From assembly GCA_013391385.1 (NCBI GenBank), contig JACBFI010000001.1, positions 62,001 through 126,000 of the forward strand: DNA of 64,000 bases, in the 5' to 3' direction. The stretch comes from Sediminibacterium sp. Gen4. Its GTDB lineage: Bacteria > Bacteroidota > Bacteroidia > Chitinophagales > Chitinophagaceae. The notes beneath the pieces were generated by a model, which was not told where the DNA came from, did no database searches, and saw only the letters and a program-made list of their open reading frames with translations. Made by a program: the position numbers and the translations under genes. Shown in pieces: positions 1 through 64,000 of this stretch (within the stretch, counting starts at the first letter, position 1; each line of letters starts with the position of its first letter).

Positions 1-166
1 CGCCTATACCGCCGATGATCAATGCGATGATGATTCCTCCTCCTTCAAATTCTACAGGCTCATCCTTCAAAAAAAAGGCCCAAAAAGTAACTCCCATCAG
101 AAAGAGTACAGCCACCAATATTATTACATGACCAAGTCTGTTGTTTTTTATTTTAAAGGTATGCAT
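1..166 (-). CDS. Partial membrane protein, runs off the left edge
   Basis: The reading frame opens at an ATG at 166 and continues leftward out of the window, so only about 55 N-terminal residues are visible. It begins MHTFKIKNNR, then has a hydrophobic segment (VIILVAVLFLMGV), a short acidic linker (KDEPVEFEGGG) and the start of a second hydrophobic segment (IIIALIIGGIG). This is the pattern of a small two-helix inner-membrane protein with a positively charged N-terminus. I do not recognise the family. The start is supported by the ATG and by the AT-rich intergenic DNA before it. Confidence 0.6.
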   Translation of the reverse strand, partial: MHTFKIKNNRLGHVIILVAVLFLMGVTFWAFFLKDEPVEFEGGGIIIALIIGGIG

Positions 167-364
167 GGGTTCGTTTTGAAAATGAATATAGCTACTGTGC
201 AATAATATTTAATTCCATCATGGCTTACTAATAAAAGTAGATCTGATGTATCATTGAAAATACTATTATTATCCAGTACTATTCATACCCAATTTTAGGT
301 AAGTTAAGTGGCAGTAGAAAATCATGTTGAATAGCATGCATGATTCAAAATCATCGCTCAGATT

Positions 365-805
365 TTATTGTGCTAGCAATGCCTGCATATACTTTCGGAC
401 GTCGAGGAATAGATAATACAATTGCCTGGCTTCCGCCTCGGTTGCTTTTTGAAACATCAAACGAGTCATTTTATCCGACTGCTGAAAATAGATCCAGTTA
501 CCGGGAACATGTGTTTTATAGTTAATAGGAACAAAATCAATACCCATTTGATGAAGAGAATCGGTTTTTGAAGATTCCAGGTTTTTTATGTTTACGGTTA
601 TATAGCTTCCATCTCTATTCTTCACTGAAAAAACTGAATCAGATAATAAATGAACGGTTCTACCTCTTTCATCATATTTATGTAAACTATCATTCAGTTG
701 CTGTATGACTCGATCCAGTTCTTCCCGAATTTGCGTTTTCTGCGAATAGGACTGAAGATAGATTGCGAATAAAAGTGATAGTGAAAAAAATAATTTCAAT
801 TTCAT
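365..805 (-). CDS. Secreted hypothetical protein
   Basis: 146 residues. The N-terminus (MKLKLFFSLSLLFAIYLQ then SYSQ) is a clear Sec signal peptide with a cleavage site near residue 22, so the mature protein is periplasmic or surface-exposed. The mature part is charged, without cysteines, probably alpha/beta, and contains no motif I recognise. It lies downstream of the tRNA remnant and terminators at 957-1110 and is transcribed in the same direction, outside the left boundary of the island. Function unknown. Confidence 0.7.
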   Translation of the reverse strand: MKLKLFFSLSLLFAIYLQSYSQKTQIREELDRVIQQLNDSLHKYDERGRTVHLLSDSVFSVKNRDGSYITVNIKNLESSKTDSLHQMGIDFVPINYKTHVPGNWIYFQQSDKMTRLMFQKATEAEARQLYYLFLDVRKYMQALLAQ

Positions 806-956
806 ATTCTTGTTTGTACTAAATAAAAATAGGTGTTATTATCTTCTATTGCTTCTGTAAAGAAAGCATGAGAGTTAATAAGTATTATCAAAATAAATGG
901 GTGCAAAAACAATACCGAAGAGGTTTTCCTACAAACTTCATCTATCAATTGTATGC

Positions 957-995
957 AATAAAAAAAGCAGCTACGATTTTTAGATCGCAACTGCT
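957..995 (-). terminator. Rho-independent terminator after tRNA-like copy A
   Basis: On the minus strand a stem-loop (AGCAG, TGCGAT / ATCG, CTGCT) is followed directly by a run of T. It lies just beyond the 3' end of the tRNA-like sequence at 1007-1080, which suggests that copy was or is a separate transcription unit. Confidence 0.65.
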
Positions 996-1006
996 TGATT
1001 TTGAAG

Positions 1007-1080
1007 TCGGCCCACCTGGGCTTGAACCAGGGACCCTCCCGACTTATGTCGGGATGCTCTAACCAACTGAGCTTACCAAA
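1007..1080 (-). pseudogene. tRNA-like copy A: anticodon arm replaced by a palindrome
   Basis: On the minus strand the D arm (AGCTCAGTTGGTTAGAGC) and the T arm with 3' acceptor strand (CCTGGTTCAAGCCCAGG, TGGGCC) match the CAU tRNA at 29055-29128. The 17-nt anticodon arm is replaced by an 18-nt near-perfect palindrome at 1037-1054 (TCCCGACTTATGTCGGGA on the plus strand). The 5' acceptor strand no longer pairs with the 3' strand. It cannot be a normal decoding tRNA. The same palindrome type fills the same slot in copy B at 29436-29497. Confidence 0.75.
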
Positions 1081-1083
1081 ATG

Positions 1084-1110
1084 AAAAAAGCGAAGACTTT
1101 CATCTTCGCT
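1084..1110 (-). terminator. Original terminator of the CAU tRNA
   Basis: An AGCGAAGA / TCTTCGCT stem with a 6-nt loop and following T-run on the minus strand. It directly follows the 3' half-tRNA at 1113-1160. Before island insertion it would have terminated the tRNA transcript. Confidence 0.75.
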
Positions 1111-1112
1111 TT

Positions 1113-1160
1113 GTGGGCCCACCTGGGCTTGAACCAGGGACCCCCTGATTATGAGTCAGG
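1113..1160 (-). other. attL: orphan 3' half of the CAU tRNA
   Basis: 48 bp identical to 29054-29101. It covers the 3' side of the tRNA from the anticodon arm to the discriminator base. The tRNA 5' half is missing here; beyond 1160 the sequence is unrelated. Confidence 0.9.
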
Positions 1161-1227
1161 AAACTGATTTTTTAATGCGTTTATTGTCAATAGTTTACAA
1201 GCTAATTGCTATTTTAAAGAACTTTTC

Positions 1228-1246
1228 TGACCCAAAATGTGACCCA
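1228..1246 (+). repeat. Paired TGACCCA repeats, left end of island
   Basis: TGACCCA occurs at 1228-1234 and 1240-1246, a 12-bp period. The same pair with the same spacing and orientation occurs at the right end (28885-28903), and a degenerate pair (TTACCCA/TGACCCA) at 3059-3076. They are candidate arm-type binding sites for the island integrase. Confidence 0.55.
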
Positions 1247-1345
1247 ATTTTTGATTTTAAATTACGATTGTAAAAATAAAAACGACATAATAAAGCAAAG
1301 AATGTTTATTTCTTCTAAACGAAGCAAATCTATTTAATAGTTAAG

Positions 1346-2725
1346 TTAACTCGACTTCATTTCTTCTAACAATTTAATATCTTCAATACAACTTTTATAC
1401 AATTCAGGATAACTATTTGGAGTAAATATTTTCATTGCGTTTTCATAATAGGATCTTGCAAGTTTATAATTTTCATCAGTTTTATTTAAAGACATTATAA
1501 ACTTGTAAGCTTGCCCCAAAGTGTACATAGTCATAGCATATTCTTTTGGATATTTATTTACAGAATACAATTTCAAAGATTCATGAATTAAATTAATTCC
1601 TTTTGAAAATATTGTTTCATTATAAGAATTATCAATTTTTAGCGTTTGTAAATAAAGTAATCCAAGATTATTACATGCTGTAGCATAATCTTGGGGACTA
1701 TCATGAAGAGTAAATATTTTCAATGCCTCTTCAGTGTACTCTATTGCCTTAGAAATATTAAACTTTTCATCACAGATCTTTGCTAAACCTGTATATGCTC
1801 TTGCTAAATCACCTTGAAGTGAAGCATAAAAAAAAGGCTCCTTCTCTATGGAAACGTTACGTAAAGCATCCTCATAATATTCGATTGCCAAAGTGATATT
1901 ATTTTCTGTATTTTCAAAATTTGACAACTCAAGGAGTATTGAAGCTAATGAAGTAGTTTTGAGATAATAATCATCGTTTTTTTCAGAATCCGCTACAACT
2001 TCAGAAATAAATTTTAAAGCACTTCTTAAATTGTTTTCCTTGTTTTTTATCTCAGATAGATAAGAATAAGAGGTAGCTAAATGACGTTTCAGCTCATTTT
2101 TCATAACTTTTATATCCGTCTTCATAAAATAATCTAAAGAGAGCTGAAAATAAGTAATACTCTGTTCCAAATTATATTCTGGCATTCTGATGAAACTTAA
2201 TTTTCCATAACATATACCAATATTTTCATTAATTATTGCAGTATAATCAGAGTCATTTATTATTGTTTCATCTTTTAGGATTTCAAAATAAATATCTAAT
2301 GCAACTAAAATATTTTTTTCATTATCGTCTAAGGAGTCATGTCTAAGTAAAGAATTGGCTTTCTTAATTTTTACATTAATAAATAGATTTTTATATTTTT
2401 TTAGCGTAGGATTCGATAAAATTTCATTAGACTTTTTTATTGCATCAGCAAAAAAGCCATGATTATAAAGATTATCTACTTCTGACATTACTGATAGAAG
2501 AGAATTTCTTTCTAAATCCTCAATATTTTTTTTAGTCTCACTATACTCATTATGTTGAATTTGTTCTTTTCTTTTATCCCTTCGATTTTTCCAATATCCG
2601 TGGGAAATATATACGATAATTGCAAAGCACACGCTGCTTACAACACTAATAAGTATAGATTTAATATCATTTAAATCAAAGTTTATAGATAGGAGAACTA
2701 AATAAATTAATTCATTAAACATCAT
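1346..2725 (-). CDS. Membrane-anchored TPR-repeat protein
   Basis: 459 residues. Residues about 21-45 form a hydrophobic transmembrane segment (ILISVVSSVCFAIIVYISHGY) followed by a basic stretch (KNRRDKRKEQ), so the C-terminal part should be cytoplasmic. The remainder is a helical array with many TPR-type units, for example around AIEYYEDALRN, AIEYTEEALKIF and ARSYYENAMKIF. TPR arrays mediate protein-protein contacts; no enzymatic domain is visible. It is the first cargo gene of the island from the left end, is very AT-rich, and is separated from its nearest neighbour by 786 bp without a gene. A role in the defence cargo is possible but unproven. Confidence 0.65.
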   Translation of the reverse strand: MMFNELIYLVLLSINFDLNDIKSILISVVSSVCFAIIVYISHGYWKNRRDKRKEQIQHNEYSETKKNIEDLERNSLLSVMSEVDNLYNHGFFADAIKKSNEILSNPTLKKYKNLFINVKIKKANSLLRHDSLDDNEKNILVALDIYFEILKDETIINDSDYTAIINENIGICYGKLSFIRMPEYNLEQSITYFQLSLDYFMKTDIKVMKNELKRHLATSYSYLSEIKNKENNLRSALKFISEVVADSEKNDDYYLKTTSLASILLELSNFENTENNITLAIEYYEDALRNVSIEKEPFFYASLQGDLARAYTGLAKICDEKFNISKAIEYTEEALKIFTLHDSPQDYATACNNLGLLYLQTLKIDNSYNETIFSKGINLIHESLKLYSVNKYPKEYAMTMYTLGQAYKFIMSLNKTDENYKLARSYYENAMKIFTPNSYPELYKSCIEDIKLLEEMKSS

Positions 2726-3511
2726 TATTAAAAACTTTATTCTTTGTCGATAATAGATAAAATATCATAATGAGCCAGTTTAAAATTGTCACTTTAGTAA
2801 ATGCCTCAATGAGCTAATGTGGCTTATATAAATTTAATTAGCCCCTCGAATATGTACAAAAATTTTTATATTCATAGTGATGACTAAATTATTTTAGGAG
2901 AGACTTGACAAAAAACCTATAAAATCAGGAAGCTAAAATTAAGTTGTTACAATTTTTACGGGCTATTTTTTGGCACGATCAAGTGAGGTCTTATTCAGTG
3001 GAATTCACATTAAAAATCAATGTGTCTATAAGCTATATACTATTCAATAGAATTTTTATTACCCAAATCTGACCCAATAATTATGATATTCATTTGGTTT
3101 TATATTGAACTAACTTTTCCTTTATTTTACCGTCTCATGTAACATTAAGGATTGGCAAAAACATAAGATTAAAAACTATATCTATTCAGTTAGCTTCAAA
3201 TCACATTTTTTAGTACCAAGTATTTATTTAATCCACTTACTTGTTGGAATAAGTACATTAATTATTTGCAAATAATTCCTAATTGACATTCCATAAATAA
3301 TCAATCTAGAGTTTTTTTAATTTTAAAAAACTTTATACTAACACATGCTGTAGATCTAGAACATATTAATGTTCAAAGCTAATTTGAAACAACTATCCTA
3401 CTTAAGAATGCAATAATCTTTTAGTAAAAAAAAATAAATACAATAAACTACCAGAAAATCTATTCTTTCAAAAGAATTGTTTGTATGAATACTCGCTCTT
3501 ATTATAATGCT
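2726..3511. other. 786-bp AT-rich intergenic region
   Basis: No convincing gene. The DNA is strongly AT-rich. It contains a second, degenerate TTACCCA/TGACCCA pair at 3059-3076. Nothing else with clear structure was seen. Confidence 0.5.
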
Positions 3512-5194
3512 CTATTTAAACTGTACTCGAATTCTTTCTCGTTCTATAAAATAAAAATTTCTTCGATTCTCATTAATCCATTCTATATTATCAACATAAT
3601 TATTTGATCTATACCAACTATGTAAATCATGTTTAAAAAAGAAACATATTACTAATGATTCAAAAATATCTTTAATACCTATACCAAAATTAATCTGTGC
3701 ATTATTAAATACGCTGTCAATATGTTGCTTATTTGAATGATAAAAATTATGATAAGTGTTTTTTATAATACTCTCTACTTTTTCGAAAATCCTTTTTGAG
3801 TTTTGTTCTAGTTTAAAAAGTTCACTAACATTTTTATTTTTAAATTTATCAATTCCGAATGCCCTAGGTAAAATTGATTCCAGAGTGTTTTTGTGTAGAT
3901 TTGAAAAATATGGAATTACATCTGCATAAATTTTGAGGGTTGCTGCTAAATGAGTATTACATTCCGAAAGATTTATTAGCGATCTTCTACCGATTTCAAT
4001 TGCTAATTCATTTGCCCCTTTTATTTGTAGAATAGTATCCTGTTCCCGTTTAGTGTATGAAATCAAAGAGATCCCTCCATATCCATCTTTTACAAAAACT
4101 CTTCCTGAATGGTTTTTGTCAAACAGAATATATTTCATAAATCCTCCAGATTCAATTATCAATTGATTAATTATAGAATATAATTCAAAAAAGTCATAGT
4201 TATATTCAAGTAAATCAAAATTATAATTCGCGCTATAATACAAAGGCAAAGCCAAAAAGTCGATATTATTGAAATTGACTTGAAAGCGCTCTGAAAATTG
4301 TGAAAACATAATATCAAGAATTTTTGCTTGATATTTCTTTTCCGAAATAGCTTTAAAAATATCTAATAATAATCCATTCAAATTATATAAATTAGCATCA
4401 AGTGGGCTTAAGGAACTAGATTCTAACTCATTTTTAGTGTAGGCCAATGTTTGCAAAGAATTACGAAAATGAGTCATCAGATTGTCAAAATATTTCTCAT
4501 TATTAGTTGCTTTGAATAAAATATGATTTACAATTGGGGAAAGTCTTTTTGAATATGAATAAAATTCAAGTGAATCATATAATCGTCTAAAGTTACTATT
4601 ATTTCTATCACTTAAAATATCAACAAACTCTTTTACATATTCATTATTGATGTTGGGGTATTCTTTTAGTTTTTTTAAATTATTGTTTAATACTTCAAAT
4701 GAGATTTGAGAATTTAAATCATTAATTATAACACCTAAATCTTTGGTTTTACGATTTAATGAATATATTCTATCATTAAGAAAAAATATTGAATCATTCT
4801 TATAATTTAGAGTGGTATCCATTTTATTTAATACAATTTCTTTTTCTTTAATTTCTTTCTCCATCAAATGAACTTTACTATTAAAATCCTTTATTATGGA
4901 TTGTCTTTTTATTTTTTCCTCTTCATTTTGAACTTGCTGCCGTTTTGTTTCAAGTATACCAGTTTCATAAGTTATATAAAGTGAAACACTTGCTATTAAT
5001 AAAGCTGGTACCCACTTTGGTAATTCAGGATAAATGAACTTTCTAAAATAATTTTTCTTACTCTCATAAATTTCAGTTTCAATTTTCAATATTTGTGCTT
5101 TCTTTAATAAATCATCAATGCTTTCTTGTTTTTCCTGATTTCCTTGCTCCCCTGGATTATTTTGTATCTCTTGATTTAATTGGTTATCATCCAT
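3512..5194 (-). CDS. Membrane-anchored coiled-coil protein, unknown function
   Basis: 560 residues from the ATG at 5194 (MDDNQLNQEIQ); an in-frame TTG 24 nt upstream is less likely. Residues about 60-78 (WVPALLIASVSLYITYETG) form one transmembrane helix, preceded by an acidic/polar N-terminal tail. A long heptad-like coiled coil follows (about 80-170, KEIKEKEIVLNKMDTTLNYK). The C-terminal 390 residues are a helical, mostly soluble region without motifs I recognise. It is AT-rich and alone in its transcription unit. Its place in the left cargo arm beside a TPR membrane protein fits an accessory, possibly defence-related, gene; that is inference only. Confidence 0.6.
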   Translation of the reverse strand: MDDNQLNQEIQNNPGEQGNQEKQESIDDLLKKAQILKIETEIYESKKNYFRKFIYPELPKWVPALLIASVSLYITYETGILETKRQQVQNEEEKIKRQSIIKDFNSKVHLMEKEIKEKEIVLNKMDTTLNYKNDSIFFLNDRIYSLNRKTKDLGVIINDLNSQISFEVLNNNLKKLKEYPNINNEYVKEFVDILSDRNNSNFRRLYDSLEFYSYSKRLSPIVNHILFKATNNEKYFDNLMTHFRNSLQTLAYTKNELESSSLSPLDANLYNLNGLLLDIFKAISEKKYQAKILDIMFSQFSERFQVNFNNIDFLALPLYYSANYNFDLLEYNYDFFELYSIINQLIIESGGFMKYILFDKNHSGRVFVKDGYGGISLISYTKREQDTILQIKGANELAIEIGRRSLINLSECNTHLAATLKIYADVIPYFSNLHKNTLESILPRAFGIDKFKNKNVSELFKLEQNSKRIFEKVESIIKNTYHNFYHSNKQHIDSVFNNAQINFGIGIKDIFESLVICFFFKHDLHSWYRSNNYVDNIEWINENRRNFYFIERERIRVQFK

Positions 5195-5576
5195 AAAGAA
5201 AGATTTAAGGATTATCAATGATTTTAACGTAACTCATAAATATAAAGAAATCATTATTTATTTACAACTATTCCATTAGAAGATTTTAGAGAGACAGCCA
5301 CTCTATTCCATAACCTATAAAAGAAGATAGCATACATCTTGCTGATAATTGATTCTTGAAAATCTCTAAAATAAAGGATTAACAACAGAGTAGTTAATCT
5401 TTATATTTCTGAAAGAGTTAGTGTTATTTTCTCTAGTCAATTAGGATTATATCCATAGCAGGTTTCATTTTTTAAGATTCCTATCAAAAATTCTTCTATA
5501 AATAATATCTATTTGATTTTTGATACTATTAATTATAAATTAGTTAAACCAAAACTGTTATTTGATAATAATTTAT
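5195..5576. other. Divergent intergenic region
   Basis: About 380 bp of AT-rich DNA between divergently transcribed genes. It should hold promoters for both, but I found no convincing TAnnTTTG element or hairpin. Confidence 0.4.
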
Positions 5577-7004
5577 ATGTCAACACCATCGTTTAATCTA
5601 ACATATTATAATCCCTATGAAATCGAATCATCGGCAGAACGCTATGACAGCTATATCAATTTTATAAAGCAAACTAAACTTCATGAATATAATGCACAAC
5701 TAGTTGGTTCTTACATTCAAAATACTGTAGAAAGGCAAACGGAAACAATTTCAAGAAACTTTGATTTTCTAAATCAAAGTTTAACAGATATATATCAAAC
5801 CTCTATAGATACTAATATACTGCTTGGAGAGATATCAAAATTACTCCAGCTGCCAGATAAGGAAAAAGAAAGAATACTTCATATTGAGAGAGGATTAAAG
5901 TTTTATAAACAATCAAAATTTGATCTAGATATAGCAATTGATGCAAAAAATGAATTTGAAAAAGCACTTAATCTATATGAGCAAGATTGGTTTGTACTAC
6001 AGCATTTGGGGATGATATATTTATACAAGGAAAATATTGTAGATACAAAAAAAGCTAAAGAATATTTCTTAAAGGCTGCGAAATATTCACTTGCAGACTA
6101 TGATTCTCAATCTTTAAAGAAAGTAAATGAGTATTTTAATATTGAACTTTCTTATAGATATTCAAATTCTATTAATGGAAATGATACGATAAATTTTTTT
6201 ATAAGAGAATGCTATTTGAACGCAGCATTTTGTAGCTATATAGAAGCAGACTATCAAGACGCCCATCAAATTATAAATACTGCGCTAAGTAAAATACAGA
6301 ATGATATAAAATTATTATTCTTTTCAGCAAAATATGCTACTCGGATAGGCGAAAATGATTTTGCACTAAGTCAAATTCAAAAGATGATAGAGTATTCTGA
6401 GTCTATGGCTCTTTCTGTTTATGGAGACACCGAACTGTCAGAAAATAAATTAGTTAAAAATTTTATTGAAAATTTTATTGAAATATTTGAATCGAAATTT
6501 ATTATTATAGACTCTCGGTTAAAGCAAATAAAGAGTTTAATTAAAAACCAAAACGTGCTTGACTATTTAGAAGATCCTAATAAGTCTACATTTTTAAATA
6601 GAGCATTAATATTTAAAAAGCAACCATTTTTATTTGAAGAGATAGAAGATGATATAGGAATCAATTATAACAATGAGGTACTTGACCCTTTGTTTTATGA
6701 AGGAGCAAGGATAATTGTAGAGTGTCAAATGGGTTCTGTCACATTATTACAGCGTAGATTAAAAATTGGATTAAATAGAGCTACAAGATTAATAAATAAA
6801 CTAGAAGAAGCTGGTATAATTGGTCCAAATAATGGACCAAAAGCTAGGGAAGTTAGAGTTTTAACGGTAAATCAATTAGAAGAAATAATTGTGAATTTTG
6901 AAGAAAAAATAAAACTGAATCAAAGCCTACATCATTTTAAGATTTGTGATATTTTAGATAAGTGGGAAGAAATAAAGCAGAATTTACCAAGTAATCTTGA
7001 ATGA
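5577..7004 (+). CDS. TPR-like protein with C-terminal FtsK-gamma winged helix
   Basis: 475 residues from the ATG at 5577; an in-frame TTG at 5562 is a weaker start. Residues about 1-95 are helical and polar. Residues about 95-300 carry TPR-like units (AKNEFEKALNLYEQDWFVLQ, AKEYFLKAAKYS, AHQIINTALSKI). Residues about 370-430 match the DNA-binding gamma domain of FtsK/SpoIIIE translocases: DPLFYEGARIIVE, then LLQRRLKIGLNRATRLI, then EEAGIIGP and KAREVRV. In FtsK this domain reads KOPS motifs and activates XerCD at dif. Here there is no motor, no membrane domain and no Walker A motif, so it is a gamma domain on a different chassis. It is monocistronic, convergent with the SRAP pair, and inside the integrated island. 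A role in sensing or docking at KOPS/dif, or as a transcription regulator, is inferred. Confidence 0.75.
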   Translation: MSTPSFNLTYYNPYEIESSAERYDSYINFIKQTKLHEYNAQLVGSYIQNTVERQTETISRNFDFLNQSLTDIYQTSIDTNILLGEISKLLQLPDKEKERILHIERGLKFYKQSKFDLDIAIDAKNEFEKALNLYEQDWFVLQHLGMIYLYKENIVDTKKAKEYFLKAAKYSLADYDSQSLKKVNEYFNIELSYRYSNSINGNDTINFFIRECYLNAAFCSYIEADYQDAHQIINTALSKIQNDIKLLFFSAKYATRIGENDFALSQIQKMIEYSESMALSVYGDTELSENKLVKNFIENFIEIFESKFIIIDSRLKQIKSLIKNQNVLDYLEDPNKSTFLNRALIFKKQPFLFEEIEDDIGINYNNEVLDPLFYEGARIIVECQMGSVTLLQRRLKIGLNRATRLINKLEEAGIIGPNNGPKAREVRVLTVNQLEEIIVNFEEKIKLNQSLHHFKICDILDKWEEIKQNLPSNLE

Positions 7005-7040
7005 AATATGATTTTCTTTTGTTTTTGTATCTGACTTTTT

Positions 7041-7316
7041 TTACTTTTTTAAATTATACTCTAATAATTCAAAAATTCGCATTAATAAGCGACTATCATG
7101 TTCGTCTTTAACATCGAAATGTCCCTCTCTTATTTTCCATTGAATCCCTTTTTTGCTGTTTGTGTTCTTTAATAAGGGATAATTATTTTCAAGCAAAAGC
7201 GATCGTTTAGTACCAAGTACCCTGATTCGCATAATCTGGTTGCTTTCGTATTCAACGGTCGCTTTTAGTTTGTAATCTTTTAGCCTATGGGTCACATACA
7301 ATGTAAACTCTTTCAT
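7041..7316 (-). CDS. Small protein coupled to the SRAP gene
   Basis: 91 residues (MKEFTLYVTHRLKDYKLKAT...). It is mostly predicted beta-strand with a helical C-terminus (LLMRIFELLEYNLKK). No motif is recognised. Its ATG overlaps the stop codon of the SRAP gene by 4 nt (7313-7316), so the two should be translationally coupled. A partner or regulatory role is inferred from that coupling only. Confidence 0.65.
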   Translation of the reverse strand: MKEFTLYVTHRLKDYKLKATVEYESNQIMRIRVLGTKRSLLLENNYPLLKNTNSKKGIQWKIREGHFDVKDEHDSRLLMRIFELLEYNLKK

Positions 7317-8077
7317 AAAGCAATATCTAAATCAGGTAGCTCTGAGTATTCAAATGGTGTACATGGCTCTTCTAGAGCTTTAAAATCCTTAGGAATAGTA
7401 TAAGCATACATCTCATCAGAGGGCAATTGATAAGAAGCTATTTCTTTAATCCGATCCTCACTTAAATCTTCCATAATCCATTCATAAGCTAAATCTTCTG
7501 GCAGAATTGTAGGCATCCGATTTTTGGTGTTGTGCACCTGAGACATTAATTCATTTGCTTGGGTAGTCACGATAGCAAATGTATCTATCGTTTCTCCAGT
7601 TTCACGATCAGTCCATGGTTGCCATATTCCAGCTAAATAGAAATACTCAGAATAGTTAACACCAATAGTATAAGGGTAAGCCATTGCCTTCTTTTCACCC
7701 TCAGGCTTGTAATGTCTCCATTCAAAAAAGTGAGTAGCTAAAACAAGACATCTGCGCTTTCTGGCAGCATTTCCAAACATCTTACTTTCAAGGACTGTTT
7801 CTGAGCGAGCATTTAACCAAGGGATACCCTGTTTGCGAGCATTTTTAACTTCATCCCCATTTTTAATCCAAACTGGAATAAATTCCCAATGAGCAGAAAC
7901 CACTTCGATATCAGCCGCCCCTTGTTGTTTACGAATTATTAAAGAATTAGAATAGCGAAACCCATCCTTAATTAATTCTAGTTCCTTCATAGCAGCAAGA
8001 GTACCTAATTCCTTCTCAATCTGCTTTAAGCGGATAAAGTTAACTTTTGACACTCTTACTCCCATGAAATTGCACAT
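7313..8077 (-). CDS. SRAP domain protein (YedK/HMCES family)
   Basis: 254 residues from the ATG at 8077. This start puts Cys at position 2 (MCNFMGV), the nucleophile that becomes N-terminal after Met removal and forms a thiazolidine crosslink with abasic sites in single-stranded DNA. The frame is open 10 codons further upstream, but that start would bury the cysteine. Other family signatures are visible: PWLNARSET, HFFEWRHY with the conserved Glu, and NTKNRMPTILPED. The family protects abasic sites in ssDNA and is common on mobile elements. It is followed by a 4-nt overlapping small gene and is divergent from hsdM. Confidence 0.9.
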   Translation of the reverse strand: MCNFMGVRVSKVNFIRLKQIEKELGTLAAMKELELIKDGFRYSNSLIIRKQQGAADIEVVSAHWEFIPVWIKNGDEVKNARKQGIPWLNARSETVLESKMFGNAARKRRCLVLATHFFEWRHYKPEGEKKAMAYPYTIGVNYSEYFYLAGIWQPWTDRETGETIDTFAIVTTQANELMSQVHNTKNRMPTILPEDLAYEWIMEDLSEDRIKEIASYQLPSDEMYAYTIPKDFKALEEPCTPFEYSELPDLDIAL

Positions 8078-8184
8078 AGCTATGAATTTATATAAAAATA
8101 CCTCCAAATACAGAAATATGATAAATATGCAAGAATTTTAAAATACCTTATAATGAGTATATTAGAGCACTAGAATTTGAAAAT

Positions 8185-9639
8185 ATGTTTGAACAAACCT
8201 TTAAAAATATTGATGATATTCTTCACAAAGATTCAGGTTGTGGAAGCGAACTAGATTATGTCGAGCAGACCTCTTGGATTCTTTTTTTAAAGTATCTAGA
8301 TGATTTAGAAAAAGATAGAGCCACAGCAGCAGAATTAGTTGGGAAAAAGTATTCACAAATTATTGACGAAGCTTATCAATGGAATATTTGGGCTGTACCT
8401 AAGGGGAATGATGGCAAAATAGATTTCCATAAAGCTTTAACTGGTGACGATCTCAGAGACTTTGTGAATCATAAGCTATTTCCTTATTTACAAACATTCA
8501 AACAAAAAGCTCAATCTCCAGATACTATTGAATATAAAATTGGTGAAATATTCAGCGAGTTAAAAAACCGTTTACAAAGCGGCTATAATCTAAGAGAAGT
8601 AATAAACCTAATTGATCAATTACGATTTCGTACACATGCGGAAAAGCATGAAATGAGTCACCTATATGAGGGCAAAATAAAAAATATGGGTAACGCTGGT
8701 CGAAATGGTGGTGAATATTATACCCCACGACCATTAATTACAACAATAATTAAGGTTATTGACCCAAAAATTGGAGATAAAATCTATGATGGTGCATGTG
8801 GATCCGCAGGATTCTTGTGTGAAGCTTATAACTATTTAAAATCTGGAAAGTCGCTCTCCACTAAGGAATCAGAGATACTTCAAAAGAATACTTTTTATGG
8901 TAAAGAAAAGAAATCGTTAGCATATATTCTAGGCGTTATGAATTTGATTCTACATGGAGTAGAAGCACCTAATATTATTCATACAAATACTCTAGCTGAA
9001 AATCTTGCTGATATACAAGAAAAGGATCGTTTTGATGTAATATTAGCTAACCCGCCTTTTGGAGGAAAAGAAAGAGCAGAGGTTCAACAAAATTTTCCAA
9101 TAAAAACAGGTGAAACTGCTTCTTTATTTTTACAACACTTTATAAAAATTTTAAAAGCTGGCGGTAAGGCAGGAATTGTAATCAAAAATACATTCTTGAG
9201 TAATACAGATAATGCAACTGTAGCTATTAGAAAACAGCTGTTGGAAAGCTGTAACCTTCATACAATTTTAGATTTACCAGGAGGTACTTTTACGGGTGCA
9301 GGAGTCAAGACAGTAGTTTTATTTTTTGAGAAAGGTAAGCCAACACAAAATCTATGGTTTTATTCACTGAACCTCGATCGTAATTTAGGCAAAACAAATC
9401 CATTGAATGAAACCGACTTGGCAGAATTTGTAGATCTACAAAAAAACTTTGTAAATAGCGAAAACTCTTGGAGTATAAATGTAAAAGATATAGACCAAAA
9501 TACATTTGACTTAAGTGTAAAGAACCCGAATAAAAAAGACCAAACGGAACTTCGACAACCACAAGAAATTTGGGAAGAAATGAAAGCATTAGATGAAGAA
9601 AGTTCAGAGATACTTAACTCAATTTTGAAATTGATATGA
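8185..9639 (+). CDS. hsdM: Type I restriction-modification DNA methyltransferase subunit
   Basis: 484 residues. The N-terminal helical HsdM domain (about 1-150) is followed by an N6-adenine methyltransferase core: AdoMet-binding motif I DGACGSAGF at about 202-210 and catalytic motif IV NPPF at about 289-292. Together with HsdS it methylates adenine in the bipartite target and protects host DNA. It is the first gene of a five-gene operon and overlaps hsdS by 4 nt (ATGA). Length and motifs are normal, so it appears intact. Confidence 0.95.
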   Translation: MFEQTFKNIDDILHKDSGCGSELDYVEQTSWILFLKYLDDLEKDRATAAELVGKKYSQIIDEAYQWNIWAVPKGNDGKIDFHKALTGDDLRDFVNHKLFPYLQTFKQKAQSPDTIEYKIGEIFSELKNRLQSGYNLREVINLIDQLRFRTHAEKHEMSHLYEGKIKNMGNAGRNGGEYYTPRPLITTIIKVIDPKIGDKIYDGACGSAGFLCEAYNYLKSGKSLSTKESEILQKNTFYGKEKKSLAYILGVMNLILHGVEAPNIIHTNTLAENLADIQEKDRFDVILANPPFGGKERAEVQQNFPIKTGETASLFLQHFIKILKAGGKAGIVIKNTFLSNTDNATVAIRKQLLESCNLHTILDLPGGTFTGAGVKTVVLFFEKGKPTQNLWFYSLNLDRNLGKTNPLNETDLAEFVDLQKNFVNSENSWSINVKDIDQNTFDLSVKNPNKKDQTELRQPQEIWEEMKALDEESSEILNSILKLI

Positions 9640-10859
9640 GTTGGATTAAAAAAAGATTAGGTGAAGTATTAATTATTGAACGTGGTGGTTCTCCAAGACC
9701 AATAGATAAATATTTAACCACTTCACATGATGGAATCAATTGGATAAAAATTTCTGATGCAACAGCATCTGACAAATACATATTTGAAACAAAAGAAAAA
9801 ATTATAAAAGAAGGGTTACATAAAACAAGGATGGTAAATGACGGTGATTTTATTTTATCAAACTCTATGAGTTTTGGTAGGCCGTATATTATGAAAACAT
9901 CAGGTTGTATTCATGATGGTTGGCTTGTTCTAAAACAGAACGGGGAAAAGGTATTTGACACTGAATTTTTATACTATCTTCTTTCTTCTCCTTTTGTATA
10001 TAAGCAGTTTGATTATTTAGCAGCTGGCTCAACAGTAAGAAATTTGAATATTGCATTAGTGAGTTCAGTAAAAGTACCTGTTCCTACTATCTCAGAACAA
10101 AAAAACATAGTTTCAAAATTAGACGAAGTATTTGAGCAGATTTCCAAGGCAAAAGCCAATGCCGAACAAAACCTCAAAAACGCCAAAGAACTTTTTGAAA
10201 GCTATTTGCAGGGGGTGTTTGAGAATGGGAATGAAAATTGGGAAGTAAATTGCTTAGATGAATTAGGAACAATTACATCAAGTAAGCGGATATATAAAAG
10301 CGAGTATGTAAAAGATGGTGTTCCGTTCTACAGAACAAAAGAAATTAAAGAATTATCCAACGGGAAACCAATAACTCTTGAATTATTTATTTCACGACAA
10401 AGATACGAGCAAATCAAACAATCTTTTGGCGTTCCAAAAATTGGAGATTTATTAATGTCAGCAGTAGGAACTATTGGTGAAATTATGGTTATCGAAAATG
10501 AAGATGAGTTCTATTTTAAAGACGGAAATATTGTTTGGTTCAAAGATTTTGAAAAGTTAGACACCAATTATTTGAAATACGCTTTGACTGCATTCGTTGA
10601 GAAAATAAAGAGTCTTGCTATTGGTGCAGCTTATAGTGCCTTGACGATAGAGAAGTTAAATAAGTATCAAATTGCTTTTCCAAGCACCATTGACGAACAA
10701 CAAACCATCGTCCGCCAATTAGATGCCCTGCGTGCCGAAACGCAAAAGCTGGAAGCGGTGTATCAAAAGAAAATTGCGGATTTGGAAGAACTGAAAAAAT
10801 CAATCTTGCAAAAGGCATTTGCAGGAGAACTGAAAACTGAAAAAGCGGTTGCAGTATGA
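9636..10859 (+). CDS. hsdS: Type I restriction-modification specificity subunit
   Basis: 407 residues with the usual two-half layout: target recognition domain 1 (about 1-160), a central helical conserved region (KAKANAEQNLKNAKELFESY), target recognition domain 2 (about 200-355) and a C-terminal helix (EKKIADLEELKKS-type, ending in LQKAFAGEL). It determines the DNA sequence bound by the complex. The central and terminal helices use visibly more GC-rich codons than the recognition domains, a mosaic pattern expected from domain exchange. It overlaps hsdM and the next gene by 4 nt each. Confidence 0.93.
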   Translation: MSWIKKRLGEVLIIERGGSPRPIDKYLTTSHDGINWIKISDATASDKYIFETKEKIIKEGLHKTRMVNDGDFILSNSMSFGRPYIMKTSGCIHDGWLVLKQNGEKVFDTEFLYYLLSSPFVYKQFDYLAAGSTVRNLNIALVSSVKVPVPTISEQKNIVSKLDEVFEQISKAKANAEQNLKNAKELFESYLQGVFENGNENWEVNCLDELGTITSSKRIYKSEYVKDGVPFYRTKEIKELSNGKPITLELFISRQRYEQIKQSFGVPKIGDLLMSAVGTIGEIMVIENEDEFYFKDGNIVWFKDFEKLDTNYLKYALTAFVEKIKSLAIGAAYSALTIEKLNKYQIAFPSTIDEQQTIVRQLDALRAETQKLEAVYQKKIADLEELKKSILQKAFAGELKTEKAVAV

Positions 10860-12886
10860 AAAAGATAGACCTACATCTACATACAAAGCCATCACAATAC
10901 AGTGATTCAGCATTTATATTTAGCCTTCCAAAGCTAAAAGAGTATGTTGCAAAGTTAGCTATTGATTGTATCGCAGTTACCAATCACAACTTATTTGATT
11001 TACCTCAATTCAATCAGATTTCAGCAGAACTTGGAATAAAAGTTTTGCCAGGAATAGAAATAGATTTAGAGAAAGGGCATTTGCTTTTAATTTCAGAAAA
11101 TGCGGAACTTGATGACTTTGAAGCCAAGTGCAACCAAGTTGAAAGTTTAATCACAAGTGAATCTGAATTTATTACTGTTCAAAAACTAAAAGAAATATTC
11201 ATTGACCTAAGTCGATACCTTTTAATTCCGCACTATGATAAAACTCCAATTATTCGACCTGAAATAATTGAAAAATTAAAACCACATATTACATCGGGAG
11301 AAGTAACCAGTGCAAAGAAATTCAAATATTGCTTGAAAGATGTAAACAGCTTAGTTCCTGTTTTATTTAGTGATTTGCGATTTACAGAGAATATGACTGC
11401 ATTCTCACCACGCCAAACCTTTATTGATATTGATGATACTTCTTTAAGGGCAATTAAAACGTGCTTAATAGATAAGCACAAAGTATTTCTTCATCATACA
11501 GAAGGACATCGGTTTTTTCAGATTTTTGAAAATGGTCAAAAACTATCAACAGGTTTGAATGTAATTTTAGGTGAAAGGTCATCAGGTAAAACCTATACAC
11601 TTAAAACAATTGCTGCTTTGTATGACAATGTCAAACACATTAAGCAATTTGAGTTATTGGAAACGGATGAAGAAAGAGACAAAAAGAAATTTGATGAGTT
11701 GCTTACTACTAAACAAAGCAGTGTTTCAGAACAATTTTTAAAAGAGTTCAAAGAAGTTGTAGAAGATGTTTCAAAAATTGACAGTAAAAAAAATGAAAAA
11801 CGGATTGAAAGTTATTTAACCTCTTTGTTAAAGGTTGCAGCAGAAGAAGAGAAAAAAGATGTTTACTCAAAATGCACTCTGTTTAATGAGAGCAAGTTCA
11901 TTGAAACAAGCAACGATACATTAAAGCAATTAGTAACTGCAACCGAATTACTTATTGAGAATACTCAATACAGAACTCTAATAGATAGCCACATTTCTAA
12001 AAAGGTGTTGCAAGAGTTAGTTGTTGATTTAATGAAGAAATATGAAGAAGTGCAAGAGAAAAACTTGAAAGCAAGGTGGGTAAATTCTCTTGTTGTTAAT
12101 ATTCAAAAGGAGTTGCAATCATCTACAGCATCAGAACACATTAAAGATGTTGACTTCTATACGATTCTTCTTGAAAAAGATAAGCTAAGGAAATTTGAAA
12201 ATATCGCAACTCAAATCAAGAGAGAAAAAGTAATTGAACAAACAGATGTTCGTAGGTTTAAGATTGTGGCATCAACGAGAAGATTTAACGGAGCACAAGA
12301 GCTAAAAAACAAAAGCGGCATTCAGCAAACTGCTTTCAGTATTGCTTATCCACTATACGATTCTCCTGTTCAATATTTGGATGAACTAAAGAAAATGGAG
12401 CGAATACCAGAAACTGAATTTTATAAATATTTTGTAGATGTCAGTTATCGGATATTGAATGAATTTGATGCCGAAATATCAGGTGGAGAAAGGTCAGAAT
12501 TTAATCTACTTGAAAAAATTCAAAATGCACATCATTTCGATTTGCTTTTAGTGGATGAACCCGAATCATCATTTGATAATCTGTTTTTAAAAAATGAAGT
12601 GAATGAGCAAATCAGGCAAATTTCAAAGACAGTTCCTGTAATTGTTGTTACCCACAACAACACTGTAGGAGCATCTATTAAGCCTGATTATATTCTCTAC
12701 ACAAAGAAGGAAATTGTTGGCGGCAAAGCAGTTTATAAAGTTTATTCGGGTAATCCTGCTGACCCAATACTAAAATCTATTGATGGCGAAGAAATTAATA
12801 ATTATAACATAATGCTTAATTGCCTTGAAGCAGGTGACTCAGCATACATTGAAAGAAAACAGTCCTATGATATACTTAAAAATTGA
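10856..12886 (+). CDS. PHP-domain / ABC-type ATPase fusion linked to type I RM (TrlF-like)
   Basis: 676 residues. The N-terminus is a PHP phosphoesterase domain: HLHT at residues 7-10, TNHN near 43-46, then GIEIDLEKGH and a further His in LIPHYDK, the metal ligands expected of the family. An ABC/SMC-like ATPase follows: Walker A GERSSGKT (about 239-246), a long helical insertion (about 260-500), signature SGGER (about 542-546), Walker B LLLVDEPESS and switch His in VVTHNN. The overall plan resembles TrlF/PrrC-like restriction-linked proteins, but it carries a PHP domain rather than an anticodon-nuclease domain. It is translationally coupled to hsdS (4-nt overlap) and to the next gene. Nucleic-acid or nucleotide cleavage as a second defence layer is inferred. 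Confidence 0.8.
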   Translation: MKKIDLHLHTKPSQYSDSAFIFSLPKLKEYVAKLAIDCIAVTNHNLFDLPQFNQISAELGIKVLPGIEIDLEKGHLLLISENAELDDFEAKCNQVESLITSESEFITVQKLKEIFIDLSRYLLIPHYDKTPIIRPEIIEKLKPHITSGEVTSAKKFKYCLKDVNSLVPVLFSDLRFTENMTAFSPRQTFIDIDDTSLRAIKTCLIDKHKVFLHHTEGHRFFQIFENGQKLSTGLNVILGERSSGKTYTLKTIAALYDNVKHIKQFELLETDEERDKKKFDELLTTKQSSVSEQFLKEFKEVVEDVSKIDSKKNEKRIESYLTSLLKVAAEEEKKDVYSKCTLFNESKFIETSNDTLKQLVTATELLIENTQYRTLIDSHISKKVLQELVVDLMKKYEEVQEKNLKARWVNSLVVNIQKELQSSTASEHIKDVDFYTILLEKDKLRKFENIATQIKREKVIEQTDVRRFKIVASTRRFNGAQELKNKSGIQQTAFSIAYPLYDSPVQYLDELKKMERIPETEFYKYFVDVSYRILNEFDAEISGGERSEFNLLEKIQNAHHFDLLLVDEPESSFDNLFLKNEVNEQIRQISKTVPVIVVTHNNTVGASIKPDYILYTKKEIVGGKAVYKVYSGNPADPILKSIDGEEINNYNIMLNCLEAGDSAYIERKQSYDILKN

Positions 12887-13181
12887 AAACGGTAAAGGCT
12901 ACTTCTTCAAAGAGCCTGACCAGTGGATTGAAATAGACCAAATTGGTAAAGAAGATTTGTTGACTTTACTCGATAAAGCAATTGCTGATGATTTTGAAAT
13001 GAATGATTATGATGCAGGCTTGTTACAAAACACGGCACATCAAATAATCTACAAACACCTTTTTCAAAAGTTCAATGAGTTAGTTGAAAATAAAAGTCGC
13101 TTCAAAGATGAAAGCGAACAGCTTTACAAAAGTGCAATAGAAAAATACACAGAAGCCATTCAAGCAAGTGGTGATGTTTAA
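12867..13181 (+). CDS. Small acidic protein in the type I RM operon
   Basis: 104 residues from the ATG at 12867 (MIYLKIENGKGYFF), which overlaps the PHP-ATPase gene by 20 nt. The frame stays open a further 14 codons upstream, but inside the ATPase gene. The sequence is acidic and helical after a short beta N-terminus (DQWIEIDQIGKEDLLTLLDKA). No family is recognised. Its place between the PHP-ATPase and hsdR suggests it is a partner or regulator of the PHP-ATPase. Confidence 0.7.
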   Translation: MIYLKIENGKGYFFKEPDQWIEIDQIGKEDLLTLLDKAIADDFEMNDYDAGLLQNTAHQIIYKHLFQKFNELVENKSRFKDESEQLYKSAIEKYTEAIQASGDV

Positions 13182-13192
13182 ACGAATATAAA

Positions 13193-15583
13193 ATGAACGA
13201 AGCAGAAACAAGAGCAGAACTCATAGACCCAAAGCTAAAGGCTTGTGGTTGGGGCGTTGTGGAAGGCTCTAAAGTCCTTCGTGAATACCACATTACGCAA
13301 GGGAAAATTCAAACAGGCGGTGGGCGTGGCAAAAAAGAGATTGCCGATTATGTGTTGGTTTACAAAGGTATCAAGTTGGCCATTGTAGAAGCCAAAAGTG
13401 ATGAACAGGAAGTTGGCGAAGGCGTAATGCAAGCCAAAAAATATGCTCAAAAACTTCAATTAGAAACCACTTACAGCACCAACGGTAAAGCCATTTACCA
13501 AATCTGGATGAAAACAGGCGAAGAAGGATTGGTAACAGACTTTTTAAGCCCTGATGAACTTTGGAATAAAACCTTTGCCGAGCAAAACAATTGGCGTGAG
13601 CAATTTGCCAATGTGCCGTTTGAAGACAGAAGCGGAAGTTGGCAGTTAAGATATTATCAGGAAATAGCCGTTCAGCGAACCGTTGAAGCGATTGCACAAA
13701 ACAAAGACAGAATTTTACTTACACTTGCCACAGGAACAGGAAAAACGGCAATTGCTTTTCAAATCGCTTGGAAACTATTTCAAACCCGTTGGAATTTAAA
13801 ACGAGACGGCAGCCGAAGACCAAGAATTTTATTTTTAGCGGACAGAAACATATTAGCCGACCAAGCTTACAATTCATTTTCGGCATTTCCCGAAGATGCT
13901 TTGGTGCGGATAAAACCTAATGAGATAAAGAAAAGCGGAAAAGTGCCGACCAACGGCAGTATTTTCTTTACCATTTTTCAAACCTTTATGAGCGGCACGG
14001 ATGCGGAAGGAAAACCTGCACCCTACTTTGGCGAATATCCAGTCGACTATTTTGATTTTATCATTATTGACGAATGCCATCGTGGCGGAGCAAATGACGA
14101 AAGTAATTGGCGTGGTATTTTAGAATATTTCAGTCCAGCCGTTCAATTGGGGTTAACCGCAACTCCAAAGCGAAAAGACAATGTGGACACCTATAAATAT
14201 TTTGGCGAACCTGTTTACATCTATTCGCTGAAGGAAGGTATCAATGACGGTTTCTTAACGCCATTCAAAGTAAAACGCATCAAAACCACTTTAGACGATT
14301 ATCGCTATACTTCTGATGATACGATTGTAGAAGGCGAAATTGAAGAAGGCAAACTCTATGAAGAAAAAGATTTTAACCGCACCATTGAAATTGTAGAAAG
14401 AGAAGCCAAGCGGGTAAACATCTTTTTAGATGAAGCCAACCAAAACGAAAAGGCAATAATCTTTTGTGCCAACCAAGCACACGCAGCATTGATAAGAGAT
14501 TTGGTAAACCAAAATGCCAAAAGCAAAGACCCATTTTATTGTGTTCGTGTAACTGCCAATGACGGAGAAGAAGGCGAAAGACTGTTGCGAGAATTTCAGG
14601 ACAATGAAAAAACAATCCCAACCATTCTGACCACTTCGCAAAAACTTTCTACAGGAGTTGATGCAAGGAACATTCGGAATATCGTTTTGCTTCGTCCAGT
14701 TAATTCAATGATTGAGTTTAAACAAATTGTAGGAAGAGGTACAAGACTATTTGACGGCAAATACTTCTTTACTATTTATGATTTTGTAGACGCATATAAA
14801 CATTTTTCTGATCCAGAGTGGGATGGTGAACCTGTCGAAGATGAACCATGCAAGAAATGTGGCAAAAATCCCTGCGAATGTGAGTATGAACCTCCTAAGC
14901 CTTGCCCTGTTTGTAATCAAAGACCCTGCACTTGTGAGAACTTACCACCTGAGCCTTGTAAAAAATGTGGTCAGTCACCCTGTGTTTGTAAGAAAAAAGT
15001 GAAAGTAAAGCTTAAGAATGGCAAGGAGAGAGAAATCAGTCACATGATTTCAACTTCATTCTGGAGTGTAGATGGGAAACCTATTTCTGCAGATGAATTT
15101 CTAGAAAATCTATTTGGAGAACTGCCAAAGCTTTTTAAAGATGAACAAGAATTAAAGACAATATGGGGTAATCCAAAAACTAGAAAGTTATTACTAGAGA
15201 GACTAGAAGAGGCTGGATTCCCTAAATCAGATTTAATTGTTTTACAACAGTTAGTTGATATGGAAAAAAGTGATCTATTTGATGTACTTGAATATGTTTT
15301 CAATGATGAATATGTAGCTATTTCTAGAGAACAAAGAGCAACAGCTGCAAAAGCAACTATTTTTACACTGCTTAATGATAAACAAAAAGAATTTATTGAG
15401 TTTGTACTTAGTAAATATGTTGAATCTGGTGTCGAAGAGCTTGATCAAGAAAAATTACCGCTTTTATTAATAAACAAATATCAATCTTTAGAAGATGCTA
15501 AAGATATACTAGGCGATACTACGGATATTAGTAAACTTTTCACTGACTTTCAACAATACCTATATAATGAAAGAGTAGCTTAA
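13193..15583 (+). CDS. hsdR: Type I restriction enzyme R subunit (EcoEI-like)
   Basis: 796 residues. An N-terminal PD-(D/E)xK nuclease is visible (IADYVLVYKGIKLAIVEAKS, giving D...EAK). The superfamily 2 translocase has Walker A ATGTGKT (about 179-185), DECH at 293-296, and QIVGRGTRLFDG as the motif VI arginine region. A Cys-rich insertion at about 550-606 has three tandem CxxCxxxPCxC units (12 Cys), which could bind zinc. The C-terminal helical domain (about 610-796) fits the EcoEI-type C-terminus. The enzyme translocates and cuts unmethylated DNA. The first two thirds are more GC-rich than the last third, changing near 14,690. It appears intact and is the last gene of the RM operon. Confidence 0.93.
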   Translation: MNEAETRAELIDPKLKACGWGVVEGSKVLREYHITQGKIQTGGGRGKKEIADYVLVYKGIKLAIVEAKSDEQEVGEGVMQAKKYAQKLQLETTYSTNGKAIYQIWMKTGEEGLVTDFLSPDELWNKTFAEQNNWREQFANVPFEDRSGSWQLRYYQEIAVQRTVEAIAQNKDRILLTLATGTGKTAIAFQIAWKLFQTRWNLKRDGSRRPRILFLADRNILADQAYNSFSAFPEDALVRIKPNEIKKSGKVPTNGSIFFTIFQTFMSGTDAEGKPAPYFGEYPVDYFDFIIIDECHRGGANDESNWRGILEYFSPAVQLGLTATPKRKDNVDTYKYFGEPVYIYSLKEGINDGFLTPFKVKRIKTTLDDYRYTSDDTIVEGEIEEGKLYEEKDFNRTIEIVEREAKRVNIFLDEANQNEKAIIFCANQAHAALIRDLVNQNAKSKDPFYCVRVTANDGEEGERLLREFQDNEKTIPTILTTSQKLSTGVDARNIRNIVLLRPVNSMIEFKQIVGRGTRLFDGKYFFTIYDFVDAYKHFSDPEWDGEPVEDEPCKKCGKNPCECEYEPPKPCPVCNQRPCTCENLPPEPCKKCGQSPCVCKKKVKVKLKNGKEREISHMISTSFWSVDGKPISADEFLENLFGELPKLFKDEQELKTIWGNPKTRKLLLERLEEAGFPKSDLIVLQQLVDMEKSDLFDVLEYVFNDEYVAISREQRATAAKATIFTLLNDKQKEFIEFVLSKYVESGVEELDQEKLPLLLINKYQSLEDAKDILGDTTDISKLFTDFQQYLYNERVA

Positions 15584-15653
15584 TTCAAAAAGCGATATAA
15601 TAACAGAACCCAATTAAAACTTGTAAAAGATAGATTAAATCAGAAAGCCCATA

Positions 15654-16529
15654 ATGCAGCATTTTTTAAAAAATATTATCCCTAGAATTCAACGGTACTC
15701 AAGTGACTTAGAAAGAATTGAATTTTTTGTCGACAAAGCATGGATCTTTATTGATAATGATGGAAACCAACATGAATATATATTCATGAGAGATCGTCGT
15801 TTGATAATGTCTTTAAATGGTAATGTTAAAACAGGAAAGTGGGAAATATTGCCAAATAAGAAACTTTTGATAAATAGAGTAACTGATGAGGTGTTATATC
15901 AAAATGCATTTATTGATGACGCGCTCTTAATTTTACAAAAAAGTGGAAACCAAGAAGATTCTTTCGTACTAATCAATATTAATAAGATTCCTGATTTAAA
16001 TGCCTTAAAATATCTAGAGGATTTAGAAGAAAAAAAACTGATAGCCTCAGAGCCCACTGAGAGAGGTGTTATAAAAATATCCGCGAGCGGAAAAATTATT
16101 GGAAATGATATTTATAAAGGGGCAAAAGTAAAATCACATGACGGTAAAATCATATCTGGAGTATTTCAGGTTGAACCATTAGCTAAAAATAAATTTATAG
16201 AAGTACATAATGGCAATATAAGCAGAGTATACTTTGTAAGGACTTATTTTACATTTGAAAAAAAGGAAGTAAAAGTAGAAGAAGATCAATTTAAAGACTT
16301 ACTTGGAAGCAAAGTGTTAACGAACTTAAAAGAAGTTAACAAGGAATATAATGTTAGTTTTACCTTAACTGATATTGAAAAAGATAGTTATGAGGTTAGA
16401 GTTAATGAGGATGGTGTAATTACAAAAGCAGTAGATATTCAACAAAGAACAATTGTCATTCTTGCAATTATAGCAGTCTTAATATTATTCACATGTTTAG
16501 GATTTTACATCTATTTTGACACCCTATAA
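15654..16529 (+). CDS. Tail-anchored hypothetical protein
   Basis: 291 residues with a single C-terminal transmembrane helix (about 267-288, IVILAIIAVLILFTCLGFYI), so the bulk should face the cytoplasm. The N-terminal half (WIFIDNDGNQHEYIFMRDRR, then GKWEILPNKKLLINR) resembles a Bacteroidota hypothetical family I have met without a known function. It starts 70 bp after hsdR on the same strand and may be co-transcribed. No catalytic motif is visible. Confidence 0.65.
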   Translation: MQHFLKNIIPRIQRYSSDLERIEFFVDKAWIFIDNDGNQHEYIFMRDRRLIMSLNGNVKTGKWEILPNKKLLINRVTDEVLYQNAFIDDALLILQKSGNQEDSFVLININKIPDLNALKYLEDLEEKKLIASEPTERGVIKISASGKIIGNDIYKGAKVKSHDGKIISGVFQVEPLAKNKFIEVHNGNISRVYFVRTYFTFEKKEVKVEEDQFKDLLGSKVLTNLKEVNKEYNVSFTLTDIEKDSYEVRVNEDGVITKAVDIQQRTIVILAIIAVLILFTCLGFYIYFDTL

Positions 16530-16612
16530 AGACTTATGATATTTACACCTTTTAACTTCCTCACTAGACTTGGTATAATCTTAAAATAGAAAAGGATGTT
16601 TAGAAATATGGA

Positions 16613-17071
16613 CTAAGTGATTTCGTTATTTTCAAAACTAAAAAACTCTCTTCCAAAAGGCGAAATAATCAAATGATCTAAAAGTCTTATGTCCATAAAT
16701 TTTGCAGCCTCCTTCAATCGATTAGTAAGATCAATATCAGCCTGAGATGGCTTTAAAGAACCACTAGGATGATTATGCGCAATTATGAATGCACTCGAAG
16801 CTGTATTTAAAGCAATAGCGAATACAATTTTGATATCTACTATAGTATATTTTGTCCCTCCTTCTGACAACCCATAAACACCTATCACCCTACCCTCATT
16901 GTTTAGGTACATTATTACTAACTGCTCCTTGTATGCAATCGTCTCTGGGTTAAAATACTTCCGCATGATCGTGTACGCATCCAAAGCAGATTTAATGACA
17001 GGTTTATCAGAAATAGCAGGCTTGTAAGAGATTTGAATTTCAGCCACAACGCAATTATTTAAGTCTTTCAT
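16613..17071 (-). CDS. RadC-like JAB-domain protein
   Basis: 152 residues. The JAB/MPN metalloprotease-type zinc site is intact: HNHPSGSLKPSQAD (HxHPSG...D) near residues 99-112, with an upstream conserved Glu in the YGLSEGG region. The N-terminal helix-hairpin-helix of full RadC is absent, as in most mobile-element copies. Such proteins are common on integrative elements in Bacteroidota; their biochemical role is unsettled. It is followed upstream by a small gene with a 1-nt gap. Confidence 0.88.
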   Translation of the reverse strand: MKDLNNCVVAEIQISYKPAISDKPVIKSALDAYTIMRKYFNPETIAYKEQLVIMYLNNEGRVIGVYGLSEGGTKYTIVDIKIVFAIALNTASSAFIIAHNHPSGSLKPSQADIDLTNRLKEAAKFMDIRLLDHLIISPFGREFFSFENNEIT

Positions 17072-17072
17072 T

Positions 17073-17318
17073 TTAAAAGTTTATTTGAATGATGAAATGA
17101 TTGTATGGATATTCCTTTCCATTTACCAAATAGGCTATACCAAAAACAGTATGAAACATTACAGCTTCTACATATACCCAAGTATCTTTTTTGAGAACTC
17201 CTGAATCCTTAATACACAACACTCTAAAGGGTGTATAAAGGATTCGTAATGCCCCTTTTTGATTTACAAGGTATAAGCATCCATAATTGGGGTATCTAAG
17301 CTTAAATGTTTCACTCAT
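17073..17318 (-). CDS. Small hypothetical protein beside the RadC-like gene
   Basis: 81 residues (MSETFKLRYPNYGCLYLVNQ...), predicted mostly beta. No family is recognised. It ends 1 nt before the RadC-like gene in the same direction, so the pair is almost certainly co-transcribed. Confidence 0.6.
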   Translation of the reverse strand: MSETFKLRYPNYGCLYLVNQKGALRILYTPFRVLCIKDSGVLKKDTWVYVEAVMFHTVFGIAYLVNGKEYPYNHFIIQINF

Positions 17319-17327
17319 AGTTTAAAA

Positions 17328-17360
17328 GAAAAAGCCCCATGATCATCTGACCATAGGGCG
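17328..17360 (-). terminator. Terminator after the DUF3871-like gene
   Basis: On the minus strand GCCCTATG...CATGGGGC forms a stem followed by a T-run, just downstream of the stop at 17367. It separates the Sak4/DUF3871 unit from the RadC unit. Confidence 0.65.
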
Positions 17361-17366
17361 GGGTTA

Positions 17367-18350
17367 TTAATTTAAGTACCAATTCTGTACCTTCTCTTTC
17401 AAGGCAAAACGGATCTGTTCAATGAAATGGTAAGACTGAACATTACGATCAAGGAAGTTATCAATGTAACTGCTTTTATTAGCACCAGTAAACAGATTAT
17501 AAAGTCTCCACAGATTTATAGTTCCATCTTCATTGCGACAGAAACTATCGTCCTTATAGAAGTCTTTACAAACCGTTCCTATTTGTGAGTCACCTAAACA
17601 CAGTTGCGGCAACTCGACTTTTAAAGAATGAGGCAAATGCTGATACATACGACACTTACCTATAAGAGTGGCAAACTGCTGTTCAGATAAATTGTAGTCA
17701 ACCAGCTTACTCATTTGGTTCATCTGATACTGTGCATGATAACGCTCAAACAAATCACGGATACAGCCTTTTAACTGTCCAATAGATTTCACTTTTAGGT
17801 CACCATAGAAGCCATCAGACCAAACACAGAGATTAGTACAAACTGTATTTTTAAAGCCAATAAAGACCTTGAAATGTTCATCTGATCCTTTCTTGTTGTA
17901 CAGGTTATCAAGGTTATAAGCCTTAACACCACCTACAGAAAGAATGAGTGTATTACCATCTATATCATCATACACGGTAGGTATATCTATGACAAATGCC
18001 ATGCGTTCATAATACAGGGTCTTTTCATGCTCTAAAAGCTGAATTGCGGGCTTATCTTTTGCTTCTGGGATTCTTCCCTTCACAGGATGAGAAAGCCTTA
18101 CAGAGGGCTGTAAAATCGTTTCCTTGTCATAAATCTCATGTGCCATATCCCAAGTCAACTGGATAAAATCTGTATGACTGATTACAGGCTCATTATCCTT
18201 GATAAATACAGGGATAATATGCTTCTCTTTTATTTCCTCGACACTTGATTCTATCGTGTTGGCTTGTATAAAAGATTGGCTTGAAGATTTCTGGTCGGTC
18301 GTCGATACTATAGTATTTGGTGCGACCGACTGAATTACATCATTATTCAT
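17367..18350 (-). CDS. DUF3871-like mobile-element protein
   Basis: 327 residues. A low-complexity Ser/Thr-rich N-terminus (about 1-40) is followed by a conserved block (VRLSHPVKGRIPEAKDKP, then KTLYYERMAFVIDIP) that I associate with the Bacteroidota DUF3871 family found on mobile elements. The function is unknown; the gene is next to the Sak4-like ATPase with a 9-nt gap, which suggests a role in DNA recombination or replication of the element. The family name is from memory and was not checked by search. Confidence 0.65.
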   Translation of the reverse strand: MNNDVIQSVAPNTIVSTTDQKSSSQSFIQANTIESSVEEIKEKHIIPVFIKDNEPVISHTDFIQLTWDMAHEIYDKETILQPSVRLSHPVKGRIPEAKDKPAIQLLEHEKTLYYERMAFVIDIPTVYDDIDGNTLILSVGGVKAYNLDNLYNKKGSDEHFKVFIGFKNTVCTNLCVWSDGFYGDLKVKSIGQLKGCIRDLFERYHAQYQMNQMSKLVDYNLSEQQFATLIGKCRMYQHLPHSLKVELPQLCLGDSQIGTVCKDFYKDDSFCRNEDGTINLWRLYNLFTGANKSSYIDNFLDRNVQSYHFIEQIRFALKEKVQNWYLN

Positions 18351-18359
18351 AAAAGGATT

Positions 18360-19208
18360 TTAAGAGGTGGGAACTGGGGTTTTCTGTAGTTCAGCTTTAC
18401 GCTTCGTAAATGCTGATTTGATCTTAGGCTTTGGATTAGGATCACTGTAGTATAACTGCAAGAGTTCATCTAAACTTTTACAGTCATTTATTCTCTGATA
18501 CAGGTCACCCTCCCCTCCCTGTTCTGTTTTTTCTCCTTCATTACACCATTGTAAAATCTTCTTACCTGTTTCTTGTGTAATTCTGAACTCTGGCTGACCA
18601 GTAAATACAGAGGTTCTATCCTTTGTAGCAGTTGCCTGATTCCGCATATCGAGGTTAAATACAAGTGTAAACTCATAATCCATACCCTCACGAGTAACTC
18701 CTTTCATACCTACTTTCTCAGGTACTTGCTTACCATTCTTTTCAGAAAGTATATACTCTTGTTTGGCTCGGATTGTACCGATGATATGTAAAGGACTTTG
18801 AAGCATGTGTTGAACAAAAGCATTGTGCCTTGGTGTAAGTTTTGACCAGTTTGTATAGGAGTTACCTGTCATATTACTGTGTGTTGCTAATATGCCTCCT
18901 ATGCCTTCCCACTCATGAGAAATAGAGTCAATGATAATAACTTCGATATCTGCCTTTTCACAGACTTGTATCGCTTCTATATATCGTTCAGGAGAGAATG
19001 GAGCTTCTACATGTAATACCTGATAGTTTCCTAAATGAGCATATAGCTCTGAGGAATGGTTTTCTGTATCAATGACTGCGATTTTAGTCCAGTCGCCACA
19101 CAGTCCATAAGCAAGTGATAAAGCACTGTATGTTTTACCACTACCTGATGCCCCCTGTATAGCCATTTTAATTTTTGCATTCTTTCTGGATGCTTGTTGT
19201 AATTGCAT
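18360..19208 (-). CDS. RecA-like AAA ATPase (phage Sak4-type)
   Basis: 282 residues. Walker A is QGASGSGKTYSALSLAYGL near residues 18-36; Walker B is VEVIIIDSISHEWEG-type (IEVIIIDSISHEW) near 95-107. The core fold and size match the Sak4/AAA_24 single-strand annealing-type recombinases of phages and satellites. The C-terminal 50 residues are lysine-rich (KPKIKSAFTKRKAELQK). It forms a unit with the DUF3871-like gene and probably the 119-residue gene upstream. Confidence 0.85.
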   Translation of the reverse strand: MQLQQASRKNAKIKMAIQGASGSGKTYSALSLAYGLCGDWTKIAVIDTENHSSELYAHLGNYQVLHVEAPFSPERYIEAIQVCEKADIEVIIIDSISHEWEGIGGILATHSNMTGNSYTNWSKLTPRHNAFVQHMLQSPLHIIGTIRAKQEYILSEKNGKQVPEKVGMKGVTREGMDYEFTLVFNLDMRNQATATKDRTSVFTGQPEFRITQETGKKILQWCNEGEKTEQGGEGDLYQRINDCKSLDELLQLYYSDPNPKPKIKSAFTKRKAELQKTPVPTS

Positions 19209-19235
19209 ATATAAGTTTTAAGCGTTCATATACAT

Positions 19236-19263
19236 AAAAAAGGGCAGGGTAAAACCCCGCCCC
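19236..19263 (-). terminator. Terminator between the 119-aa gene and the Sak4 gene
   Basis: GGGCGGGG/ACCCTGCCC stem followed by six T on the minus strand, between the stop at 19288 and the Sak4 start. It may attenuate rather than fully stop transcription into the Sak4 gene. Confidence 0.6.
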
Positions 19264-19287
19264 ATTACTAACCAACCACAAAGAATT

Positions 19288-19647
19288 TTATGGTGTTGTT
19301 TCCAATAAATCTCTTCTGGTAAAACTCATTGGCTCTGATGGAATTGGTTTACCATCTGGAGGACAATAAGAATAAGAGTGAGCCAACTTGATCAATTCAC
19401 CTGTTTCAGGAATCATGTAATCATAAGGCTCAGCTTCAACTCTTTCGATTGAACCTGGCATTTGTGTTCCGACCAATGCCTTAGCAGTTTGTAAGTCGAA
19501 AGTGGAGAAAATAAAACAGCGTTTAGCTGTTGCATAAAACCTTCCAGTATTCTGAGACTGGAGAAGTGTAATATCTCCTTGAAGTTCAAGAGAGACATAA
19601 GAACCCTTGTCACCTTCTCTGAGGTGAGCGTTGATAATCTTAACCAT
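19288..19647 (-). CDS. Hypothetical protein of the recombination module
   Basis: 119 residues, predominantly predicted beta-strand (GSYVSLELQGDITLLQSQ, FYATAKRCFIFSTF). Its position directly upstream of a Sak4-type recombinase, where phages often encode a single-strand DNA-binding protein, makes an OB-like role possible, but no motif confirms it. A G-rich, unusual non-coding stretch (19681-19740) precedes it. Confidence 0.6.
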   Translation of the reverse strand: MVKIINAHLREGDKGSYVSLELQGDITLLQSQNTGRFYATAKRCFIFSTFDLQTAKALVGTQMPGSIERVEAEPYDYMIPETGELIKLAHSYSYCPPDGKPIPSEPMSFTRRDLLETTP

Positions 19648-19855
19648 GTTTTGATGATTTTAAGATGATGTAATAAATGATGACGGGGTAACCCCCAACT
19701 CAAAAATCAGGTAGGGGTTGTGTGGGGTGGAGGTGGGCGCGTCAACGCCAACAAATTTTTTAAAAAATAAAAAACTAACTTATAAAAACTGTCTTGGGTA
19801 ATTGAGAAAAAAGCATTAACCTATTTTCTTTTAGGGGAGGGGCTAAATATTAATA

Positions 19856-21220
19856 TCAGTACTTTAAACTGTATTTAAACTCTTGTTCTTCAAATTTTCC
19901 CAATCGATTTATGTAATCCCCATCATATTTTAAAAGCGCAAGAAATAAACATTCAATAGTCCATAAAAATATAGATAAGGTTTCCGACTTTAAATTATTG
20001 CCTAACCCATCATACTTAATTCTTTTCTTAAAATTTCCGTGAACGATTGAGTTACGCATCCAACTCATTGCTTGAGAAACAGTACTAACATCAGGCTCGT
20101 TATTAATAAAGTTTTTGTACTCATCTGTTAAAGAAATTTTACTTTCATTTATTCCGATAAGAGTCCAAATTAAACGAATCTTTGAAGCAGCATTAATTTT
20201 ATCCAAATCCTTACTATCAACTGCTTGTAACTTCTCAAAAACTACCCAATTGAATAACAGTTCTATAGCTGTCTGTGCCATTATAATACTTCCTTCCAAT
20301 AATCCTGTATTACTATTTGCAGATGTGTACCAATGAACTAAACTAACTATAGCATTATAATCATTCTTATCCTTGCACAAAGCATGAAAGCGCAACCAAA
20401 TATCATTTATTGGGAATTTATGATTATGTGGTAGCCATTGGAAAGTATTTTTATAATTGTCACATTGATATGGTGTCCAGTCTGTTTTAATCAACTTGTT
20501 TTTATCATATATGTCTCTAATTAATGCAGAAACTTTTCTGCCATTAATAAATGACAAAAACAAAGACAGTTTATCTAGATAATCGAATGCTTCTTTAATT
20601 GAAATTTTTGAATCGATTTTTTCAATTTGCCCCCAATGTAACATCGCATAGCCTCCAAAATTTCTTAAATAATCAATAAATTTTGAATAATCTTTTCGCT
20701 GATCAACTTGTATCTTAACTAGGGTATCGTTTAACTCAACATGACCTGACCAAAATCCTCTATCATCACGTAATTTACCAATCATTAATTCTTTAAGATT
20801 AGGTATAACAAATCTTATTAAGTCGACTTTTTTATCCTTAATCGATGAAAAGTCTGAGTATTTGATTAATCCAGATAAGGAAAAATGCTTTCCTATAGAT
20901 CGTTGAGTTATGAATCCATCTCCTAGTAATGTTTGTCCAATTTTTATTTGAATCAATCCATCAAAAAAATTAATCCCTCTTGTCTCACGAGGAGAATTGA
21001 TTATACCTTGAAAAGAAATTCTAAGAGATGGTAACCAAACTAATTTTATTATACCTTTCAATTGAACACATATATTATTGTGAATGACTGTAAATAACCC
21101 TTTATGGATAATTATGTCATTAGGCTTTTTTAGTTTACTAAAACGTGACTCAATACAATAATGGATGCCTTTTGGGAGAAAAGGTAATAAGTCCTCTTTC
21201 ATATCTATGAATTTAGTCAT
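19856..21220 (-). CDS. HEPN-like (RxxxxH) putative abortive-infection protein
   Basis: 454 residues from the ATG at 21220; an ATG at 21202 and a TTG at 21241 are alternatives. The N-terminal 200 residues are beta-rich (FSLSGLIKYSDF, RGFWSGHVELND). The C-terminal part is helical and contains SWMRNSIVHGN near residues 393-403, giving an Rx4H motif typical of HEPN ribonucleases. The layout of a beta-rich N-domain plus a HEPN-like C-domain resembles ApeA-type anti-phage proteins. It is a single gene flanked by mobile-element genes. RNase activity is inferred from the motif only. Confidence 0.65.
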   Translation of the reverse strand: MTKFIDMKEDLLPFLPKGIHYCIESRFSKLKKPNDIIIHKGLFTVIHNNICVQLKGIIKLVWLPSLRISFQGIINSPRETRGINFFDGLIQIKIGQTLLGDGFITQRSIGKHFSLSGLIKYSDFSSIKDKKVDLIRFVIPNLKELMIGKLRDDRGFWSGHVELNDTLVKIQVDQRKDYSKFIDYLRNFGGYAMLHWGQIEKIDSKISIKEAFDYLDKLSLFLSFINGRKVSALIRDIYDKNKLIKTDWTPYQCDNYKNTFQWLPHNHKFPINDIWLRFHALCKDKNDYNAIVSLVHWYTSANSNTGLLEGSIIMAQTAIELLFNWVVFEKLQAVDSKDLDKINAASKIRLIWTLIGINESKISLTDEYKNFINNEPDVSTVSQAMSWMRNSIVHGNFKKRIKYDGLGNNLKSETLSIFLWTIECLFLALLKYDGDYINRLGKFEEQEFKYSLKY

Positions 21221-21308
21221 ATTATGAACATGAAGGAACAAACTTTTGGAAAAACATATTTTGAATTAGTAATAATGGAGAGGAAGGTAAATGGAGATTT
21301 AAACATAC

Positions 21309-21734
21309 TTATTCAATATTTAAAGTGAAGTTCAGTTGCTCACTTCTATTAAATATTGTTTCAATTATAATGGCTGTAATTATACCTTCTTCAATGGTGA
21401 AAACCTGAATAAATCCATCTACGGTCTTATGCCCTCCAGTGAATGGACAAATCGTTTTATAGCCCACCCATAAGCAAATAGATTCCTTGTAATAGATTAA
21501 GTCGGCGGTTAATTCAAACTTGCTATTGTCTACTACTTCAAAGGCATTCCAGAGATATTTCAAAAACTCTGTCTTGCCTTTAATACTAATTTGATAACTG
21601 CCAATATCATCGCCTTGAACTACTATCTCGTCAGAAATGTAATCCTGAATACCTGCAACAGATAAAGACCTGAATGCTTGTAAATATTCAAAAAGAGGCT
21701 TTATTTCAATAATTTGTTCTTGGGTTAGTTGCAT
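21309..21734 (-). CDS. SnoaL/NTF2-like small protein
   Basis: 141 residues. The layout of an N-terminal helix (LFEYLQAFRSLSVAGIQDYI) followed by strand-rich sequence with KGKTEFLKYLWNAF is the cone-shaped NTF2/SnoaL-like pattern. No catalytic residues can be assigned. It is in the accessory part of the island, 22 bp from the next gene in the same direction. Confidence 0.55.
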   Translation of the reverse strand: MQLTQEQIIEIKPLFEYLQAFRSLSVAGIQDYISDEIVVQGDDIGSYQISIKGKTEFLKYLWNAFEVVDNSKFELTADLIYYKESICLWVGYKTICPFTGGHKTVDGFIQVFTIEEGIITAIIIETIFNRSEQLNFTLNIE

Positions 21735-21755
21735 TTACAGATACCATTTAATGGA

Positions 21756-22688
21756 CTATTTATCATTCAAATATGTTATCTCTCTAACTACTACCTTATA
21801 TGCAACGCCTTTTGGATCATACTCTGTACACTTGATCCATGAACCATACTTATCATATTCGTATTGAAACTTATAATTTGAATTTCGAGTATAGTTACCG
21901 TATTTATCCAATTCAAATAAGGTTACATAGTTAGAAACTTCATTACCATTATCGACAGTATTACTATCAACAATTTTATTTTTATAATAATAAGTTTTTG
22001 ATCTTGAAGTATAGTTTTCAGAAATACTGATTCTTTCAGTAAGATTTCTTTTCTCATCCGTTAATTCTTTTCTTTTAGATTGCTTAACTGTACCATCTTC
22101 AAATTCAGTCGCTATTTCACAAACTACATATGGATATTCGATATCGTGGTTGTAATTCTCAACATAACGCATTCTTTTGGGCGTAAATAGAAAGTCTCCA
22201 GTTGGATATCTCCCAGTTACTGAAATTAGTCTCCCTTTATCATCGTATTTATAAGCAGCCTCATGTCGTATATTAAACTCATTTGAATTTTCAAACACAT
22301 TTGCTACAACAGATTCTTTATGTAATATCAGGTTGTTATTTTCATTAAATTCAAAGATTTCCTTCTGCCATAAACGACCATTCTTTTGATAAGATGCTAT
22401 TTCAATAATATTTCCTTTGGAGTCAAATTTTTTTATTTCACTAAAAGGAGTTAATACTCCATCATCTTTTGGCTCAAGCATCTCTATTTTGCCATTAACT
22501 TCTCGTGCATCATAATTACTATACTTTGCAGAAATTGCTGGTTTCATAATTCCTTCACGTTCTAAATCTGTTTTATTTATTAATGATTTTGGTTGACAAG
22601 AAGGATAAATAATTATTAAAAAAGTAGCTACTAGGAAGGCTGGATAGGTAATAATGAATCTTCTATTTAAAAGTTTAAGTCGATACAT
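21756..22688 (-). CDS. Lipoprotein with YD-like repeats
   Basis: 310 residues from the ATG at 22688 (MYRLKLLNRRFII). The frame is open for 37 more codons, but those run through the structured repeat at 22716-22853 and are unlikely to be translated. A hydrophobic signal ends in a lipobox-like YPSC, predicting a lipoprotein. The mature part contains repeats of the YD type (YKYDDKGRLISVTGRY, YEYDKYGSWIKCTEYDPKG), beta-strand modules seen in surface proteins. Role unknown. Confidence 0.65.
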   Translation of the reverse strand: MYRLKLLNRRFIITYPAFLVATFLIIIYPSCQPKSLINKTDLEREGIMKPAISAKYSNYDAREVNGKIEMLEPKDDGVLTPFSEIKKFDSKGNIIEIASYQKNGRLWQKEIFEFNENNNLILHKESVVANVFENSNEFNIRHEAAYKYDDKGRLISVTGRYPTGDFLFTPKRMRYVENYNHDIEYPYVVCEIATEFEDGTVKQSKRKELTDEKRNLTERISISENYTSRSKTYYYKNKIVDSNTVDNGNEVSNYVTLFELDKYGNYTRNSNYKFQYEYDKYGSWIKCTEYDPKGVAYKVVVREITYLNDK

Positions 22689-22715
22689 AAATATTGGGTT
22701 TAAATAAAAAAATAG

Positions 22716-22853
22716 CGTGGCTTGACATCTACTTGCAGTCTTAGGCTGGTCGAGGGCCTGTACAGCAGAATAGAGCAAGGCCACGCCGTAGCGTGGCACT
22801 TAGCCCATACTCTACCTGCTGTACATGAAATATTCGACCATTTAAGACTGCAG
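22716..22853. repeat. Nested inverted-repeat element (about 140 nt)
   Basis: An outer imperfect inverted repeat pairs 22734-22753 with 22834-22852 (TGCAGTCTTA...TGGTCGA). Inside it TGTACAGCAG (22759-22768) pairs with CTGCTGTACA (22816-22825), then TAGAG with CTCTA, and a central perfect hairpin GCCACGC-CGTA-GCGTGGC lies at 22780-22797. A further GCGTGGC at 22716-22722 could compete for the same GCCACGC. It is more GC-rich than its surroundings. It may be a structured RNA, a MITE-like insertion or a recombination site; no open reading frame inside is credible. Confidence 0.7.
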
Positions 22854-22984
22854 AACGGGTATAGCTAGTGCTATAATATGGTATGTTGATTGGTTAGGTC
22901 ATACTTTTAATATTATGGATTTGAGTAAAGTTATTTGATTTCTTGAGGCTATCCAAACAGAAGGTATCAGATCAAGAGTTTGGT

Positions 22985-23485
22985 TTAAATGAAATGTACT
23001 ACAATATCATTTTCTATTATATTGATATGCTCTTCAAGTGTAAGTACCTTCCATTTTTCACCATCAAATTCTTGAACTGTTAACCACTTATCTGATGTTA
23101 CTCGTTGAAAGGATACAAACCAATCTTTTGGATTAGCTCCTTGTTCAATACCACTTTGTTCTAAGTGGCAATACCATTCGGTTTTGATATTTGACTTATG
23201 CTTATATCTAGACCAACTAATAAGTGAATCGTCAAATTCAATTCCAAATCTGATCATTCCAAATGATTCAAATTGCTGTTGGGGGGTTAGCTTATAAATA
23301 TTCCCCAATGAATCTCCTGCCAACTTTGTAGCTGTGGGCTCCCAAATCGGATTTTTACTAAACCATAAGGCAGGTTTTGCACCCATTATTTTATCTCCTT
23401 TACTTGGTCTTAAAAACCCATCATTTACAATGTTAGGATAATGTACTTTGGTTGTATAATGCCAGATTAAATTTTCTTGTTGCAT
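22985..23485 (-). CDS. Hypothetical protein, possible ADP-ribosyltransferase-like fold
   Basis: 166 residues. The N-terminus IWHYTTKVHYPNIVNDGFL followed by PALWFSKNP resembles the His-x-Thr strand, helix and aromatic strand that open DarT/PARP-like and related ART folds. I cannot place a catalytic Glu with certainty. It lies in the island cargo without an obvious antitoxin partner. The assignment is a weak resemblance only. Confidence 0.45.
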   Translation of the reverse strand: MQQENLIWHYTTKVHYPNIVNDGFLRPSKGDKIMGAKPALWFSKNPIWEPTATKLAGDSLGNIYKLTPQQQFESFGMIRFGIEFDDSLISWSRYKHKSNIKTEWYCHLEQSGIEQGANPKDWFVSFQRVTSDKWLTVQEFDGEKWKVLTLEEHINIIENDIVVHFI

Positions 23486-23893
23486 TTTTATGCTTTTGAG
23501 GTTATAAATTGATTAATGGCTTTCTGGGAAAGGATTTAAGCGCGCTTACAAAGAGGGAGGGTAGGGTATAGAATATCAATTAGAAATTATATCTCTATGA
23601 TACAAGTTGATTTTACTTGTCTTTTTACACTTAATCGAAACTGAAATTATCTTACGACTTTGACGTTACAGGTAACTAAACATTTAAAGTGTAGTATCAA
23701 TTAGTACACATAATGCATTTATATGGAGTGCGTAATTTGCTTATCAATTTCTTGTAGGTATTAAAGAAATATATTCGTCGGACTTTTGAATAAAATAACA
23801 TACCCTGCCCTCCCTGTAATAGAGAGGGCTTTTTACCCTCTTACTTATAGGTGACAAAAAAAATTCTACAACAGATTTTGTTTATTAATAACC
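23486..23893. other. 408-bp intergenic region
   Basis: No gene seen. It holds a weak hairpin near 23805-23845 (CCCTCCCTGTAATAGAGAGGG) that may terminate one of the flanking minus-strand genes. Otherwise AT-rich and unremarkable. Confidence 0.4.
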
Positions 23894-24406
23894 TTAATCA
23901 CGATGAATTGCGAATAATAATTCCAAATCTCTGTCAAGTATGATGTAGCCTGAATATTCGTCATCATAATCATCAGGATAGTCTCCATTCTCAAATAGAA
24001 CCATTGGGTCGAAAAATTCAAGCGTTTCATTCAAATAAGCATCTTTTAAATTTTGATCTCCCAATAAGTTTTGACGCTTAAGGAATTCTACTTCTGCTTC
24101 AAGCCCAGGAATTTGCTTATCGGGATCACTATTATAAATCTCAGCTCCTGGCTTTTCAATAAGCCTAACAGAGAAATCAATGTAATCATCACGTAGTACA
24201 TTTCCATTATCACGCACACCTTTCAAAGTTTTGTATTTAGCTCGTCGAGAATTATACATTTTTTCATATTCCTTATGACAGAATTTAATTGCATCAAGTC
24301 TTGCAGTAAAATAATCTTTGTTTTTAAAGACCTTGGTTAGGCTAGAAATAGTCTTATTATTAAAGTTCTTATTTTCTAATGTTACAAGGAAAGAGTAATT
24401 TTTCAT
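23894..24406 (-). CDS. Hypothetical island protein
   Basis: 170 residues. The N-terminal half is basic (RRAKYKTLKGVRDNGN), the C-terminal half strongly acidic (ENGDYPDDYDDEYSGY). No domain is recognised. It is monocistronic, with about 270 bp of AT-rich non-coding DNA upstream. Confidence 0.55.
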   Translation of the reverse strand: MKNYSFLVTLENKNFNNKTISSLTKVFKNKDYFTARLDAIKFCHKEYEKMYNSRRAKYKTLKGVRDNGNVLRDDYIDFSVRLIEKPGAEIYNSDPDKQIPGLEAEVEFLKRQNLLGDQNLKDAYLNETLEFFDPMVLFENGDYPDDYDDEYSGYIILDRDLELLFAIHRD

Positions 24407-24679
24407 TTTAAATATTTTTATTCAATTAAAAAATTAGAATGACAAGATTGACATGTTGGACAGCATCGTCATGTAACCTACGTATAACATATAGAGTAAC
24501 ATACATATAACTTGGTCTATTGATGAACAGTATTATTATGTTTAATTATAACTTTTTTTACTCTATACTAAGTAGACTTATAAAACCTACCCTTATATAT
24601 TCTTTGGATTTAGTGTACTTTTTAAGTACATACCAAAATGATGTGGCTATCATGTCTAACATGTCATTATTGTCATAAA

Positions 24680-26041
24680 TTAAGTATTCGAGTGCTCTAT
24701 TTTTTTGTAGTAACCCGTACGAGTATTCCCTAGCACTCCTTTTTCAACTAGCTTAACTACTTCTCGCTGAGCAGTACGCTTTGAAAAACCTAAGTCAGAG
24801 ATGATAGGTTCAATTTGACTAATGGTAAACTCCTCTTTTGGCAGTAATTCTAGAAATCTTCTTTTCTGCATATTACCCATACGACCTCTCTGCTTCTGCA
24901 TCTGCTCAAGGAGTGTTAAAGAATGTGGTAAGAGTTCCATTGATAACCTTACGCCAAGGCCAAAACTTCGCATGGATGCTTCAATTACACCTCCCTCTTG
25001 TTTATTATTATAAAATTCTAGACAACTAAAAATCATTCCCAATCTAAAAGCAATAGATCCCATCCTTAGTACAAATGCTTTGGATTCGCTACCATATTTG
25101 TCATAGCATTCTTGTAAAGTCTTAGTTTGATGTTTATTGAATTTTTTCCATTGCTCCTCTGAAACTTTATATTCCCAAGATTGATTTTTAAAGAAGTTGA
25201 ATATTGACAGTACTTCTTGCCCTAAAGAATTATAATATCTTTTGAGATTACCGCTTTTATAGTTTGGGGATACATCTTTCCAAACAGGGTCAGCTTCAAA
25301 TTTGTAGTAAAAAAACCTACTCAATAATCCGTCTTCAAGTGATTTAATTACACCATATAATTGATTAGGCGTGCCTGTCATTAAGATTGATAACTTTGGG
25401 CATTCAATATTTACAATTTCGTCTAGAAGTTTTCGAGAAATAGCAACTGGCTCATGTTCAAAAGACTTTCTAAAAAGCTCTGACAACCCACTGCCCCAAT
25501 CTTGTTTCATAGCTGTTCCAAGTGTATCAGCTTCTGAGTCAAAAATCAGGTTACCATTTTTTTCATTAATCTTAAGTTCCTCAATGAGCGATGCGGCACT
25601 AATATTTGCAGGTAATAAAAAGTGATAAGAATTCGGCTTAGCTGGTTCATCAAATACGATACCCCCTTCTTTTTTATGGCTTTTCCATTCGCGAATAATC
25701 TGGGCATATTTGTTTAAGGCTATTCGATTTTCATCTTCGAACTGCTTTTGTATTGGTCTAATTAACTCTATGCCATGCTTAGCACAGCTTTTACCATTTC
25801 CAGCAGGTGCTAAAATAAAGCCATATAAATTGGCATAAATTTCATTGCTGTTATAAAGCCCTTTGACTGTTGGAAAACAGGCTGACAAAGAAGTAATTGC
25901 ACTTATTAATACAATATCCCTTTCACGTGAATTCTCAGAAAACGGCTCACAGACTTTTCGCAATAAAGGCGGAAGAAAACTATTTAGCTCTGGCGGTATG
26001 AATGGGGCATTATCTTGCCCTAACAAATTCTCATTTGCCAT
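24680..26041 (-). CDS. DUF3987 primase/helicase-associated ATPase
   Basis: 453 residues. Walker A is ILAPAGNGKSCAK near residues 76-88; the acidic Walker B-like strand is NLIFDSEADTLG and a sensor-like region is KLSILMTGTP. The pattern matches DUF3987, an ATPase family that accompanies primases on phages and integrative elements. The C-terminal 50 residues are winged-helix-like (FTISQIEPIISDLGFSKRTA). It probably takes part in element replication or excision. Confidence 0.8.
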   Translation of the reverse strand: MANENLLGQDNAPFIPPELNSFLPPLLRKVCEPFSENSRERDIVLISAITSLSACFPTVKGLYNSNEIYANLYGFILAPAGNGKSCAKHGIELIRPIQKQFEDENRIALNKYAQIIREWKSHKKEGGIVFDEPAKPNSYHFLLPANISAASLIEELKINEKNGNLIFDSEADTLGTAMKQDWGSGLSELFRKSFEHEPVAISRKLLDEIVNIECPKLSILMTGTPNQLYGVIKSLEDGLLSRFFYYKFEADPVWKDVSPNYKSGNLKRYYNSLGQEVLSIFNFFKNQSWEYKVSEEQWKKFNKHQTKTLQECYDKYGSESKAFVLRMGSIAFRLGMIFSCLEFYNNKQEGGVIEASMRSFGLGVRLSMELLPHSLTLLEQMQKQRGRMGNMQKRRFLELLPKEEFTISQIEPIISDLGFSKRTAQREVVKLVEKGVLGNTRTGYYKKIEHSNT

Positions 26042-26270
26042 ATTTAAGTTTTTTAAATATTTTAAAATAATCTCTCAAGAAAAGGTCTAGATCCTCTCGC
26101 GGAGATTTTGATATGACTAGCAGACGGGTATTGAATAGTCTGCATATTTAATACCCTAGTCATTGATGGCAAAGGTGTCGCGATAAATGTTCAATATGTT
26201 GATAGAGGCACCTAAATAAATACCTAATAAAATACCTAAAAACTCATTTAGATAAATAGTGCAGTAGCGA

Positions 26271-27062
26271 TCATTCGCTAATAGTCCATTCATTTAGCTT
26301 TGTAAGGATAGTTTGTAATGTTTGGGTAAGATTAGCTATTTCAGCTTGTAGATTATCTTTATGGTGCACGTCTTTTCCCAGAGATGAGGCAATATTTGTA
26401 TAATCCTTATGAAATAAAATGCTTCCAATTATCCCTAAATTTTGATTTGTGTATTTAGGTATAATATTTTCTGAACTAAGTAAGTGTAATAAAAGAGCAA
26501 TTTCTTTTGTACCTAAATGTGACTTGAAACCACCTTTAGATTTGAAGAATTTGATAAATGACTTGGGGTCTATATTCTGTATAGTACTCATTTCTTCACT
26601 TTGAACATAGGTATTTTTAATAAATGACTTGTTTGAATCCAGCTTATCGTTAGGAAAATTATCCTTTAAGTCTGAAAGGAACTTACTAATTGAACTTTCG
26701 ATATGTACAAAGTAGGTATGTATTTCCTTATTCCTTGATTTGAGTATAATTTTCTCTGCAGTTAGCCTTACAATAACAAAAAATTGTGTTGGTAGTTGTT
26801 CTTGCTTTAATAGAGAACTATTAATTATACTATAAATTTTATGATAGTCATTTTGCATTCCAACTTCAATTGCCTTTTGAATATCATTTGAATAATTATT
26901 GGTTTTAATATACTCTTCTGCTTGAACGTGATTGTCGAAAAGTTCTTGAGAAAGAATATCGTCATTAATTGAAACACCTTGTAATACATTATTCACAAAA
27001 ACTGCAAGAGTTCTTTCATTAAAAAGGCTTTGAGTAAATTCAAAAATTGAATAGTCGTTCAT
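26271..27062 (-). CDS. Hypothetical protein, island right arm
   Basis: 263 residues, helical, polar, no transmembrane segment. The block IKFFKSKGGFKSHLGTKEIA followed by LLLHLL is reminiscent of regulatory proteins encoded next to integrases in Bacteroidota elements (RteC-type), but the similarity is too weak to name. Divergent from the HNH endonuclease gene. Confidence 0.55.
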   Translation of the reverse strand: MNDYSIFEFTQSLFNERTLAVFVNNVLQGVSINDDILSQELFDNHVQAEEYIKTNNYSNDIQKAIEVGMQNDYHKIYSIINSSLLKQEQLPTQFFVIVRLTAEKIILKSRNKEIHTYFVHIESSISKFLSDLKDNFPNDKLDSNKSFIKNTYVQSEEMSTIQNIDPKSFIKFFKSKGGFKSHLGTKEIALLLHLLSSENIIPKYTNQNLGIIGSILFHKDYTNIASSLGKDVHHKDNLQAEIANLTQTLQTILTKLNEWTISE

Positions 27063-27147
27063 AGAATGGCTAAATAGATAAAAAGAAATTTCTTTAAAGT
27101 ACTAAAAAATAGTAACAAAAATTCTTCGTTATTTTATATATATTACG

Positions 27148-27155
27148 TATATTTG
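27148..27155 (+). promoter_or_regulatory. -7 promoter element TATATTTG
   Basis: TATATTTG matches the Bacteroidota TAnnTTTG consensus, 67 nt upstream of the HNH gene start. A clear -33 partner was not found. Confidence 0.45.
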
Positions 27156-27221
27156 CAATATATTATTTATGTAATTATTCGACGTCCTTTTTGTGTTTGA
27201 GCAGATTTTAAACACAAAAAA

Positions 27222-27716
27222 ATGGATGAAAATACATGGTACCCAGTTAGAGGGTATGAAGGACTATATGAGATAAATAAAGAGGGAGTTGTTATAAGCT
27301 TACACGGTAGAAACCGACGACATATTATGCCTCAGCGAATTGATCGTGCAGGATATTACACTGTTAGGCTAAGCAACAAGGGTAAAGATTCTACTGTGTA
27401 TGTACACAGACTTTTGGCTTACGCTTTCATAAAGAATATAGAGAATAAACCTTTTGTCAATCATATCAATGGTAATAAACTTGACAACACTATTTCTAAT
27501 TTAGAATGGGTTACGCATTCCGAGAATATGAAGCATGCATATAAGCTAGGTCTAGTAAAAAAAATCTCCTGCAAAAAAGTTATTAACTTATGTACAGGAG
27601 AGGTATTTAATTCAATTAGGGAAGCTGCAGCTTTTCATAACATGAATTACAATACATTCAAAAACATGCTTTATGGACATAATAAAAATAATACTTGCCT
27701 AAGCATTGCTGCATAA
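27222..27716 (+). CDS. NUMOD4/HNH homing-type endonuclease
   Basis: 164 residues. NUMOD4-like start (WYPVRGYEGLYEINKEGVV), then an HNH core (VHRLLAYAF, FVNHINGNKLDNTISNLEW, and THSENMKHAY), then a NUMOD1-like C-terminus (SIREAAAFHNMNYNTFKNML). This is the usual architecture of free-standing phage homing endonucleases. It is the only plus-strand gene of the right arm, convergent with the integrase, and may be an independent parasite of the island. Confidence 0.88.
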   Translation: MDENTWYPVRGYEGLYEINKEGVVISLHGRNRRHIMPQRIDRAGYYTVRLSNKGKDSTVYVHRLLAYAFIKNIENKPFVNHINGNKLDNTISNLEWVTHSENMKHAYKLGLVKKISCKKVINLCTGEVFNSIREAAAFHNMNYNTFKNMLYGHNKNNTCLSIAA

Positions 27717-27749
27717 GATTGCAAAAAAGCCATAAAAGATTTACCCAAT

Positions 27750-28904
27750 CTAAATGTTGGGTAAATCCTTTGGCATACTAATTTGATGTACATAATTCTT
27801 TAAAGCAGTCTCAGGATTATTGCCCATTAAGAAGGCAGTCATCACAGGTGTCATGCCAGCATCAATACACCTGCTTCCAAATGTATGTCTGCAAGCATAT
27901 AGGACTCTTTCCTGTATTCCTAGCTCTTTTAAAACCACTTTAAATACTCTGCGCTGAAACATTCTGTCATCAATGCACTGTCCATTGAATGATTGAAAAA
28001 CTAAATCGTCTGGATGCTTGTTAGCGCATACAGGTAATAGTACATCTTTCAAATCTTGTGATAACGGTAGTAATCTAACTTTACCATTTTTCGTTTCTTT
28101 ACGAATTCGCTGAGCAGCATTAGTACCTTTTACACTCCTTGCCATTACCTCCTTAATAGTGATCTGTTCCTTTTTAAAGTCAATACATTCCACTCGTAAG
28201 CCTATCGCTTCTGCTGGACGTACGCCTGTTTTAAAAAGAAAATAGATAAAAGGATAATAGTGTGAATGCGAATAATGAGAACTTTTAGGGCTATAGGTAT
28301 TGTTTTTAAATGCAGATAATATCTTACGTATTTCTTCCTCCGTAAATGGCTTTCGATTATCCTTAGCTACTTTCTTTACTTTCTTTTTATTTACATCTTC
28401 AAGAGGATTGGCTTTCCAAATTTTCTTCTTGATCAGCCACTTAACAAAACCGTTCAACATCGTTAATCGCTTATTGTAGGTTTGTGGACTAAACTTTTCT
28501 TGATTCAGATTAGCAAGCATTGTCTTTTCAGTAAACTCACCCCATTTCTTAAGGGTGTTTCGCATGGTATAGTAATCAATATGCGTTTCACAATCCATTT
28601 GTTTATATACGGAAGCCCACTCTTCAAAATAACCTACCATTGTTTTTAGAGGTTTACTCTCTGTTTTTGGCTTTCGCTCTTCAGGTTTATACTTTTCGAG
28701 GGTATCATCAAATACGTCATAAACGATATCCTTTTCAATGTTTGCAGCTACTAGTATCGCCTTACTAAGATTAGGCTTATTATAAGCTGCTAAACTCAGA
28801 GAGTATCTTTTATCCTGATACCTCCAACGTAACCTAATACGTCCTCTATATTCAGTGATAGAGACTGTACATTTTTGATTTTTGTGACCCATTTTGTGAC
28901 CCAA
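27750..28904 (-). CDS. Tyrosine integrase of the island
   Basis: 384 residues. An N-terminal arm-binding region (about 1-85) and a SAM-like core-binding domain (about 90-180) precede the catalytic domain. Visible residues are Arg229 in GVRPAEA, a hairpin Lys in ETKNGKVRL, Arg339 in YACRHTFGS and the nucleophile Tyr371 in LKNYVH. The first His of the usual HxxR box is replaced by Tyr, and the His/Trp before the nucleophile is Asn (MGNNPETALKNY). The start MGHKMGHK lies on the TGACCCA repeats, so the integrase may repress itself by binding there. It is adjacent to attR, as expected for a tRNA-targeting integrase. Confidence 0.93.
   Translation of the reverse strand: MGHKMGHKNQKCTVSITEYRGRIRLRWRYQDKRYSLSLAAYNKPNLSKAILVAANIEKDIVYDVFDDTLEKYKPEERKPKTESKPLKTMVGYFEEWASVYKQMDCETHIDYYTMRNTLKKWGEFTEKTMLANLNQEKFSPQTYNKRLTMLNGFVKWLIKKKIWKANPLEDVNKKKVKKVAKDNRKPFTEEEIRKILSAFKNNTYSPKSSHYSHSHYYPFIYFLFKTGVRPAEAIGLRVECIDFKKEQITIKEVMARSVKGTNAAQRIRKETKNGKVRLLPLSQDLKDVLLPVCANKHPDDLVFQSFNGQCIDDRMFQRRVFKVVLKELGIQERVLYACRHTFGSRCIDAGMTPVMTAFLMGNNPETALKNYVHQISMPKDLPNI
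28885..28903 (+). repeat. Paired TGACCCA repeats, right end of island
   Basis: TGACCCA at 28885-28891 and 28897-28903, with the same 12-bp period and orientation as the left pair (1228-1246). They overlap the first codons of the integrase gene. Candidate arm-type sites. Confidence 0.55.
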
Positions 28905-29022
28905 ATTTTAAAAGTGAGGGGTCATTTGAGGGATTGCTGAGTTCTGTAAAATAGTAAGTAATAACTTATAGGAAGATGATCCAATTTGCTGAAATCCTTT
29001 CCTGTATTGACTTTCAGCAAAT

Positions 29023-29052
29023 AAAAAACCCACAGAAAAAATCTATGGGTTT
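29023..29052 (-). terminator. Terminator of the CAU tRNA (supplied by the island)
   Basis: Stem AACCCATAGA / TCTGTGGGTT with a T-run on the minus strand, immediately 3' of the intact tRNA. It replaces the original terminator, now at 1084-1110. Confidence 0.8.
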
Positions 29053-29053
29053 C

Positions 29054-29101
29054 GTGGGCCCACCTGGGCTTGAACCAGGGACCCCCTGATTATGAGTCAG
29101 G
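29054..29101 (-). other. attR: 48-bp core repeat within the CAU tRNA
   Basis: Perfect copy of 1113-1160. It spans the tRNA anticodon arm, T arm and 3' acceptor strand, so integration restores a functional tRNA. Confidence 0.9.
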
Positions 29102-29128
29102 TGCTCTAACCAGCTGAGCTATAGGCCC
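29055..29128 (-). tRNA. tRNA with anticodon CAU (elongator Met or lysidine Ile2)
   Basis: 74 nt. Acceptor GGGCCTA pairs with TGGGCCC; D arm GCTC/GAGC; anticodon arm CCTGA-CTCATAA-TCAGG; T arm CCTGG-TTCAAGC-CCAGG. All arms pair. It is not initiator-type, because the anticodon stem lacks the three G-C pairs. Whether it reads Met or, after lysidine modification, Ile AUA cannot be decided from this sequence alone. The gene is the integration target of the island. Confidence 0.93.
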
Positions 29129-29148
29129 CAACCTTTCAGTTGCGGCGG

Positions 29149-29156
29149 CAAAAATA
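29149..29156 (-). promoter_or_regulatory. -7 promoter element of the CAU tRNA
   Basis: TATTTTTG on the minus strand fits TAnnTTTG and lies 21 nt before the tRNA 5' end. The identical element with identical spacing precedes tRNA-like copy B. Confidence 0.65.
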
Positions 29157-29161
29157 ATGAA

Positions 29162-29416
29162 TTACAGTTGATTTTTATCTTGAATTAATTGCATAATCAT
29201 TTTACGACTTTTCCATTGTTTTATCTGCTTCTCACGAACTAGTGCCGCAGTCTTGTTTTCCTGCAATTCTGTCCAAACAATTTCCCAGTCTTTTGCTTTT
29301 CCAGTAAAGCCTGAGTGTTCCGAGAGATGTTTAGTAAGTCGGTTTTGTGTGTCGGAAGTGGAACCAATATAATATCGATCTAAATCTTTTGAATATAGAA
29401 TGTATACATAATACAT
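29162..29416 (-). CDS. GIY-YIG (URI-type) endonuclease
   Basis: 84 residues from the ATG at 29416 (MYYVYILYSKDLDRYYIGST): the YVYIL...YYIG strands, the conserved Arg after the helix (NRLTKHLSEH) and a Glu in REKQIKQWKSRK are the GIY-YIG nuclease signature. The frame is open for 28 more codons upstream, but those are translation of tRNA-like copy B. Family members are single-domain nucleases; some are homing or repair enzymes. The gene sits between tRNA-like copy B and the intact CAU tRNA and has no promoter of its own except that of copy B. Confidence 0.9.
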   Translation of the reverse strand: MYYVYILYSKDLDRYYIGSTSDTQNRLTKHLSEHSGFTGKAKDWEIVWTELQENKTAALVREKQIKQWKSRKMIMQLIQDKNQL

Positions 29417-29435
29417 TAAACTATACTGATTTATT

Positions 29436-29497
29436 CTGGGACCCTCCCGACTTAAGTCGGGATGCCATACTCCTCCTTTGGCGGAAGCTATAAGCCC
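29436..29497 (-). pseudogene. tRNA-like copy B: D arm and anticodon arm replaced by palindromes
   Basis: Starts like the CAU tRNA (GGGCTTATAGCT versus GGGCCTATAGCT) and later resumes GGGTCCC. The D arm is replaced by an imperfect palindrome at 29471-29485 (TCCGCC-AAA-GGAGGA on the minus strand), the anticodon arm by the perfect 18-bp palindrome TCCCGACTTAAGTCGGGA at 29445-29462. The T arm and 3' acceptor strand are absent; sequence continues into the GIY-YIG gene. It keeps a tRNA-type promoter. Confidence 0.75.
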
Positions 29498-29517
29498 CAA
29501 CCTTTCGGCTGAGGCGG

Positions 29518-29525
29518 CAAAAATA
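29518..29525 (-). promoter_or_regulatory. -7 promoter element of tRNA-like copy B
   Basis: TATTTTTG on the minus strand, 21 nt before the tRNA-like 5' end, exactly the spacing of the intact tRNA promoter. The following leader (GCCGCC..GAAAGGTTGGGG) is also shared with the intact tRNA. Confidence 0.6.
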
Positions 29526-29560
29526 GTGATTTGTAGTTAATTTCAATTACAAATTCATAC

Positions 29561-30238
29561 TCATTCCGCTTGCTTGAAAATGGCTTTCGCCCCCTCTTTC
29601 TGCTGTTCCGTTATTCCAATAAACCCATACTTACGCTCTAACTCTTTATACAATCCTACCGTTTTGCGAATACGCTCAAAATCTGTCTCGGGTATTTTGG
29701 CGATCTCCAAAGCCTCCTTCTGTTTCCACACTTCTGCCTCAATCAACATATCCGCCTGCTTACCATTCACTTCCAGTTTATCCATCAGTGTTCTTCTGAA
29801 TTTGTTACGGAACTGTAATTGCAATTGTGGCTTGGCAATCGTATCATAATTGCGGTTGACCACTAACGTGATCACTTCACAAGGCTCACTTAAACTTTTC
29901 TTTCTTCGCTCTACCAATGCTTTTACCTGATCACCGGATAAAGAAAGTGATTTGTATTTCTTCACCACTTCTTCTTCTACCTCGCCCGCTGTTGCAAAAG
30001 TGTCACTGGCATTCGCTTCAATTTTTATTTTGGTAAGTCTGGCCCAATGATGTATTTGTCCGATCCTATCTGCTATGGCTTCCGATATTTTCAACTGCTT
30101 GATCAAAGCAGGTTTTTCACAATAACCAAATAGCTCAACCTGTTGCTCAGGCGTCCATTCTTGTGCTTGTACCGTTACAACTGATAAAAGCATTACACAT
30201 AGCGTACTCATTACAATAACAATCTTTCGCATACTCAA
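29561..30238 (-). CDS. Secreted hypothetical protein
   Basis: 225 residues. A signal peptide (about 1-25, IVMSTLCVMLLSVVTVQAQ) precedes a helical, lysine/glutamate-rich mature region (about 26-225), with YCEKPALIKQLKISEAIADR and a Cys near the middle (EPCEVITLV). It recalls the LTXXQ-type helical periplasmic proteins but no motif is decisive. It is the first gene outside the right island boundary that is not tRNA-related. Confidence 0.65.
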   Translation of the reverse strand: MSMRKIVIVMSTLCVMLLSVVTVQAQEWTPEQQVELFGYCEKPALIKQLKISEAIADRIGQIHHWARLTKIKIEANASDTFATAGEVEEEVVKKYKSLSLSGDQVKALVERRKKSLSEPCEVITLVVNRNYDTIAKPQLQLQFRNKFRRTLMDKLEVNGKQADMLIEAEVWKQKEALEIAKIPETDFERIRKTVGLYKELERKYGFIGITEQQKEGAKAIFKQAE

Positions 30239-30348
30239 AAATTTGTCTTGAAATTACAGAAAAGATCGGGTTAAGAATTCTTACGCAATCGCTTTAACTT
30301 TTTTATGATCGGAAAAAACGATTGTAAGACTAACATTACCTTTATCGT

Positions 30349-31044
30349 ATGAGTCATGTGCTGGATAATGCGATTTGGGAAGCGTTGCGCACGCATCAGC
30401 AATACTTGAATGCAGGTAATGATCGGCTGAAGTATTTTCAAAAAGAAGTATCACCCTTATTTGCCCTTCAAAACTGGGATGCATCAGATCATGATGCATT
30501 GGAAAAAGAATTGCCCGCAGATCGATCTTTCTTTGTGCTGATAGCCAGAGAAATAGCCATCCCCGATTCGATGCATGTACAGTTGACATTGCCCTTATAC
30601 CAAATGGTGGCAACGAAAAAAGTAGCAGCACAACATGCGCATCATGCCATTACCAGAAAACTAACAGATGAAGATATTCCTCAAATGCTGGAGCTGACCG
30701 CAAAAACCAAACCCGGACCTTTTGGTAACCGTACCATCGAATTCGGTAATTATTATGGCATATTTGATGGAGCGCGATTGATTTCGATGGCCGGACAACG
30801 TTTACAAACAACTGATTTCACAGAAGTAAGTGCTATCTGTACTGACCCCGCACATCTGGGAAAAGGATATGCTGCAGCACTCACACAAAAAGTTTGTTCT
30901 TGTATTTACGAAGCCGGTAAAACACCATTCCTGCATGTGAAACAAGACAATATCGGTGCCATCAAACTCTATGAAAAGCTCGGGTTTGAAATCAGAGCGG
31001 ATATCTTCTTTGCCATTTTTAAAAAGAATGTAGAAAGTCAGTAA
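30349..31044 (+). CDS. GNAT-family N-acetyltransferase
   Basis: 231 residues. The C-terminal half has the acetyl-CoA-binding motif (VSAICTDPAHLGKGYAAAL, with the Q/RxxGxG/A-like HLGKGYA) and the final strand/helix pair (NIGAIKLYEKLGFEIR). The N-terminal half is a FR47-like divergent GNAT module. Substrate unknown. A TACCTTTA element 5 nt before the ATG suggests a very short or absent leader. Confidence 0.85.
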   Translation: MSHVLDNAIWEALRTHQQYLNAGNDRLKYFQKEVSPLFALQNWDASDHDALEKELPADRSFFVLIAREIAIPDSMHVQLTLPLYQMVATKKVAAQHAHHAITRKLTDEDIPQMLELTAKTKPGPFGNRTIEFGNYYGIFDGARLISMAGQRLQTTDFTEVSAICTDPAHLGKGYAAALTQKVCSCIYEAGKTPFLHVKQDNIGAIKLYEKLGFEIRADIFFAIFKKNVESQ

Positions 31045-31051
31045 TACAATA

Positions 31052-31084
31052 AAAGCGCCAATCATAATCGGCGCTTTTATTTTA
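31052..31084. terminator. Bidirectional terminator
   Basis: AAAAGCGCC...GGCGCTTTT stem with a 10-nt loop and T-rich flank, between the convergent GNAT and TonB-receptor genes. Confidence 0.8.
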
Positions 31085-31135
31085 AAGACAACACTCATAT
31101 CTATGAGTAAGCTTTACAAACTCATTCATCCATCA

Positions 31136-33364
31136 CTAGAATGAACATTTTAACCCTATCGTAAAAGCCAATGGCATATTGGGTCTGTATCCATTAGGAA
31201 GATTGGCAACTATATTTTGGTTGTTGGTAAGATTATTGATTGTTGTAAAACCTGTTATTGTTTTATTGAATTGGTAGTTCGCTGACACATCAATCATCAT
31301 AAAGCTACCAATTGCATTCACTGAATTGTAGGCAACATTATCTGCAGGTACAATTCCTTTTCCTTGTCCGGGTTTTGTTTTCGTTTCACCTACAAAGCGA
31401 GATATCAATGTTGTATTGAATCTTTTATTTTCAAAACCAATACTCGCAGTCAACAAATGAGGAGTTATAAACGGAATGAGATCTCCTTTATTAATCAGAC
31501 CGGTACCCCAGTCTCCTCCACCATTTTGAAAAGTTTCTTCAAATGTTGCTTTGGTATAGGTATAGGCAATATTGATAGGCAACTTTACAGTACTGTTTTC
31601 TTTGTACAACACATCATACTCAGCACTTAATTCTATTCCTCTTGTAACTGCTTTACCTGCATTGAACATATCGCCGGTTCCTAAACCACCACCCGACATA
31701 TTATCTGATCCTAAAATATTGGTATAGTCATTTATAAATCCAACTGCCTGAACATGTATTCCATTTTTATTGTATCGGTAGCCCAATTCATAGTTGATGG
31801 CTTCTTCCACTCTTGCCTGACCGGTAGTGGATGTTACAGATGGCATTCCCGGAGGAGAGAATCCTTTATGTACACCTGCGAAAACATCATGGCCATTTTT
31901 AAAATTATAGTTCAAACCTATGCCCGGTAACAGAATATTCATTTCATTGGTGGCTGATCTTAATCCGGTACCTAAGCGGGCATTATCGGATGTTCCGAAA
32001 TTTTGGAAATCAAATTGTATGTTTTCATAGCGAATACCCGGACTAATCGTCAATCCTTTATAAGTAAGGTCATAGTTGATATATGCTGCAACACTTTCTG
32101 CATTTCTGATCTGATTTTCCTGATTCCCTTTTACACCTGCACTGGTTAAAATCATGGTACCATTGGTCATGGCATAAACAGAACGTGTGGCATATCGGTC
32201 TGCTTGATCAGAATGTATACGAACACCAGCTTGTAATTTATGCTCCACTGATCCGGAATAAAAACCATATTGTAGATTGGATTGAACCCCTTTTGAAAAA
32301 TAAGTACGAGCTGCACTTTGATAATCAATATTGCCATTGGCCTGACCAATCATAATCTGATAGGCAGTGGCATACATGGAAGGGTTACCTAAAATATTAT
32401 TCAAACTTTGACCCCCAATGGTATTCACTCTCGCCCAATCTCTGAATGTAGATGAATAATACGCGGTTGTATTGATAGATAGTTGTTTCGTAGGTTTAAT
32501 GATATGCGTTAATGAAACATGATTATGCTTCATATCGAGGAGATCTCGCTGGGTAGCAGCATATCTTCTTCTCGGATTGTTTTTAAAATCTTCATAGGTT
32601 AATCCTAAATAACTCTCATCACCATCTTCCGTAAAGTTCACGATTTTGAGCATGACTGATTGAGGCACGCGCGCACTTGAAGCAGTATGCCAGCGCATTT
32701 TAGCTACGATATCCCTGCGCTCAAAACCTGTATTTCCTCCGTTATCCAATTCTTTAAATCCATTGCTTGCTACTCTGTTGACTTCAAATAAATAATCAAA
32801 ATGATTCTGGCTGTCGCCTACCCAAACTCTTTGTTGATTGGTACCAAAACTTCCTACAGACAATTGTGCAAACCCTCTAAAAGCAGAAGGTATGGGGGTT
32901 GACAATAGGTTTACTGCACCGCCAACGGTATATGGACCATATTTAATTTGACTACTTCCTTTCAATACTTCCAGTGCTTGCATACGCAAAAAAGTGGGGA
33001 AATAATAGGCGGATGGATCAGCATAAGGTGCCGGCGCAATCAAAATCCCGTCTTCCATCAAAGTGATTTTTGCACTCCTGTTCACTGGTGTACCTCTTAA
33101 TCCGATATTGGGTCTTAAACCAAATCCTTCTTCATCTCTGATATTCACCCCAGGAATAATCCTCAATACATTGATTATATTGGATTGATTTAACTGTGCC
33201 AGCTTTTTGCTACTGATGTATTGTCCGGCACCCGGTATTAAATTAGCGCGGTTACCGGTAATGGTAACAGGCCCTAATTCAACGGTTGATATACTATCAT
33301 TGATTTGTTGTGCATGTACTAATACTCCTAATAAAACAAAGGGAATCGATAATAATTTTTTCAT
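31136..33364 (-). CDS. TonB-dependent outer-membrane receptor (FecA-like)
   Basis: 742 residues from the ATG at 33364 (MKKLLSIPFVLLGVLVHAQ signal). An upstream in-frame start would precede the signal with non-hydrophobic residues. The plug domain is clear (VLRIIPGVNIRDEEGFG, then ITLMEDGILIAPAPYADPS, then LEVLKGSSQIKYGP), followed by a 22-strand-type beta-barrel ending in Phe (GLKCSF). The plug sequence is closest to FecA-type ferric citrate/siderophore receptors. There is no SusD partner and no N-terminal carboxypeptidase-like domain. Substrate is inferred, not shown. Confidence 0.9.
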   Translation of the reverse strand: MKKLLSIPFVLLGVLVHAQQINDSISTVELGPVTITGNRANLIPGAGQYISSKKLAQLNQSNIINVLRIIPGVNIRDEEGFGLRPNIGLRGTPVNRSAKITLMEDGILIAPAPYADPSAYYFPTFLRMQALEVLKGSSQIKYGPYTVGGAVNLLSTPIPSAFRGFAQLSVGSFGTNQQRVWVGDSQNHFDYLFEVNRVASNGFKELDNGGNTGFERRDIVAKMRWHTASSARVPQSVMLKIVNFTEDGDESYLGLTYEDFKNNPRRRYAATQRDLLDMKHNHVSLTHIIKPTKQLSINTTAYYSSTFRDWARVNTIGGQSLNNILGNPSMYATAYQIMIGQANGNIDYQSAARTYFSKGVQSNLQYGFYSGSVEHKLQAGVRIHSDQADRYATRSVYAMTNGTMILTSAGVKGNQENQIRNAESVAAYINYDLTYKGLTISPGIRYENIQFDFQNFGTSDNARLGTGLRSATNEMNILLPGIGLNYNFKNGHDVFAGVHKGFSPPGMPSVTSTTGQARVEEAINYELGYRYNKNGIHVQAVGFINDYTNILGSDNMSGGGLGTGDMFNAGKAVTRGIELSAEYDVLYKENSTVKLPINIAYTYTKATFEETFQNGGGDWGTGLINKGDLIPFITPHLLTASIGFENKRFNTTLISRFVGETKTKPGQGKGIVPADNVAYNSVNAIGSFMMIDVSANYQFNKTITGFTTINNLTNNQNIVANLPNGYRPNMPLAFTIGLKCSF

Positions 33365-33508
33365 GTTTCGCATATACTTTCTAATAGGGGTGCAAGTTGT
33401 TCTGAAATGGTACAACTACACTTACGAGAAAAGAAAAGCGATTGACGAAATGCAGAAAAAAAGAAGGTGGATAATGGAGATTTTGGAGGAATTATGACAA
33501 ATGAATGA

Positions 33509-33544
33509 CAAAAGCCATCCATTTTTTGGTGGATGGCTTTTGCT
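33509..33544. terminator. Bidirectional terminator
   Basis: AAAAGCCATCCA...TGGATGGCTTTT stem-loop with flanking A/T runs, downstream of the secreted lectin-fold gene at 33571. Confidence 0.8.
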
Positions 33545-33570
33545 CTACTCCCATAACTAATCTTATTAAA

Positions 33571-34353
33571 TCAAATTGAATTTACTTTTTCAGCTGCTTT
33601 TGGCTTAGCCTTCAATGATCGTTTAGTTACCTTTAAATCTCTGAAATAGCCGATCGTTCCAATATCAACATAAAGACCAATTCCGCCTATTTTATTTTTC
33701 CCAAGCATTCTGTCTACGATAAAGGTTGAATACTTCATGTCATTAATGAACATTTCAGCTGTTTCCCCATTGACTTCTATGCGCATAGTAATCCACTCAT
33801 TCAAAGCAACAGGAGCAGAACCCTCATATCTAAACGGAGCCGTTTTGCGTAAGGTATCAAACTTAGCATGTGGGTACGACATATATTGTACTGCATGATT
33901 CCTAAATAGTTGGTTGGCATGTCTACCTACTTTGGGTCTAAGATAAATGCCTTCAAAAGCGGAGTCATCTTCTTTGATTCTAAAATAAACGCCTATAAAA
34001 CCTGCGATTCCTGAATACGGAGCAGGATTTTGAAGTTGACTATACATTTTGACTTCAATAGTACCATTTTCAAAATCATCGATACCTATAAGCTTCGCAT
34101 AATGCGGTTCATCAACTGTCTTCTCAATGTTGGTTGAGTCGAAAGGAAGTGCTTTCAAATCTCTCTCAATTTTAATAACCTCTCTGCCCTGAAACTTGAT
34201 TGTTTCACCGGTCACATTATGCAGTTCAAAAACCTGTTTCCCTAAATTAATTTTTCCCCATTTAGAGTTTACTTGTGTTGTAGATTGGGCATCACTTACA
34301 AATGATAAACTAAAAAGGAATAAAACTGCAAAAAAGATGTTTAAAACTTTCAT
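33571..34353 (-). CDS. Secreted concanavalin-like (LamG-fold) protein
   Basis: 260 residues. Signal peptide (about 1-22, FFAVLFLFSLSFVSDAQ), then a beta-sandwich pattern: DFENGTIEVKMYSQL, YSGIAGFIGVYFRI, WITMRIEVNGETAEMFIND and IGGIGLYVDIGTIGYFRDL. This resembles DUF1080/LamG-type lectin folds found in secreted carbohydrate-related proteins. No catalytic residues assigned. The lysine/alanine-rich C-terminus is not a type IX sorting domain. Confidence 0.7.
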   Translation of the reverse strand: MKVLNIFFAVLFLFSLSFVSDAQSTTQVNSKWGKINLGKQVFELHNVTGETIKFQGREVIKIERDLKALPFDSTNIEKTVDEPHYAKLIGIDDFENGTIEVKMYSQLQNPAPYSGIAGFIGVYFRIKEDDSAFEGIYLRPKVGRHANQLFRNHAVQYMSYPHAKFDTLRKTAPFRYEGSAPVALNEWITMRIEVNGETAEMFINDMKYSTFIVDRMLGKNKIGGIGLYVDIGTIGYFRDLKVTKRSLKAKPKAAEKVNSI

Positions 34354-34388
34354 AAATATAATTGAGTATGAAGGCTCTACATAGAGAT

Positions 34389-34910
34389 TTAAAATAATTT
34401 TTCCGCCGGAGGAACTACTCCTGCTAATCGTAAATAAGCTGTTGCCTGACCTCTGTGATGAGTTTGATGTTCAAAACATTTTTCAATGGCAAGTTGTCTG
34501 CTCATATCAAATCTGTCAAAGAGCTTGACCGTTTTTGATAAGTTTTCGTTTGGATACTTTTGGATGGCTGCAATAGCAAAATCATAGGCGCTCATCACTT
34601 TATTGATAACACTTTTTTTATTTTCATCATTTGATTTTTCCAACTCTCCAAATCCAATTGTTGATTTTTCATCGGTAGCAGCTGCAATAAATCCATAAAT
34701 AGCATCACTCAAGTGTAAAAACTGCGCAGCGAAAGAACGCATTTCTTTAGTTGGCTTTAAACTATACGCAGACTCCGGCATTGCATCCAGATACTCTTTT
34801 GTATAATTTTTTGCCCTCTGCCATTCTTTAACGATATCCTCATTATTATTTTGTGCTAAAAGATTACTAATGATTAATATAGAAGTGAGTAGTGTACCTA
34901 ATTTTTTCAT
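34389..34910 (-). CDS. DinB-family metal-binding protein
   Basis: 173 residues with a signal peptide (LLTSILIISNLLAQ). Four-helix DinB/YfiT pattern with the metal-ligand His residues: one in FAAQFLHLSDAIYG and two in CFEHQTHHRGQATAYLRL. Family members are thiol-dependent transferases or have unknown function; the presence of a signal peptide places this one in the periplasm. Confidence 0.85.
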   Translation of the reverse strand: MKKLGTLLTSILIISNLLAQNNNEDIVKEWQRAKNYTKEYLDAMPESAYSLKPTKEMRSFAAQFLHLSDAIYGFIAAATDEKSTIGFGELEKSNDENKKSVINKVMSAYDFAIAAIQKYPNENLSKTVKLFDRFDMSRQLAIEKCFEHQTHHRGQATAYLRLAGVVPPAEKLF

Positions 34911-35000
34911 GGCTTTTATTTTTTTACAAATCTAATCATAATAGTGTACTATTGTAACTAATTTAGTAAATACAAGTAACTTACAGGTAACCAGTTTTTT

Positions 35001-35342
35001 ATGAGAGCAATTACCAACCCCTATCAATGCCCCGTTACCAGAACTATGTCTATCATTGGTGGCAAATGGAAGCCTATTATATTAAATTGTATTGGTGAAA
35101 AGTCCATACGATTTGGTAAGCTTAATCAGTTAATCCCTGCTATTTCCAATAAAGTATTATCCAACGAGTTAAAAGAATTGGAAGAACTGTCATTAATAGA
35201 ACGCGAGGAGTTCAAAGAATTACCTCCGAGAGTTGAATATCGACTTACTAGGTCTGGTAAGAGTCTTATCCCTCTTTTACATGAGTTGGCTAACTGGGGG
35301 AATACCAATCTGGCAAAAAAGATTGAAAAAACGATTCAGTAA
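35001..35342 (+). CDS. HxlR-family transcriptional regulator
   Basis: 113 residues. The N-terminus CPVTRTMSIIGGKWKPIIL and the winged helix (FGKLNQLIPAISNKVLSNEL, EYRLTRSGKSLIPLL) are typical of HxlR. The conserved Cys of redox-sensing members is present in YQCPVTR. It is divergent from the DinB gene, a common arrangement for a regulator and its target. Confidence 0.92.
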   Translation: MRAITNPYQCPVTRTMSIIGGKWKPIILNCIGEKSIRFGKLNQLIPAISNKVLSNELKELEELSLIEREEFKELPPRVEYRLTRSGKSLIPLLHELANWGNTNLAKKIEKTIQ

Positions 35343-35369
35343 AGTCGTACAGGACTACATGACCCTATT

Positions 35370-35759
35370 TTATAAGGATCCTTCTTTTTTTGTTTTATAA
35401 ATGATCGGAACTACATCCATCAATTCCAAAGACTGAACCATTTTGAGGGTGCCATTTTTATACTTTTGAAAATGAGTGGTCTTAATATGACTTTCATACG
35501 CTTCTTTACTGGCATAGGTCTCAAAAACGGTCACATGATTGGGTTTGTCTTTTTCATAAACCGCAAACATTCTGAGTACCCCTTTTTCAAGTTTTACAGA
35601 AGTTTCGATGCCTTCTTTTAAGAAAGATTGGTATTGTTTGAGTTGAGAGGTATCAACTATGATTTTAGCAATGCGGACGTAGGGGTCTTGGGCATGTATT
35701 GTTTTGCTATTCAAGAAACCTAGTACTAATAGTATATAGATGTATGCTTTCATATTCAA
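35370..35759 (-). CDS. Exported antibiotic-biosynthesis-monooxygenase-like protein
   Basis: 129 residues. Signal peptide (IYILLVLGFLNSKTIHAQ), then a ferredoxin-like ABM domain: VRIAKIIVDTSQLKQYQSFL, GVLRMFAVYEKDKPNHVTVF and YESHIKTTHFQKY. ABM domains act as cofactor-free monooxygenases or as stress proteins; the substrate here is unknown. It is convergent with the HxlR regulator. Confidence 0.85.
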   Translation of the reverse strand: MNMKAYIYILLVLGFLNSKTIHAQDPYVRIAKIIVDTSQLKQYQSFLKEGIETSVKLEKGVLRMFAVYEKDKPNHVTVFETYASKEAYESHIKTTHFQKYKNGTLKMVQSLELMDVVPIIYKTKKEGSL

Positions 35760-35776
35760 AAGTAAGCAGCACTATA

Positions 35777-35810
35777 AACTTTTGGAAAGTTTTAAAATTT
35801 TCCAAAAGTT
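35777..35810. repeat. AACTTTTGGAAAGTT palindrome, copy 1
   Basis: 15-nt arms with a 4-nt spacer (TTAA). The right arm differs from a perfect complement at one base. The same 34-nt design recurs at 61229-61262. A dispersed intergenic repeat that may also terminate transcription. Confidence 0.75.
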
Positions 35811-35863
35811 AGATACTGCCATTACTTATTGTAATAAACGATATAGGGTAATTCTTTTAAGCC

Positions 35864-36340
35864 TTAATTCTTCTTCAACTTCTGGGCAACGCTGTCGTAA
35901 TATTCTTGCGTTAATTTCTCCCCCCAAATCGTAGGTTGTGTTCCTCCATAAATGGCCAAATAGGTTACATCACTTTCTTTGGTTGATGTATGCCAGTGTT
36001 CTACATCTTTGTTACATTTAATGACATCTCCTTTTCGCACAATGATGGGTTCTTTTCCCCTTTCTTGATAATAGCCTTGTCCCTCCAAAATGATCAGGAC
36101 TTGCGCTGTTGTGTGCTTATGCCAGTCCAAAGTAGAGTTGGCGCGAAATGTTGCTTTACTGATATTATAGTTCATATCTGCATCTGCTTGCAATAAGCTA
36201 CTCAACCATGCTTCACCGATATAATGGGTATTAGGTGCTTTAGGACCTTGTTCTAAGAAAGAGGTTACAGTATATGGATTTTTTTGTGCTGATACCAATA
36301 TTGACATGCTCAAAAGAAAGAGCAATAAGAATGATTTCAT
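35864..36340 (-). CDS. Exported cupin-domain protein
   Basis: 158 residues from the ATG at 36340 (MKSFLLLFLLSMSILVSAQ signal). Cupin motif 1 is DWHKHTTAQVLIILEGQGYYQE and motif 2 GDVIKCNKDVEHWHTST, giving the usual His/Glu metal site. Probably a periplasmic small-molecule binding or isomerising enzyme; the substrate is unknown. Confidence 0.88.
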   Translation of the reverse strand: MKSFLLLFLLSMSILVSAQKNPYTVTSFLEQGPKAPNTHYIGEAWLSSLLQADADMNYNISKATFRANSTLDWHKHTTAQVLIILEGQGYYQERGKEPIIVRKGDVIKCNKDVEHWHTSTKESDVTYLAIYGGTQPTIWGEKLTQEYYDSVAQKLKKN

Positions 36341-36491
36341 GGTGAATGATTTTAAGTAGATAAAAGTACCACAATACATTCATTATTTACTTTCAGAACA
36401 ATAAGCAAAATTTTCTTTTTTAGTGAAGGGCTTTACCCTCCAAAAGTTGAAATGGAACACTTTTTTCTTGTTCTGACCAACCAAAAAACAT

Positions 36492-38915
36492 TTACTGAAC
36501 CGGCTTCAGCAATGAAATTTCTTTGGTGTGTTGCAGAATTTTTGGTTTTGAAAAATAAGACGGAAAGAACTGATCCTTTGCCCACTTTTCGAATAAATTA
36601 CGATAGTAAGGACTTTCAGGATCGCCTGATTGTCCCGGGGTATTGATCATGAGTGTTTGATCCCAGTCTTTTGTATCGGCTACCATTCTAAAACTGGCAC
36701 CACTTAACTGATTGTCGATACCACCATTTGCACCTAGCGTATGACCATTACCGCCTCTCGGAAGTGGACCATGATCTAATGTATTACGCAGTTCTGTTTC
36801 TACAAATGCTGATAGTGGATGGCGAATCAACGCATGTTTAAATTTTGTTTGTCCATATTGCCACTGGCTCATATCTGCACCCAATCTTTTTTTCAGTGCA
36901 GCAACTGCATCTTTAAATGTGGATGCCAGAAATTCATTTCTCAATTGTTCAGGTGACTTTCCTGTTTCTATAAAATAGGTTTCGGGTGATTTCAGCATTT
37001 TGATAATCGTGGTTAACTGCAAACTGATCAAGCCTCTTGCTGCTGCCGGTATAAATGTGGTTCCTGCCTGAATATATATTTGTCGCTCCCACTGCGCATA
37101 AATCGATGCTGCAATACTTTCCATACCCAATATATAGTTCCACTGATCAAAATATTTTTTTGCTGCAACAGATGCTTCATCAGAGAGTGTAACATTACTA
37201 AGTAAGGGTACCAGCTCGCTTGCAGGAATAGAGTAATAATCGTTTTGCAACTGCGCCATTTCCTCGATCGTGAATTTTTTATCTTGGCTCAATACCCTAT
37301 TTACACGGTCGCCTCTATATGCATCTGCCCACGTATACCCTACTGCATCCCATCTTTTATAGGAATTAGGTGTTACATTTTGATTAGCTGTTGCGAAGAA
37401 TCCTTGTTCCGGATTGAGTACATGTGGACGTTCTTTAATAGGCAGATAACTATCCCATTCATAACGACCATCACCGGGTATAGGAACATAACCACTAAAG
37501 TTTTTTCTAACTGGAACAATACCTACCGCCTGCCAGCCAATATTTCCTTTTTTATCTGCCCATATCATATTCTCTCCGGGTATATGACTGTAAGAGCAAG
37601 CTTCTCTGAATGATGCCCAGTCAGTTGCCTGATCAATTCGTAGCGAAGCAAGATAGGGTGCTCCTCCCGGTTCCATCCATGCACATTTAACAGCATAGGC
37701 TTTATGGTTAACCGAATCGATATAAGTAACAGGCCCATGCAGCGTATACAACAATCGAGCAGTTACAGTGGCTGCATTTTTTACGGCTATTTTTTCTTCG
37801 ATTGATTGCATGTCTACCCATTTTCCCTTATGCTTGTACTGATTTAAGTTAGCGGGATTCAGATCATATACATACAAATCTTCGCCATCGGTTTCATAGA
37901 TGGTGAGCCCCCATGCACCATATTCATTGTGTCCGATAGAAACACCGGGAATAACGGGCTCACCTCCACCCACCACATTCCAGCCGGGTGCTACGAGGTG
38001 TACCATATATCTTAATGAGGGGGCTGCAATTTTACGATGTGGGTCATTTGCCAATAAGGGAAAACCACTGGCCGATTTTTTCCCGCTCACAATCCAGTTA
38101 TTACTTCCGTCTGTTGTTGGATTGAGTTCAAATGCTTCTTTCTCTCTTTTGATATTTGCCTCATTCAATAAAGCTGCTGCTGTTGTTGTTGGATTTACCA
38201 GGTCTTCTTTTACAAACACCACATCTTTACGATAAGCATTATAGAGTTCAAGAATTTGAGGGCTCAGCAGATCCACACGTATGCTGCTGTCCATTTTGAG
38301 ATCGGGATCTTTCGGATGAAACCACATGATCTCTTTTACTTTCTCTACGCCTACTTTTTGAATAGCCAATGCAATATTGAGTTCCTGTGTAATATTGCCG
38401 AGTAAACCCTGGTGTCTTGATATCACTACTTCGGGAGTCCATTCTTTGGGTTGAATATTGAGCAGCTTAAATTCAACCGGCAATGCTGCTGGTGTTTGGT
38501 TGATCTCCCTGATATATGCATTGACCCCCGCTACATAGGCATTGATGATTTCTTTTCCCTGTGGATGATAATAGTTCAGTTCCTTATCCATATTACCCCT
38601 GAACTTGAATAGTCTGGTTCCGATGTCTCTTTTCAGTTCCCGTTCACCCAATATTTCGGCAACGGTTCCTGTTGCTTGCCGGCGCCATACTTCAAACTGA
38701 AAAAGCCTGTCTTTGGCTGCACAATACCCTTGTGCAAAAAAAAGGTCCTGTTGGTTGTTGGCATAAATATGATTCATACCCCATTCATCTCTCCACACTT
38801 CAACTGCTGCTTTCAGTCCTTTAAACTGAATCGTTGTTTTTTTCTGCGCAATAACTGTTGTGAATGATGCAGCAATTACAATCAATAACTGACTAAGGAA
38901 GACTATCTTTCGCAT
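36492..38915 (-). CDS. Penicillin acylase (Ntn-hydrolase) family protein
   Basis: 807 residues. Signal peptide (IVFLSQLLIVIAASFTTVIAQ), alpha-subunit region (about 30-250), then the autocatalytic cleavage site before Ser271 in TTDGSNNWIVSG, the N-terminal nucleophile of the beta subunit. Later conserved blocks LLANDPHRK and GGNGHTLGANGG fit the family. Likely a periplasmic amidase acting on acyl amides (penicillin, homoserine lactones or other N-acyl compounds). Length is typical. Confidence 0.93.
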   Translation of the reverse strand: MRKIVFLSQLLIVIAASFTTVIAQKKTTIQFKGLKAAVEVWRDEWGMNHIYANNQQDLFFAQGYCAAKDRLFQFEVWRRQATGTVAEILGERELKRDIGTRLFKFRGNMDKELNYYHPQGKEIINAYVAGVNAYIREINQTPAALPVEFKLLNIQPKEWTPEVVISRHQGLLGNITQELNIALAIQKVGVEKVKEIMWFHPKDPDLKMDSSIRVDLLSPQILELYNAYRKDVVFVKEDLVNPTTTAAALLNEANIKREKEAFELNPTTDGSNNWIVSGKKSASGFPLLANDPHRKIAAPSLRYMVHLVAPGWNVVGGGEPVIPGVSIGHNEYGAWGLTIYETDGEDLYVYDLNPANLNQYKHKGKWVDMQSIEEKIAVKNAATVTARLLYTLHGPVTYIDSVNHKAYAVKCAWMEPGGAPYLASLRIDQATDWASFREACSYSHIPGENMIWADKKGNIGWQAVGIVPVRKNFSGYVPIPGDGRYEWDSYLPIKERPHVLNPEQGFFATANQNVTPNSYKRWDAVGYTWADAYRGDRVNRVLSQDKKFTIEEMAQLQNDYYSIPASELVPLLSNVTLSDEASVAAKKYFDQWNYILGMESIAASIYAQWERQIYIQAGTTFIPAAARGLISLQLTTIIKMLKSPETYFIETGKSPEQLRNEFLASTFKDAVAALKKRLGADMSQWQYGQTKFKHALIRHPLSAFVETELRNTLDHGPLPRGGNGHTLGANGGIDNQLSGASFRMVADTKDWDQTLMINTPGQSGDPESPYYRNLFEKWAKDQFFPSYFSKPKILQHTKEISLLKPVQ

Positions 38916-39149
38916 GCAAGTAGATTTGTTTTCAATTTAGTGAAAGAATTTTTAAAGATGGTGATAGGCATGTTGATCGGGCGAACAATAACGGCGAGGG
39001 TATCATCCGAGTATTATTAACATTAAACTAAGACAAATAAGATAAGTTTCACTTTTATGCGCTCAAAGAGCAGAGAAAATACCCAATAATAGCTATTGAT
39101 AATTGCTAACAGAAACTTATTTTGAATTAAAATACACGCATACGAGCCC

Positions 39150-40907
39150 ATGAAAACATATTACATCATCACATTATCATTGCTGCTTTATAGTAGCAAA
39201 TCAATTTCGCAAACAATAGATAAAAACAATTCTTCACTTTACACAAAAAATGTCGGGGTAGATGTTAGTAGAATATCAAACAACCTTGTTCAGAAAAATA
39301 GCAACCTACTTACCAATATAGACTTTAACAACTCGCCAGAACCTAGTAAAACCAGTTATATTACCAGGTTGAACGCCGACGGAACAATAGACAACACATT
39401 TAATCCCGGCACAGGCGCAAATAACACAGTTGCTGAAGTTGCGACACAGCCCGATGGGAAGTTAATCATTGCCGGATATTTCACTTCCTTCAGTGGAAAG
39501 AATAGTAATCACATCGTTCGACTTAATGCAAATGGTACGATAGATCATAGTTTTAACCCCGGAACCGGGGCGGATAATGGTGTGGATGCTTTAGCCTTAC
39601 AACCGGACGGAAAGATCCTGATTGGCGGATCTTTTAATACTTACAATGGAACAAGCGTTAAACGCGTGGCTCGACTCAATGCGGATGGTACATTAGATAA
39701 AACTTTCAAACTAGATAAAGAAATAGATGGTCTTGTATTTACCATGTTACGTCAACCCAATGGGAAAATACTGGTGGGTGGATATTTTAACTCGTTTAAT
39801 GGTAAGGTAAGATTTGGTGGTATTACTCGGCTAAATGCTGATGGTAGCTTTGATAAAAGTTTTAATCCGGGTGAGGGCGCATTGTTCTCTTCTGTGTATG
39901 CTATTACCTTACAACCTGATGGGAAGATATTGATTGGTGGAGATTTTAGATTTTTCAATGGTATCATGAGAGACCATATTGCACGATTGAATGCAGATGG
40001 TAGTGTAGATGAAAGTTTTGATTCGAATAGAGGAGTCAATGAAAAAATAAATACCATTGCCTTACAAGCAGACGGAAAAATATTGATTGGTGGAGATTTT
40101 ACGAAACACTTTAATACTAGTAGAAATAAAATAGCGCGACTGAATACTAATGGTAGTTTGGATAAAACCTTTGAAAGTTCCGTAGGGGCAAATTATACTG
40201 TACGTACGATCACCCTACAACCTGATGAAAAAATACTAGTGGGGGGCAATTTCACCAAATACAATGGAATCAACAGAAACCAAATCGCACGTTTGAATGC
40301 AGATGGTACTTTAACAAATGATACATTCAACCGTGGTACAGGAGCAAACGGGGATGTAAGAACGCTTGTTCTACAACCCGATGGGAAAATACTGGTTCTT
40401 CAATTTTTAGAAGTTATAGAGGATAAGACACAACCTTGTCCGAATCTTAAAAAGCTGGAAAATATTTGTATATATATTGATAGTCGAGGCAAAGACCCAA
40501 AACCAAAAGGTGATTATGTATACATGTACCAAAGAAGACTTTTAGACGCTGCTTGCGTAGATGTTGAAAAGGATAGCGAAGAAGTGATTGGTGAAAAAAT
40601 ACGCAAGATGTGGGATGCTGCTTTTGCGCAACAGAAATTGAATTGTCATAGTATACAATTCTATCCCAGTGGTGGTAATATTTTAAAATTTGCCGTGTCT
40701 TCTAAATTCACGGAATTTATTGACGATGCGATTTGGTGGAAAGTAAATCTCAACTTTATAGATGAGGTAGATAAAGAAACCGTTTTAGATTATGTACGAG
40801 GTCAAATTGAAAAAAATAAAGGCACCAGTATTGTATCTACGCTCCAACATTATTACAAAATTCTGAGAGAGGCGGGTGCGAAACATGCGGCCGAGTTAAA
40901 AAAGTAA
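39150..40907 (+). CDS. Secreted delta-60 repeat protein with an unrecognised C-terminal domain
   Basis: 585 residues. Signal peptide (YIITLSLLLYSSKSISQ), then about six delta-60 type repeats (ARLNADGTIDNTFNPGTGA / QPDGKILIGGDF) between residues 70 and 425, which should form a beta-propeller or solenoid. Residues about 430-585 are different: charged, helical, containing two Cys (PCPNLKKLENICIYI) and an unrecognised module ending KHAAELKK. No type IX sorting domain is present, which is unusual for this kind of repeat protein. Confidence 0.75.
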   Translation: MKTYYIITLSLLLYSSKSISQTIDKNNSSLYTKNVGVDVSRISNNLVQKNSNLLTNIDFNNSPEPSKTSYITRLNADGTIDNTFNPGTGANNTVAEVATQPDGKLIIAGYFTSFSGKNSNHIVRLNANGTIDHSFNPGTGADNGVDALALQPDGKILIGGSFNTYNGTSVKRVARLNADGTLDKTFKLDKEIDGLVFTMLRQPNGKILVGGYFNSFNGKVRFGGITRLNADGSFDKSFNPGEGALFSSVYAITLQPDGKILIGGDFRFFNGIMRDHIARLNADGSVDESFDSNRGVNEKINTIALQADGKILIGGDFTKHFNTSRNKIARLNTNGSLDKTFESSVGANYTVRTITLQPDEKILVGGNFTKYNGINRNQIARLNADGTLTNDTFNRGTGANGDVRTLVLQPDGKILVLQFLEVIEDKTQPCPNLKKLENICIYIDSRGKDPKPKGDYVYMYQRRLLDAACVDVEKDSEEVIGEKIRKMWDAAFAQQKLNCHSIQFYPSGGNILKFAVSSKFTEFIDDAIWWKVNLNFIDEVDKETVLDYVRGQIEKNKGTSIVSTLQHYYKILREAGAKHAAELKK

Positions 40908-40947
40908 GGGTGATTTATATTCATGATTAGAGTTTATAAAATATCTG

Positions 40948-41045
40948 CCATTGTTGGTCGCCTGACCAACAATATGCATTTAGGGTGTATTCAAATAATA
41001 TTTAGTTGTGCATATATATCTCGTTGGTCAGGCGACCAACAATGG
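40948..41045. repeat. 98-bp MITE-like element with palindromic termini, copy 1
   Basis: Terminal inverted repeats of 23 bp (CCATTGTTGGTCGCC...), each itself palindromic (GTTGGTC-GCCT-GACCAAC), flank a 52-bp AT-rich core. A decayed copy with an identical 30-bp core lies at 59209-59302. No transposase is present, so it is a non-autonomous repeat. Confidence 0.75.
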
Positions 41046-41060
41046 TAATATTACACAGCG

Positions 41061-41771
41061 TTATAGAGGTAAAAGTTTGATGTTTCGGAAGGATACCGGT
41101 TTTTGCCAGTCTTGTAATGCAATATGTCCTTTGGTAATCATAGCAAATTCAGGATATGCTTTAAAATGAGTTTGTGCTACTGCATCTTTCCAGTCTTGCG
41201 ACGTTAGATCCTGTTTAGCTGTGCGTACTCCATTCAGATAAAATTCAATCACACCATTTACTTGTTTTATTGTCGATTGGTTCCACTCTCCCGGTTTGTT
41301 GTTGGTAACTGTTGCAGGTTCTTTGGTGAATGCATACAGACTTCCCGGTTTCTTTTCAGGTTTATCAAAATCTACATGTGCTTTCTCCAATAACTGGTAT
41401 TCGGGACCCGTCATCCAAGCTGCGATCAGTTCTTTCTTTTCCTGGACGTTGATGAATACACCACTATTGCCGCCTTCACTTATTTTCCATTCAAATTGTA
41501 GTTCATAATTTTCATAGGACTGATCCGTTACCAGATCGGTTACTTCAAGCTCTGTTCTTTTGGTGGGGTTGCATTGCAGTTCACCATCTTTGGCCAGCCA
41601 TACAGCAGGTAGACCATCTTTATTATAACCATGCCAGCCTTTGGTGGTTTTACCATCGAATAATAATATCCAGCCTTGTTTTTTTTCTTCGCTGGTGAGT
41701 TGGTTTTGGGAACCGGTACAACCGATAAGAAATAGGATATTAATAAATGCTACTATTAAACAAGTACGCAT
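41061..41771 (-). CDS. DUF1080 lipoprotein (3-keto-disaccharide hydrolase-like)
   Basis: 236 residues. Lipoprotein signal (IVAFINILFLIGCTGSQ, lipobox IGC). A DUF1080 lectin-fold domain follows: WILLFDGKTTKGWHGY, then FEWKISEGGNSGVFINVQE, YLNGVRTAKQ and LQDWQKPVSFRNIKLLPL. The family includes 3-keto-glucoside hydrolases and carbohydrate-binding proteins. Surface or periplasmic location. Confidence 0.88.
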   Translation of the reverse strand: MRTCLIVAFINILFLIGCTGSQNQLTSEEKKQGWILLFDGKTTKGWHGYNKDGLPAVWLAKDGELQCNPTKRTELEVTDLVTDQSYENYELQFEWKISEGGNSGVFINVQEKKELIAAWMTGPEYQLLEKAHVDFDKPEKKPGSLYAFTKEPATVTNNKPGEWNQSTIKQVNGVIEFYLNGVRTAKQDLTSQDWKDAVAQTHFKAYPEFAMITKGHIALQDWQKPVSFRNIKLLPL

Positions 41772-41877
41772 ACGCTGTTAATTGGGCTTTTGAATTAATG
41801 GTTCCGGATACAATGAAGATACAAAAAAATTTATTGCATTATAAATCAATTACTTACAACGAATTGACACAAAAAGT

Positions 41878-41930
41878 CATACCATAATCTTACTTTTTTA
41901 CTATTTTAGTCATGTTATAATCTTACTTTT
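41878..41930 (+). promoter_or_regulatory. Direct-repeat operator before mobile mystery A/B
   Basis: CATnnnATAATCTTACTTTT occurs at 41878-41897 and 41911-41930, 33 bp (about three helical turns) apart. The second copy ends 4 nt before a TAATTTTG -7 element (41935-41942). The arrangement suggests autorepression by the HTH protein encoded next. Confidence 0.6.
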
Positions 41931-41934
41931 CATA

Positions 41935-41942
41935 TAATTTTG
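41935..41942 (+). promoter_or_regulatory. -7 promoter element of mobile mystery A/B
   Basis: TAATTTTG fits TAnnTTTG and lies 20 nt before the ATG at 41963. Confidence 0.55.
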
Positions 41943-41962
41943 TCAGACTATAGTATGATATT

Positions 41963-42421
41963 ATGAATAAAAAAGCACTTCAGATACAGCACCTAAACGA
42001 AAAGATCTTGGCCTATTCAACCCTGTCTAAAATCGTTCAACCGCCAACAGGTTGGGTTAGGGCTTTGCGTGTTGCTTTGGGTATTTCTCTCGAGCAATTG
42101 GGTCGTAAGTTGGGTATTACCAAACAAAGTATGCAGGATATAGAAAAACGTGAACAGGACGGTAGCATTACCATTAGGGCTTTGAGAGAAACCGCAGCTA
42201 AGCTTGACATGCAACTGGTATATGGTTTCGTACCGAAAGATGGTTCATTAGAAGCATTGATTGAGCGAAAGGCAGAAGAAAAAGCAACGCAGATCGTATT
42301 GCATACAAGCAATACCATGCGCCTGGAAGACCAAGAAAATTCAGCTGAAAGAATTAAAAAGGCGATAGAAGAAAAAAAGAATCTGTTTAAGAACGAGCTA
42401 CCTAAAATATTATGGGATTAG
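41963..42421 (+). CDS. Mobile mystery protein A (HTH antitoxin-like)
   Basis: 152 residues. Helix-turn-helix of the Xre/Cro type: VRALRVALGISLEQLGRKLG, then ITKQSMQDIEKRE. The family always precedes a Fic-domain mobile mystery protein B. Probable DNA-binding regulator and antitoxin of the pair. It overlaps the next gene by 10 nt. Confidence 0.9.
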   Translation: MNKKALQIQHLNEKILAYSTLSKIVQPPTGWVRALRVALGISLEQLGRKLGITKQSMQDIEKREQDGSITIRALRETAAKLDMQLVYGFVPKDGSLEALIERKAEEKATQIVLHTSNTMRLEDQENSAERIKKAIEEKKNLFKNELPKILWD

Positions 42422-43011
42422 ATTTTGACTATGCGGATGGACAAACGCCTCTTGATGAGGATGAGAAAGATGCGCTGCTCATCCCTTCTATTACGACGCG
42501 TGGTGAACTGGATGAGTTTGAACAGCTGAATATTGAAAATGCAATGGTGTTCTACTGGAGCAAACGCATCACTATGCATACATTTTTTACTGAAGCATTT
42601 ATCAAAGCCGTACACAAAAAAATGTATGGTGATGTTTGGAATTGGGCCGGAGAATTTCGAAAAACAGACAAAAATATTGGTGTTGACAAATGGACTATTT
42701 CAATCGCGTTAAAAGAATTGCTGGATGATGCGCTTTACTGGGTACAACACAATGTATACAAACCCGAAGAAATTGCCATCCGCTTTAAACATCGGCTTGT
42801 AAGTATTCATTGTTTTCCGAATGGCAACGGCAGGCATAGTCGTTTTATGGCCGATCTGTTATTGTACAGGGTATATAAACAAGAGAGACCATTTAGTTGG
42901 GGTGCTATTAGTCTTGTAAAACAAGAAGATGCAAGAGCTACATATTTAAAGGCTTTGAAAGAAGCAGATAGGGGAAATATGGAACCGTTGATTCTTTTTG
43001 CGAAGTCATAA
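42412..43011 (+). CDS. Mobile mystery protein B (Fic-domain toxin-like)
   Basis: 199 residues. The Fic motif is HCFPNGNGRHSR with His133 as the catalytic base; the usual acidic residue of HxFxDGNGR is Asn here, which is seen in this subfamily. Fic proteins transfer AMP or other nucleotides onto protein targets. It forms a toxin-antitoxin-like unit with the overlapping HTH gene. Confidence 0.9.
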   Translation: MGLDFDYADGQTPLDEDEKDALLIPSITTRGELDEFEQLNIENAMVFYWSKRITMHTFFTEAFIKAVHKKMYGDVWNWAGEFRKTDKNIGVDKWTISIALKELLDDALYWVQHNVYKPEEIAIRFKHRLVSIHCFPNGNGRHSRFMADLLLYRVYKQERPFSWGAISLVKQEDARATYLKALKEADRGNMEPLILFAKS

Positions 43012-43167
43012 TGAACTTGATAAAGTGGGAGCAGCACTTGTCACGCTGAACAAGTTATTCTTATTGTAGTCTGTAAAACAGGGGTTATAGTATGTTATGA
43101 AAATTTAATGTAGTGTAAAGGCTAAAGAAAATAATTCTTGAATATAATGGATACAGAAAGCCAACGA

Positions 43168-43443
43168 TCAACCACCATGCTGCCAGCAATAACCGTTGTT
43201 TTTTGCTTTTCTTTTACACTGAGTTCCTTTTTTGGTGATTCCCTGGCAATGACCATCTTCACTAACAGTACTCTTATTAGAGTATCCTTCCACTTCAGTG
43301 TTTGAGGTATGTGTTAAGGAATCCATTTTTTGTTCGAGACGAGTGATGCGTTCATTGAGTTGTTTCGACTCAGTAACTTTTCCATTTGGATTATCGCAGG
43401 AGTGCAAAAGAGAAACAATAATGATCAGCAGTATATTCCTCAT
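43168..43443 (-). CDS. Lipoprotein with a C-terminal DUF5763-like zinc finger
   Basis: 91 residues. Lipobox LLHSC near residue 16, a coiled segment (LNERITRLEQKMDSL), then a C-terminal Cys/His module GHCQGITKKGTQCKRKAKNN followed by GYCWQHGG (three Cys plus His), matching the DUF5763 pattern. Overlaps the next gene by 4 nt (43440-43443). Function unknown. Confidence 0.75.
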   Translation of the reverse strand: MRNILLIIIVSLLHSCDNPNGKVTESKQLNERITRLEQKMDSLTHTSNTEVEGYSNKSTVSEDGHCQGITKKGTQCKRKAKNNGYCWQHGG

Positions 43444-44453
43444 TTTTGAGTATTAGTTAATTGGATGGTTTGATTATGATCAACAGAAGTATTGTTTTTT
43501 ACACTATCCTTCGATCCGAATTCTTTTTCCCAGATATAGCGTGTCATCACTCTCAAATGCCGAGTAGTTTCAATGGGATGTTTACCGCCGCTGGTAAAAA
43601 ACTCTCTATTCTTATTACCAAAATAATGTACCACTCCAATTGATTTCTCTGTGATGGTACTTAAATCGGTGATCTTTCTAAAATTTTTCCATCTCTCTTC
43701 ATTAAATAGAACCTTATCATTGTTGTCTTCGTCACAATCAATCCTCTCATAGTGATCACCTGTCCAATACATACAGTTACCACTTTTATCATAGAACCAA
43801 TAAATTCCTATTGAAAAAATCGAAACAAATAAGGCGACACCAATGATCAGCCATCTCTTATCTATTGTCACACTCTTTTTTCCTGTTCTTTTCTCACTAA
43901 CCGCATTTATTGGAACAACCGGTACTTGTTCATGAGTTGTTATTGCAATATTATTCTCCAACTCATTTCGCTGGGATTGACCCAATATATCATCGCTCTT
44001 ATCATCTGCTGCTGCTTCCATCTCTTGCGATACCTTTTCACCTACCTTATCATCACTATTTAAAATCGCTTTTTCCTTCTCGCTTAAAATTACATCCATT
44101 CCATACCGGTACGGTCTATGCGGAAAATCTATTAACCAGGCAAGTAGTTCTACATTTTTATCTTCTGTACTAAGTGCTATGCCCTTCAAATAATTAGAGA
44201 ATGCTTTAAACTTTTCTGTCGGAAAGTTTTCGATGGGAGTTAAGAATGAGCCATTCGCTGCGGCTGGTCCGAAAAAAGATCTAAGAACAGGTTCATCTTT
44301 TCTATCAGGTCTTTCCTTATAAACAGTAAGGCACTCTTTGCGGATACTTGCCGGTGTTGGCTGCTTCAACGCAGGAGAGAATTCGGGCGTACTGCGTAAC
44401 AATTGATAAGTACGAAATACCAGTTTGATGTATGCCGGGTGAGTCAGCCGCAT
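43440..44453 (-). CDS. Single-pass membrane protein of unknown function
   Basis: 337 residues. Cytoplasmic N-terminal 190 residues, then a transmembrane helix (about 202-222, WLIIGVALFVSIFSIGIYWF) and a periplasmic domain opening with GNCMYWTGDHYERIDCDED, a Cys-pair motif I have met in other Bacteroidota hypothetical proteins. Translationally coupled to the zinc-finger lipoprotein. Could be a signal-transducing anchor; no catalytic site seen. Confidence 0.65.
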   Translation of the reverse strand: MRLTHPAYIKLVFRTYQLLRSTPEFSPALKQPTPASIRKECLTVYKERPDRKDEPVLRSFFGPAAANGSFLTPIENFPTEKFKAFSNYLKGIALSTEDKNVELLAWLIDFPHRPYRYGMDVILSEKEKAILNSDDKVGEKVSQEMEAAADDKSDDILGQSQRNELENNIAITTHEQVPVVPINAVSEKRTGKKSVTIDKRWLIIGVALFVSIFSIGIYWFYDKSGNCMYWTGDHYERIDCDEDNNDKVLFNEERWKNFRKITDLSTITEKSIGVVHYFGNKNREFFTSGGKHPIETTRHLRVMTRYIWEKEFGSKDSVKNNTSVDHNQTIQLTNTQK

Positions 44454-44830
44454 ATAATTTCTCTTCCTTCTAAATGTACATAATAACCGGAATTTTTGGA
44501 ATTAGCGGATCAAAATAAGCTCCTAACCAGCGTTGAATTTTACGGTTTCCCGGAATCTTCGGAATCATTGGAATTACCGGAATCCATTGCTGATCAGGCT
44601 TTTAGGCGATGCTATGTTTGTATCATGATCGTTTGGTACCAGTTACAACATATCAAATGATCTGCAGAGTGCAGCGATCGCAGCGAGGTTAGCAAGTATG
44701 GGAAGTTGCTGGCCAAACTGCGATCAACGCCCTTCCTTCCCATCGTAAGAAGCGCTTCTTACAAAACAGTCTCTGCCGGGATCGCTACCCGGTACGGGCA
44801 ATTTTTTACCACATTTTAAATCATTCAACA
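44454..44830. other. 377-bp intergenic region with hairpins
   Basis: No gene. Contains short CCGGAAT direct repeats (44548-44585) and several small hairpins, for example AGAAGCGCTTCT near 44749 and CCGGGATCGCTACCCGG near 44777. More GC-rich than its neighbours. Confidence 0.45.
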
Positions 44831-45019
44831 ATGGTAGAACTATTGATATGGTTGGCTATATTCTTATGTATTAACCCAACCCAGACACCCGATAAAAACG
44901 GTAACTACAAAAAGGGACATACTACAACTGTTTCAACTACCGATGATACGGGTGGTGAAACAGGAAGTAATCCCAAACCACCAGTACCACCACCGCCACC
45001 ACCTCCCACAGGAGGTTAA
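44831..45019 (+). CDS. Small proline-rich protein
   Basis: 62 residues. Hydrophobic N-terminus (VELLIWLAIFLCINP) followed by a Thr/Gly/Lys-rich stretch and a C-terminal polyproline tail (KPPVPPPPPPPTGG). Probably exported or membrane-tethered. A clean terminator follows (45030-45060), which supports a real gene. Confidence 0.5.
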   Translation: MVELLIWLAIFLCINPTQTPDKNGNYKKGHTTTVSTTDDTGGETGSNPKPPVPPPPPPPTGG

Positions 45020-45029
45020 CAGGCAACAC

Positions 45030-45060
45030 AAAGGGCAGAAGTTATTCTGCCCTTTTTTAT
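45030..45060 (+). terminator. Terminator
   Basis: AAAGGGCAGAA...TTCTGCCCTTTTTT hairpin with T-run after the small proline-rich gene. Confidence 0.85.
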
Positions 45061-45081
45061 ATATTTAAGAAAACTAAATTC

Positions 45082-46749
45082 TTGAAAGTATCAAAAGGCC
45101 AATTGTTTGTCTTATTCATCTTACTTCTTTGGGGTTGCGGCATCAAGAAAGATAATACACCCGGGAAGTATACAGACTATGACAGAGGCAATTGGTATCA
45201 TCACCTGGGAAAATTGGATTCTGCTTTCCTGATGTACAATAGATATGTTGATAATGCCGATGATACACTTAAAAAAGGAACCGCATACAGGTTCATGGGT
45301 GATATGCAATGGGAAGCGGGCGATCTTCATGGCGCCGAAGAAAGTGCAACAGGCGCTATACGAACACTTGATACACTGAATACCGAACACCATAGCGAGC
45401 TATGCTTTACCTATCGCTTACTAGGCAATATCAATGTTGATCTTCAGCATTATGATGAAGCCATCAATATGTATAACAAGGCGATGCGTTTTTCAACAGA
45501 GGATAACTTTCCGCTTGAGTTAATGAATGATAAGGCCGTTGCACTTCAAAAAAAAGGAGCATACAATAAAGCCATTGCTATTTATGATTCCGTCCTACAA
45601 CTAAAAATCAGCAATCCATCTCTTTTTGCAAGAATATTGGATAACAGGGCCACCACAAAGTGGCGGTTGAACTCCAGCCATCCGGTATTACCCGAATTCT
45701 GGCAGGCACTACGCATACGAACCGATAGCCAATATCATCGTGGCTTAAATGCCAGCTATGCCCATCTGTCTGATTATTATGAAAAAATAAAACCCGATTC
45801 TGCTTTATGGTATGCCAACAAAATGTTGCAACAGGCATATATCATCCAAAGCCCTGCTGACAGGCTGGAAGCGATTGATAAGCTCATCAAACTTGATAAT
45901 GCCGCGGCTTCAAAGAAATGGTATAATCAATTTAAAAAACTAAATGACAGCCTGCAGCTTGCCAGAGATACAACCAGGAATCGCTTTGCACTCATTAGAT
46001 ATGATTCCCAAAAAAGCAAAGCAGACAATCTTGCATTAAAATCAAAAGTCACCACACAACGTCTATGGTTTTATGGATTGCTAGGGCTAGCGGCGATTGT
46101 AATTATTCTGCTTTGGAGCTGGTATAATAAACGCAAACGCCGCATCAAACAAGCAGCAGAACTATCCATAAGAGATTCGAAATTAAAAACCTCTCAAAAA
46201 GTACATGATGTTGTGGCCAATGGGCTTTACGGAATCATGAACGAACTGGAACACAGTGAGGACATTAAACGGGATCCCTTACTGACAAGAATTGAATCGT
46301 TGTATGAAAAATCAAGGGACATCTCGAAAGAAGAAATGAGTTTCGCAGATGACAAAGATTACGATAAACAGATCCATGCCCTGCTGAATGAATTTACTAA
46401 TGAGCAAACCCGGGTATTTGTAGTGGGCAACCAACCCGTATTCTGGAACAAGGTAACCAGTGTTCAAAAAGACCAGCTTTTATTGATTCTTCGCGAGATC
46501 ATGACCAATATGAAAAAACACAGTGGCGCAACCAACGTGGTCGTAAAATGTAAAGAAGACAACAACAGCGGAACGATCAGCTATAGCGATGATGGAAAAG
46601 GGTTTCCTGCAGACATTCAATACGGCAACGGATTGAACAATACGGTTAACCGTATTCAAGCATTGAACGGGGAGATTATTTTTGGAAAAAGCGATAAAGG
46701 CGGTGCATCGATTGCCATCCGCTTTCCGCTTCAATCCAGTAAAGTATGA
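45082..46749 (+). CDS. TPR-containing sensor histidine kinase
   Basis: 555 residues from a TTG at 45082; no ATG fits better. Lipoprotein-like signal (FVLFILLLWGCGIKK), periplasmic TPR array (about 30-310), one transmembrane helix (about 328-348, WFYGLLGLAAIVIILLWSW), then a HisKA-3-like dimerisation helix with His375 (SQKVHDVVANGLYG) and a HATPase domain (N box REIMTNMKKH, G1 box SYSDDGKGFP, GNGLNN). Works with the response regulator encoded by the overlapping next gene (ATGA). Stimulus unknown. Confidence 0.88.
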   Translation: MKVSKGQLFVLFILLLWGCGIKKDNTPGKYTDYDRGNWYHHLGKLDSAFLMYNRYVDNADDTLKKGTAYRFMGDMQWEAGDLHGAEESATGAIRTLDTLNTEHHSELCFTYRLLGNINVDLQHYDEAINMYNKAMRFSTEDNFPLELMNDKAVALQKKGAYNKAIAIYDSVLQLKISNPSLFARILDNRATTKWRLNSSHPVLPEFWQALRIRTDSQYHRGLNASYAHLSDYYEKIKPDSALWYANKMLQQAYIIQSPADRLEAIDKLIKLDNAAASKKWYNQFKKLNDSLQLARDTTRNRFALIRYDSQKSKADNLALKSKVTTQRLWFYGLLGLAAIVIILLWSWYNKRKRRIKQAAELSIRDSKLKTSQKVHDVVANGLYGIMNELEHSEDIKRDPLLTRIESLYEKSRDISKEEMSFADDKDYDKQIHALLNEFTNEQTRVFVVGNQPVFWNKVTSVQKDQLLLILREIMTNMKKHSGATNVVVKCKEDNNSGTISYSDDGKGFPADIQYGNGLNNTVNRIQALNGEIIFGKSDKGGASIAIRFPLQSSKV

Positions 46750-47411
46750 TTGATAAAGTTATTATTGCCGAAGACCAGGAGTTTACTAATCTATCGGTGC
46801 AGAAGACCATGGAAGACCTGAAAGTGAAACAGTATGATTATGCATTTTACTGTGACGATGCCTTTGCCAAAATTCAACTCGCTCAAAAAAAGGGAGAACC
46901 TTATGACCTCCTGATCACCGATCTCTCTTTTGAGGATGATGGAACTCCTCAGCAGATCCATGATGGAATTGAACTCATACGGGCTGTTCGTGCGATTCAA
47001 CCTAGTATTCTCATTTTGATATTATCGGGACAGCATCGTCCTGTCGATATACACAACCTATTTGAGCATAATGAGGTAGACGCCTATGTACGCAAAGCAA
47101 GACATGATGTGCAGGAATTAAAGTCGGCGATGCATGCACTTTCAAAAGGACAACGATACTATCCCAGATCATTGGCACAACAGATTAAGCGATCAAATAC
47201 CTACGAATTCACAGATTTCGATATTACGATTATCCGTTTGCTGAATGAGGGGTACCAGCAAAATGAAATACCTGCTTATCTTAAACAGCACAACATTAAA
47301 CCTTCCAGCTTAAGCAGCATTGAAAAACGCCTGAGTCAGATCAGAGAAGAGTTGGGTTTTTTAAATAACCAACAGTTGATGGTGTTTTGTAGCAATGCGG
47401 GTTTATTATAA
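46746..47411 (+). CDS. Response regulator (REC + HTH)
   Basis: 221 residues. Receiver domain (about 1-130) with acidic AED near residue 9, phosphoacceptor Asp59 in LLITDLSF, then Lys in YVRKARHD. The C-terminal part (about 155-221) is a helix-turn-helix of LuxR or sigma-4 type (DITIIRLLNEGYQQNEIPAYL). Cognate of the histidine kinase, with 4-nt overlap. Confidence 0.88.
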   Translation: MIDKVIIAEDQEFTNLSVQKTMEDLKVKQYDYAFYCDDAFAKIQLAQKKGEPYDLLITDLSFEDDGTPQQIHDGIELIRAVRAIQPSILILILSGQHRPVDIHNLFEHNEVDAYVRKARHDVQELKSAMHALSKGQRYYPRSLAQQIKRSNTYEFTDFDITIIRLLNEGYQQNEIPAYLKQHNIKPSSLSSIEKRLSQIREELGFLNNQQLMVFCSNAGLL

Positions 47412-47419
47412 ATGCGATA

Positions 47420-47509
47420 GGTGTTAGGTATTAGGAGTTAGGCGTTAGGAAGAGATACTACTGGTATTGTAAGATGGCGCTCCTAATCCCTAATACCTAA
47501 TCCCTCACC
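47420..47509. repeat. GTTAGG-rich inverted repeat
   Basis: Left arm 47420-47444 (GGTGTTAGGTATTAGGAG...) pairs imperfectly with right arm 47478-47509 (...CCTAATACCTAATCCC). Each arm is itself a run of TTAGG-like units. Likely a dispersed repeat or structured RNA downstream of the two-component operon. Confidence 0.6.
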
Positions 47510-47667
47510 CTTAATTGGCATTATAGCGAAAGAGCTATTTGCATCACTGGTAATTATTTTCAAAAAACATTTTATTCTTCCCTCTGGTTACGGTTTGCCG
47601 TAATAGAAATAGAAATCTGCCTATTAGTTTTGGATAGAGCCTGTCTTTATCAACCAAAACGAATCTT

Positions 47668-48435
47668 ATGCTCACTGCCCTAAAGCAACAAAAGCTACTC
47701 AATTCCCTGAAAGCCTACCGCAAAGATTTTTTAGATGGCAACATCAAAGAGCTGGATGAATCTGGTACCCGCATCATGATCAACCGTTTTCTTTCAGATG
47801 TATTGGGCTATAAGCAATTGGAAGAAATTAAAACAGAATACATGATCAAGGGTACATATGCCGATTATGTGATACAGGTAAATAAGAACAGGCATTTCCT
47901 CGTAGAAGTAAAAGCACTTTCTTTTCAGCTATCCGAAAAACATTTAAGGCAAACCGTCAACTATGGCGCCAATGAAGGCATTGAATACGCCTTGCTCACC
48001 AACGGAAAGAATTTCGAATTCTATAAGATCATTTTTGAACAACCCATATCATCGCGCTTAATATTTGCAATAGACCTGAGTGATGTTGCCAGCTTGAAAA
48101 ATGCAGCCAATCATTTGCAACACCTGCATAAAGAAAGTGTGGTGAAAAATTCCTTTAAACCACTCTGGAATAAATGCGAAGCCACTGACCCTTACAATAT
48201 TGCAGGTATCATCTGCTCTGACGAAGTATTAAAATGTATTAAGAAGCTGATTAAAACCCGGTACAATGAAAAGTGTGAGGATGAGATTATACTGGCTGCG
48301 GTGCATAAGATTATTGCGGATAAGATGGATGTGGGGTTGATAAAGCCGTTTAAAACTACGAAAGTGAGGGTGAAGAAGGAGAAGAATATCGTAGAAAATA
48401 AACAGATAGAACCACCTATTATCTCAGCGCAATAA
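47668..48435 (+). CDS. Solitary HsdR_N-type PD-(D/E)xK nuclease-like protein
   Basis: 255 residues. The N-terminal domain (about 1-130) resembles the type I restriction R-subunit nuclease domain: YADYVIQVNKNRHFLVEVKA provides the D...ExK core. The C-terminal 100 residues are lysine-rich and helical (KKLIKTRYNEKCEDEI). No methylase or specificity gene is near. It may be a stand-alone nuclease or a DNA-binding protein; function unknown. Confidence 0.75.
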   Translation: MLTALKQQKLLNSLKAYRKDFLDGNIKELDESGTRIMINRFLSDVLGYKQLEEIKTEYMIKGTYADYVIQVNKNRHFLVEVKALSFQLSEKHLRQTVNYGANEGIEYALLTNGKNFEFYKIIFEQPISSRLIFAIDLSDVASLKNAANHLQHLHKESVVKNSFKPLWNKCEATDPYNIAGIICSDEVLKCIKKLIKTRYNEKCEDEIILAAVHKIIADKMDVGLIKPFKTTKVRVKKEKNIVENKQIEPPIISAQ

Positions 48436-48738
48436 GTCATCAAAAGATTGAATCGAAAATAATAACAAGATAATATCGACAGGATCGAAATTAAAAAGAT
48501 TGATGTCTGTAATGAAAACGGGTACAATAGAAATAGATATTATACCACTTGTCATAAGGACTTTGATTATAGTGTGGCTTAATTTTTACTTGTTTACGTT
48601 TCATAAATAAGTAAAAAAAGACAGTGAAATAATTAATATAAATCAACGTAAGAATGATTATTTTTATTTCACTAATTGATGTTTAGATCGACCCCCTTCG
48701 ACTAACGATTTTTTATAGAACTAATTAATTTTTCTCGA
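48436..48738. other. 303-bp intergenic region
   Basis: AT-rich, no gene or clear hairpin recognised. It should contain the promoter of the giant secreted-protein gene. Confidence 0.4.
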
Positions 48739-51700
48739 ATGCGGGGTGTTTTTTTCATTATTCTTATCTGCACGTTTATTCCGACTATTTTATACTCACA
48801 AACAATATCCTATTCGGGATCATTAAATATTTGTTCAGGGCAAACGAAAACACTTACCATTGTTGATGCACCTCCTGGAGCAACTTTCAAATGGCTTAAA
48901 GATGATATTGAAATTATTCCAACTCAAACCGGCATTTCATTTAATGCAACTACATCCGGTAGTTACACAGCATTAATTAATAACTTAATAACTACTCCGC
49001 CTGTCGTTTTAGTCGTAAATACAAACCCAACAGCTAGTTTTACAGTTTCTTCACAAAATGATTGTGCTAATGTAAATACAACATTTACAAGTACATCTAC
49101 CGGTAGTACATTAACCTATGCCTGGAATTTTGGTGATCCTAATTCGGGAGCAGGTAATACATCAACTCTCCAAAATCCTGTAAAAGTATTTGTAGGTACA
49201 CCTGGTAATAGTACGCAAACATTTTCTGTTTCTTTAACTGTAACAGATGTTAATGGTTGTACAAATACCGTTACCAATAATATAGTGAAAAATCAACTAC
49301 CTAGTACTGCACTAGGCGGAACAGGTATAAAAACATATAATGACCAAACGTATTATGCAATATGTGGCTCAACGAGTGGTACATTTACTTTTTCAAATAC
49401 ATCTACTACATCAAGTACAAATACAAATTATAATATAACCTGGGGAAATGGGAACCCTAATTATTCTGCAAACTCTTTTACTAGCACAACTCAAACATAT
49501 AACACTGGAGTTTATACTTTAAACTATTCAGTAACTGGTGGAAATGGATGTGTTAATACGTCTGAAAAGAAGGTTTTCGTAGGATCAAATCCTAGTATTG
49601 GAACTTCAAATCCTGGATCTACATCAGTTTGTACTGGTCAAACATTAACATTCCCTATAAATGATGCTATAAATAATACTCCGGGAACAACTTACACTGT
49701 CAATTTTCATGACGGGACTGCACCATCTGTTTTTACTCATCCGGCTCCAGCAAATGTTTCACATACCTATCTATCAAATTCTTGTGGAATTAATAGTCTA
49801 ACATATTCTAATTCTTTTTACGTTTCTATTGTTGCATCAAATGCTTGTGAAACATCTACAGGTTTTGCTGCTCCTATTTATGTATCAGATGCGCCAGTAG
49901 CAAATTTTTCAATATCTCCCAGTAGCCCAGTTTGTGTAAATACGGTTGTAAATTTTACGGGTAATGCCACTTCTATTAAAGTAGCATCTAATTCAGGCTG
50001 TGCTAATAGCCAATCTATTTGGAGTATCACGCCGTCAACAGGTTGGGTATTACAGTCTGGTAGTATTTTAGGTATTGATAATGGTTTCAATGACCCCTCA
50101 TTATGGACAACGCCTGGATCAAACAATCTTTCAGTAAGATTTACTGCTGCTGGAACATATACAATAAAACTTAAAGTTGCGAATAGCACAAATTGCGGTT
50201 TTGATGAAATCACTAAAACAATTTGTGTCAATCCAATTCCTACCGCATCATTCACAGTTGATCAAACCATAGGCTGTAACAATCTTTTAGTAAAAACTAC
50301 AAATACAAGTCCTGCTCCATCTTGTGGAGTTAATACATATAATTGGAGTGTTTCCTATTCAGCAGCTTCCGGATGTTCTCCTTCTATTTCTTTAGTCAAT
50401 TATGTAACGGGTAATAGCACCTCTGAAAATCCGGAATTCTCCTTTGTTAATCCTGGAACCTATACTATCAATTTGGTTGTAACAAGTCCGGGGGGCTGTG
50501 TCTCAACAGCTGCAACAAGAACTATTACCGTAAAATCAAAACCTACTGTAACATTAAATGGTATTCCCACATCCATTTGTGTAGGTTCTATTTCACCTTC
50601 TGCCACGGTTGCTAATTGTAATGCTACCACTACCCCCACATATAGCTGGACTTTTACAGGAGGTAGTCCGGCTAGCTCAACAAGTGCCTCACCGGGTAGT
50701 ATTAGTTATGCTACACCAGGAACCTATACGATACAGTTAGATGTTACAAATGAATGTGGTACAACAACGGTAACACGCTCTATTGAAATTAGACCAATAC
50801 CTAATGCTACTGTACCTGCTAATCAGGAAATATGTACTGGTACATCAGTTGGATCATTCACATTTACTGGAAATGTTACAGGAACAAGTTTTGCATGGAC
50901 TAACAACCTCACATCTATCGGATTAGCCAGCTCTGGAAATACAGCTACTATTAATGCATTTACAGCAGTAAATAATACAAGTTCCCCGGTGGTTTCCACC
51001 ATTTCAGTTACTCCTTCTGCCGGGGGCTGTGCAGGTCCTCCAAATTCGTTTACAATAACAGTAAATCCAAGACCTCCAGCACCGGGTGTTACAAGTCCTG
51101 TTGCATATTGCTTAAATGCAACATCATCTACACTCACTGCATCTACAGTTCCCGGAAATACTGTTTTATGGTATAATAATATCGGATTAACTGGAGGCTC
51201 TACTACCGCTCCTACACCAAGTACCGCTGTTGCAGGCACTACTACTTATTATGTTACGCAAACAAATGCATTTACATGTAGAAGTAACTCTTCTGCAATT
51301 ACTGTAAATGTTACCAATGCAATCTCCAATAATACTATTACAGCAGACCAAACTATTTGTGCCGGAACAAACCCTTCGAGTCTTACCGGGACACCAACGG
51401 GTGGTACGGGTTCATTTATTTACCAATGGGAGTTTTCTACAAACGGCGGTGCATCTTGGTCCAATGTACCTAGCGGAGGTACAGCCTTGTCTTATAACCC
51501 TGGGCTAATCAGTACTACCACTACTTATAGACGACAAGTTTCTAGTGGCGCCTGTAATTCAACCTCTAATTCTATTACTATTACGGTAGTACCCTCTTTA
51601 GCGAATACCGGCATAGGAAGTCCGCAAACAATTTGCCAAGGAAGTCCAGTAGCCTTATTAACAGGCCAATTACCAACAGGTGGTAATGGCTCATATAGCT

Positions 51701-54700
51701 ATCAATGGGAAAGTTCAACCAATAATAGCACTTGGTCTATAATTTCTGGCGCAACACTACAAGATTATCAACCAACAGCAATTAGTTCAACTACCTATTT
51801 CAGAAGACGGGTAACAAGTGGTGTTTGTAATGTTGTTTCGTCAAGTGTTGCCGTTGTTGTTACGCCTGCATTATCCAATAATACGATTTCCAGTGATCAA
51901 ACTATTTGTATTGGATCTTCAGCAAATACACTTACAGGAACTAACGTTGTAGGAGGAAGCGGAACACTAGCCTATCAATGGCAGTTTTCAACCGATAATG
52001 GCACATCATGGATCAATGTACCCTCAAATGGAAATAACAGCTCTTATAATCCGGGAGTAATTTCCTCATCAACATCATATCGCAGAATAGTGAGTAGCGG
52101 TGCCTGTACACTTATTTCAAGTAATACCATTACCATTACAGTTTTACCTGCATTAACCAACTTTTCTATTTCAACTGATCAGCAAATTTGTGAAGGCAAT
52201 CCAACAGCGTTATTAGTAGGTCAATTACCAACAGGTGGTAATGGCTCATATAGCTATCAATGGGAAAGTTCAACCAATAATAGTACATGGAATACCATTA
52301 TTGGTGCAACTGTAAAAGATTATCAGCCACCTGTATTAACAACTACTACTTATTACCGTAGGAGAGTTACTAGTGGCGCTTGTTCGGTTATTTCTCCATC
52401 GGTTACCATTACTATCTATAATAATCCCAATGCTGGTACATTGTCGGCTTCGGTTATCAATGTTTGTCAAGGTGCAACCGTTTCTGTATCCACTTCTGGC
52501 GTTGTAGGTGTCATTCAAAAATGGCAATATAACTTGACTCCCACAGATAATAATACGTGGATAGATATTACTCAAACAAACAATACAGTATCATTTACCA
52601 ATATTCAAAATAGTTTTGGTGTTAGAGTAATAGTGAAACAATCAGGCTCTTGTACAAACGAGGCAATTAGTGCCATTACACAAGTAAATACATCTCCAAC
52701 AACAGTAGCAGGGGTTACATCTGGTAATGCAACCGTTTGTATTACAGGAAATAGTGGAACCATCAACTTATCTGGTCAAACAGGATCGGTCATTCGTTGG
52801 GAGCGTTCAACTAATAATGGTTCTAGTTGGACTACTTTAAATAATACTACAAACTCTTTAAATTATTTAAACCTAACAACAACAACTTTGTACAGAGCTG
52901 TTGTGCAAAGTGGGGTTTGTCCACAAGCTAATTCTACTGCAAGCACAATAACTGTTGTACCGGCAGTTACCCCTTCTAATGCTGGAATAGATCAAAGATT
53001 ATGTAATCAAACACAAGCAACACTTAACGGTAATACGCCTTCATTTGGAACGGGAGTCTGGAGTCAGGTATCCGGATCCACTGTAACAATCACAAACCCG
53101 TCATTACGAAATACTACCATAACTGGATTACAGCCTGGACAAACATATAGATTTAGTTGGGTGATCACTGGTCCTGGGGCTTGTCCTAGTTCTTCTGATG
53201 ATGTTGAGATTGTGAATACACCTGCTATTACAACAGCAAATGCCGGACCAGATAAAATTGTTTGTGCATTCATTTCTGGAAATGATTCTGTTTCACTTTC
53301 AGGGAATAATTTACTGAATCCCACATTTGAAACCGGCACATGGACATTACTTAGCCCAGTTCCTGCTGGTAGTTCTAGTACAATTCGCAACCTAAATAGT
53401 CCTACATCTGTATTTGTGTTTAATAGATCAGGTACTTACAGATTAGTGTGGTCAATTAGTAATAATGCTTGTGTAACAACAAGAGATACTACAGAAGTAA
53501 TTGTATTTGACAAGCCAATAACCGGTCCATTGGTTGCTTCTGCTAGCAAAGCTTGTGTTGGCAATGATATTCTAATAGCTGCGGGAAATTCATTTAGAGG
53601 TGTTGTTTCAAAATGGCAATATTCATTTAATCCTGCTATACCCTCAACCTGGATAGATACATCTGTAAACTCAACAACGATTAATTTTATAAATGTTCAA
53701 AAAAGTTTTTCAGCCAGAATCATTTCAATTTCGGCCGGTGTATCAAGAGGTTGTAATTTATCGGATACATCGGTAATTCCCATAGAGGTAGTTCCTGACT
53801 TTAATAATATTATTGATACTACCGATCTGACAGTATGTCCAGGACAAGCAGTTGCCATTGCAGGCCAATTACCCATTGGAGCATATAATGTTTTTGATTA
53901 CCAATGGCAACAAAGTAAAGACGGTAAAACTGATTGGGTGGATATTCCTGGTCAAACCGGAGCCAATTTAAATATGACTCCATTGTCAACAATCTATGTA
54001 AGAAGACTCGTCATTGTATCTCCCTGTATCAAGGCTAGTTCTTTGGTTTACATTTTTGTTAGACCCTCTGTTGGAAATTTTTTAATGTCAGACAGTGTTG
54101 GAACCTGCTTCCCATTCGATGTAACTTTTACCAATCTGGTACTACCTTCCTCAAAAACAACTTGGAATTTCGGTGATGGTGCATTCAATGAGGGTGATGT
54201 GGTTTCGCATACTTACAGGTCAACAGGGACTTTTCAAGTGGTTATGACAGCTCAATATCCCGGCGGATGTAGGTTTGAAGCAACAAGAACTGTTACCATA
54301 ACAGGACCTAAAGGTATTTTTCAGCATAATATTACTCCGGTATGTTTAAATGATGCCGCAAGATTTGAAGTGGCGGCTCCAGGCGTGGATTCTATTCGAT
54401 GGAATTTTGGTGATGGGACTGTACGGGTCTCTACTGAAAAAATTGTTTCCCATAAGTATGCTGCAGCAGGACCTTATTTCCCAACAGTTGATCTACTTGC
54501 AGGACCAGAAGGCAAGTGTAGAAGTCGGTTAAATGGCATTGATTCTATAAGAGTAGATAATGTTACTGGTGGATTTACAAATACAATTGAACAGGGTTGC
54601 GGTAATACCATTGTAGCTTTTACAGATAGGTCTACAGCTTTTTATGGAGTGAAGTCAATACAGTGGGATTTTGGAGATGGAAATAGTAGCAATAATAAAA

Positions 54701-55596
54701 ACCCTATCCATACGTACAACGCTCCTAGTACCTGGCAGGTAAGACAAATTACAGAAGGTAATAGTGGTTGTAAGGATACTATTCGTAGATCAATACCCAT
54801 TACCATTTGGGATATTCCAAAAGTGAATACGAATAAAGACTCCATTGCTTGTGTAGGTCAAGTAGTTCCTTTCGCTGCTAATGTTTTTTCACTTGATCCG
54901 ATTAAAAGTACGGTTTGGAATTTCTCTTCTGGGTCTACTGTTACTACATTAAATGCGCCTACTATTTATCAGTTTCCCGGAAATTATTTAACTGTTTTTG
55001 TTGTTACTACCATTCATAACTGTTCCGATACCGTACGACTTCCTATAAGGGTTTTCCCTTCTTTATCAATTGATCTGGGACCCGATAAACTCTTACCTAC
55101 CGGAACGCTACTTCCATTAAATAGTACCATCACAAATGGACCTGTTGCTGAATGGGAATGGAAGCCAAATAATAATATTACCTGTAGTACCTGTCCACTA
55201 CCAATAGCAACAATAAAAAATAATATTACCTATACTGTTAAAGGTGTAACAACTAATGGATGTATTGCAACAGACAGTATTAACATAAAAGTATTTTGTG
55301 AAAGTGCACAGGTCTTTATTCCGAATGTGTTTACGCCTGATGGAGATGGACTAAACGATATATTAATGGTTAGGGCTTCAGGAATTCGTTCCGTAAAATC
55401 ATTTAGGATATTTAATAGATGGGGAGGTGTGGTATTTGAAAAATCGAATTTCCAGCCGAATGATAAATCTCAGGGCTGGAATGGCCTTATAAAAGGTGTA
55501 AAAGCATCTCCCGATGTATATGTATATACCTGCGAAGTGATTTGTGAAAATAATACAACCTATACATACAAAGGGAATATTACATTAGTCAAATGA
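48739..55596 (+). CDS. Giant PKD/Ig-like protein with type IX (type B) sorting domain
   Basis: 2285 residues. Signal peptide (FFIILICTFIPTILYSQ), then many PKD and Ig-like modules (for example TYAWNFGDPNSG, TTWNFGDGAFNEGD, SIQWDFGDGNSSN) rich in Thr, Ser and Asn. Four tandem Cys-containing modules of about 92 residues lie at 51328-52425. The C-terminus VFIPNVFTPDGDGLNDIL followed by FRIFNRWGGVVFE is the gliding-motility-associated type B sorting domain recognised by the type IX secretion system. Surface adhesin or matrix protein. PorP/SprF is encoded 7 nt downstream, the usual pairing. Confidence 0.93.
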   Translation: MRGVFFIILICTFIPTILYSQTISYSGSLNICSGQTKTLTIVDAPPGATFKWLKDDIEIIPTQTGISFNATTSGSYTALINNLITTPPVVLVVNTNPTASFTVSSQNDCANVNTTFTSTSTGSTLTYAWNFGDPNSGAGNTSTLQNPVKVFVGTPGNSTQTFSVSLTVTDVNGCTNTVTNNIVKNQLPSTALGGTGIKTYNDQTYYAICGSTSGTFTFSNTSTTSSTNTNYNITWGNGNPNYSANSFTSTTQTYNTGVYTLNYSVTGGNGCVNTSEKKVFVGSNPSIGTSNPGSTSVCTGQTLTFPINDAINNTPGTTYTVNFHDGTAPSVFTHPAPANVSHTYLSNSCGINSLTYSNSFYVSIVASNACETSTGFAAPIYVSDAPVANFSISPSSPVCVNTVVNFTGNATSIKVASNSGCANSQSIWSITPSTGWVLQSGSILGIDNGFNDPSLWTTPGSNNLSVRFTAAGTYTIKLKVANSTNCGFDEITKTICVNPIPTASFTVDQTIGCNNLLVKTTNTSPAPSCGVNTYNWSVSYSAASGCSPSISLVNYVTGNSTSENPEFSFVNPGTYTINLVVTSPGGCVSTAATRTITVKSKPTVTLNGIPTSICVGSISPSATVANCNATTTPTYSWTFTGGSPASSTSASPGSISYATPGTYTIQLDVTNECGTTTVTRSIEIRPIPNATVPANQEICTGTSVGSFTFTGNVTGTSFAWTNNLTSIGLASSGNTATINAFTAVNNTSSPVVSTISVTPSAGGCAGPPNSFTITVNPRPPAPGVTSPVAYCLNATSSTLTASTVPGNTVLWYNNIGLTGGSTTAPTPSTAVAGTTTYYVTQTNAFTCRSNSSAITVNVTNAISNNTITADQTICAGTNPSSLTGTPTGGTGSFIYQWEFSTNGGASWSNVPSGGTALSYNPGLISTTTTYRRQVSSGACNSTSNSITITVVPSLANTGIGSPQTICQGSPVALLTGQLPTGGNGSYSYQWESSTNNSTWSIISGATLQDYQPTAISSTTYFRRRVTSGVCNVVSSSVAVVVTPALSNNTISSDQTICIGSSANTLTGTNVVGGSGTLAYQWQFSTDNGTSWINVPSNGNNSSYNPGVISSSTSYRRIVSSGACTLISSNTITITVLPALTNFSISTDQQICEGNPTALLVGQLPTGGNGSYSYQWESSTNNSTWNTIIGATVKDYQPPVLTTTTYYRRRVTSGACSVISPSVTITIYNNPNAGTLSASVINVCQGATVSVSTSGVVGVIQKWQYNLTPTDNNTWIDITQTNNTVSFTNIQNSFGVRVIVKQSGSCTNEAISAITQVNTSPTTVAGVTSGNATVCITGNSGTINLSGQTGSVIRWERSTNNGSSWTTLNNTTNSLNYLNLTTTTLYRAVVQSGVCPQANSTASTITVVPAVTPSNAGIDQRLCNQTQATLNGNTPSFGTGVWSQVSGSTVTITNPSLRNTTITGLQPGQTYRFSWVITGPGACPSSSDDVEIVNTPAITTANAGPDKIVCAFISGNDSVSLSGNNLLNPTFETGTWTLLSPVPAGSSSTIRNLNSPTSVFVFNRSGTYRLVWSISNNACVTTRDTTEVIVFDKPITGPLVASASKACVGNDILIAAGNSFRGVVSKWQYSFNPAIPSTWIDTSVNSTTINFINVQKSFSARIISISAGVSRGCNLSDTSVIPIEVVPDFNNIIDTTDLTVCPGQAVAIAGQLPIGAYNVFDYQWQQSKDGKTDWVDIPGQTGANLNMTPLSTIYVRRLVIVSPCIKASSLVYIFVRPSVGNFLMSDSVGTCFPFDVTFTNLVLPSSKTTWNFGDGAFNEGDVVSHTYRSTGTFQVVMTAQYPGGCRFEATRTVTITGPKGIFQHNITPVCLNDAARFEVAAPGVDSIRWNFGDGTVRVSTEKIVSHKYAAAGPYFPTVDLLAGPEGKCRSRLNGIDSIRVDNVTGGFTNTIEQGCGNTIVAFTDRSTAFYGVKSIQWDFGDGNSSNNKNPIHTYNAPSTWQVRQITEGNSGCKDTIRRSIPITIWDIPKVNTNKDSIACVGQVVPFAANVFSLDPIKSTVWNFSSGSTVTTLNAPTIYQFPGNYLTVFVVTTIHNCSDTVRLPIRVFPSLSIDLGPDKLLPTGTLLPLNSTITNGPVAEWEWKPNNNITCSTCPLPIATIKNNITYTVKGVTTNGCIATDSINIKVFCESAQVFIPNVFTPDGDGLNDILMVRASGIRSVKSFRIFNRWGGVVFEKSNFQPNDKSQGWNGLIKGVKASPDVYVYTCEVICENNTTYTYKGNITLVK
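51328..52425 (+). repeat. Four tandem ~275-bp modules with an ABAB pattern
   Basis: Units begin near 51328, 51600, 51870 and 52155. Units 2 and 4 share a 62-bp identical stretch (51667-51728 and 52222-52283), exactly 555 bp apart, which keeps the reading frame. This points to a recent duplication or gene conversion of a two-module block. Confidence 0.75.
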
Positions 55597-55602
55597 TACC
55601 CT

Positions 55603-56661
55603 ATGAGAAAAATCTTAGTAATCATATTATTTTGTTCTCCGCAATTGTTATTATCGCAGGACTTTTCATTTTCACAGTTCTATGAAATGCCCATGTTGCG
55701 CAATCCGGCTTTATCGGGAATATTTAATGGAGATATTAGAGTTAGTTCTGTTTATAGAAATCAGTGGGGAAGTATTTCGGTTCCTTTTCAAACAAGAGCG
55801 ATTGGAGTTGAGTATAAAAAATCAATCAACGAGCAAAGCAATAGTTATTACACGTTGGGATTACAAATGACTTATGACAAAGCCGGTGATCTCGCACTTA
55901 AAAGAACACAGATTTTACCAGTAATCACCTATCATCAGTCTTTAAGTAATAATAATGATACCTACTTATCTGGGTCATTCATGCTTGGGAGGGTACAAAG
56001 TAATTTTGATCCTTCAAAAGCCATGTTAGACGATCAATTTGTAAATGGAAGTTACTCACCCGGTAATGTATCGTCACAAACATTTACCAATACAGGTAGA
56101 TCTTATACTGATATGTCTGCGGGACTTGTATTCTCTTCGAATTATGGAGAAGATTCCCGATTCTATATTGGTACAGCTCTTTATCATCTGAATAAACCCA
56201 AATTGAATTTTTTTGATAATGATGCTAATGTTTCACAAGCACCAAAGGTTGTGTTTAATGCAGGGTTAAGTACGCCTGTTACAGAACGAAGTCAAATTAT
56301 TGCTTATGTAGACTATTATCAACAAGCTGGGAATAAACAATTATTTGGAGGAATGTTGTATGAATCATCTATTACTTCTTATTTGGATGACGCAGACAAT
56401 ATTAAACTTTCTTTTGGTACTTTCTATCGATGGAATGATGCTTTAATACCTGCTTTCAAAATACAGGCGTTTAAATTAATGCTAGGTCTTAGTTATGACA
56501 TCAACGTATCTCAATTAAGAACTGCTTCACAATTAAGGGGAGGAATGGAAATTACACTTTCATTTCTGGGTTTTTTAAAAGGGGAGTCTTCTTCTAGAAA
56601 TAAAGTTCGGTGTCCGAGATTTGGAGGGAGTAATAATATTGGGTGGTGGTACTCAAAATAA
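55603..56661 (+). CDS. PorP/SprF-family type IX secretion outer-membrane protein
   Basis: 352 residues. Signal peptide (ILVIILFCSPQLLLSQ), then the family opening DFSFSQFYEMPMLRNPALSG and FNGDIRVSSVYRNQWGS, followed by beta-barrel strands. PorP/SprF proteins anchor or help export the large type B cargo encoded just upstream. The 7-nt gap implies co-transcription. Confidence 0.93.
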   Translation: MRKILVIILFCSPQLLLSQDFSFSQFYEMPMLRNPALSGIFNGDIRVSSVYRNQWGSISVPFQTRAIGVEYKKSINEQSNSYYTLGLQMTYDKAGDLALKRTQILPVITYHQSLSNNNDTYLSGSFMLGRVQSNFDPSKAMLDDQFVNGSYSPGNVSSQTFTNTGRSYTDMSAGLVFSSNYGEDSRFYIGTALYHLNKPKLNFFDNDANVSQAPKVVFNAGLSTPVTERSQIIAYVDYYQQAGNKQLFGGMLYESSITSYLDDADNIKLSFGTFYRWNDALIPAFKIQAFKLMLGLSYDINVSQLRTASQLRGGMEITLSFLGFLKGESSSRNKVRCPRFGGSNNIGWWYSK

Positions 56662-56735
56662 AGGCAATCTTACACTTGAGAACTAGAAGAGGTTATCTAT
56701 AGGAATAATTAATATTAAAATTAAAAGTTTCAATA

Positions 56736-56942
56736 ATGAATAAAGTATTTTACTGGTGCGTAGAAGTCCTCGAAGTATGGGCTGCACAAATGGGAATAAC
56801 TTATGAAGAAATAAATGTCTGGCTGTTTGTTATAATAATGCCAGCAATCCTAATCATTCAAGCGATTATCATATTCATTTTGGCACATAAGTTATTAAAA
56901 ATGAAAAAGAAAATAACAACGACTCCATTTAAAAAGAAATAA
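56736..56942 (+). CDS. Small membrane protein
   Basis: 68 residues. One transmembrane helix (about 30-53, LFVIIMPAILIIQAIIIFIL) and a strongly basic C-terminus (KMKKKITTTPFKKK) that should stay in the cytoplasm. Located 75 bp after porP. No family recognised. Confidence 0.55.
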   Translation: MNKVFYWCVEVLEVWAAQMGITYEEINVWLFVIIMPAILIIQAIIIFILAHKLLKMKKKITTTPFKKK

Positions 56943-57026
56943 AAATGGCACTCAAATCATTAAACATATTCATTCATTTGCTCAGACAATCAAAAACCAT
57001 AAGAGAAGCACCATCTTTTTATTTAT

Positions 57027-58064
57027 TTAAAAACGCTGAATAGTGAATTTACTATAGACATCATATTCAACTATTATCTTGGCATTTACTTTAAAATCCG
57101 CTACAATTGGAATTTCAATACGTTTTTTATCCGCTTCGATTATCATTAATGCAGTATTAGGAGGTATTTCACCTAAATTATCAGCTGTTGCAATTATCTC
57201 GTATTTTTTTATTGAATCATTAAAATTTATTTCAAAGGAAATTGCTTGCGTACTGACTCTTTTTTTATTAATAATAATATGTGAGTTTAAAAAAACGGAT
57301 ATGGTATCATTATCTATGACACCATTATCAAAAAAAAGAATCTTAATATTTTTCGAATTGACGTGGACTATTGCACTTATCTTGTTTTCTCTTTTAATTA
57401 ATACTTCAGGTTTTATACTTTCAAATAAATTAACCTCAGGCGGTTTCATTTGAGGAATATTAGTTAATGTATCTACTTTTTTAGAAATAGAATCTTTATC
57501 CGTAGTTATTGTATTTGAAGATTTGGTATTTATTAAATTTTTTGTTTCACTTTTATTTAAAACTTTTTTCAAAAAAGATTCTATTGGAAAAGTGGATGTA
57601 CTCACTTTTTTAAGAAATATACTTCCTTCGAAGCAGGATTGGTTTGATATGGGTTTATTACTAGTAAATGCACCTATTAATAACTCTTCTCCTTTTGTAT
57701 TTCTTGCATATTTCAAATTACAAATCATCAGACAAACTTCTGTTTTATCATTTTTTTCAACCTCTGTAATTTTAGACTCTTTAATAAAAACAGAAGTAAA
57801 ATTCTTTGAGATTTGTCCGGTGAAATCTGCTTTTCCAAAGTATTCCTTTACCTTATAAGTATAAGTGACCCCTCGTAAACTGCCATCGGAATTTTGTAAA
57901 ATCTGCAATTCGAATTTAAACTCAGTATTACTTTTTAGACTCGTTTTATCATCAATAACAAATTGACCTCTCCAAATACCTGTTAACTGCTGGGCATTCA
58001 ATAAAAGGGAGAAATGCAAAAAAATAATAGATATTAAAAATTTCAATTTAAATTTTCTAATCAT
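57027..58064 (-). CDS. Secreted hypothetical protein
   Basis: 345 residues. Signal peptide (FLISIIFLHFSLLLNAQ), N-terminal lipocalin-like beta domain (QLTGIWRGQFVID, then LQNSDGSLRGVTYTYK, up to about residue 145), a Ser/Thr/Lys-rich linker (about 160-205) and a C-terminal beta domain (IVHVNSKNIKILFFDNG). The two-domain plan has been seen in Chitinophagaceae proteins without a known function. Confidence 0.65.
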   Translation of the reverse strand: MIRKFKLKFLISIIFLHFSLLLNAQQLTGIWRGQFVIDDKTSLKSNTEFKFELQILQNSDGSLRGVTYTYKVKEYFGKADFTGQISKNFTSVFIKESKITEVEKNDKTEVCLMICNLKYARNTKGEELLIGAFTSNKPISNQSCFEGSIFLKKVSTSTFPIESFLKKVLNKSETKNLINTKSSNTITTDKDSISKKVDTLTNIPQMKPPEVNLFESIKPEVLIKRENKISAIVHVNSKNIKILFFDNGVIDNDTISVFLNSHIIINKKRVSTQAISFEINFNDSIKKYEIIATADNLGEIPPNTALMIIEADKKRIEIPIVADFKVNAKIIVEYDVYSKFTIQRF

Positions 58065-58096
58065 AAAAAGGGAGGAATCGCAATTCCTCCCAGAAT

Positions 58097-58477
58097 TTAT
58101 TTAATTTCTTTAACTAGATGTTTTATTTTTTTTCTTTCTTGAAAAAACCAACTAGCCCAAAGAATGGAAAATATAGGTAAAACAATAAAACTACCCATAT
58201 TATAAGCAAAAGCTTTTTCAAAATTTAGATGAAGCAAATGTTTACATGCACGTGTAAGACCACAAGCATAACATTCTTCATTAAAAAACACCTTTGATAA
58301 ACAAATGCTTTCGCGATTATCAAAATAGTTTTCTGGCAAGAATATTATAATAATTGGCAATACAATTAATATAAATAATTTAATTCCTGACTTATAAACC
58401 CTTTGTTTAGGAGTCAAGTTAAATTTTAAGAAAGCAAGCTTATTTGCCCATTTAGAGCGTTGATGCATAAGAACCAT
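58097..58477 (-). CDS. DUF2752 membrane protein
   Basis: 126 residues. Two hydrophobic segments (LFILIVLPIIIIFLPE and FIVLPIFSILWASWFF) and the DUF2752 signature CYACGLTRACKHLLHLNFEKA. The start shown overlaps the upstream TM2 gene by 26 nt; a Met two codons later is equally possible. Function unknown; it is co-transcribed with the TM2 gene, as is common in Bacteroidota. Confidence 0.85.
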   Translation of the reverse strand: MVLMHQRSKWANKLAFLKFNLTPKQRVYKSGIKLFILIVLPIIIIFLPENYFDNRESICLSKVFFNEECYACGLTRACKHLLHLNFEKAFAYNMGSFIVLPIFSILWASWFFQERKKIKHLVKEIK

Positions 58478-58952
58478 TTTTAGGAGTTAAATCACCAGTT
58501 ATAATTCTTATTAAATCAATGAGCCACCAAATACCACAACCGCCTGCGGTAAGCAGTTGAACTACTCCTTGCCAAGTATATCCAAGATAGAATCTATGTA
58601 TACCTAATCCTCCTACTAGGATAACTAGAATTAATGCAACTACTTGACTTTTACCACCAGCAGCATTTGTGCTATCAGCTCCAAGTTGAGCAATTTTCTT
58701 GTTGAAAATCTTAAGAGCAATTTTTTCTTTAAAGCTAAGTTTCTCGCCTTTAACTTCAGAAGCAATACTAATAAGTTTCTTAGAAGTTAAGGTCTTACCT
58801 TCTTTAGTCGCTTCATTAATTAACAGTGTAGCTTTTGCATGTTTAGCTTTAAGATCTTCCATCTTTGAATCCGTAATCGGAACAGAAGATGTCAAGCTGA
58901 TTGTTAGGACTAACATTAGAAGTCCTGTTAAGAGGAATTTTACTTTTTGCAT
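58452..58952 (-). CDS. TM2-domain protein
   Basis: 166 residues. Signal sequence (LLTGLLMLVLTISLTSS), a charged helical region (about 30-95), then two transmembrane helices of the TM2 type (VVALILVILVGGLGIHRFYL and TAGGCGIWWLIDLIRIITG) with the connecting FYLGYTWQG motif. Function unknown. First gene of a two-gene unit with DUF2752. Confidence 0.88.
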   Translation of the reverse strand: MQKVKFLLTGLLMLVLTISLTSSVPITDSKMEDLKAKHAKATLLINEATKEGKTLTSKKLISIASEVKGEKLSFKEKIALKIFNKKIAQLGADSTNAAGGKSQVVALILVILVGGLGIHRFYLGYTWQGVVQLLTAGGCGIWWLIDLIRIITGDLTPKNGSYASTL

Positions 58953-59010
58953 GTTTGTTGTTTTTTGCCCCTACTCATTTGGCTTTTCGGTTACGCCCCG
59001 TTTTTAATGG
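58953..59010 (-). promoter_or_regulatory. Possible structured leader of the TM2 operon
   Basis: The 5' region contains CGGGGCGTAACCGAAAAGCC and GAGTAGGGGC on the minus strand, a GC island in otherwise AT-rich DNA. It could be an RNA leader element. No strong helix could be drawn, so this is a weak call. Confidence 0.3.
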
Positions 59011-59208
59011 TTGCTGGACTCCATAGATATGTAAACCTGTATTATTTTCAAATACTGTTTATTTAGTTAATTATTTGCTTACTAATACGGAGGGGAGGAA
59101 CTAAATTGAACATGTAAGTAAAAATTAAATTGTAAAATGATTTAATTACTTCTTTATGTTTTTTGGAACAAAGAGGGTCGACTAATTTTAACCTATCACT
59201 TCTGCTTC

Positions 59209-59302
59209 GCTGTTGTTGATCACCTAACTAATAACATGCATTTAGGGTGTATTCAAATAATATTTGGTCGCAGATATGTGCTTTGGTCAAGCGACCAACA
59301 AC
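59209..59302. repeat. MITE-like element, decayed copy 2
   Basis: The 30-bp core at 59236-59265 is identical to 40974-41003. The right terminus TTGGTCAAGCGACCAACAAC is preserved; the left terminus has several substitutions. Confidence 0.7.
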
Positions 59303-59422
59303 GGCTAGATCATCATCCCCAAATCAGCATCGCTCCAATTCAATATAAAGTAAGCCGTAATATTTTATATGACTTAACGGTTTCCCGTAAAATTGTACAT
59401 AGTACAACTGATATTTTTAAGC

Positions 59423-59629
59423 ATGAAAAACTATTACGTCAATAACCTTGCACAAAGAAATGGCGATCATGAAGTGCATCTTGAACATTGCAGTTTCCTT
59501 CCTTCATCGCAAAACAGAACTTATTTAGGCACTTTCTCTAACTGTAGTGATGCCGTTAAAGAAGCGAAAAAACATTATAAGCAAGTGAATGGATGTTATT
59601 ACTGTTCAAAAGAATGCCATACCCAGTAA
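59423..59629 (+). CDS. Small Cys-rich conserved protein
   Basis: 68 residues from the ATG at 59423 (MKNYYVNNLAQRNGDHEVHL). Six conserved-looking positions include C29, C42, C59, C62 and C66 (GCYYCSKECHTQ), a possible metal site. Small proteins of this pattern occur widely in Bacteroidota without a known function. Confidence 0.65.
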   Translation: MKNYYVNNLAQRNGDHEVHLEHCSFLPSSQNRTYLGTFSNCSDAVKEAKKHYKQVNGCYYCSKECHTQ

Positions 59630-59787
59630 ATCAGCATTAGCATTTTATCTACCATATCAATCTTAAATAGTCACTAAGACTTTGTTTAGAATAGCACTAA
59701 ATCGTAGAGTTGTTTATAAGTGGGCTAAAAACATGGGGGTATTTAGACCCTAACAACTATTGATTTATTCGTTTTTCTTTCAAAAGA

Positions 59788-59820
59788 AACCTCGATTATT
59801 TGTCGGGGTTCTTTTTTGTT
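59788..59820 (+). terminator. Terminator
   Basis: AACCTCGA...GTCGGGGTT hairpin followed by a T-run. Confidence 0.7.
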
Positions 59821-59935
59821 TTTGTTGGTCGGGCAGCAGCCAGATAAAATAAAATGACCCTATGCCTTGGTACCAGACATAAGGTCATTAAAAAATCTAA
59901 GTTTGAGCCTTTGCCACTCAAGACTGCTACATATG

Positions 59936-60697
59936 TTACACGTTCGTATCTACTCTGTGTAAAATACAAGCATTGTGTGATCCGTTTTTAATGGAATACA
60001 TTTTACCATTGATCTCTTGTACAAATTCGATGGTTACTGCTAACATAACCGGGTGTTCACTGTTTTCAGATAAGGATACACTGATATTGAGTGGATCAAC
60101 AACCCCACTCAAAGCATATGCTATGTATTCCGATGCCGCAGATACAGACTCTTTTACACCTGTTTCAAAGTTGATAGCGGCAGCAGCCATTAAGAAACGG
60201 AAATGCGTTGCGCCATCCGGTTTTTTCAATTTCTTTTCAACTTGAAAACTATCTACTTCAAGTGTACAGACACCTGTAACACGGTTAAAAGAACTACGGA
60301 TACCTCCATCAAAAGTTTGTTCAAAGGGAGCGGCTTTATTGAAGTCGAAACCTTCGAGAATTTGCAATTCACCATCCAGTACATTCCGAAATCCACGATC
60401 GCTTACTTGATCGAGTTTAACGGCTTTGAGCATGACGGTGTTTAAGCGATTGTTCATACGGCTGTCTTTTGAACCACTGATGGCATCACTCAATGCCATA
60501 CGCAGCAGTTTAGATGCGCTAACTGCGCGTGCAAATTCTGCCATATTTTCTCGGGTTCTTTGAAATGCCGGACTGGTTGCAACGGTTTCTTTAGAAACTC
60601 CTTTTACTTTTTGTACACTGTAACCGTTGGCGGTACGGTAAAAGGTCAGGTTTTCAATTCTGCCTTCCAGTGGTAATATGCCTACTTGTTTTGCCAT
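59936..60697 (-). CDS. Bacteroidota conserved hypothetical protein
   Basis: 253 residues. Begins MAKQVGILPLEGRIENLTFY and continues RTANGYSVQKVKGVSKE, the opening of a Bacteroidota family in which a GxxGNLTFYKTxDG-like block is conserved; function unknown. No signal peptide or transmembrane helix. The second half is beta-rich (FDGGIRSSFNRVTGVCTLEV). Its upstream region (60698-61341) is unusually structured. Confidence 0.7.
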   Translation of the reverse strand: MAKQVGILPLEGRIENLTFYRTANGYSVQKVKGVSKETVATSPAFQRTRENMAEFARAVSASKLLRMALSDAISGSKDSRMNNRLNTVMLKAVKLDQVSDRGFRNVLDGELQILEGFDFNKAAPFEQTFDGGIRSSFNRVTGVCTLEVDSFQVEKKLKKPDGATHFRFLMAAAAINFETGVKESVSAASEYIAYALSGVVDPLNISVSLSENSEHPVMLAVTIEFVQEINGKMYSIKNGSHNACILHRVDTNV

Positions 60698-60726
60698 TTT
60701 GTTTGTTTTTTAATGTTTTGAAAATT

Positions 60727-61040
60727 GTTTGTCTGTTGAATGGTTATGCTGCAGTCATTACATTCAACAGTTGCATGCATGACAAAACAAACCTAGTATT
60801 GAACAATTATGGTTAGGGCTGGTAGGGCTGGTATCAGCCCTGTTAACCTATTGATTATCAGATAGTAGCTTTCGATAATTTCTGAATCTACAATACCTTA
60901 ATTTGTTATTACACTTACTTGTTTTCTGCAGCAAACAAGTAAGTAGAGTCCTGCTTGCGATCACAAACCTAGATACTGAAGCCATATGAAAAGGGTGGCA
61001 GGGGTGGTGCCACCCCTTGCAAGTATTTGATTATAAGAAG
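60727..61040. repeat. Tandem pair of structured repeat units (176-bp period)
   Basis: Unit 1: stem CTGTTGAATG/CATTCAACAG (60733-60742, 60761-60770), then ACAAACCTAG at about 60787, then GC hairpin GGGCTGGTATCAGCCC and ATTGATTAT. Unit 2: stem CTTACTTGTT/AACAAGTAAG (60914-60923, 60934-60943), then ACAAACCTAG at about 60963, then GC hairpin GGGGTGGTGCCACCCC and TTTGATTAT. The order of elements is the same while the stems differ with compensating changes. Confidence 0.65.
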
Positions 61041-61124
61041 ATTGGTGAAAAATATTTTTTTTGCTATTTTTTTCCTGAATGTGTCTATTCCTGAAATCAC
61101 TTTACAGAGGGTACGGAATTAAAA

Positions 61125-61133
61125 TGTGGATAA
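61125..61133 (-). promoter_or_regulatory. Perfect DnaA-box sequence
   Basis: TGTGGATAA, the complement of TTATCCACA. It lies between an AT-rich run (61045-61080) and the 11-bp repeat array, an origin-like order. A single box can occur by chance. Confidence 0.45.
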
Positions 61134-61134
61134 G

Positions 61135-61212
61135 GCGAACTATAGGTGAACCCCTAGTGAACCCTTACTGAACCTTTGGTGAATCCCCCTGTGAACTTAT
61201 AGTGGGTATAAA
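61135..61212 (+). repeat. Seven 11-bp iteron-like repeats
   Basis: Units start at 61135, 61146, 61157, 61168, 61179, 61191 and 61202 with consensus GTGAACCCCTA (one spacing of 12). The period is one DNA helical turn, so bound proteins would line up on one face. Confidence 0.65.
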
Positions 61213-61228
61213 ATATTTTATGACTGTC

Positions 61229-61262
61229 AACTTTTGGAAAGTTTCGGAACTTTCCAAAAGTT
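61229..61262. repeat. AACTTTTGGAAAGTT palindrome, copy 2
   Basis: Perfect 15-nt arms with spacer TCGG. Same design as 35777-35810. Confidence 0.8.
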
Positions 61263-61329
61263 ACATCGCAAAAAGATCATTAAGCATTTGAAGGGTATTT
61301 AAAAAGTTTTCTAATAGTAAACTTTTTAT

Positions 61330-61337
61330 TATCTTTG
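61330..61337 (+). promoter_or_regulatory. -7 promoter element of higBA
   Basis: TATCTTTG, a TAnnTTTG match, ends 5 nt before the GTG start codon at 61342. The transcript should be leaderless or nearly so. Confidence 0.6.
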
Positions 61338-61341
61338 TATC

Positions 61342-61653
61342 GTGTTTAATATCATCACCAGAAAAACCTTACTGGAGTACTGTAGGAAATACCCGGCTGC
61401 CGCAACAGCTTTGCAGGAGTGGTATCATGAACTGGTGAATGCTGATTTTAAAAACTTTAATGAGTTAAAAAAAGTCTATGGAAATGCGAGTCTGGTTGCG
61501 GATGACAGGGTTGTCTTTAATATTATGGGAAATAAATACAGATTGGTGGTAAGAATGGTGTTTGATTATAAAGCCATTCAGATAAAATGGTTTGGTACAC
61601 ATGCTGAATACGATAAGATAGATGTTACAACCATTCCTTTTAAAAAGAAATAA
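61342..61653 (+). CDS. higB: HigB-type mRNA interferase toxin
   Basis: 103 residues starting with GTG at 61342 (MFNIITRKTLLEYCRKYP). The sequence AATALQEWYHELVNADFKNF and VVFNIMGNKYRLVVRMVFDY followed by IKWFGTHAEYDKID matches the HigB toxin family, RelE-like ribosome-dependent RNases. The toxin gene precedes its antitoxin, as usual for HigBA, with a 2-nt gap. Confidence 0.92.
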   Translation: MFNIITRKTLLEYCRKYPAAATALQEWYHELVNADFKNFNELKKVYGNASLVADDRVVFNIMGNKYRLVVRMVFDYKAIQIKWFGTHAEYDKIDVTTIPFKKK

Positions 61654-61655
61654 GT

Positions 61656-62012
61656 ATGGAACTTAAAATCATAAAAACAAAAAAGCAATACCAGGAATAC
61701 CTCGATTGGGTTGATAAACAATTTGATCGCCGCATTAAGCCCAACAGTGCTGAAGGTGAGAAAGTTCAGGTAGCCCTTTTGTTGATCAAACAGTATGAAG
61801 ATGTTCATTATCCTGTTCCTGTGCCCGATCCTATAGAAGTCATTAAATTAAAGATGCAGGATTTGGGTTTGAAAAATAAAGATTTAGTTGGGAAATTTGG
61901 TAGCAAGGGATATGTATCGGCATTACTGAACAAGCGTAAACCACTCACACTGGAACTGGCAAAGTTGTTTCACAGGGAGTTGAGTATTCCTGCGGAAGTA
62001 TTGTTGGCATAA
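61656..62012 (+). CDS. higA: HigA-type antitoxin
   Basis: 118 residues. The N-terminal half is toxin-binding (YQEYLDWVDKQFDRRIKPN), the C-terminal half a helix-turn-helix (LGLKNKDLVGKFGSKGYVSA). Represses its own operon and neutralises HigB. Co-transcribed with higB. Confidence 0.9.
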   Translation: MELKIIKTKKQYQEYLDWVDKQFDRRIKPNSAEGEKVQVALLLIKQYEDVHYPVPVPDPIEVIKLKMQDLGLKNKDLVGKFGSKGYVSALLNKRKPLTLELAKLFHRELSIPAEVLLA

Positions 62013-62044
62013 CAGTATTTTGGTTAAAGAATCCGATAAAAGAA

Positions 62045-62085
62045 AAAAAAGCCTTGTAAAGTAAATTTTTACAAGGCTTCTTTTT
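62045..62085. terminator. Bidirectional terminator
   Basis: GCCTTGTAAA...TTTACAAGGC stem between higA and tRNA-Asn-like copy 3, with A- and T-runs on both sides. Confidence 0.8.
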
Positions 62086-62103
62086 CTGCCTTATTAGTCG
62101 CCA

Positions 62104-62210
62104 AAAAGCAAAGCCGGACTTGAATACCGACGATGCTGTCTACACCCCGACCGTAGCGTCGGAACCAGCGACCCTCTGATTAATCCGCCTCAGGCGGGAG
62201 CTATTTGGGA
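62104..62210 (-). pseudogene. tRNA-Asn-like copy 3: deletion plus palindromes in anticodon and T loops
   Basis: 5' acceptor TCCCAAATAGCT is intact, but D and anticodon arms are collapsed onto one palindrome at 62184-62199 (TCCGCCTCAGGCGGGA), as if two palindromes recombined. The T loop carries a 40-nt insertion at 62125-62164 bounded by CCGACG/CGTCGG. The 3' acceptor has substitutions. It cannot decode. Confidence 0.75.
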
Positions 62211-62242
62211 ATAAAAAAATCCCCACATTGCTGTGAGGACTT
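62211..62242 (-). terminator. Terminator of tRNA-Asn-like copy 2
   Basis: AGTCCTCACA/TGTGGGGATT stem with seven T on the minus strand, directly after copy 2. Confidence 0.75.
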
Positions 62243-62244
62243 CG

Positions 62245-62335
62245 CTCCCAAAGCTGGACTTGAACCAGCGACCCTCTGATTAATCCGCCTCAGGCGGAAT
62301 GCTCTAACCCCTCCTCAGGCGGGAGCTATTTGGGA
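62245..62335 (-). pseudogene. tRNA-Asn-like copy 2: palindromes in D loop and anticodon loop
   Basis: Acceptor stem (TCCCAAA/TTTGGGA), T arm and flanks equal tRNA-Asn at 62378-62451. In the D loop AACTGA is replaced by CCTCCTCAGGCGGGA (62310-62324); in the anticodon arm CAGTCAG is replaced by the palindrome TCCGCCTCAGGCGGA (62284-62298). The GUU anticodon is lost. Promoterless unless read from the tRNA-Asn upstream; has its own terminator. Confidence 0.8.
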
Positions 62336-62344
62336 AGTATAAAA

Positions 62345-62376
62345 AAGAAAAAGCCTCACATTTCTGCGAGGCTTTT
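62345..62376 (-). terminator. Terminator of tRNA-Asn
   Basis: AAGCCTCGCA...TGTGAGGCTT stem followed by T-run on the minus strand, right after the intact tRNA. Confidence 0.8.
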
Positions 62377-62377
62377 G

Positions 62378-62451
62378 CTCCCAAAGCTGGACTTGAACCA
62401 GCGACCCTCTGATTAACAGTCAGATGCTCTAACCAACTGAGCTATTTGGGA
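62378..62451 (-). tRNA. tRNA-Asn (GUU)
   Basis: 74 nt. Acceptor TCCCAAA/TTTGGGA, D arm GCTC/GAGC, anticodon arm TCTGA-CTGTTAA-TCAGA with GTT, T arm GCTGG-TTCAAGT-CCAGC, discriminator G. All arms pair. First and only intact member of a three-unit array. Confidence 0.96.
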
Positions 62452-62506
62452 GTCTAGTGGTGTTCTTAAAGCTTGGCTTTAATATACCGTTTCCCTTTCG
62501 GGGTGG

Positions 62507-62514
62507 CAAAAATA
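62507..62514 (-). promoter_or_regulatory. -7 promoter element of tRNA-Asn
   Basis: TATTTTTG on the minus strand with a TTTTG -33-like element about 18 bp further upstream. Confidence 0.6.
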
Positions 62515-62556
62515 GGGAAAAATGCAATCTGGCAAAATCTATATCCAAAAATTTGG

Positions 62557-62892
62557 TCAAAAAGCCACATATAAACCGTCTTCCCGACGCTCCAAAGGGT
62601 AGGTTTTCAGGTAATAACCCTCTCCACTGGTATTTCTGCCGTTTTTAATATTAAACCGATAACGGTGCAAGGGGCATACCACCTGCCCCGTAGCATCTAT
62701 AAAACCATCCGCCATCACCCCACTGGCATGCGGACATTTATGCGCAAAAGCAAAATATTGATCTTCAAAACGGGCGAGGGTTATTTTTTTACCAGCTACT
62801 TCCATCAAACACATATGGTTCGACTGCCACTCGAGCGATTCAGGTGCAGCACTTACTAAATGCCATTGCGGTGTGGAGCTAAAAAAAGACAT
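62557..62892 (-). CDS. Rieske [2Fe-2S] protein
   Basis: 111 residues. Cluster ligands are visible in HKCPHASGVMADG (CxH) and VVCPLHRYRFNI (CxxH). A small soluble Rieske ferredoxin of the nitrite-reductase small-subunit/NirD-like type. Its ATG follows the HflX stop codon directly, implying co-transcription. Electron partner unknown. Confidence 0.92.
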   Translation of the reverse strand: MSFFSSTPQWHLVSAAPESLEWQSNHMCLMEVAGKKITLARFEDQYFAFAHKCPHASGVMADGFIDATGQVVCPLHRYRFNIKNGRNTSGEGYYLKTYPLERREDGLYVAF

Positions 62893-64000
62893 TTAGAAGT
62901 GTACAGTTTTATACGGATAACGAATCTGGTACATATCCCGAACCCTGCTCAAAATCAACTCACGTAAAGCATCAATATTTTTTCTTTCCAAAGCGGAGAT
63001 GAATACACAATTATGATCTGTTGCACGTTCCCATTTTTCACGCAACTCCAATAATATCTCCTGCTTTACTTCATCTTCCAGCCACTCATCGAAATTCTTT
63101 TCTTCATAGAGATCCATTTTATTGAAAATGGTGAGTATGGGTTTATCAAAAGCTTTCAGTTCCTGTAAAGTTTTATTCACCACACCAATCTGATCTTCAT
63201 ATTGCGGATGCGATGCATCTACTACATGTAATAAAATATCCGCTTCTCTTACTTCATCCAAGGTGCTTTTAAAACTCTCCACCAAATGGTGTGGCAGTTT
63301 ACGAATAAACCCTACGGTATCACTCAATAAAAAAGGTGTGTTTTCAAAAACGATCTTACGTGTGGTGGTATCGAGTGTGGCGAATAATTTATTTTCTGCA
63401 AACACATCACTCTTACTCAACAGATTCATCAAGGTACTCTTCCCCACATTCGTATATCCTACTAATGATACACGAATCAGCTCCCCTCTCTCTTTGCGTT
63501 GTGTGAATGATTGTTTGTCGATCTCTGCTAACCTTTTTCTCAACAAAGAAATCTTATCTTTTACAATACGTCTGTCTGTTTCAATTTCCGTTTCACCCGG
63601 GCCTCTGGTACCAATACCACCCCCTTGTCGTTCCAAGTGTTTCCACATCCCTTTCAATCTTGGTAGCAAGTATTGATATTGTGCCAACTCTACCTGCACC
63701 TTAGCTTGAGCCGTTCTCGCCCTGCGCGCAAAAATGTCGAGGATCAAGTCACTTCGATCAATGGTTTTTACACCCAATTCTTTTTCAATATTGGTAATTT
63801 GTGAGCCTGTTAATTCATCATCAAAAATGACCAGATCAATTTTCTTTCCGCTTACATAAGTTTTGATCTCTTCCAATTTTCCTTTCCCTACAAAAGTTCT
63901 GCTATCAGGATGTGGCAATTTCTGTGTGAATTTGCGAACGGTTTGCGCACCGGCTGTTTCTGCTAAAAACGCCAACTCATCCAGGTATTCATATACCTGC
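62893..64000 (-). CDS. hflX: GTPase HflX, N-terminus beyond the right edge
   Basis: At least 369 residues are visible; the frame continues unbroken to base 64000 (QVYEYLDELAFLAETAGAQ), so the true start lies outside. HflX N-domain (TFVGKGKLEEIKTYV, LDIFARRARTAQAKVQVELA, GGGIGTRGPGETEIETDRR) and G domain (G1 GYTNVGKSTLMN, G3 DTVGFIRKLP, G4 NKMD) are normal. HflX rescues stalled ribosomes after stress. Confidence 0.95.
   Translation of the reverse strand, partial: QVYEYLDELAFLAETAGAQTVRKFTQKLPHPDSRTFVGKGKLEEIKTYVSGKKIDLVIFDDELTGSQITNIEKELGVKTIDRSDLILDIFARRARTAQAKVQVELAQYQYLLPRLKGMWKHLERQGGGIGTRGPGETEIETDRRIVKDKISLLRKRLAEIDKQSFTQRKERGELIRVSLVGYTNVGKSTLMNLLSKSDVFAENKLFATLDTTTRKIVFENTPFLLSDTVGFIRKLPHHLVESFKSTLDEVREADILLHVVDASHPQYEDQIGVVNKTLQELKAFDKPILTIFNKMDLYEEKNFDEWLEDEVKQEILLELREKWERATDHNCVFISALERKNIDALRELILSRVRDMYQIRYPYKTVHF

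Follow-up and report, generated by a model that had tools for sequence, protein, structure and literature searches.

The tRNA-Asn array described here, in which an intact gene is followed by two degenerate copies, is probably the product of homing-type elements which live in tRNA genes, occur chiefly in Bacteroidota, and carry a small nuclease of the GIY-YIG type. We assign a probability of roughly two in three to this reading. Confidence in the general association of such nucleases with tRNA genes is higher than confidence in this explanation of the array. The window, that is the whole stretch of 64,000 nucleotides that was analysed, is part of a draft genome of 3.52 Mb in 59 contigs.

The tRNA-Asn Array

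ARAGORN located two tRNA genes in the window, a tRNA-Asn(GTT) and a tRNA-Met(CAT), both on the minus strand (Table 1). The array spans positions 62104–62451 of the minus strand, with terminator-like hairpins 3' of the tRNA-Asn and of each of the two copies behind it. The initial annotation had described an intact tRNA-Asn with two palindrome-bearing copies, and ARAGORN and alignment bear this out for the D, anticodon, and T arms. For copy 2 it had placed palindromes in the D and anticodon loops and had regarded acceptor and T arm as intact. Both palindromes and the preserved acceptor and T arm were found, but the palindromes mostly replace arm sequence and are not added inside intact loops. 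In the D loop CCGCCTGAGGAGG, which has one mismatch, stands where the parent has AGTT, and in the anticodon arm nucleotides 28–34 are replaced by TCCGCCTGAGGCGGA, so that the 5' strand of the anticodon stem is gone. The suggestion that copy 3 arose by fusion of two palindromes fits its junction, which runs from nucleotide 12 in the D loop through one palindrome to nucleotide 35, and the proposed insertion in its T loop is present with a length of 40 nucleotides. A genome-wide search with a 19-nucleotide piece of this insert gave no second match at fewer than three mismatches, so the insert was discarded as a candidate dispersed repeat.

The array contains no GIY-YIG gene, and no such open reading frame was found near 61–64 kb; the sole GIY-YIG match of the whole window, at 29183–29413, belongs to the tRNA-Met locus. 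Beside the array, at 61342–62012 of the plus strand, lie two adjoining reading frames which by eye make a candidate toxin-antitoxin pair of the HigB/HigA type.

Table 1: Features of the tRNA-Asn array and of the tRNA-Met copies and nuclease gene in the window.
Feature	Position	Strand	Remarks
Intact tRNA-Asn (GTT), parent of the array	62377..62451	-	ARAGORN; Infernal 74.4 bits, the best tRNA match of the genome
Terminator-like hairpin behind intact tRNA-Asn	62346..62379	-	Inverted repeat I2, then T run
tRNA-Asn copy 2	62244..62335	-	Changed in D and anticodon arms; T arm and both acceptor strands preserved
Imperfect palindrome in copy 2	62310..62322	-	One mismatch; part of D loop replaced
Perfect palindrome in anticodon arm of copy 2	62284..62298	-	Stands for nucleotides 28–34; parental sequence again from nucleotide 35
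tRNA-Asn copy 3	about 62109..62210	-	3' end decayed
Palindrome in copy 3	62185..62197	-	Bridges D-loop nucleotide 12 and nucleotide 35
T-loop insert of copy 3	62125..62164	-	40 nucleotides, with inverted repeats
Terminator-like hairpin behind copy 3	62041..62087	-	Inverted repeat I1
Intact tRNA-Met (CAT), host of the nuclease-bearing element of the window	29054..29128	-	ARAGORN
GIY-YIG nuclease reading frame between upstream half-copy and tRNA-Met	29162..29500	-	112 amino acids as listed; PF01541 E=2e-16
tRNA-Met upstream 5'-half copy	29437..29497	-	Palindromes 29445–29462 (anticodon arm) and 29471–29485 (D arm)
tRNA-Met copy	1006..1073	-	Anticodon arm, nucleotides 27–43, replaced by palindrome 1037–1054; 5' acceptor strand lost

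A GIY-YIG Nuclease Gene Beside tRNA Genes

The parallel that had been drawn to a CAU tRNA is real, as in both tRNA-Met copies of the window the anticodon arm is replaced by a palindrome. What had escaped the initial annotation is that a GIY-YIG nuclease gene accompanies many copies; a small gene of this type was recognised in the approximately 300 bp between tRNAs and their downstream copies. The likely start codon of the reading frame in the window, at 29416, yields a protein of 84 amino acids, and the GIY-YIG domain extends over 29204–29416. Eleven GIY-YIG matches occur in the genome, comprising a UvrC-sized reading frame, a reading frame of 402 amino acids, and nine standalone genes. A tRNA gene is found within 100 bp of seven of the nine (p 3e-15); the two exceptions form the second units in arrays at tRNA-Asp and tRNA-Val.

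For a class-wide set which was not selected for hairpins, the nuclease of the window was searched against 119 genomes, 78 of which gave a match, and 90 loci were taken, i.e., the best 30 including that of the window and 60 picked down the ranking of the longer list. A tRNA gene called by ARAGORN was found within 300 bp in 58 of these 90 loci, in every case on the same strand. The nuclease gene stood behind the tRNA in 50 and before it in eight, and 18 isoacceptors were represented, tRNA-Asn eight times. The share of tRNA-linked loci was 25/30 among the best matches versus 33/60 among the weaker ones, with a chance expectation estimated at about 1%. Among same-order relatives, with one small GIY-YIG gene per genome, 8 of 17 loci were tRNA-linked. 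Beyond the gene a half-copy of the same tRNA was found in 37 of 55 readable class-wide cases (shuffled control 0/55), and a hairpin stood at the half-copy in 33 of the 37. One genome holds nine equally scoring nuclease copies at a spacing of 457 bp, which indicates that arrays amplify.

The protein of the window matches the GIY-YIG catalytic domain in Pfam, and the positions Y, Y, G, R, H, and E, which by analogy to I-TevI we take to be the catalytic ones, are conserved in 96–100% of 103 tRNA-linked proteins. In a tree of the nucleases the tRNA labels cluster, with 40 changes compared to a mean of 69.8 for shuffled labels (as low in 0 of 200 shuffles), though the tree was built from 83 columns and near relatives and is weakly resolved. 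No ARAGORN tRNA lay within 300 bp of the remaining 32 of the 90 loci. When these and eight other loci were searched with Rfam, the only RNA genes detected among the 40 were two tRNAs, one weak and close to the gene (L301) and one at a distance of 411 bp (L392). A general RNA-gene target of the nuclease was dismissed on the grounds that Rfam revealed no RNA other than tRNA beside the 32 loci, and the loci which remain without a tRNA probably encode other GIY-YIG proteins. Nor is a stop codon inside the hairpin a rule, as only 9 of 38 nuclease reading frames end there.

Polarity of the Half-Copies

A scan of the GTDB contig collection for the tRNA-copy pattern gave at least 119 stretches, at least 103 of them from records named Bacteroidota. 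Of their 167 matches, 113 in 79 stretches could be assigned by a score cut to a parent tRNA on the same strand and no more than 2.5 kb away; the other 40 stretches, which were contig ends, arrays without a parent, and chance hits, were left out. Seventy-two of the 79 stretches came from Bacteroidota, and seven were titled from six other phyla or untitled. The same pattern beside the parent tRNA was seen in records titled Marinimicrobia, Ignavibacteria, Kiritimatiellae, Deltaproteobacteria, Dehalococcoidia, and Chlorobiota (L131, L148, L154, L168, L174, and L186), with titles that look like metagenome bins, where binning errors are possible.

Removal of repeats within loci left 88 copies, and 86 of them could be scored at both ends. 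In this hairpin-selected set the broken copies show a polarity around the intact tRNA, whose strand they share. The 5' end was preserved in 30 of the 33 upstream copies and the 3' end in none of the 33. Among the 53 downstream copies 39 retained the 3' end and five the 5' end. The expectation that copies always lie downstream of an intact tRNA therefore failed, as they occur on both sides as opposite halves. Copy 2 of the window keeps both acceptor strands, which elsewhere was the case in only two of the 86 scorable copies. Among the 53 downstream cases 34 had a same-strand GIY-YIG gene placed strictly in the interval from tRNA to copy, and 19 had none there; the spacing was mostly near 300 bp with the gene and 21–164 bp without it. 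For upstream copies the gene lay strictly between in only 3 of 33. It was found within 600 bp in 13 of the 33, and the idea that most upstream copies have a nuclease gene beside them was given up.

Position of the Junction

Junctions were collected by requiring at least eight nucleotides of parental tRNA on each side and dropping natural arms, which gave 89 hairpins and by its design misses acceptor ends. After removal of loci read twice, 39 junctions remained from loci selected by their hairpin, a set in which 26|44 is favoured by the search pattern as such, and 45 from the genome of the window and the GIY-selected loci. In the latter set the insertion point was largely fixed for each type of tRNA, with 37|50 in 6/9 for Asp, 37|48 in 5/8 for Met, 34|41 in 2/3 for Ala, 26|44 in 2/3 for Pro, and 24|35 in 5/11 for Asn, which has two classes. 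The copies of the window have 27|35 and 12|35, and both thus share the commonest Asn point, i.e., resumption at nucleotide 35. Ends of the form TCC...GGA were found in 35 of the 45 hairpins.

The palindromes had been thought to be tied to loops. The interval of the junction indeed meets the anticodon loop in 32 of the 45, but 13 lie elsewhere (eight in the D region, four in the T region, and one in the variable region). The hairpin marks a junction close to the anticodon whose position is specific to the tRNA. The tRNA-Asn loci with a GIY-YIG gene numbered nine, two of which (L338 and L352) had no half-copy. Among the seven with a hairpin in the anticodon arm, the parental sequence resumes at nucleotide 35, like in both copies of the window, in five (L274, L298, L348, L355, and L394); the second class, 31|43-44, is represented by L293 and, by eye, L300. 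Locus L394 shows the full element, with a tRNA-Asn, a terminator like that of the window, the nuclease gene, and then a copy with a hairpin before TTAATCAGAGGG.

Empty and Occupied Alleles

At the tRNA-Asp locus occupied and empty alleles exist at one site in close relatives. Within the genus, 17 of 18 tRNA-Asp loci had no second tRNA-Asp match, two of them being cut within 53 nucleotides behind the tRNA. In genome G006 a 5' half-copy and a nuclease gene lie upstream of the tRNA, and in G036 and the genome of the window a nuclease gene and a half-copy lie downstream. G006 and the genome of the window have the junction CCTGTCA|hairpin|CGGGTTCG in common with differing hairpins. A native downstream flank behind the displaced tRNA-Asp half was sought in genome G007, and only terminator similarity was found. 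A second tRNA-Asn match occurred in none of 24 same-genus tRNA-Asn loci, two of which are cut within 92 nucleotides behind the tRNA. Locus L329 repeats no more than a few bases from the 3' end of the tRNA.

These clean empty loci also speak against an assembly artefact, which had been named as a way to refute the initial annotation. The artefact is unlikely because copies of the same kind recur beside the parent tRNA in many independent assemblies, including those of isolates (L114, L142, and L144), and it was rejected.

Palindromes across the Genome

Exact matches to the palindrome TCCGCCTNAGGCGGA number 21 in the genome, and tolerating one mismatch raises the count to 39; the reversed control has no exact match, and the recurrence exceeds chance. 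Six of the 21 exact sites have a tRNA gene no more than 400 bp away (binomial p 3e-8). Another family, made up of TCCCGACTTNNGTCGGGA and similar sequences, was found in 11 places at up to one mismatch; nine of these places are in tRNA copies that fit the search pattern. A hairpin of this kind, 17–18 nucleotides long, stands for the entire anticodon arm, nucleotides 27–43, where tRNA-Val, -Met, -Arg(TCT), and -Thr are copied, and tRNA-Ala is close to the same. An exact search with the pattern GCATCCCGAN{3,9}TCGGGANGGTC gave 12 matches in the genome, at least one in 4 of 23 same-order genomes, and none in 36 same-genus genomes.

Outside tRNAs, the RNase P RNA of this genome (253 bits; L016 1404–1789, contig C18) has helix tips formed by at least three distinct palindromes, that of the window among them. 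A TPP riboswitch (L018 1310–1414, contig C24) has the palindrome CCGCCTAAGGCGG in its P3 loop, and 3' half-copies of 5S rRNA with a palindrome at a hairpin follow an intact 5S gene, arranged tandemly together with terminators (L062 1–224, C55; L023 1250–1656, C46). The palindromes are thus not confined to tRNAs. The notion of a general process which targets tRNA loops holds far beyond one genome in so far as tRNAs are concerned, but is too narrow with regard to these three RNAs. No GIY-YIG gene was detected next to the gene for RNase P RNA; at the TPP riboswitch the nearest such gene is about 1 kb away and is part of a tRNA-Met element. The 5S half-copies are situated at the ends of contigs C55 and C46, where they may break the assembly. 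Near position 1501 of L015 and positions 515 and 1044 of L005, in the same genome, the same palindromes cap terminator-like hairpins with T runs behind them, and further palindromes of this kind sit in DNA with no obvious RNA gene.

Proposed Mechanism and Alternative Explanations

In the mechanism which we propose, the small nuclease would cut a tRNA gene near the anticodon, and repair from a copy that bears the element would insert a tRNA half together with the nuclease gene. This would regenerate the intact tRNA and leave the displaced half as a broken copy, which is the anatomy observed at the loci. In the displaced copy the presumed cut region has given way to a GC-rich hairpin, in most cases one with TCC...GGA ends; the hairpin's source and the reason for its presence are conjectural, though by destroying the target it would stop recutting there. 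Tandem arrays such as those observed could arise by repeated rounds or by unequal recombination. Where upstream copies have no gene, it may have been lost or the copies may have been made in trans, and likewise the tRNA-Asn array, with no nuclease gene of its own, would be a decayed element or remnant, or would have been made in trans. Because the gene is absent and copy 2 keeps both acceptor strands, the assignment of the array rests on junction, hairpin family, and tandem layout.

Several findings count against this scheme. The intact tRNA of a carrier retains the presumed target, the gene is absent from the tRNA-Asn array as from most upstream and a good part of the downstream copies, similar hairpins occur in RNase P RNA and a TPP riboswitch with no adjoining nuclease gene, tRNA-Asn has a second class of junctions, and roughly a third of the GIY-YIG loci (32/90) have no tRNA nearby.

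The strongest competitor, which we nevertheless consider rather unlikely, is that a RAYT (Y1) transposase or a similar enzyme carries REP-like hairpins into any non-essential stem-loop, with tRNA duplicates as tolerant places and the GIY-YIG genes as unrelated neighbours. It would readily accommodate the genome-wide spread of the palindromes, including RNase P RNA, the TPP riboswitch P3 loop, and the 5S half-copies, as well as the many upstream copies with no nuclease gene in between. The single Y1 transposase gene of the genome, at C59:89901 (L238 1002–1520), adjoins TCCGGACTTTAGTCCGGA and TCCGGGCTTCAGCCCGGA, of which TCCGGACTTTAGTCCGGA is a related form and not the sequence of the tRNA copies, and has two TCC...CTTNAG...GGA palindromes beside it in facing orientation; yet a hairpin of the right form was present at only 4 of 20 Y1 loci inspected. 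What the transposase would not predict is the polarity of 5' and 3' halves, a GIY-YIG gene between the tRNA and its downstream copy, or junctions fixed for each tRNA with differing hairpins. The distribution among genomes is neutral: either palindrome pattern was found in 7 of 60 genomes, and all seven, that of the window included, have a Y1_Tnp match (versus 23 of 60 overall) and also an extra GIY-YIG gene, so that co-occurrence does not tell RAYT from GIY-YIG. RAYT may be a candidate for the spreading of the hairpins themselves.

Far less probable are two other explanations. Integrases that use tRNA genes could by repeated integrations have left 3' fragments downstream as remnants of attachment sites, and one likely real case is at hand in the window, where the 3' 48 nucleotides of the tRNA-Met are repeated exactly at 1113–1160, about 28 kb away, as for an integrative element in a tRNA-Met gene. 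A repeat left by an attachment site should match the tRNA exactly. This repeat is the one copy that does so over the core of the tRNA end; in the Asn copies and the junction set hairpins have taken the place of the core, copies also occur upstream as 5' halves, and they lie 15–978 bp from the tRNA, often with a GIY-YIG gene in between. Slightly less credible still is a selected function of the tRNA-like copies as regulators or as decoys, e.g., of tRNA-cleaving toxins or RNase P, with the hairpins as stabilising elements. The location of the copies on the tRNA strand with terminator-like hairpins behind them would suit such RNAs, and the fold z-score of copy 2 (-2.33) is about that of the intact tRNA (-2.07). 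Copy 3, on the other hand, folds like its shuffles (0.00), the tRNA-Asn array has no counterpart in the 24 same-genus loci, and the hairpin sequence varies freely at one junction.

Homing of GIY-YIG elements remains our preferred reading. A wider one, put forward tentatively and rather doubtful at present, is that widespread selfish minimal GIY-YIG nucleases break tRNA genes close to the anticodon, at a point which differs with the isoacceptor, with healing by exchange of hairpin for hairpin, and that the same exchange reshapes RNase P RNA, 5S rRNA, and riboswitches in a mobile-hairpin process which uses stem-loops as units. If the homing reading is right, a widespread bacterial chromosomal homing element would target tRNA genes without killing them, and many arrays of tRNA pseudogenes in Bacteroidota would be accounted for. 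Nature would then offer a set of nucleases whose target points are specific to particular tRNAs, and the replacement of stem-loops by hairpins in RNA genes would become directly testable.

Comparison with Known Systems

Small dispersed palindromes, some of them inside genes, and palindrome-flanked Y1 transposases are shared with REP/RAYT systems and the palindromic elements of Rickettsia, which carry GTAG or CGTC tags (PMC3733652), whereas the hairpins described here mostly have TCC...GGA ends and are bound in position to the anticodon regions of tRNAs that adjoin GIY-YIG genes. The repetitive hairpin-forming and double-hairpin elements known from mitochondria likewise are repeated hairpins with conserved stems and variable loops which are thought to be mobile; an associated nuclease and tRNA half-copies, as found here, are not described in the accessible sections of that report (PMC2800124). 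Among the literature matches listed, judged by titles and the beginnings of abstracts with few subscription journals covered, none described GIY-YIG genes that lie at tRNA genes of Bacteroidota.

The closest relatives in terms of behaviour are found in phages and fungal mitochondria. The cuts of the phage nuclease SegB have been mapped inside tRNA genes, and the enzyme drives tandem amplification of tRNA and nuclease gene (PMC13096335, citing Brok-Volchanskaya 2008). SegB and related phage GIY-YIG homing endonucleases reside beside tRNA genes of many isotypes, like the nucleases described here, but in phage genomes and not in chromosomes, and the portions of the source at hand do not describe half-tRNA copies or junction hairpins (PMC13096335). 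With the nuclease of the window no tblastn match at E 1e-5 was obtained in 50,697 phage records. In fungal mitochondria, mobile endonuclease reading frames displace the 3' ends of genes, i.e., of atp6 in Allomyces and of atp6, atp9, cox2, and nad3 in Glomus, where one of the four (atp9) is of the GIY-YIG type, and the hybrid host gene is expressed (PMC3630166). As in our case an endonuclease gene is inserted together with a replacement gene end and the native end persists as a displaced duplicate downstream; unlike in our case the hosts are mitochondrial protein genes, and neither a junction hairpin nor an upstream form is described in the excerpted text (PMC3630166). If the proposed reading is right, the elements in Bacteroidota tRNA genes would be comparable to these displaced gene ends of mitochondria and to SegB of phages.
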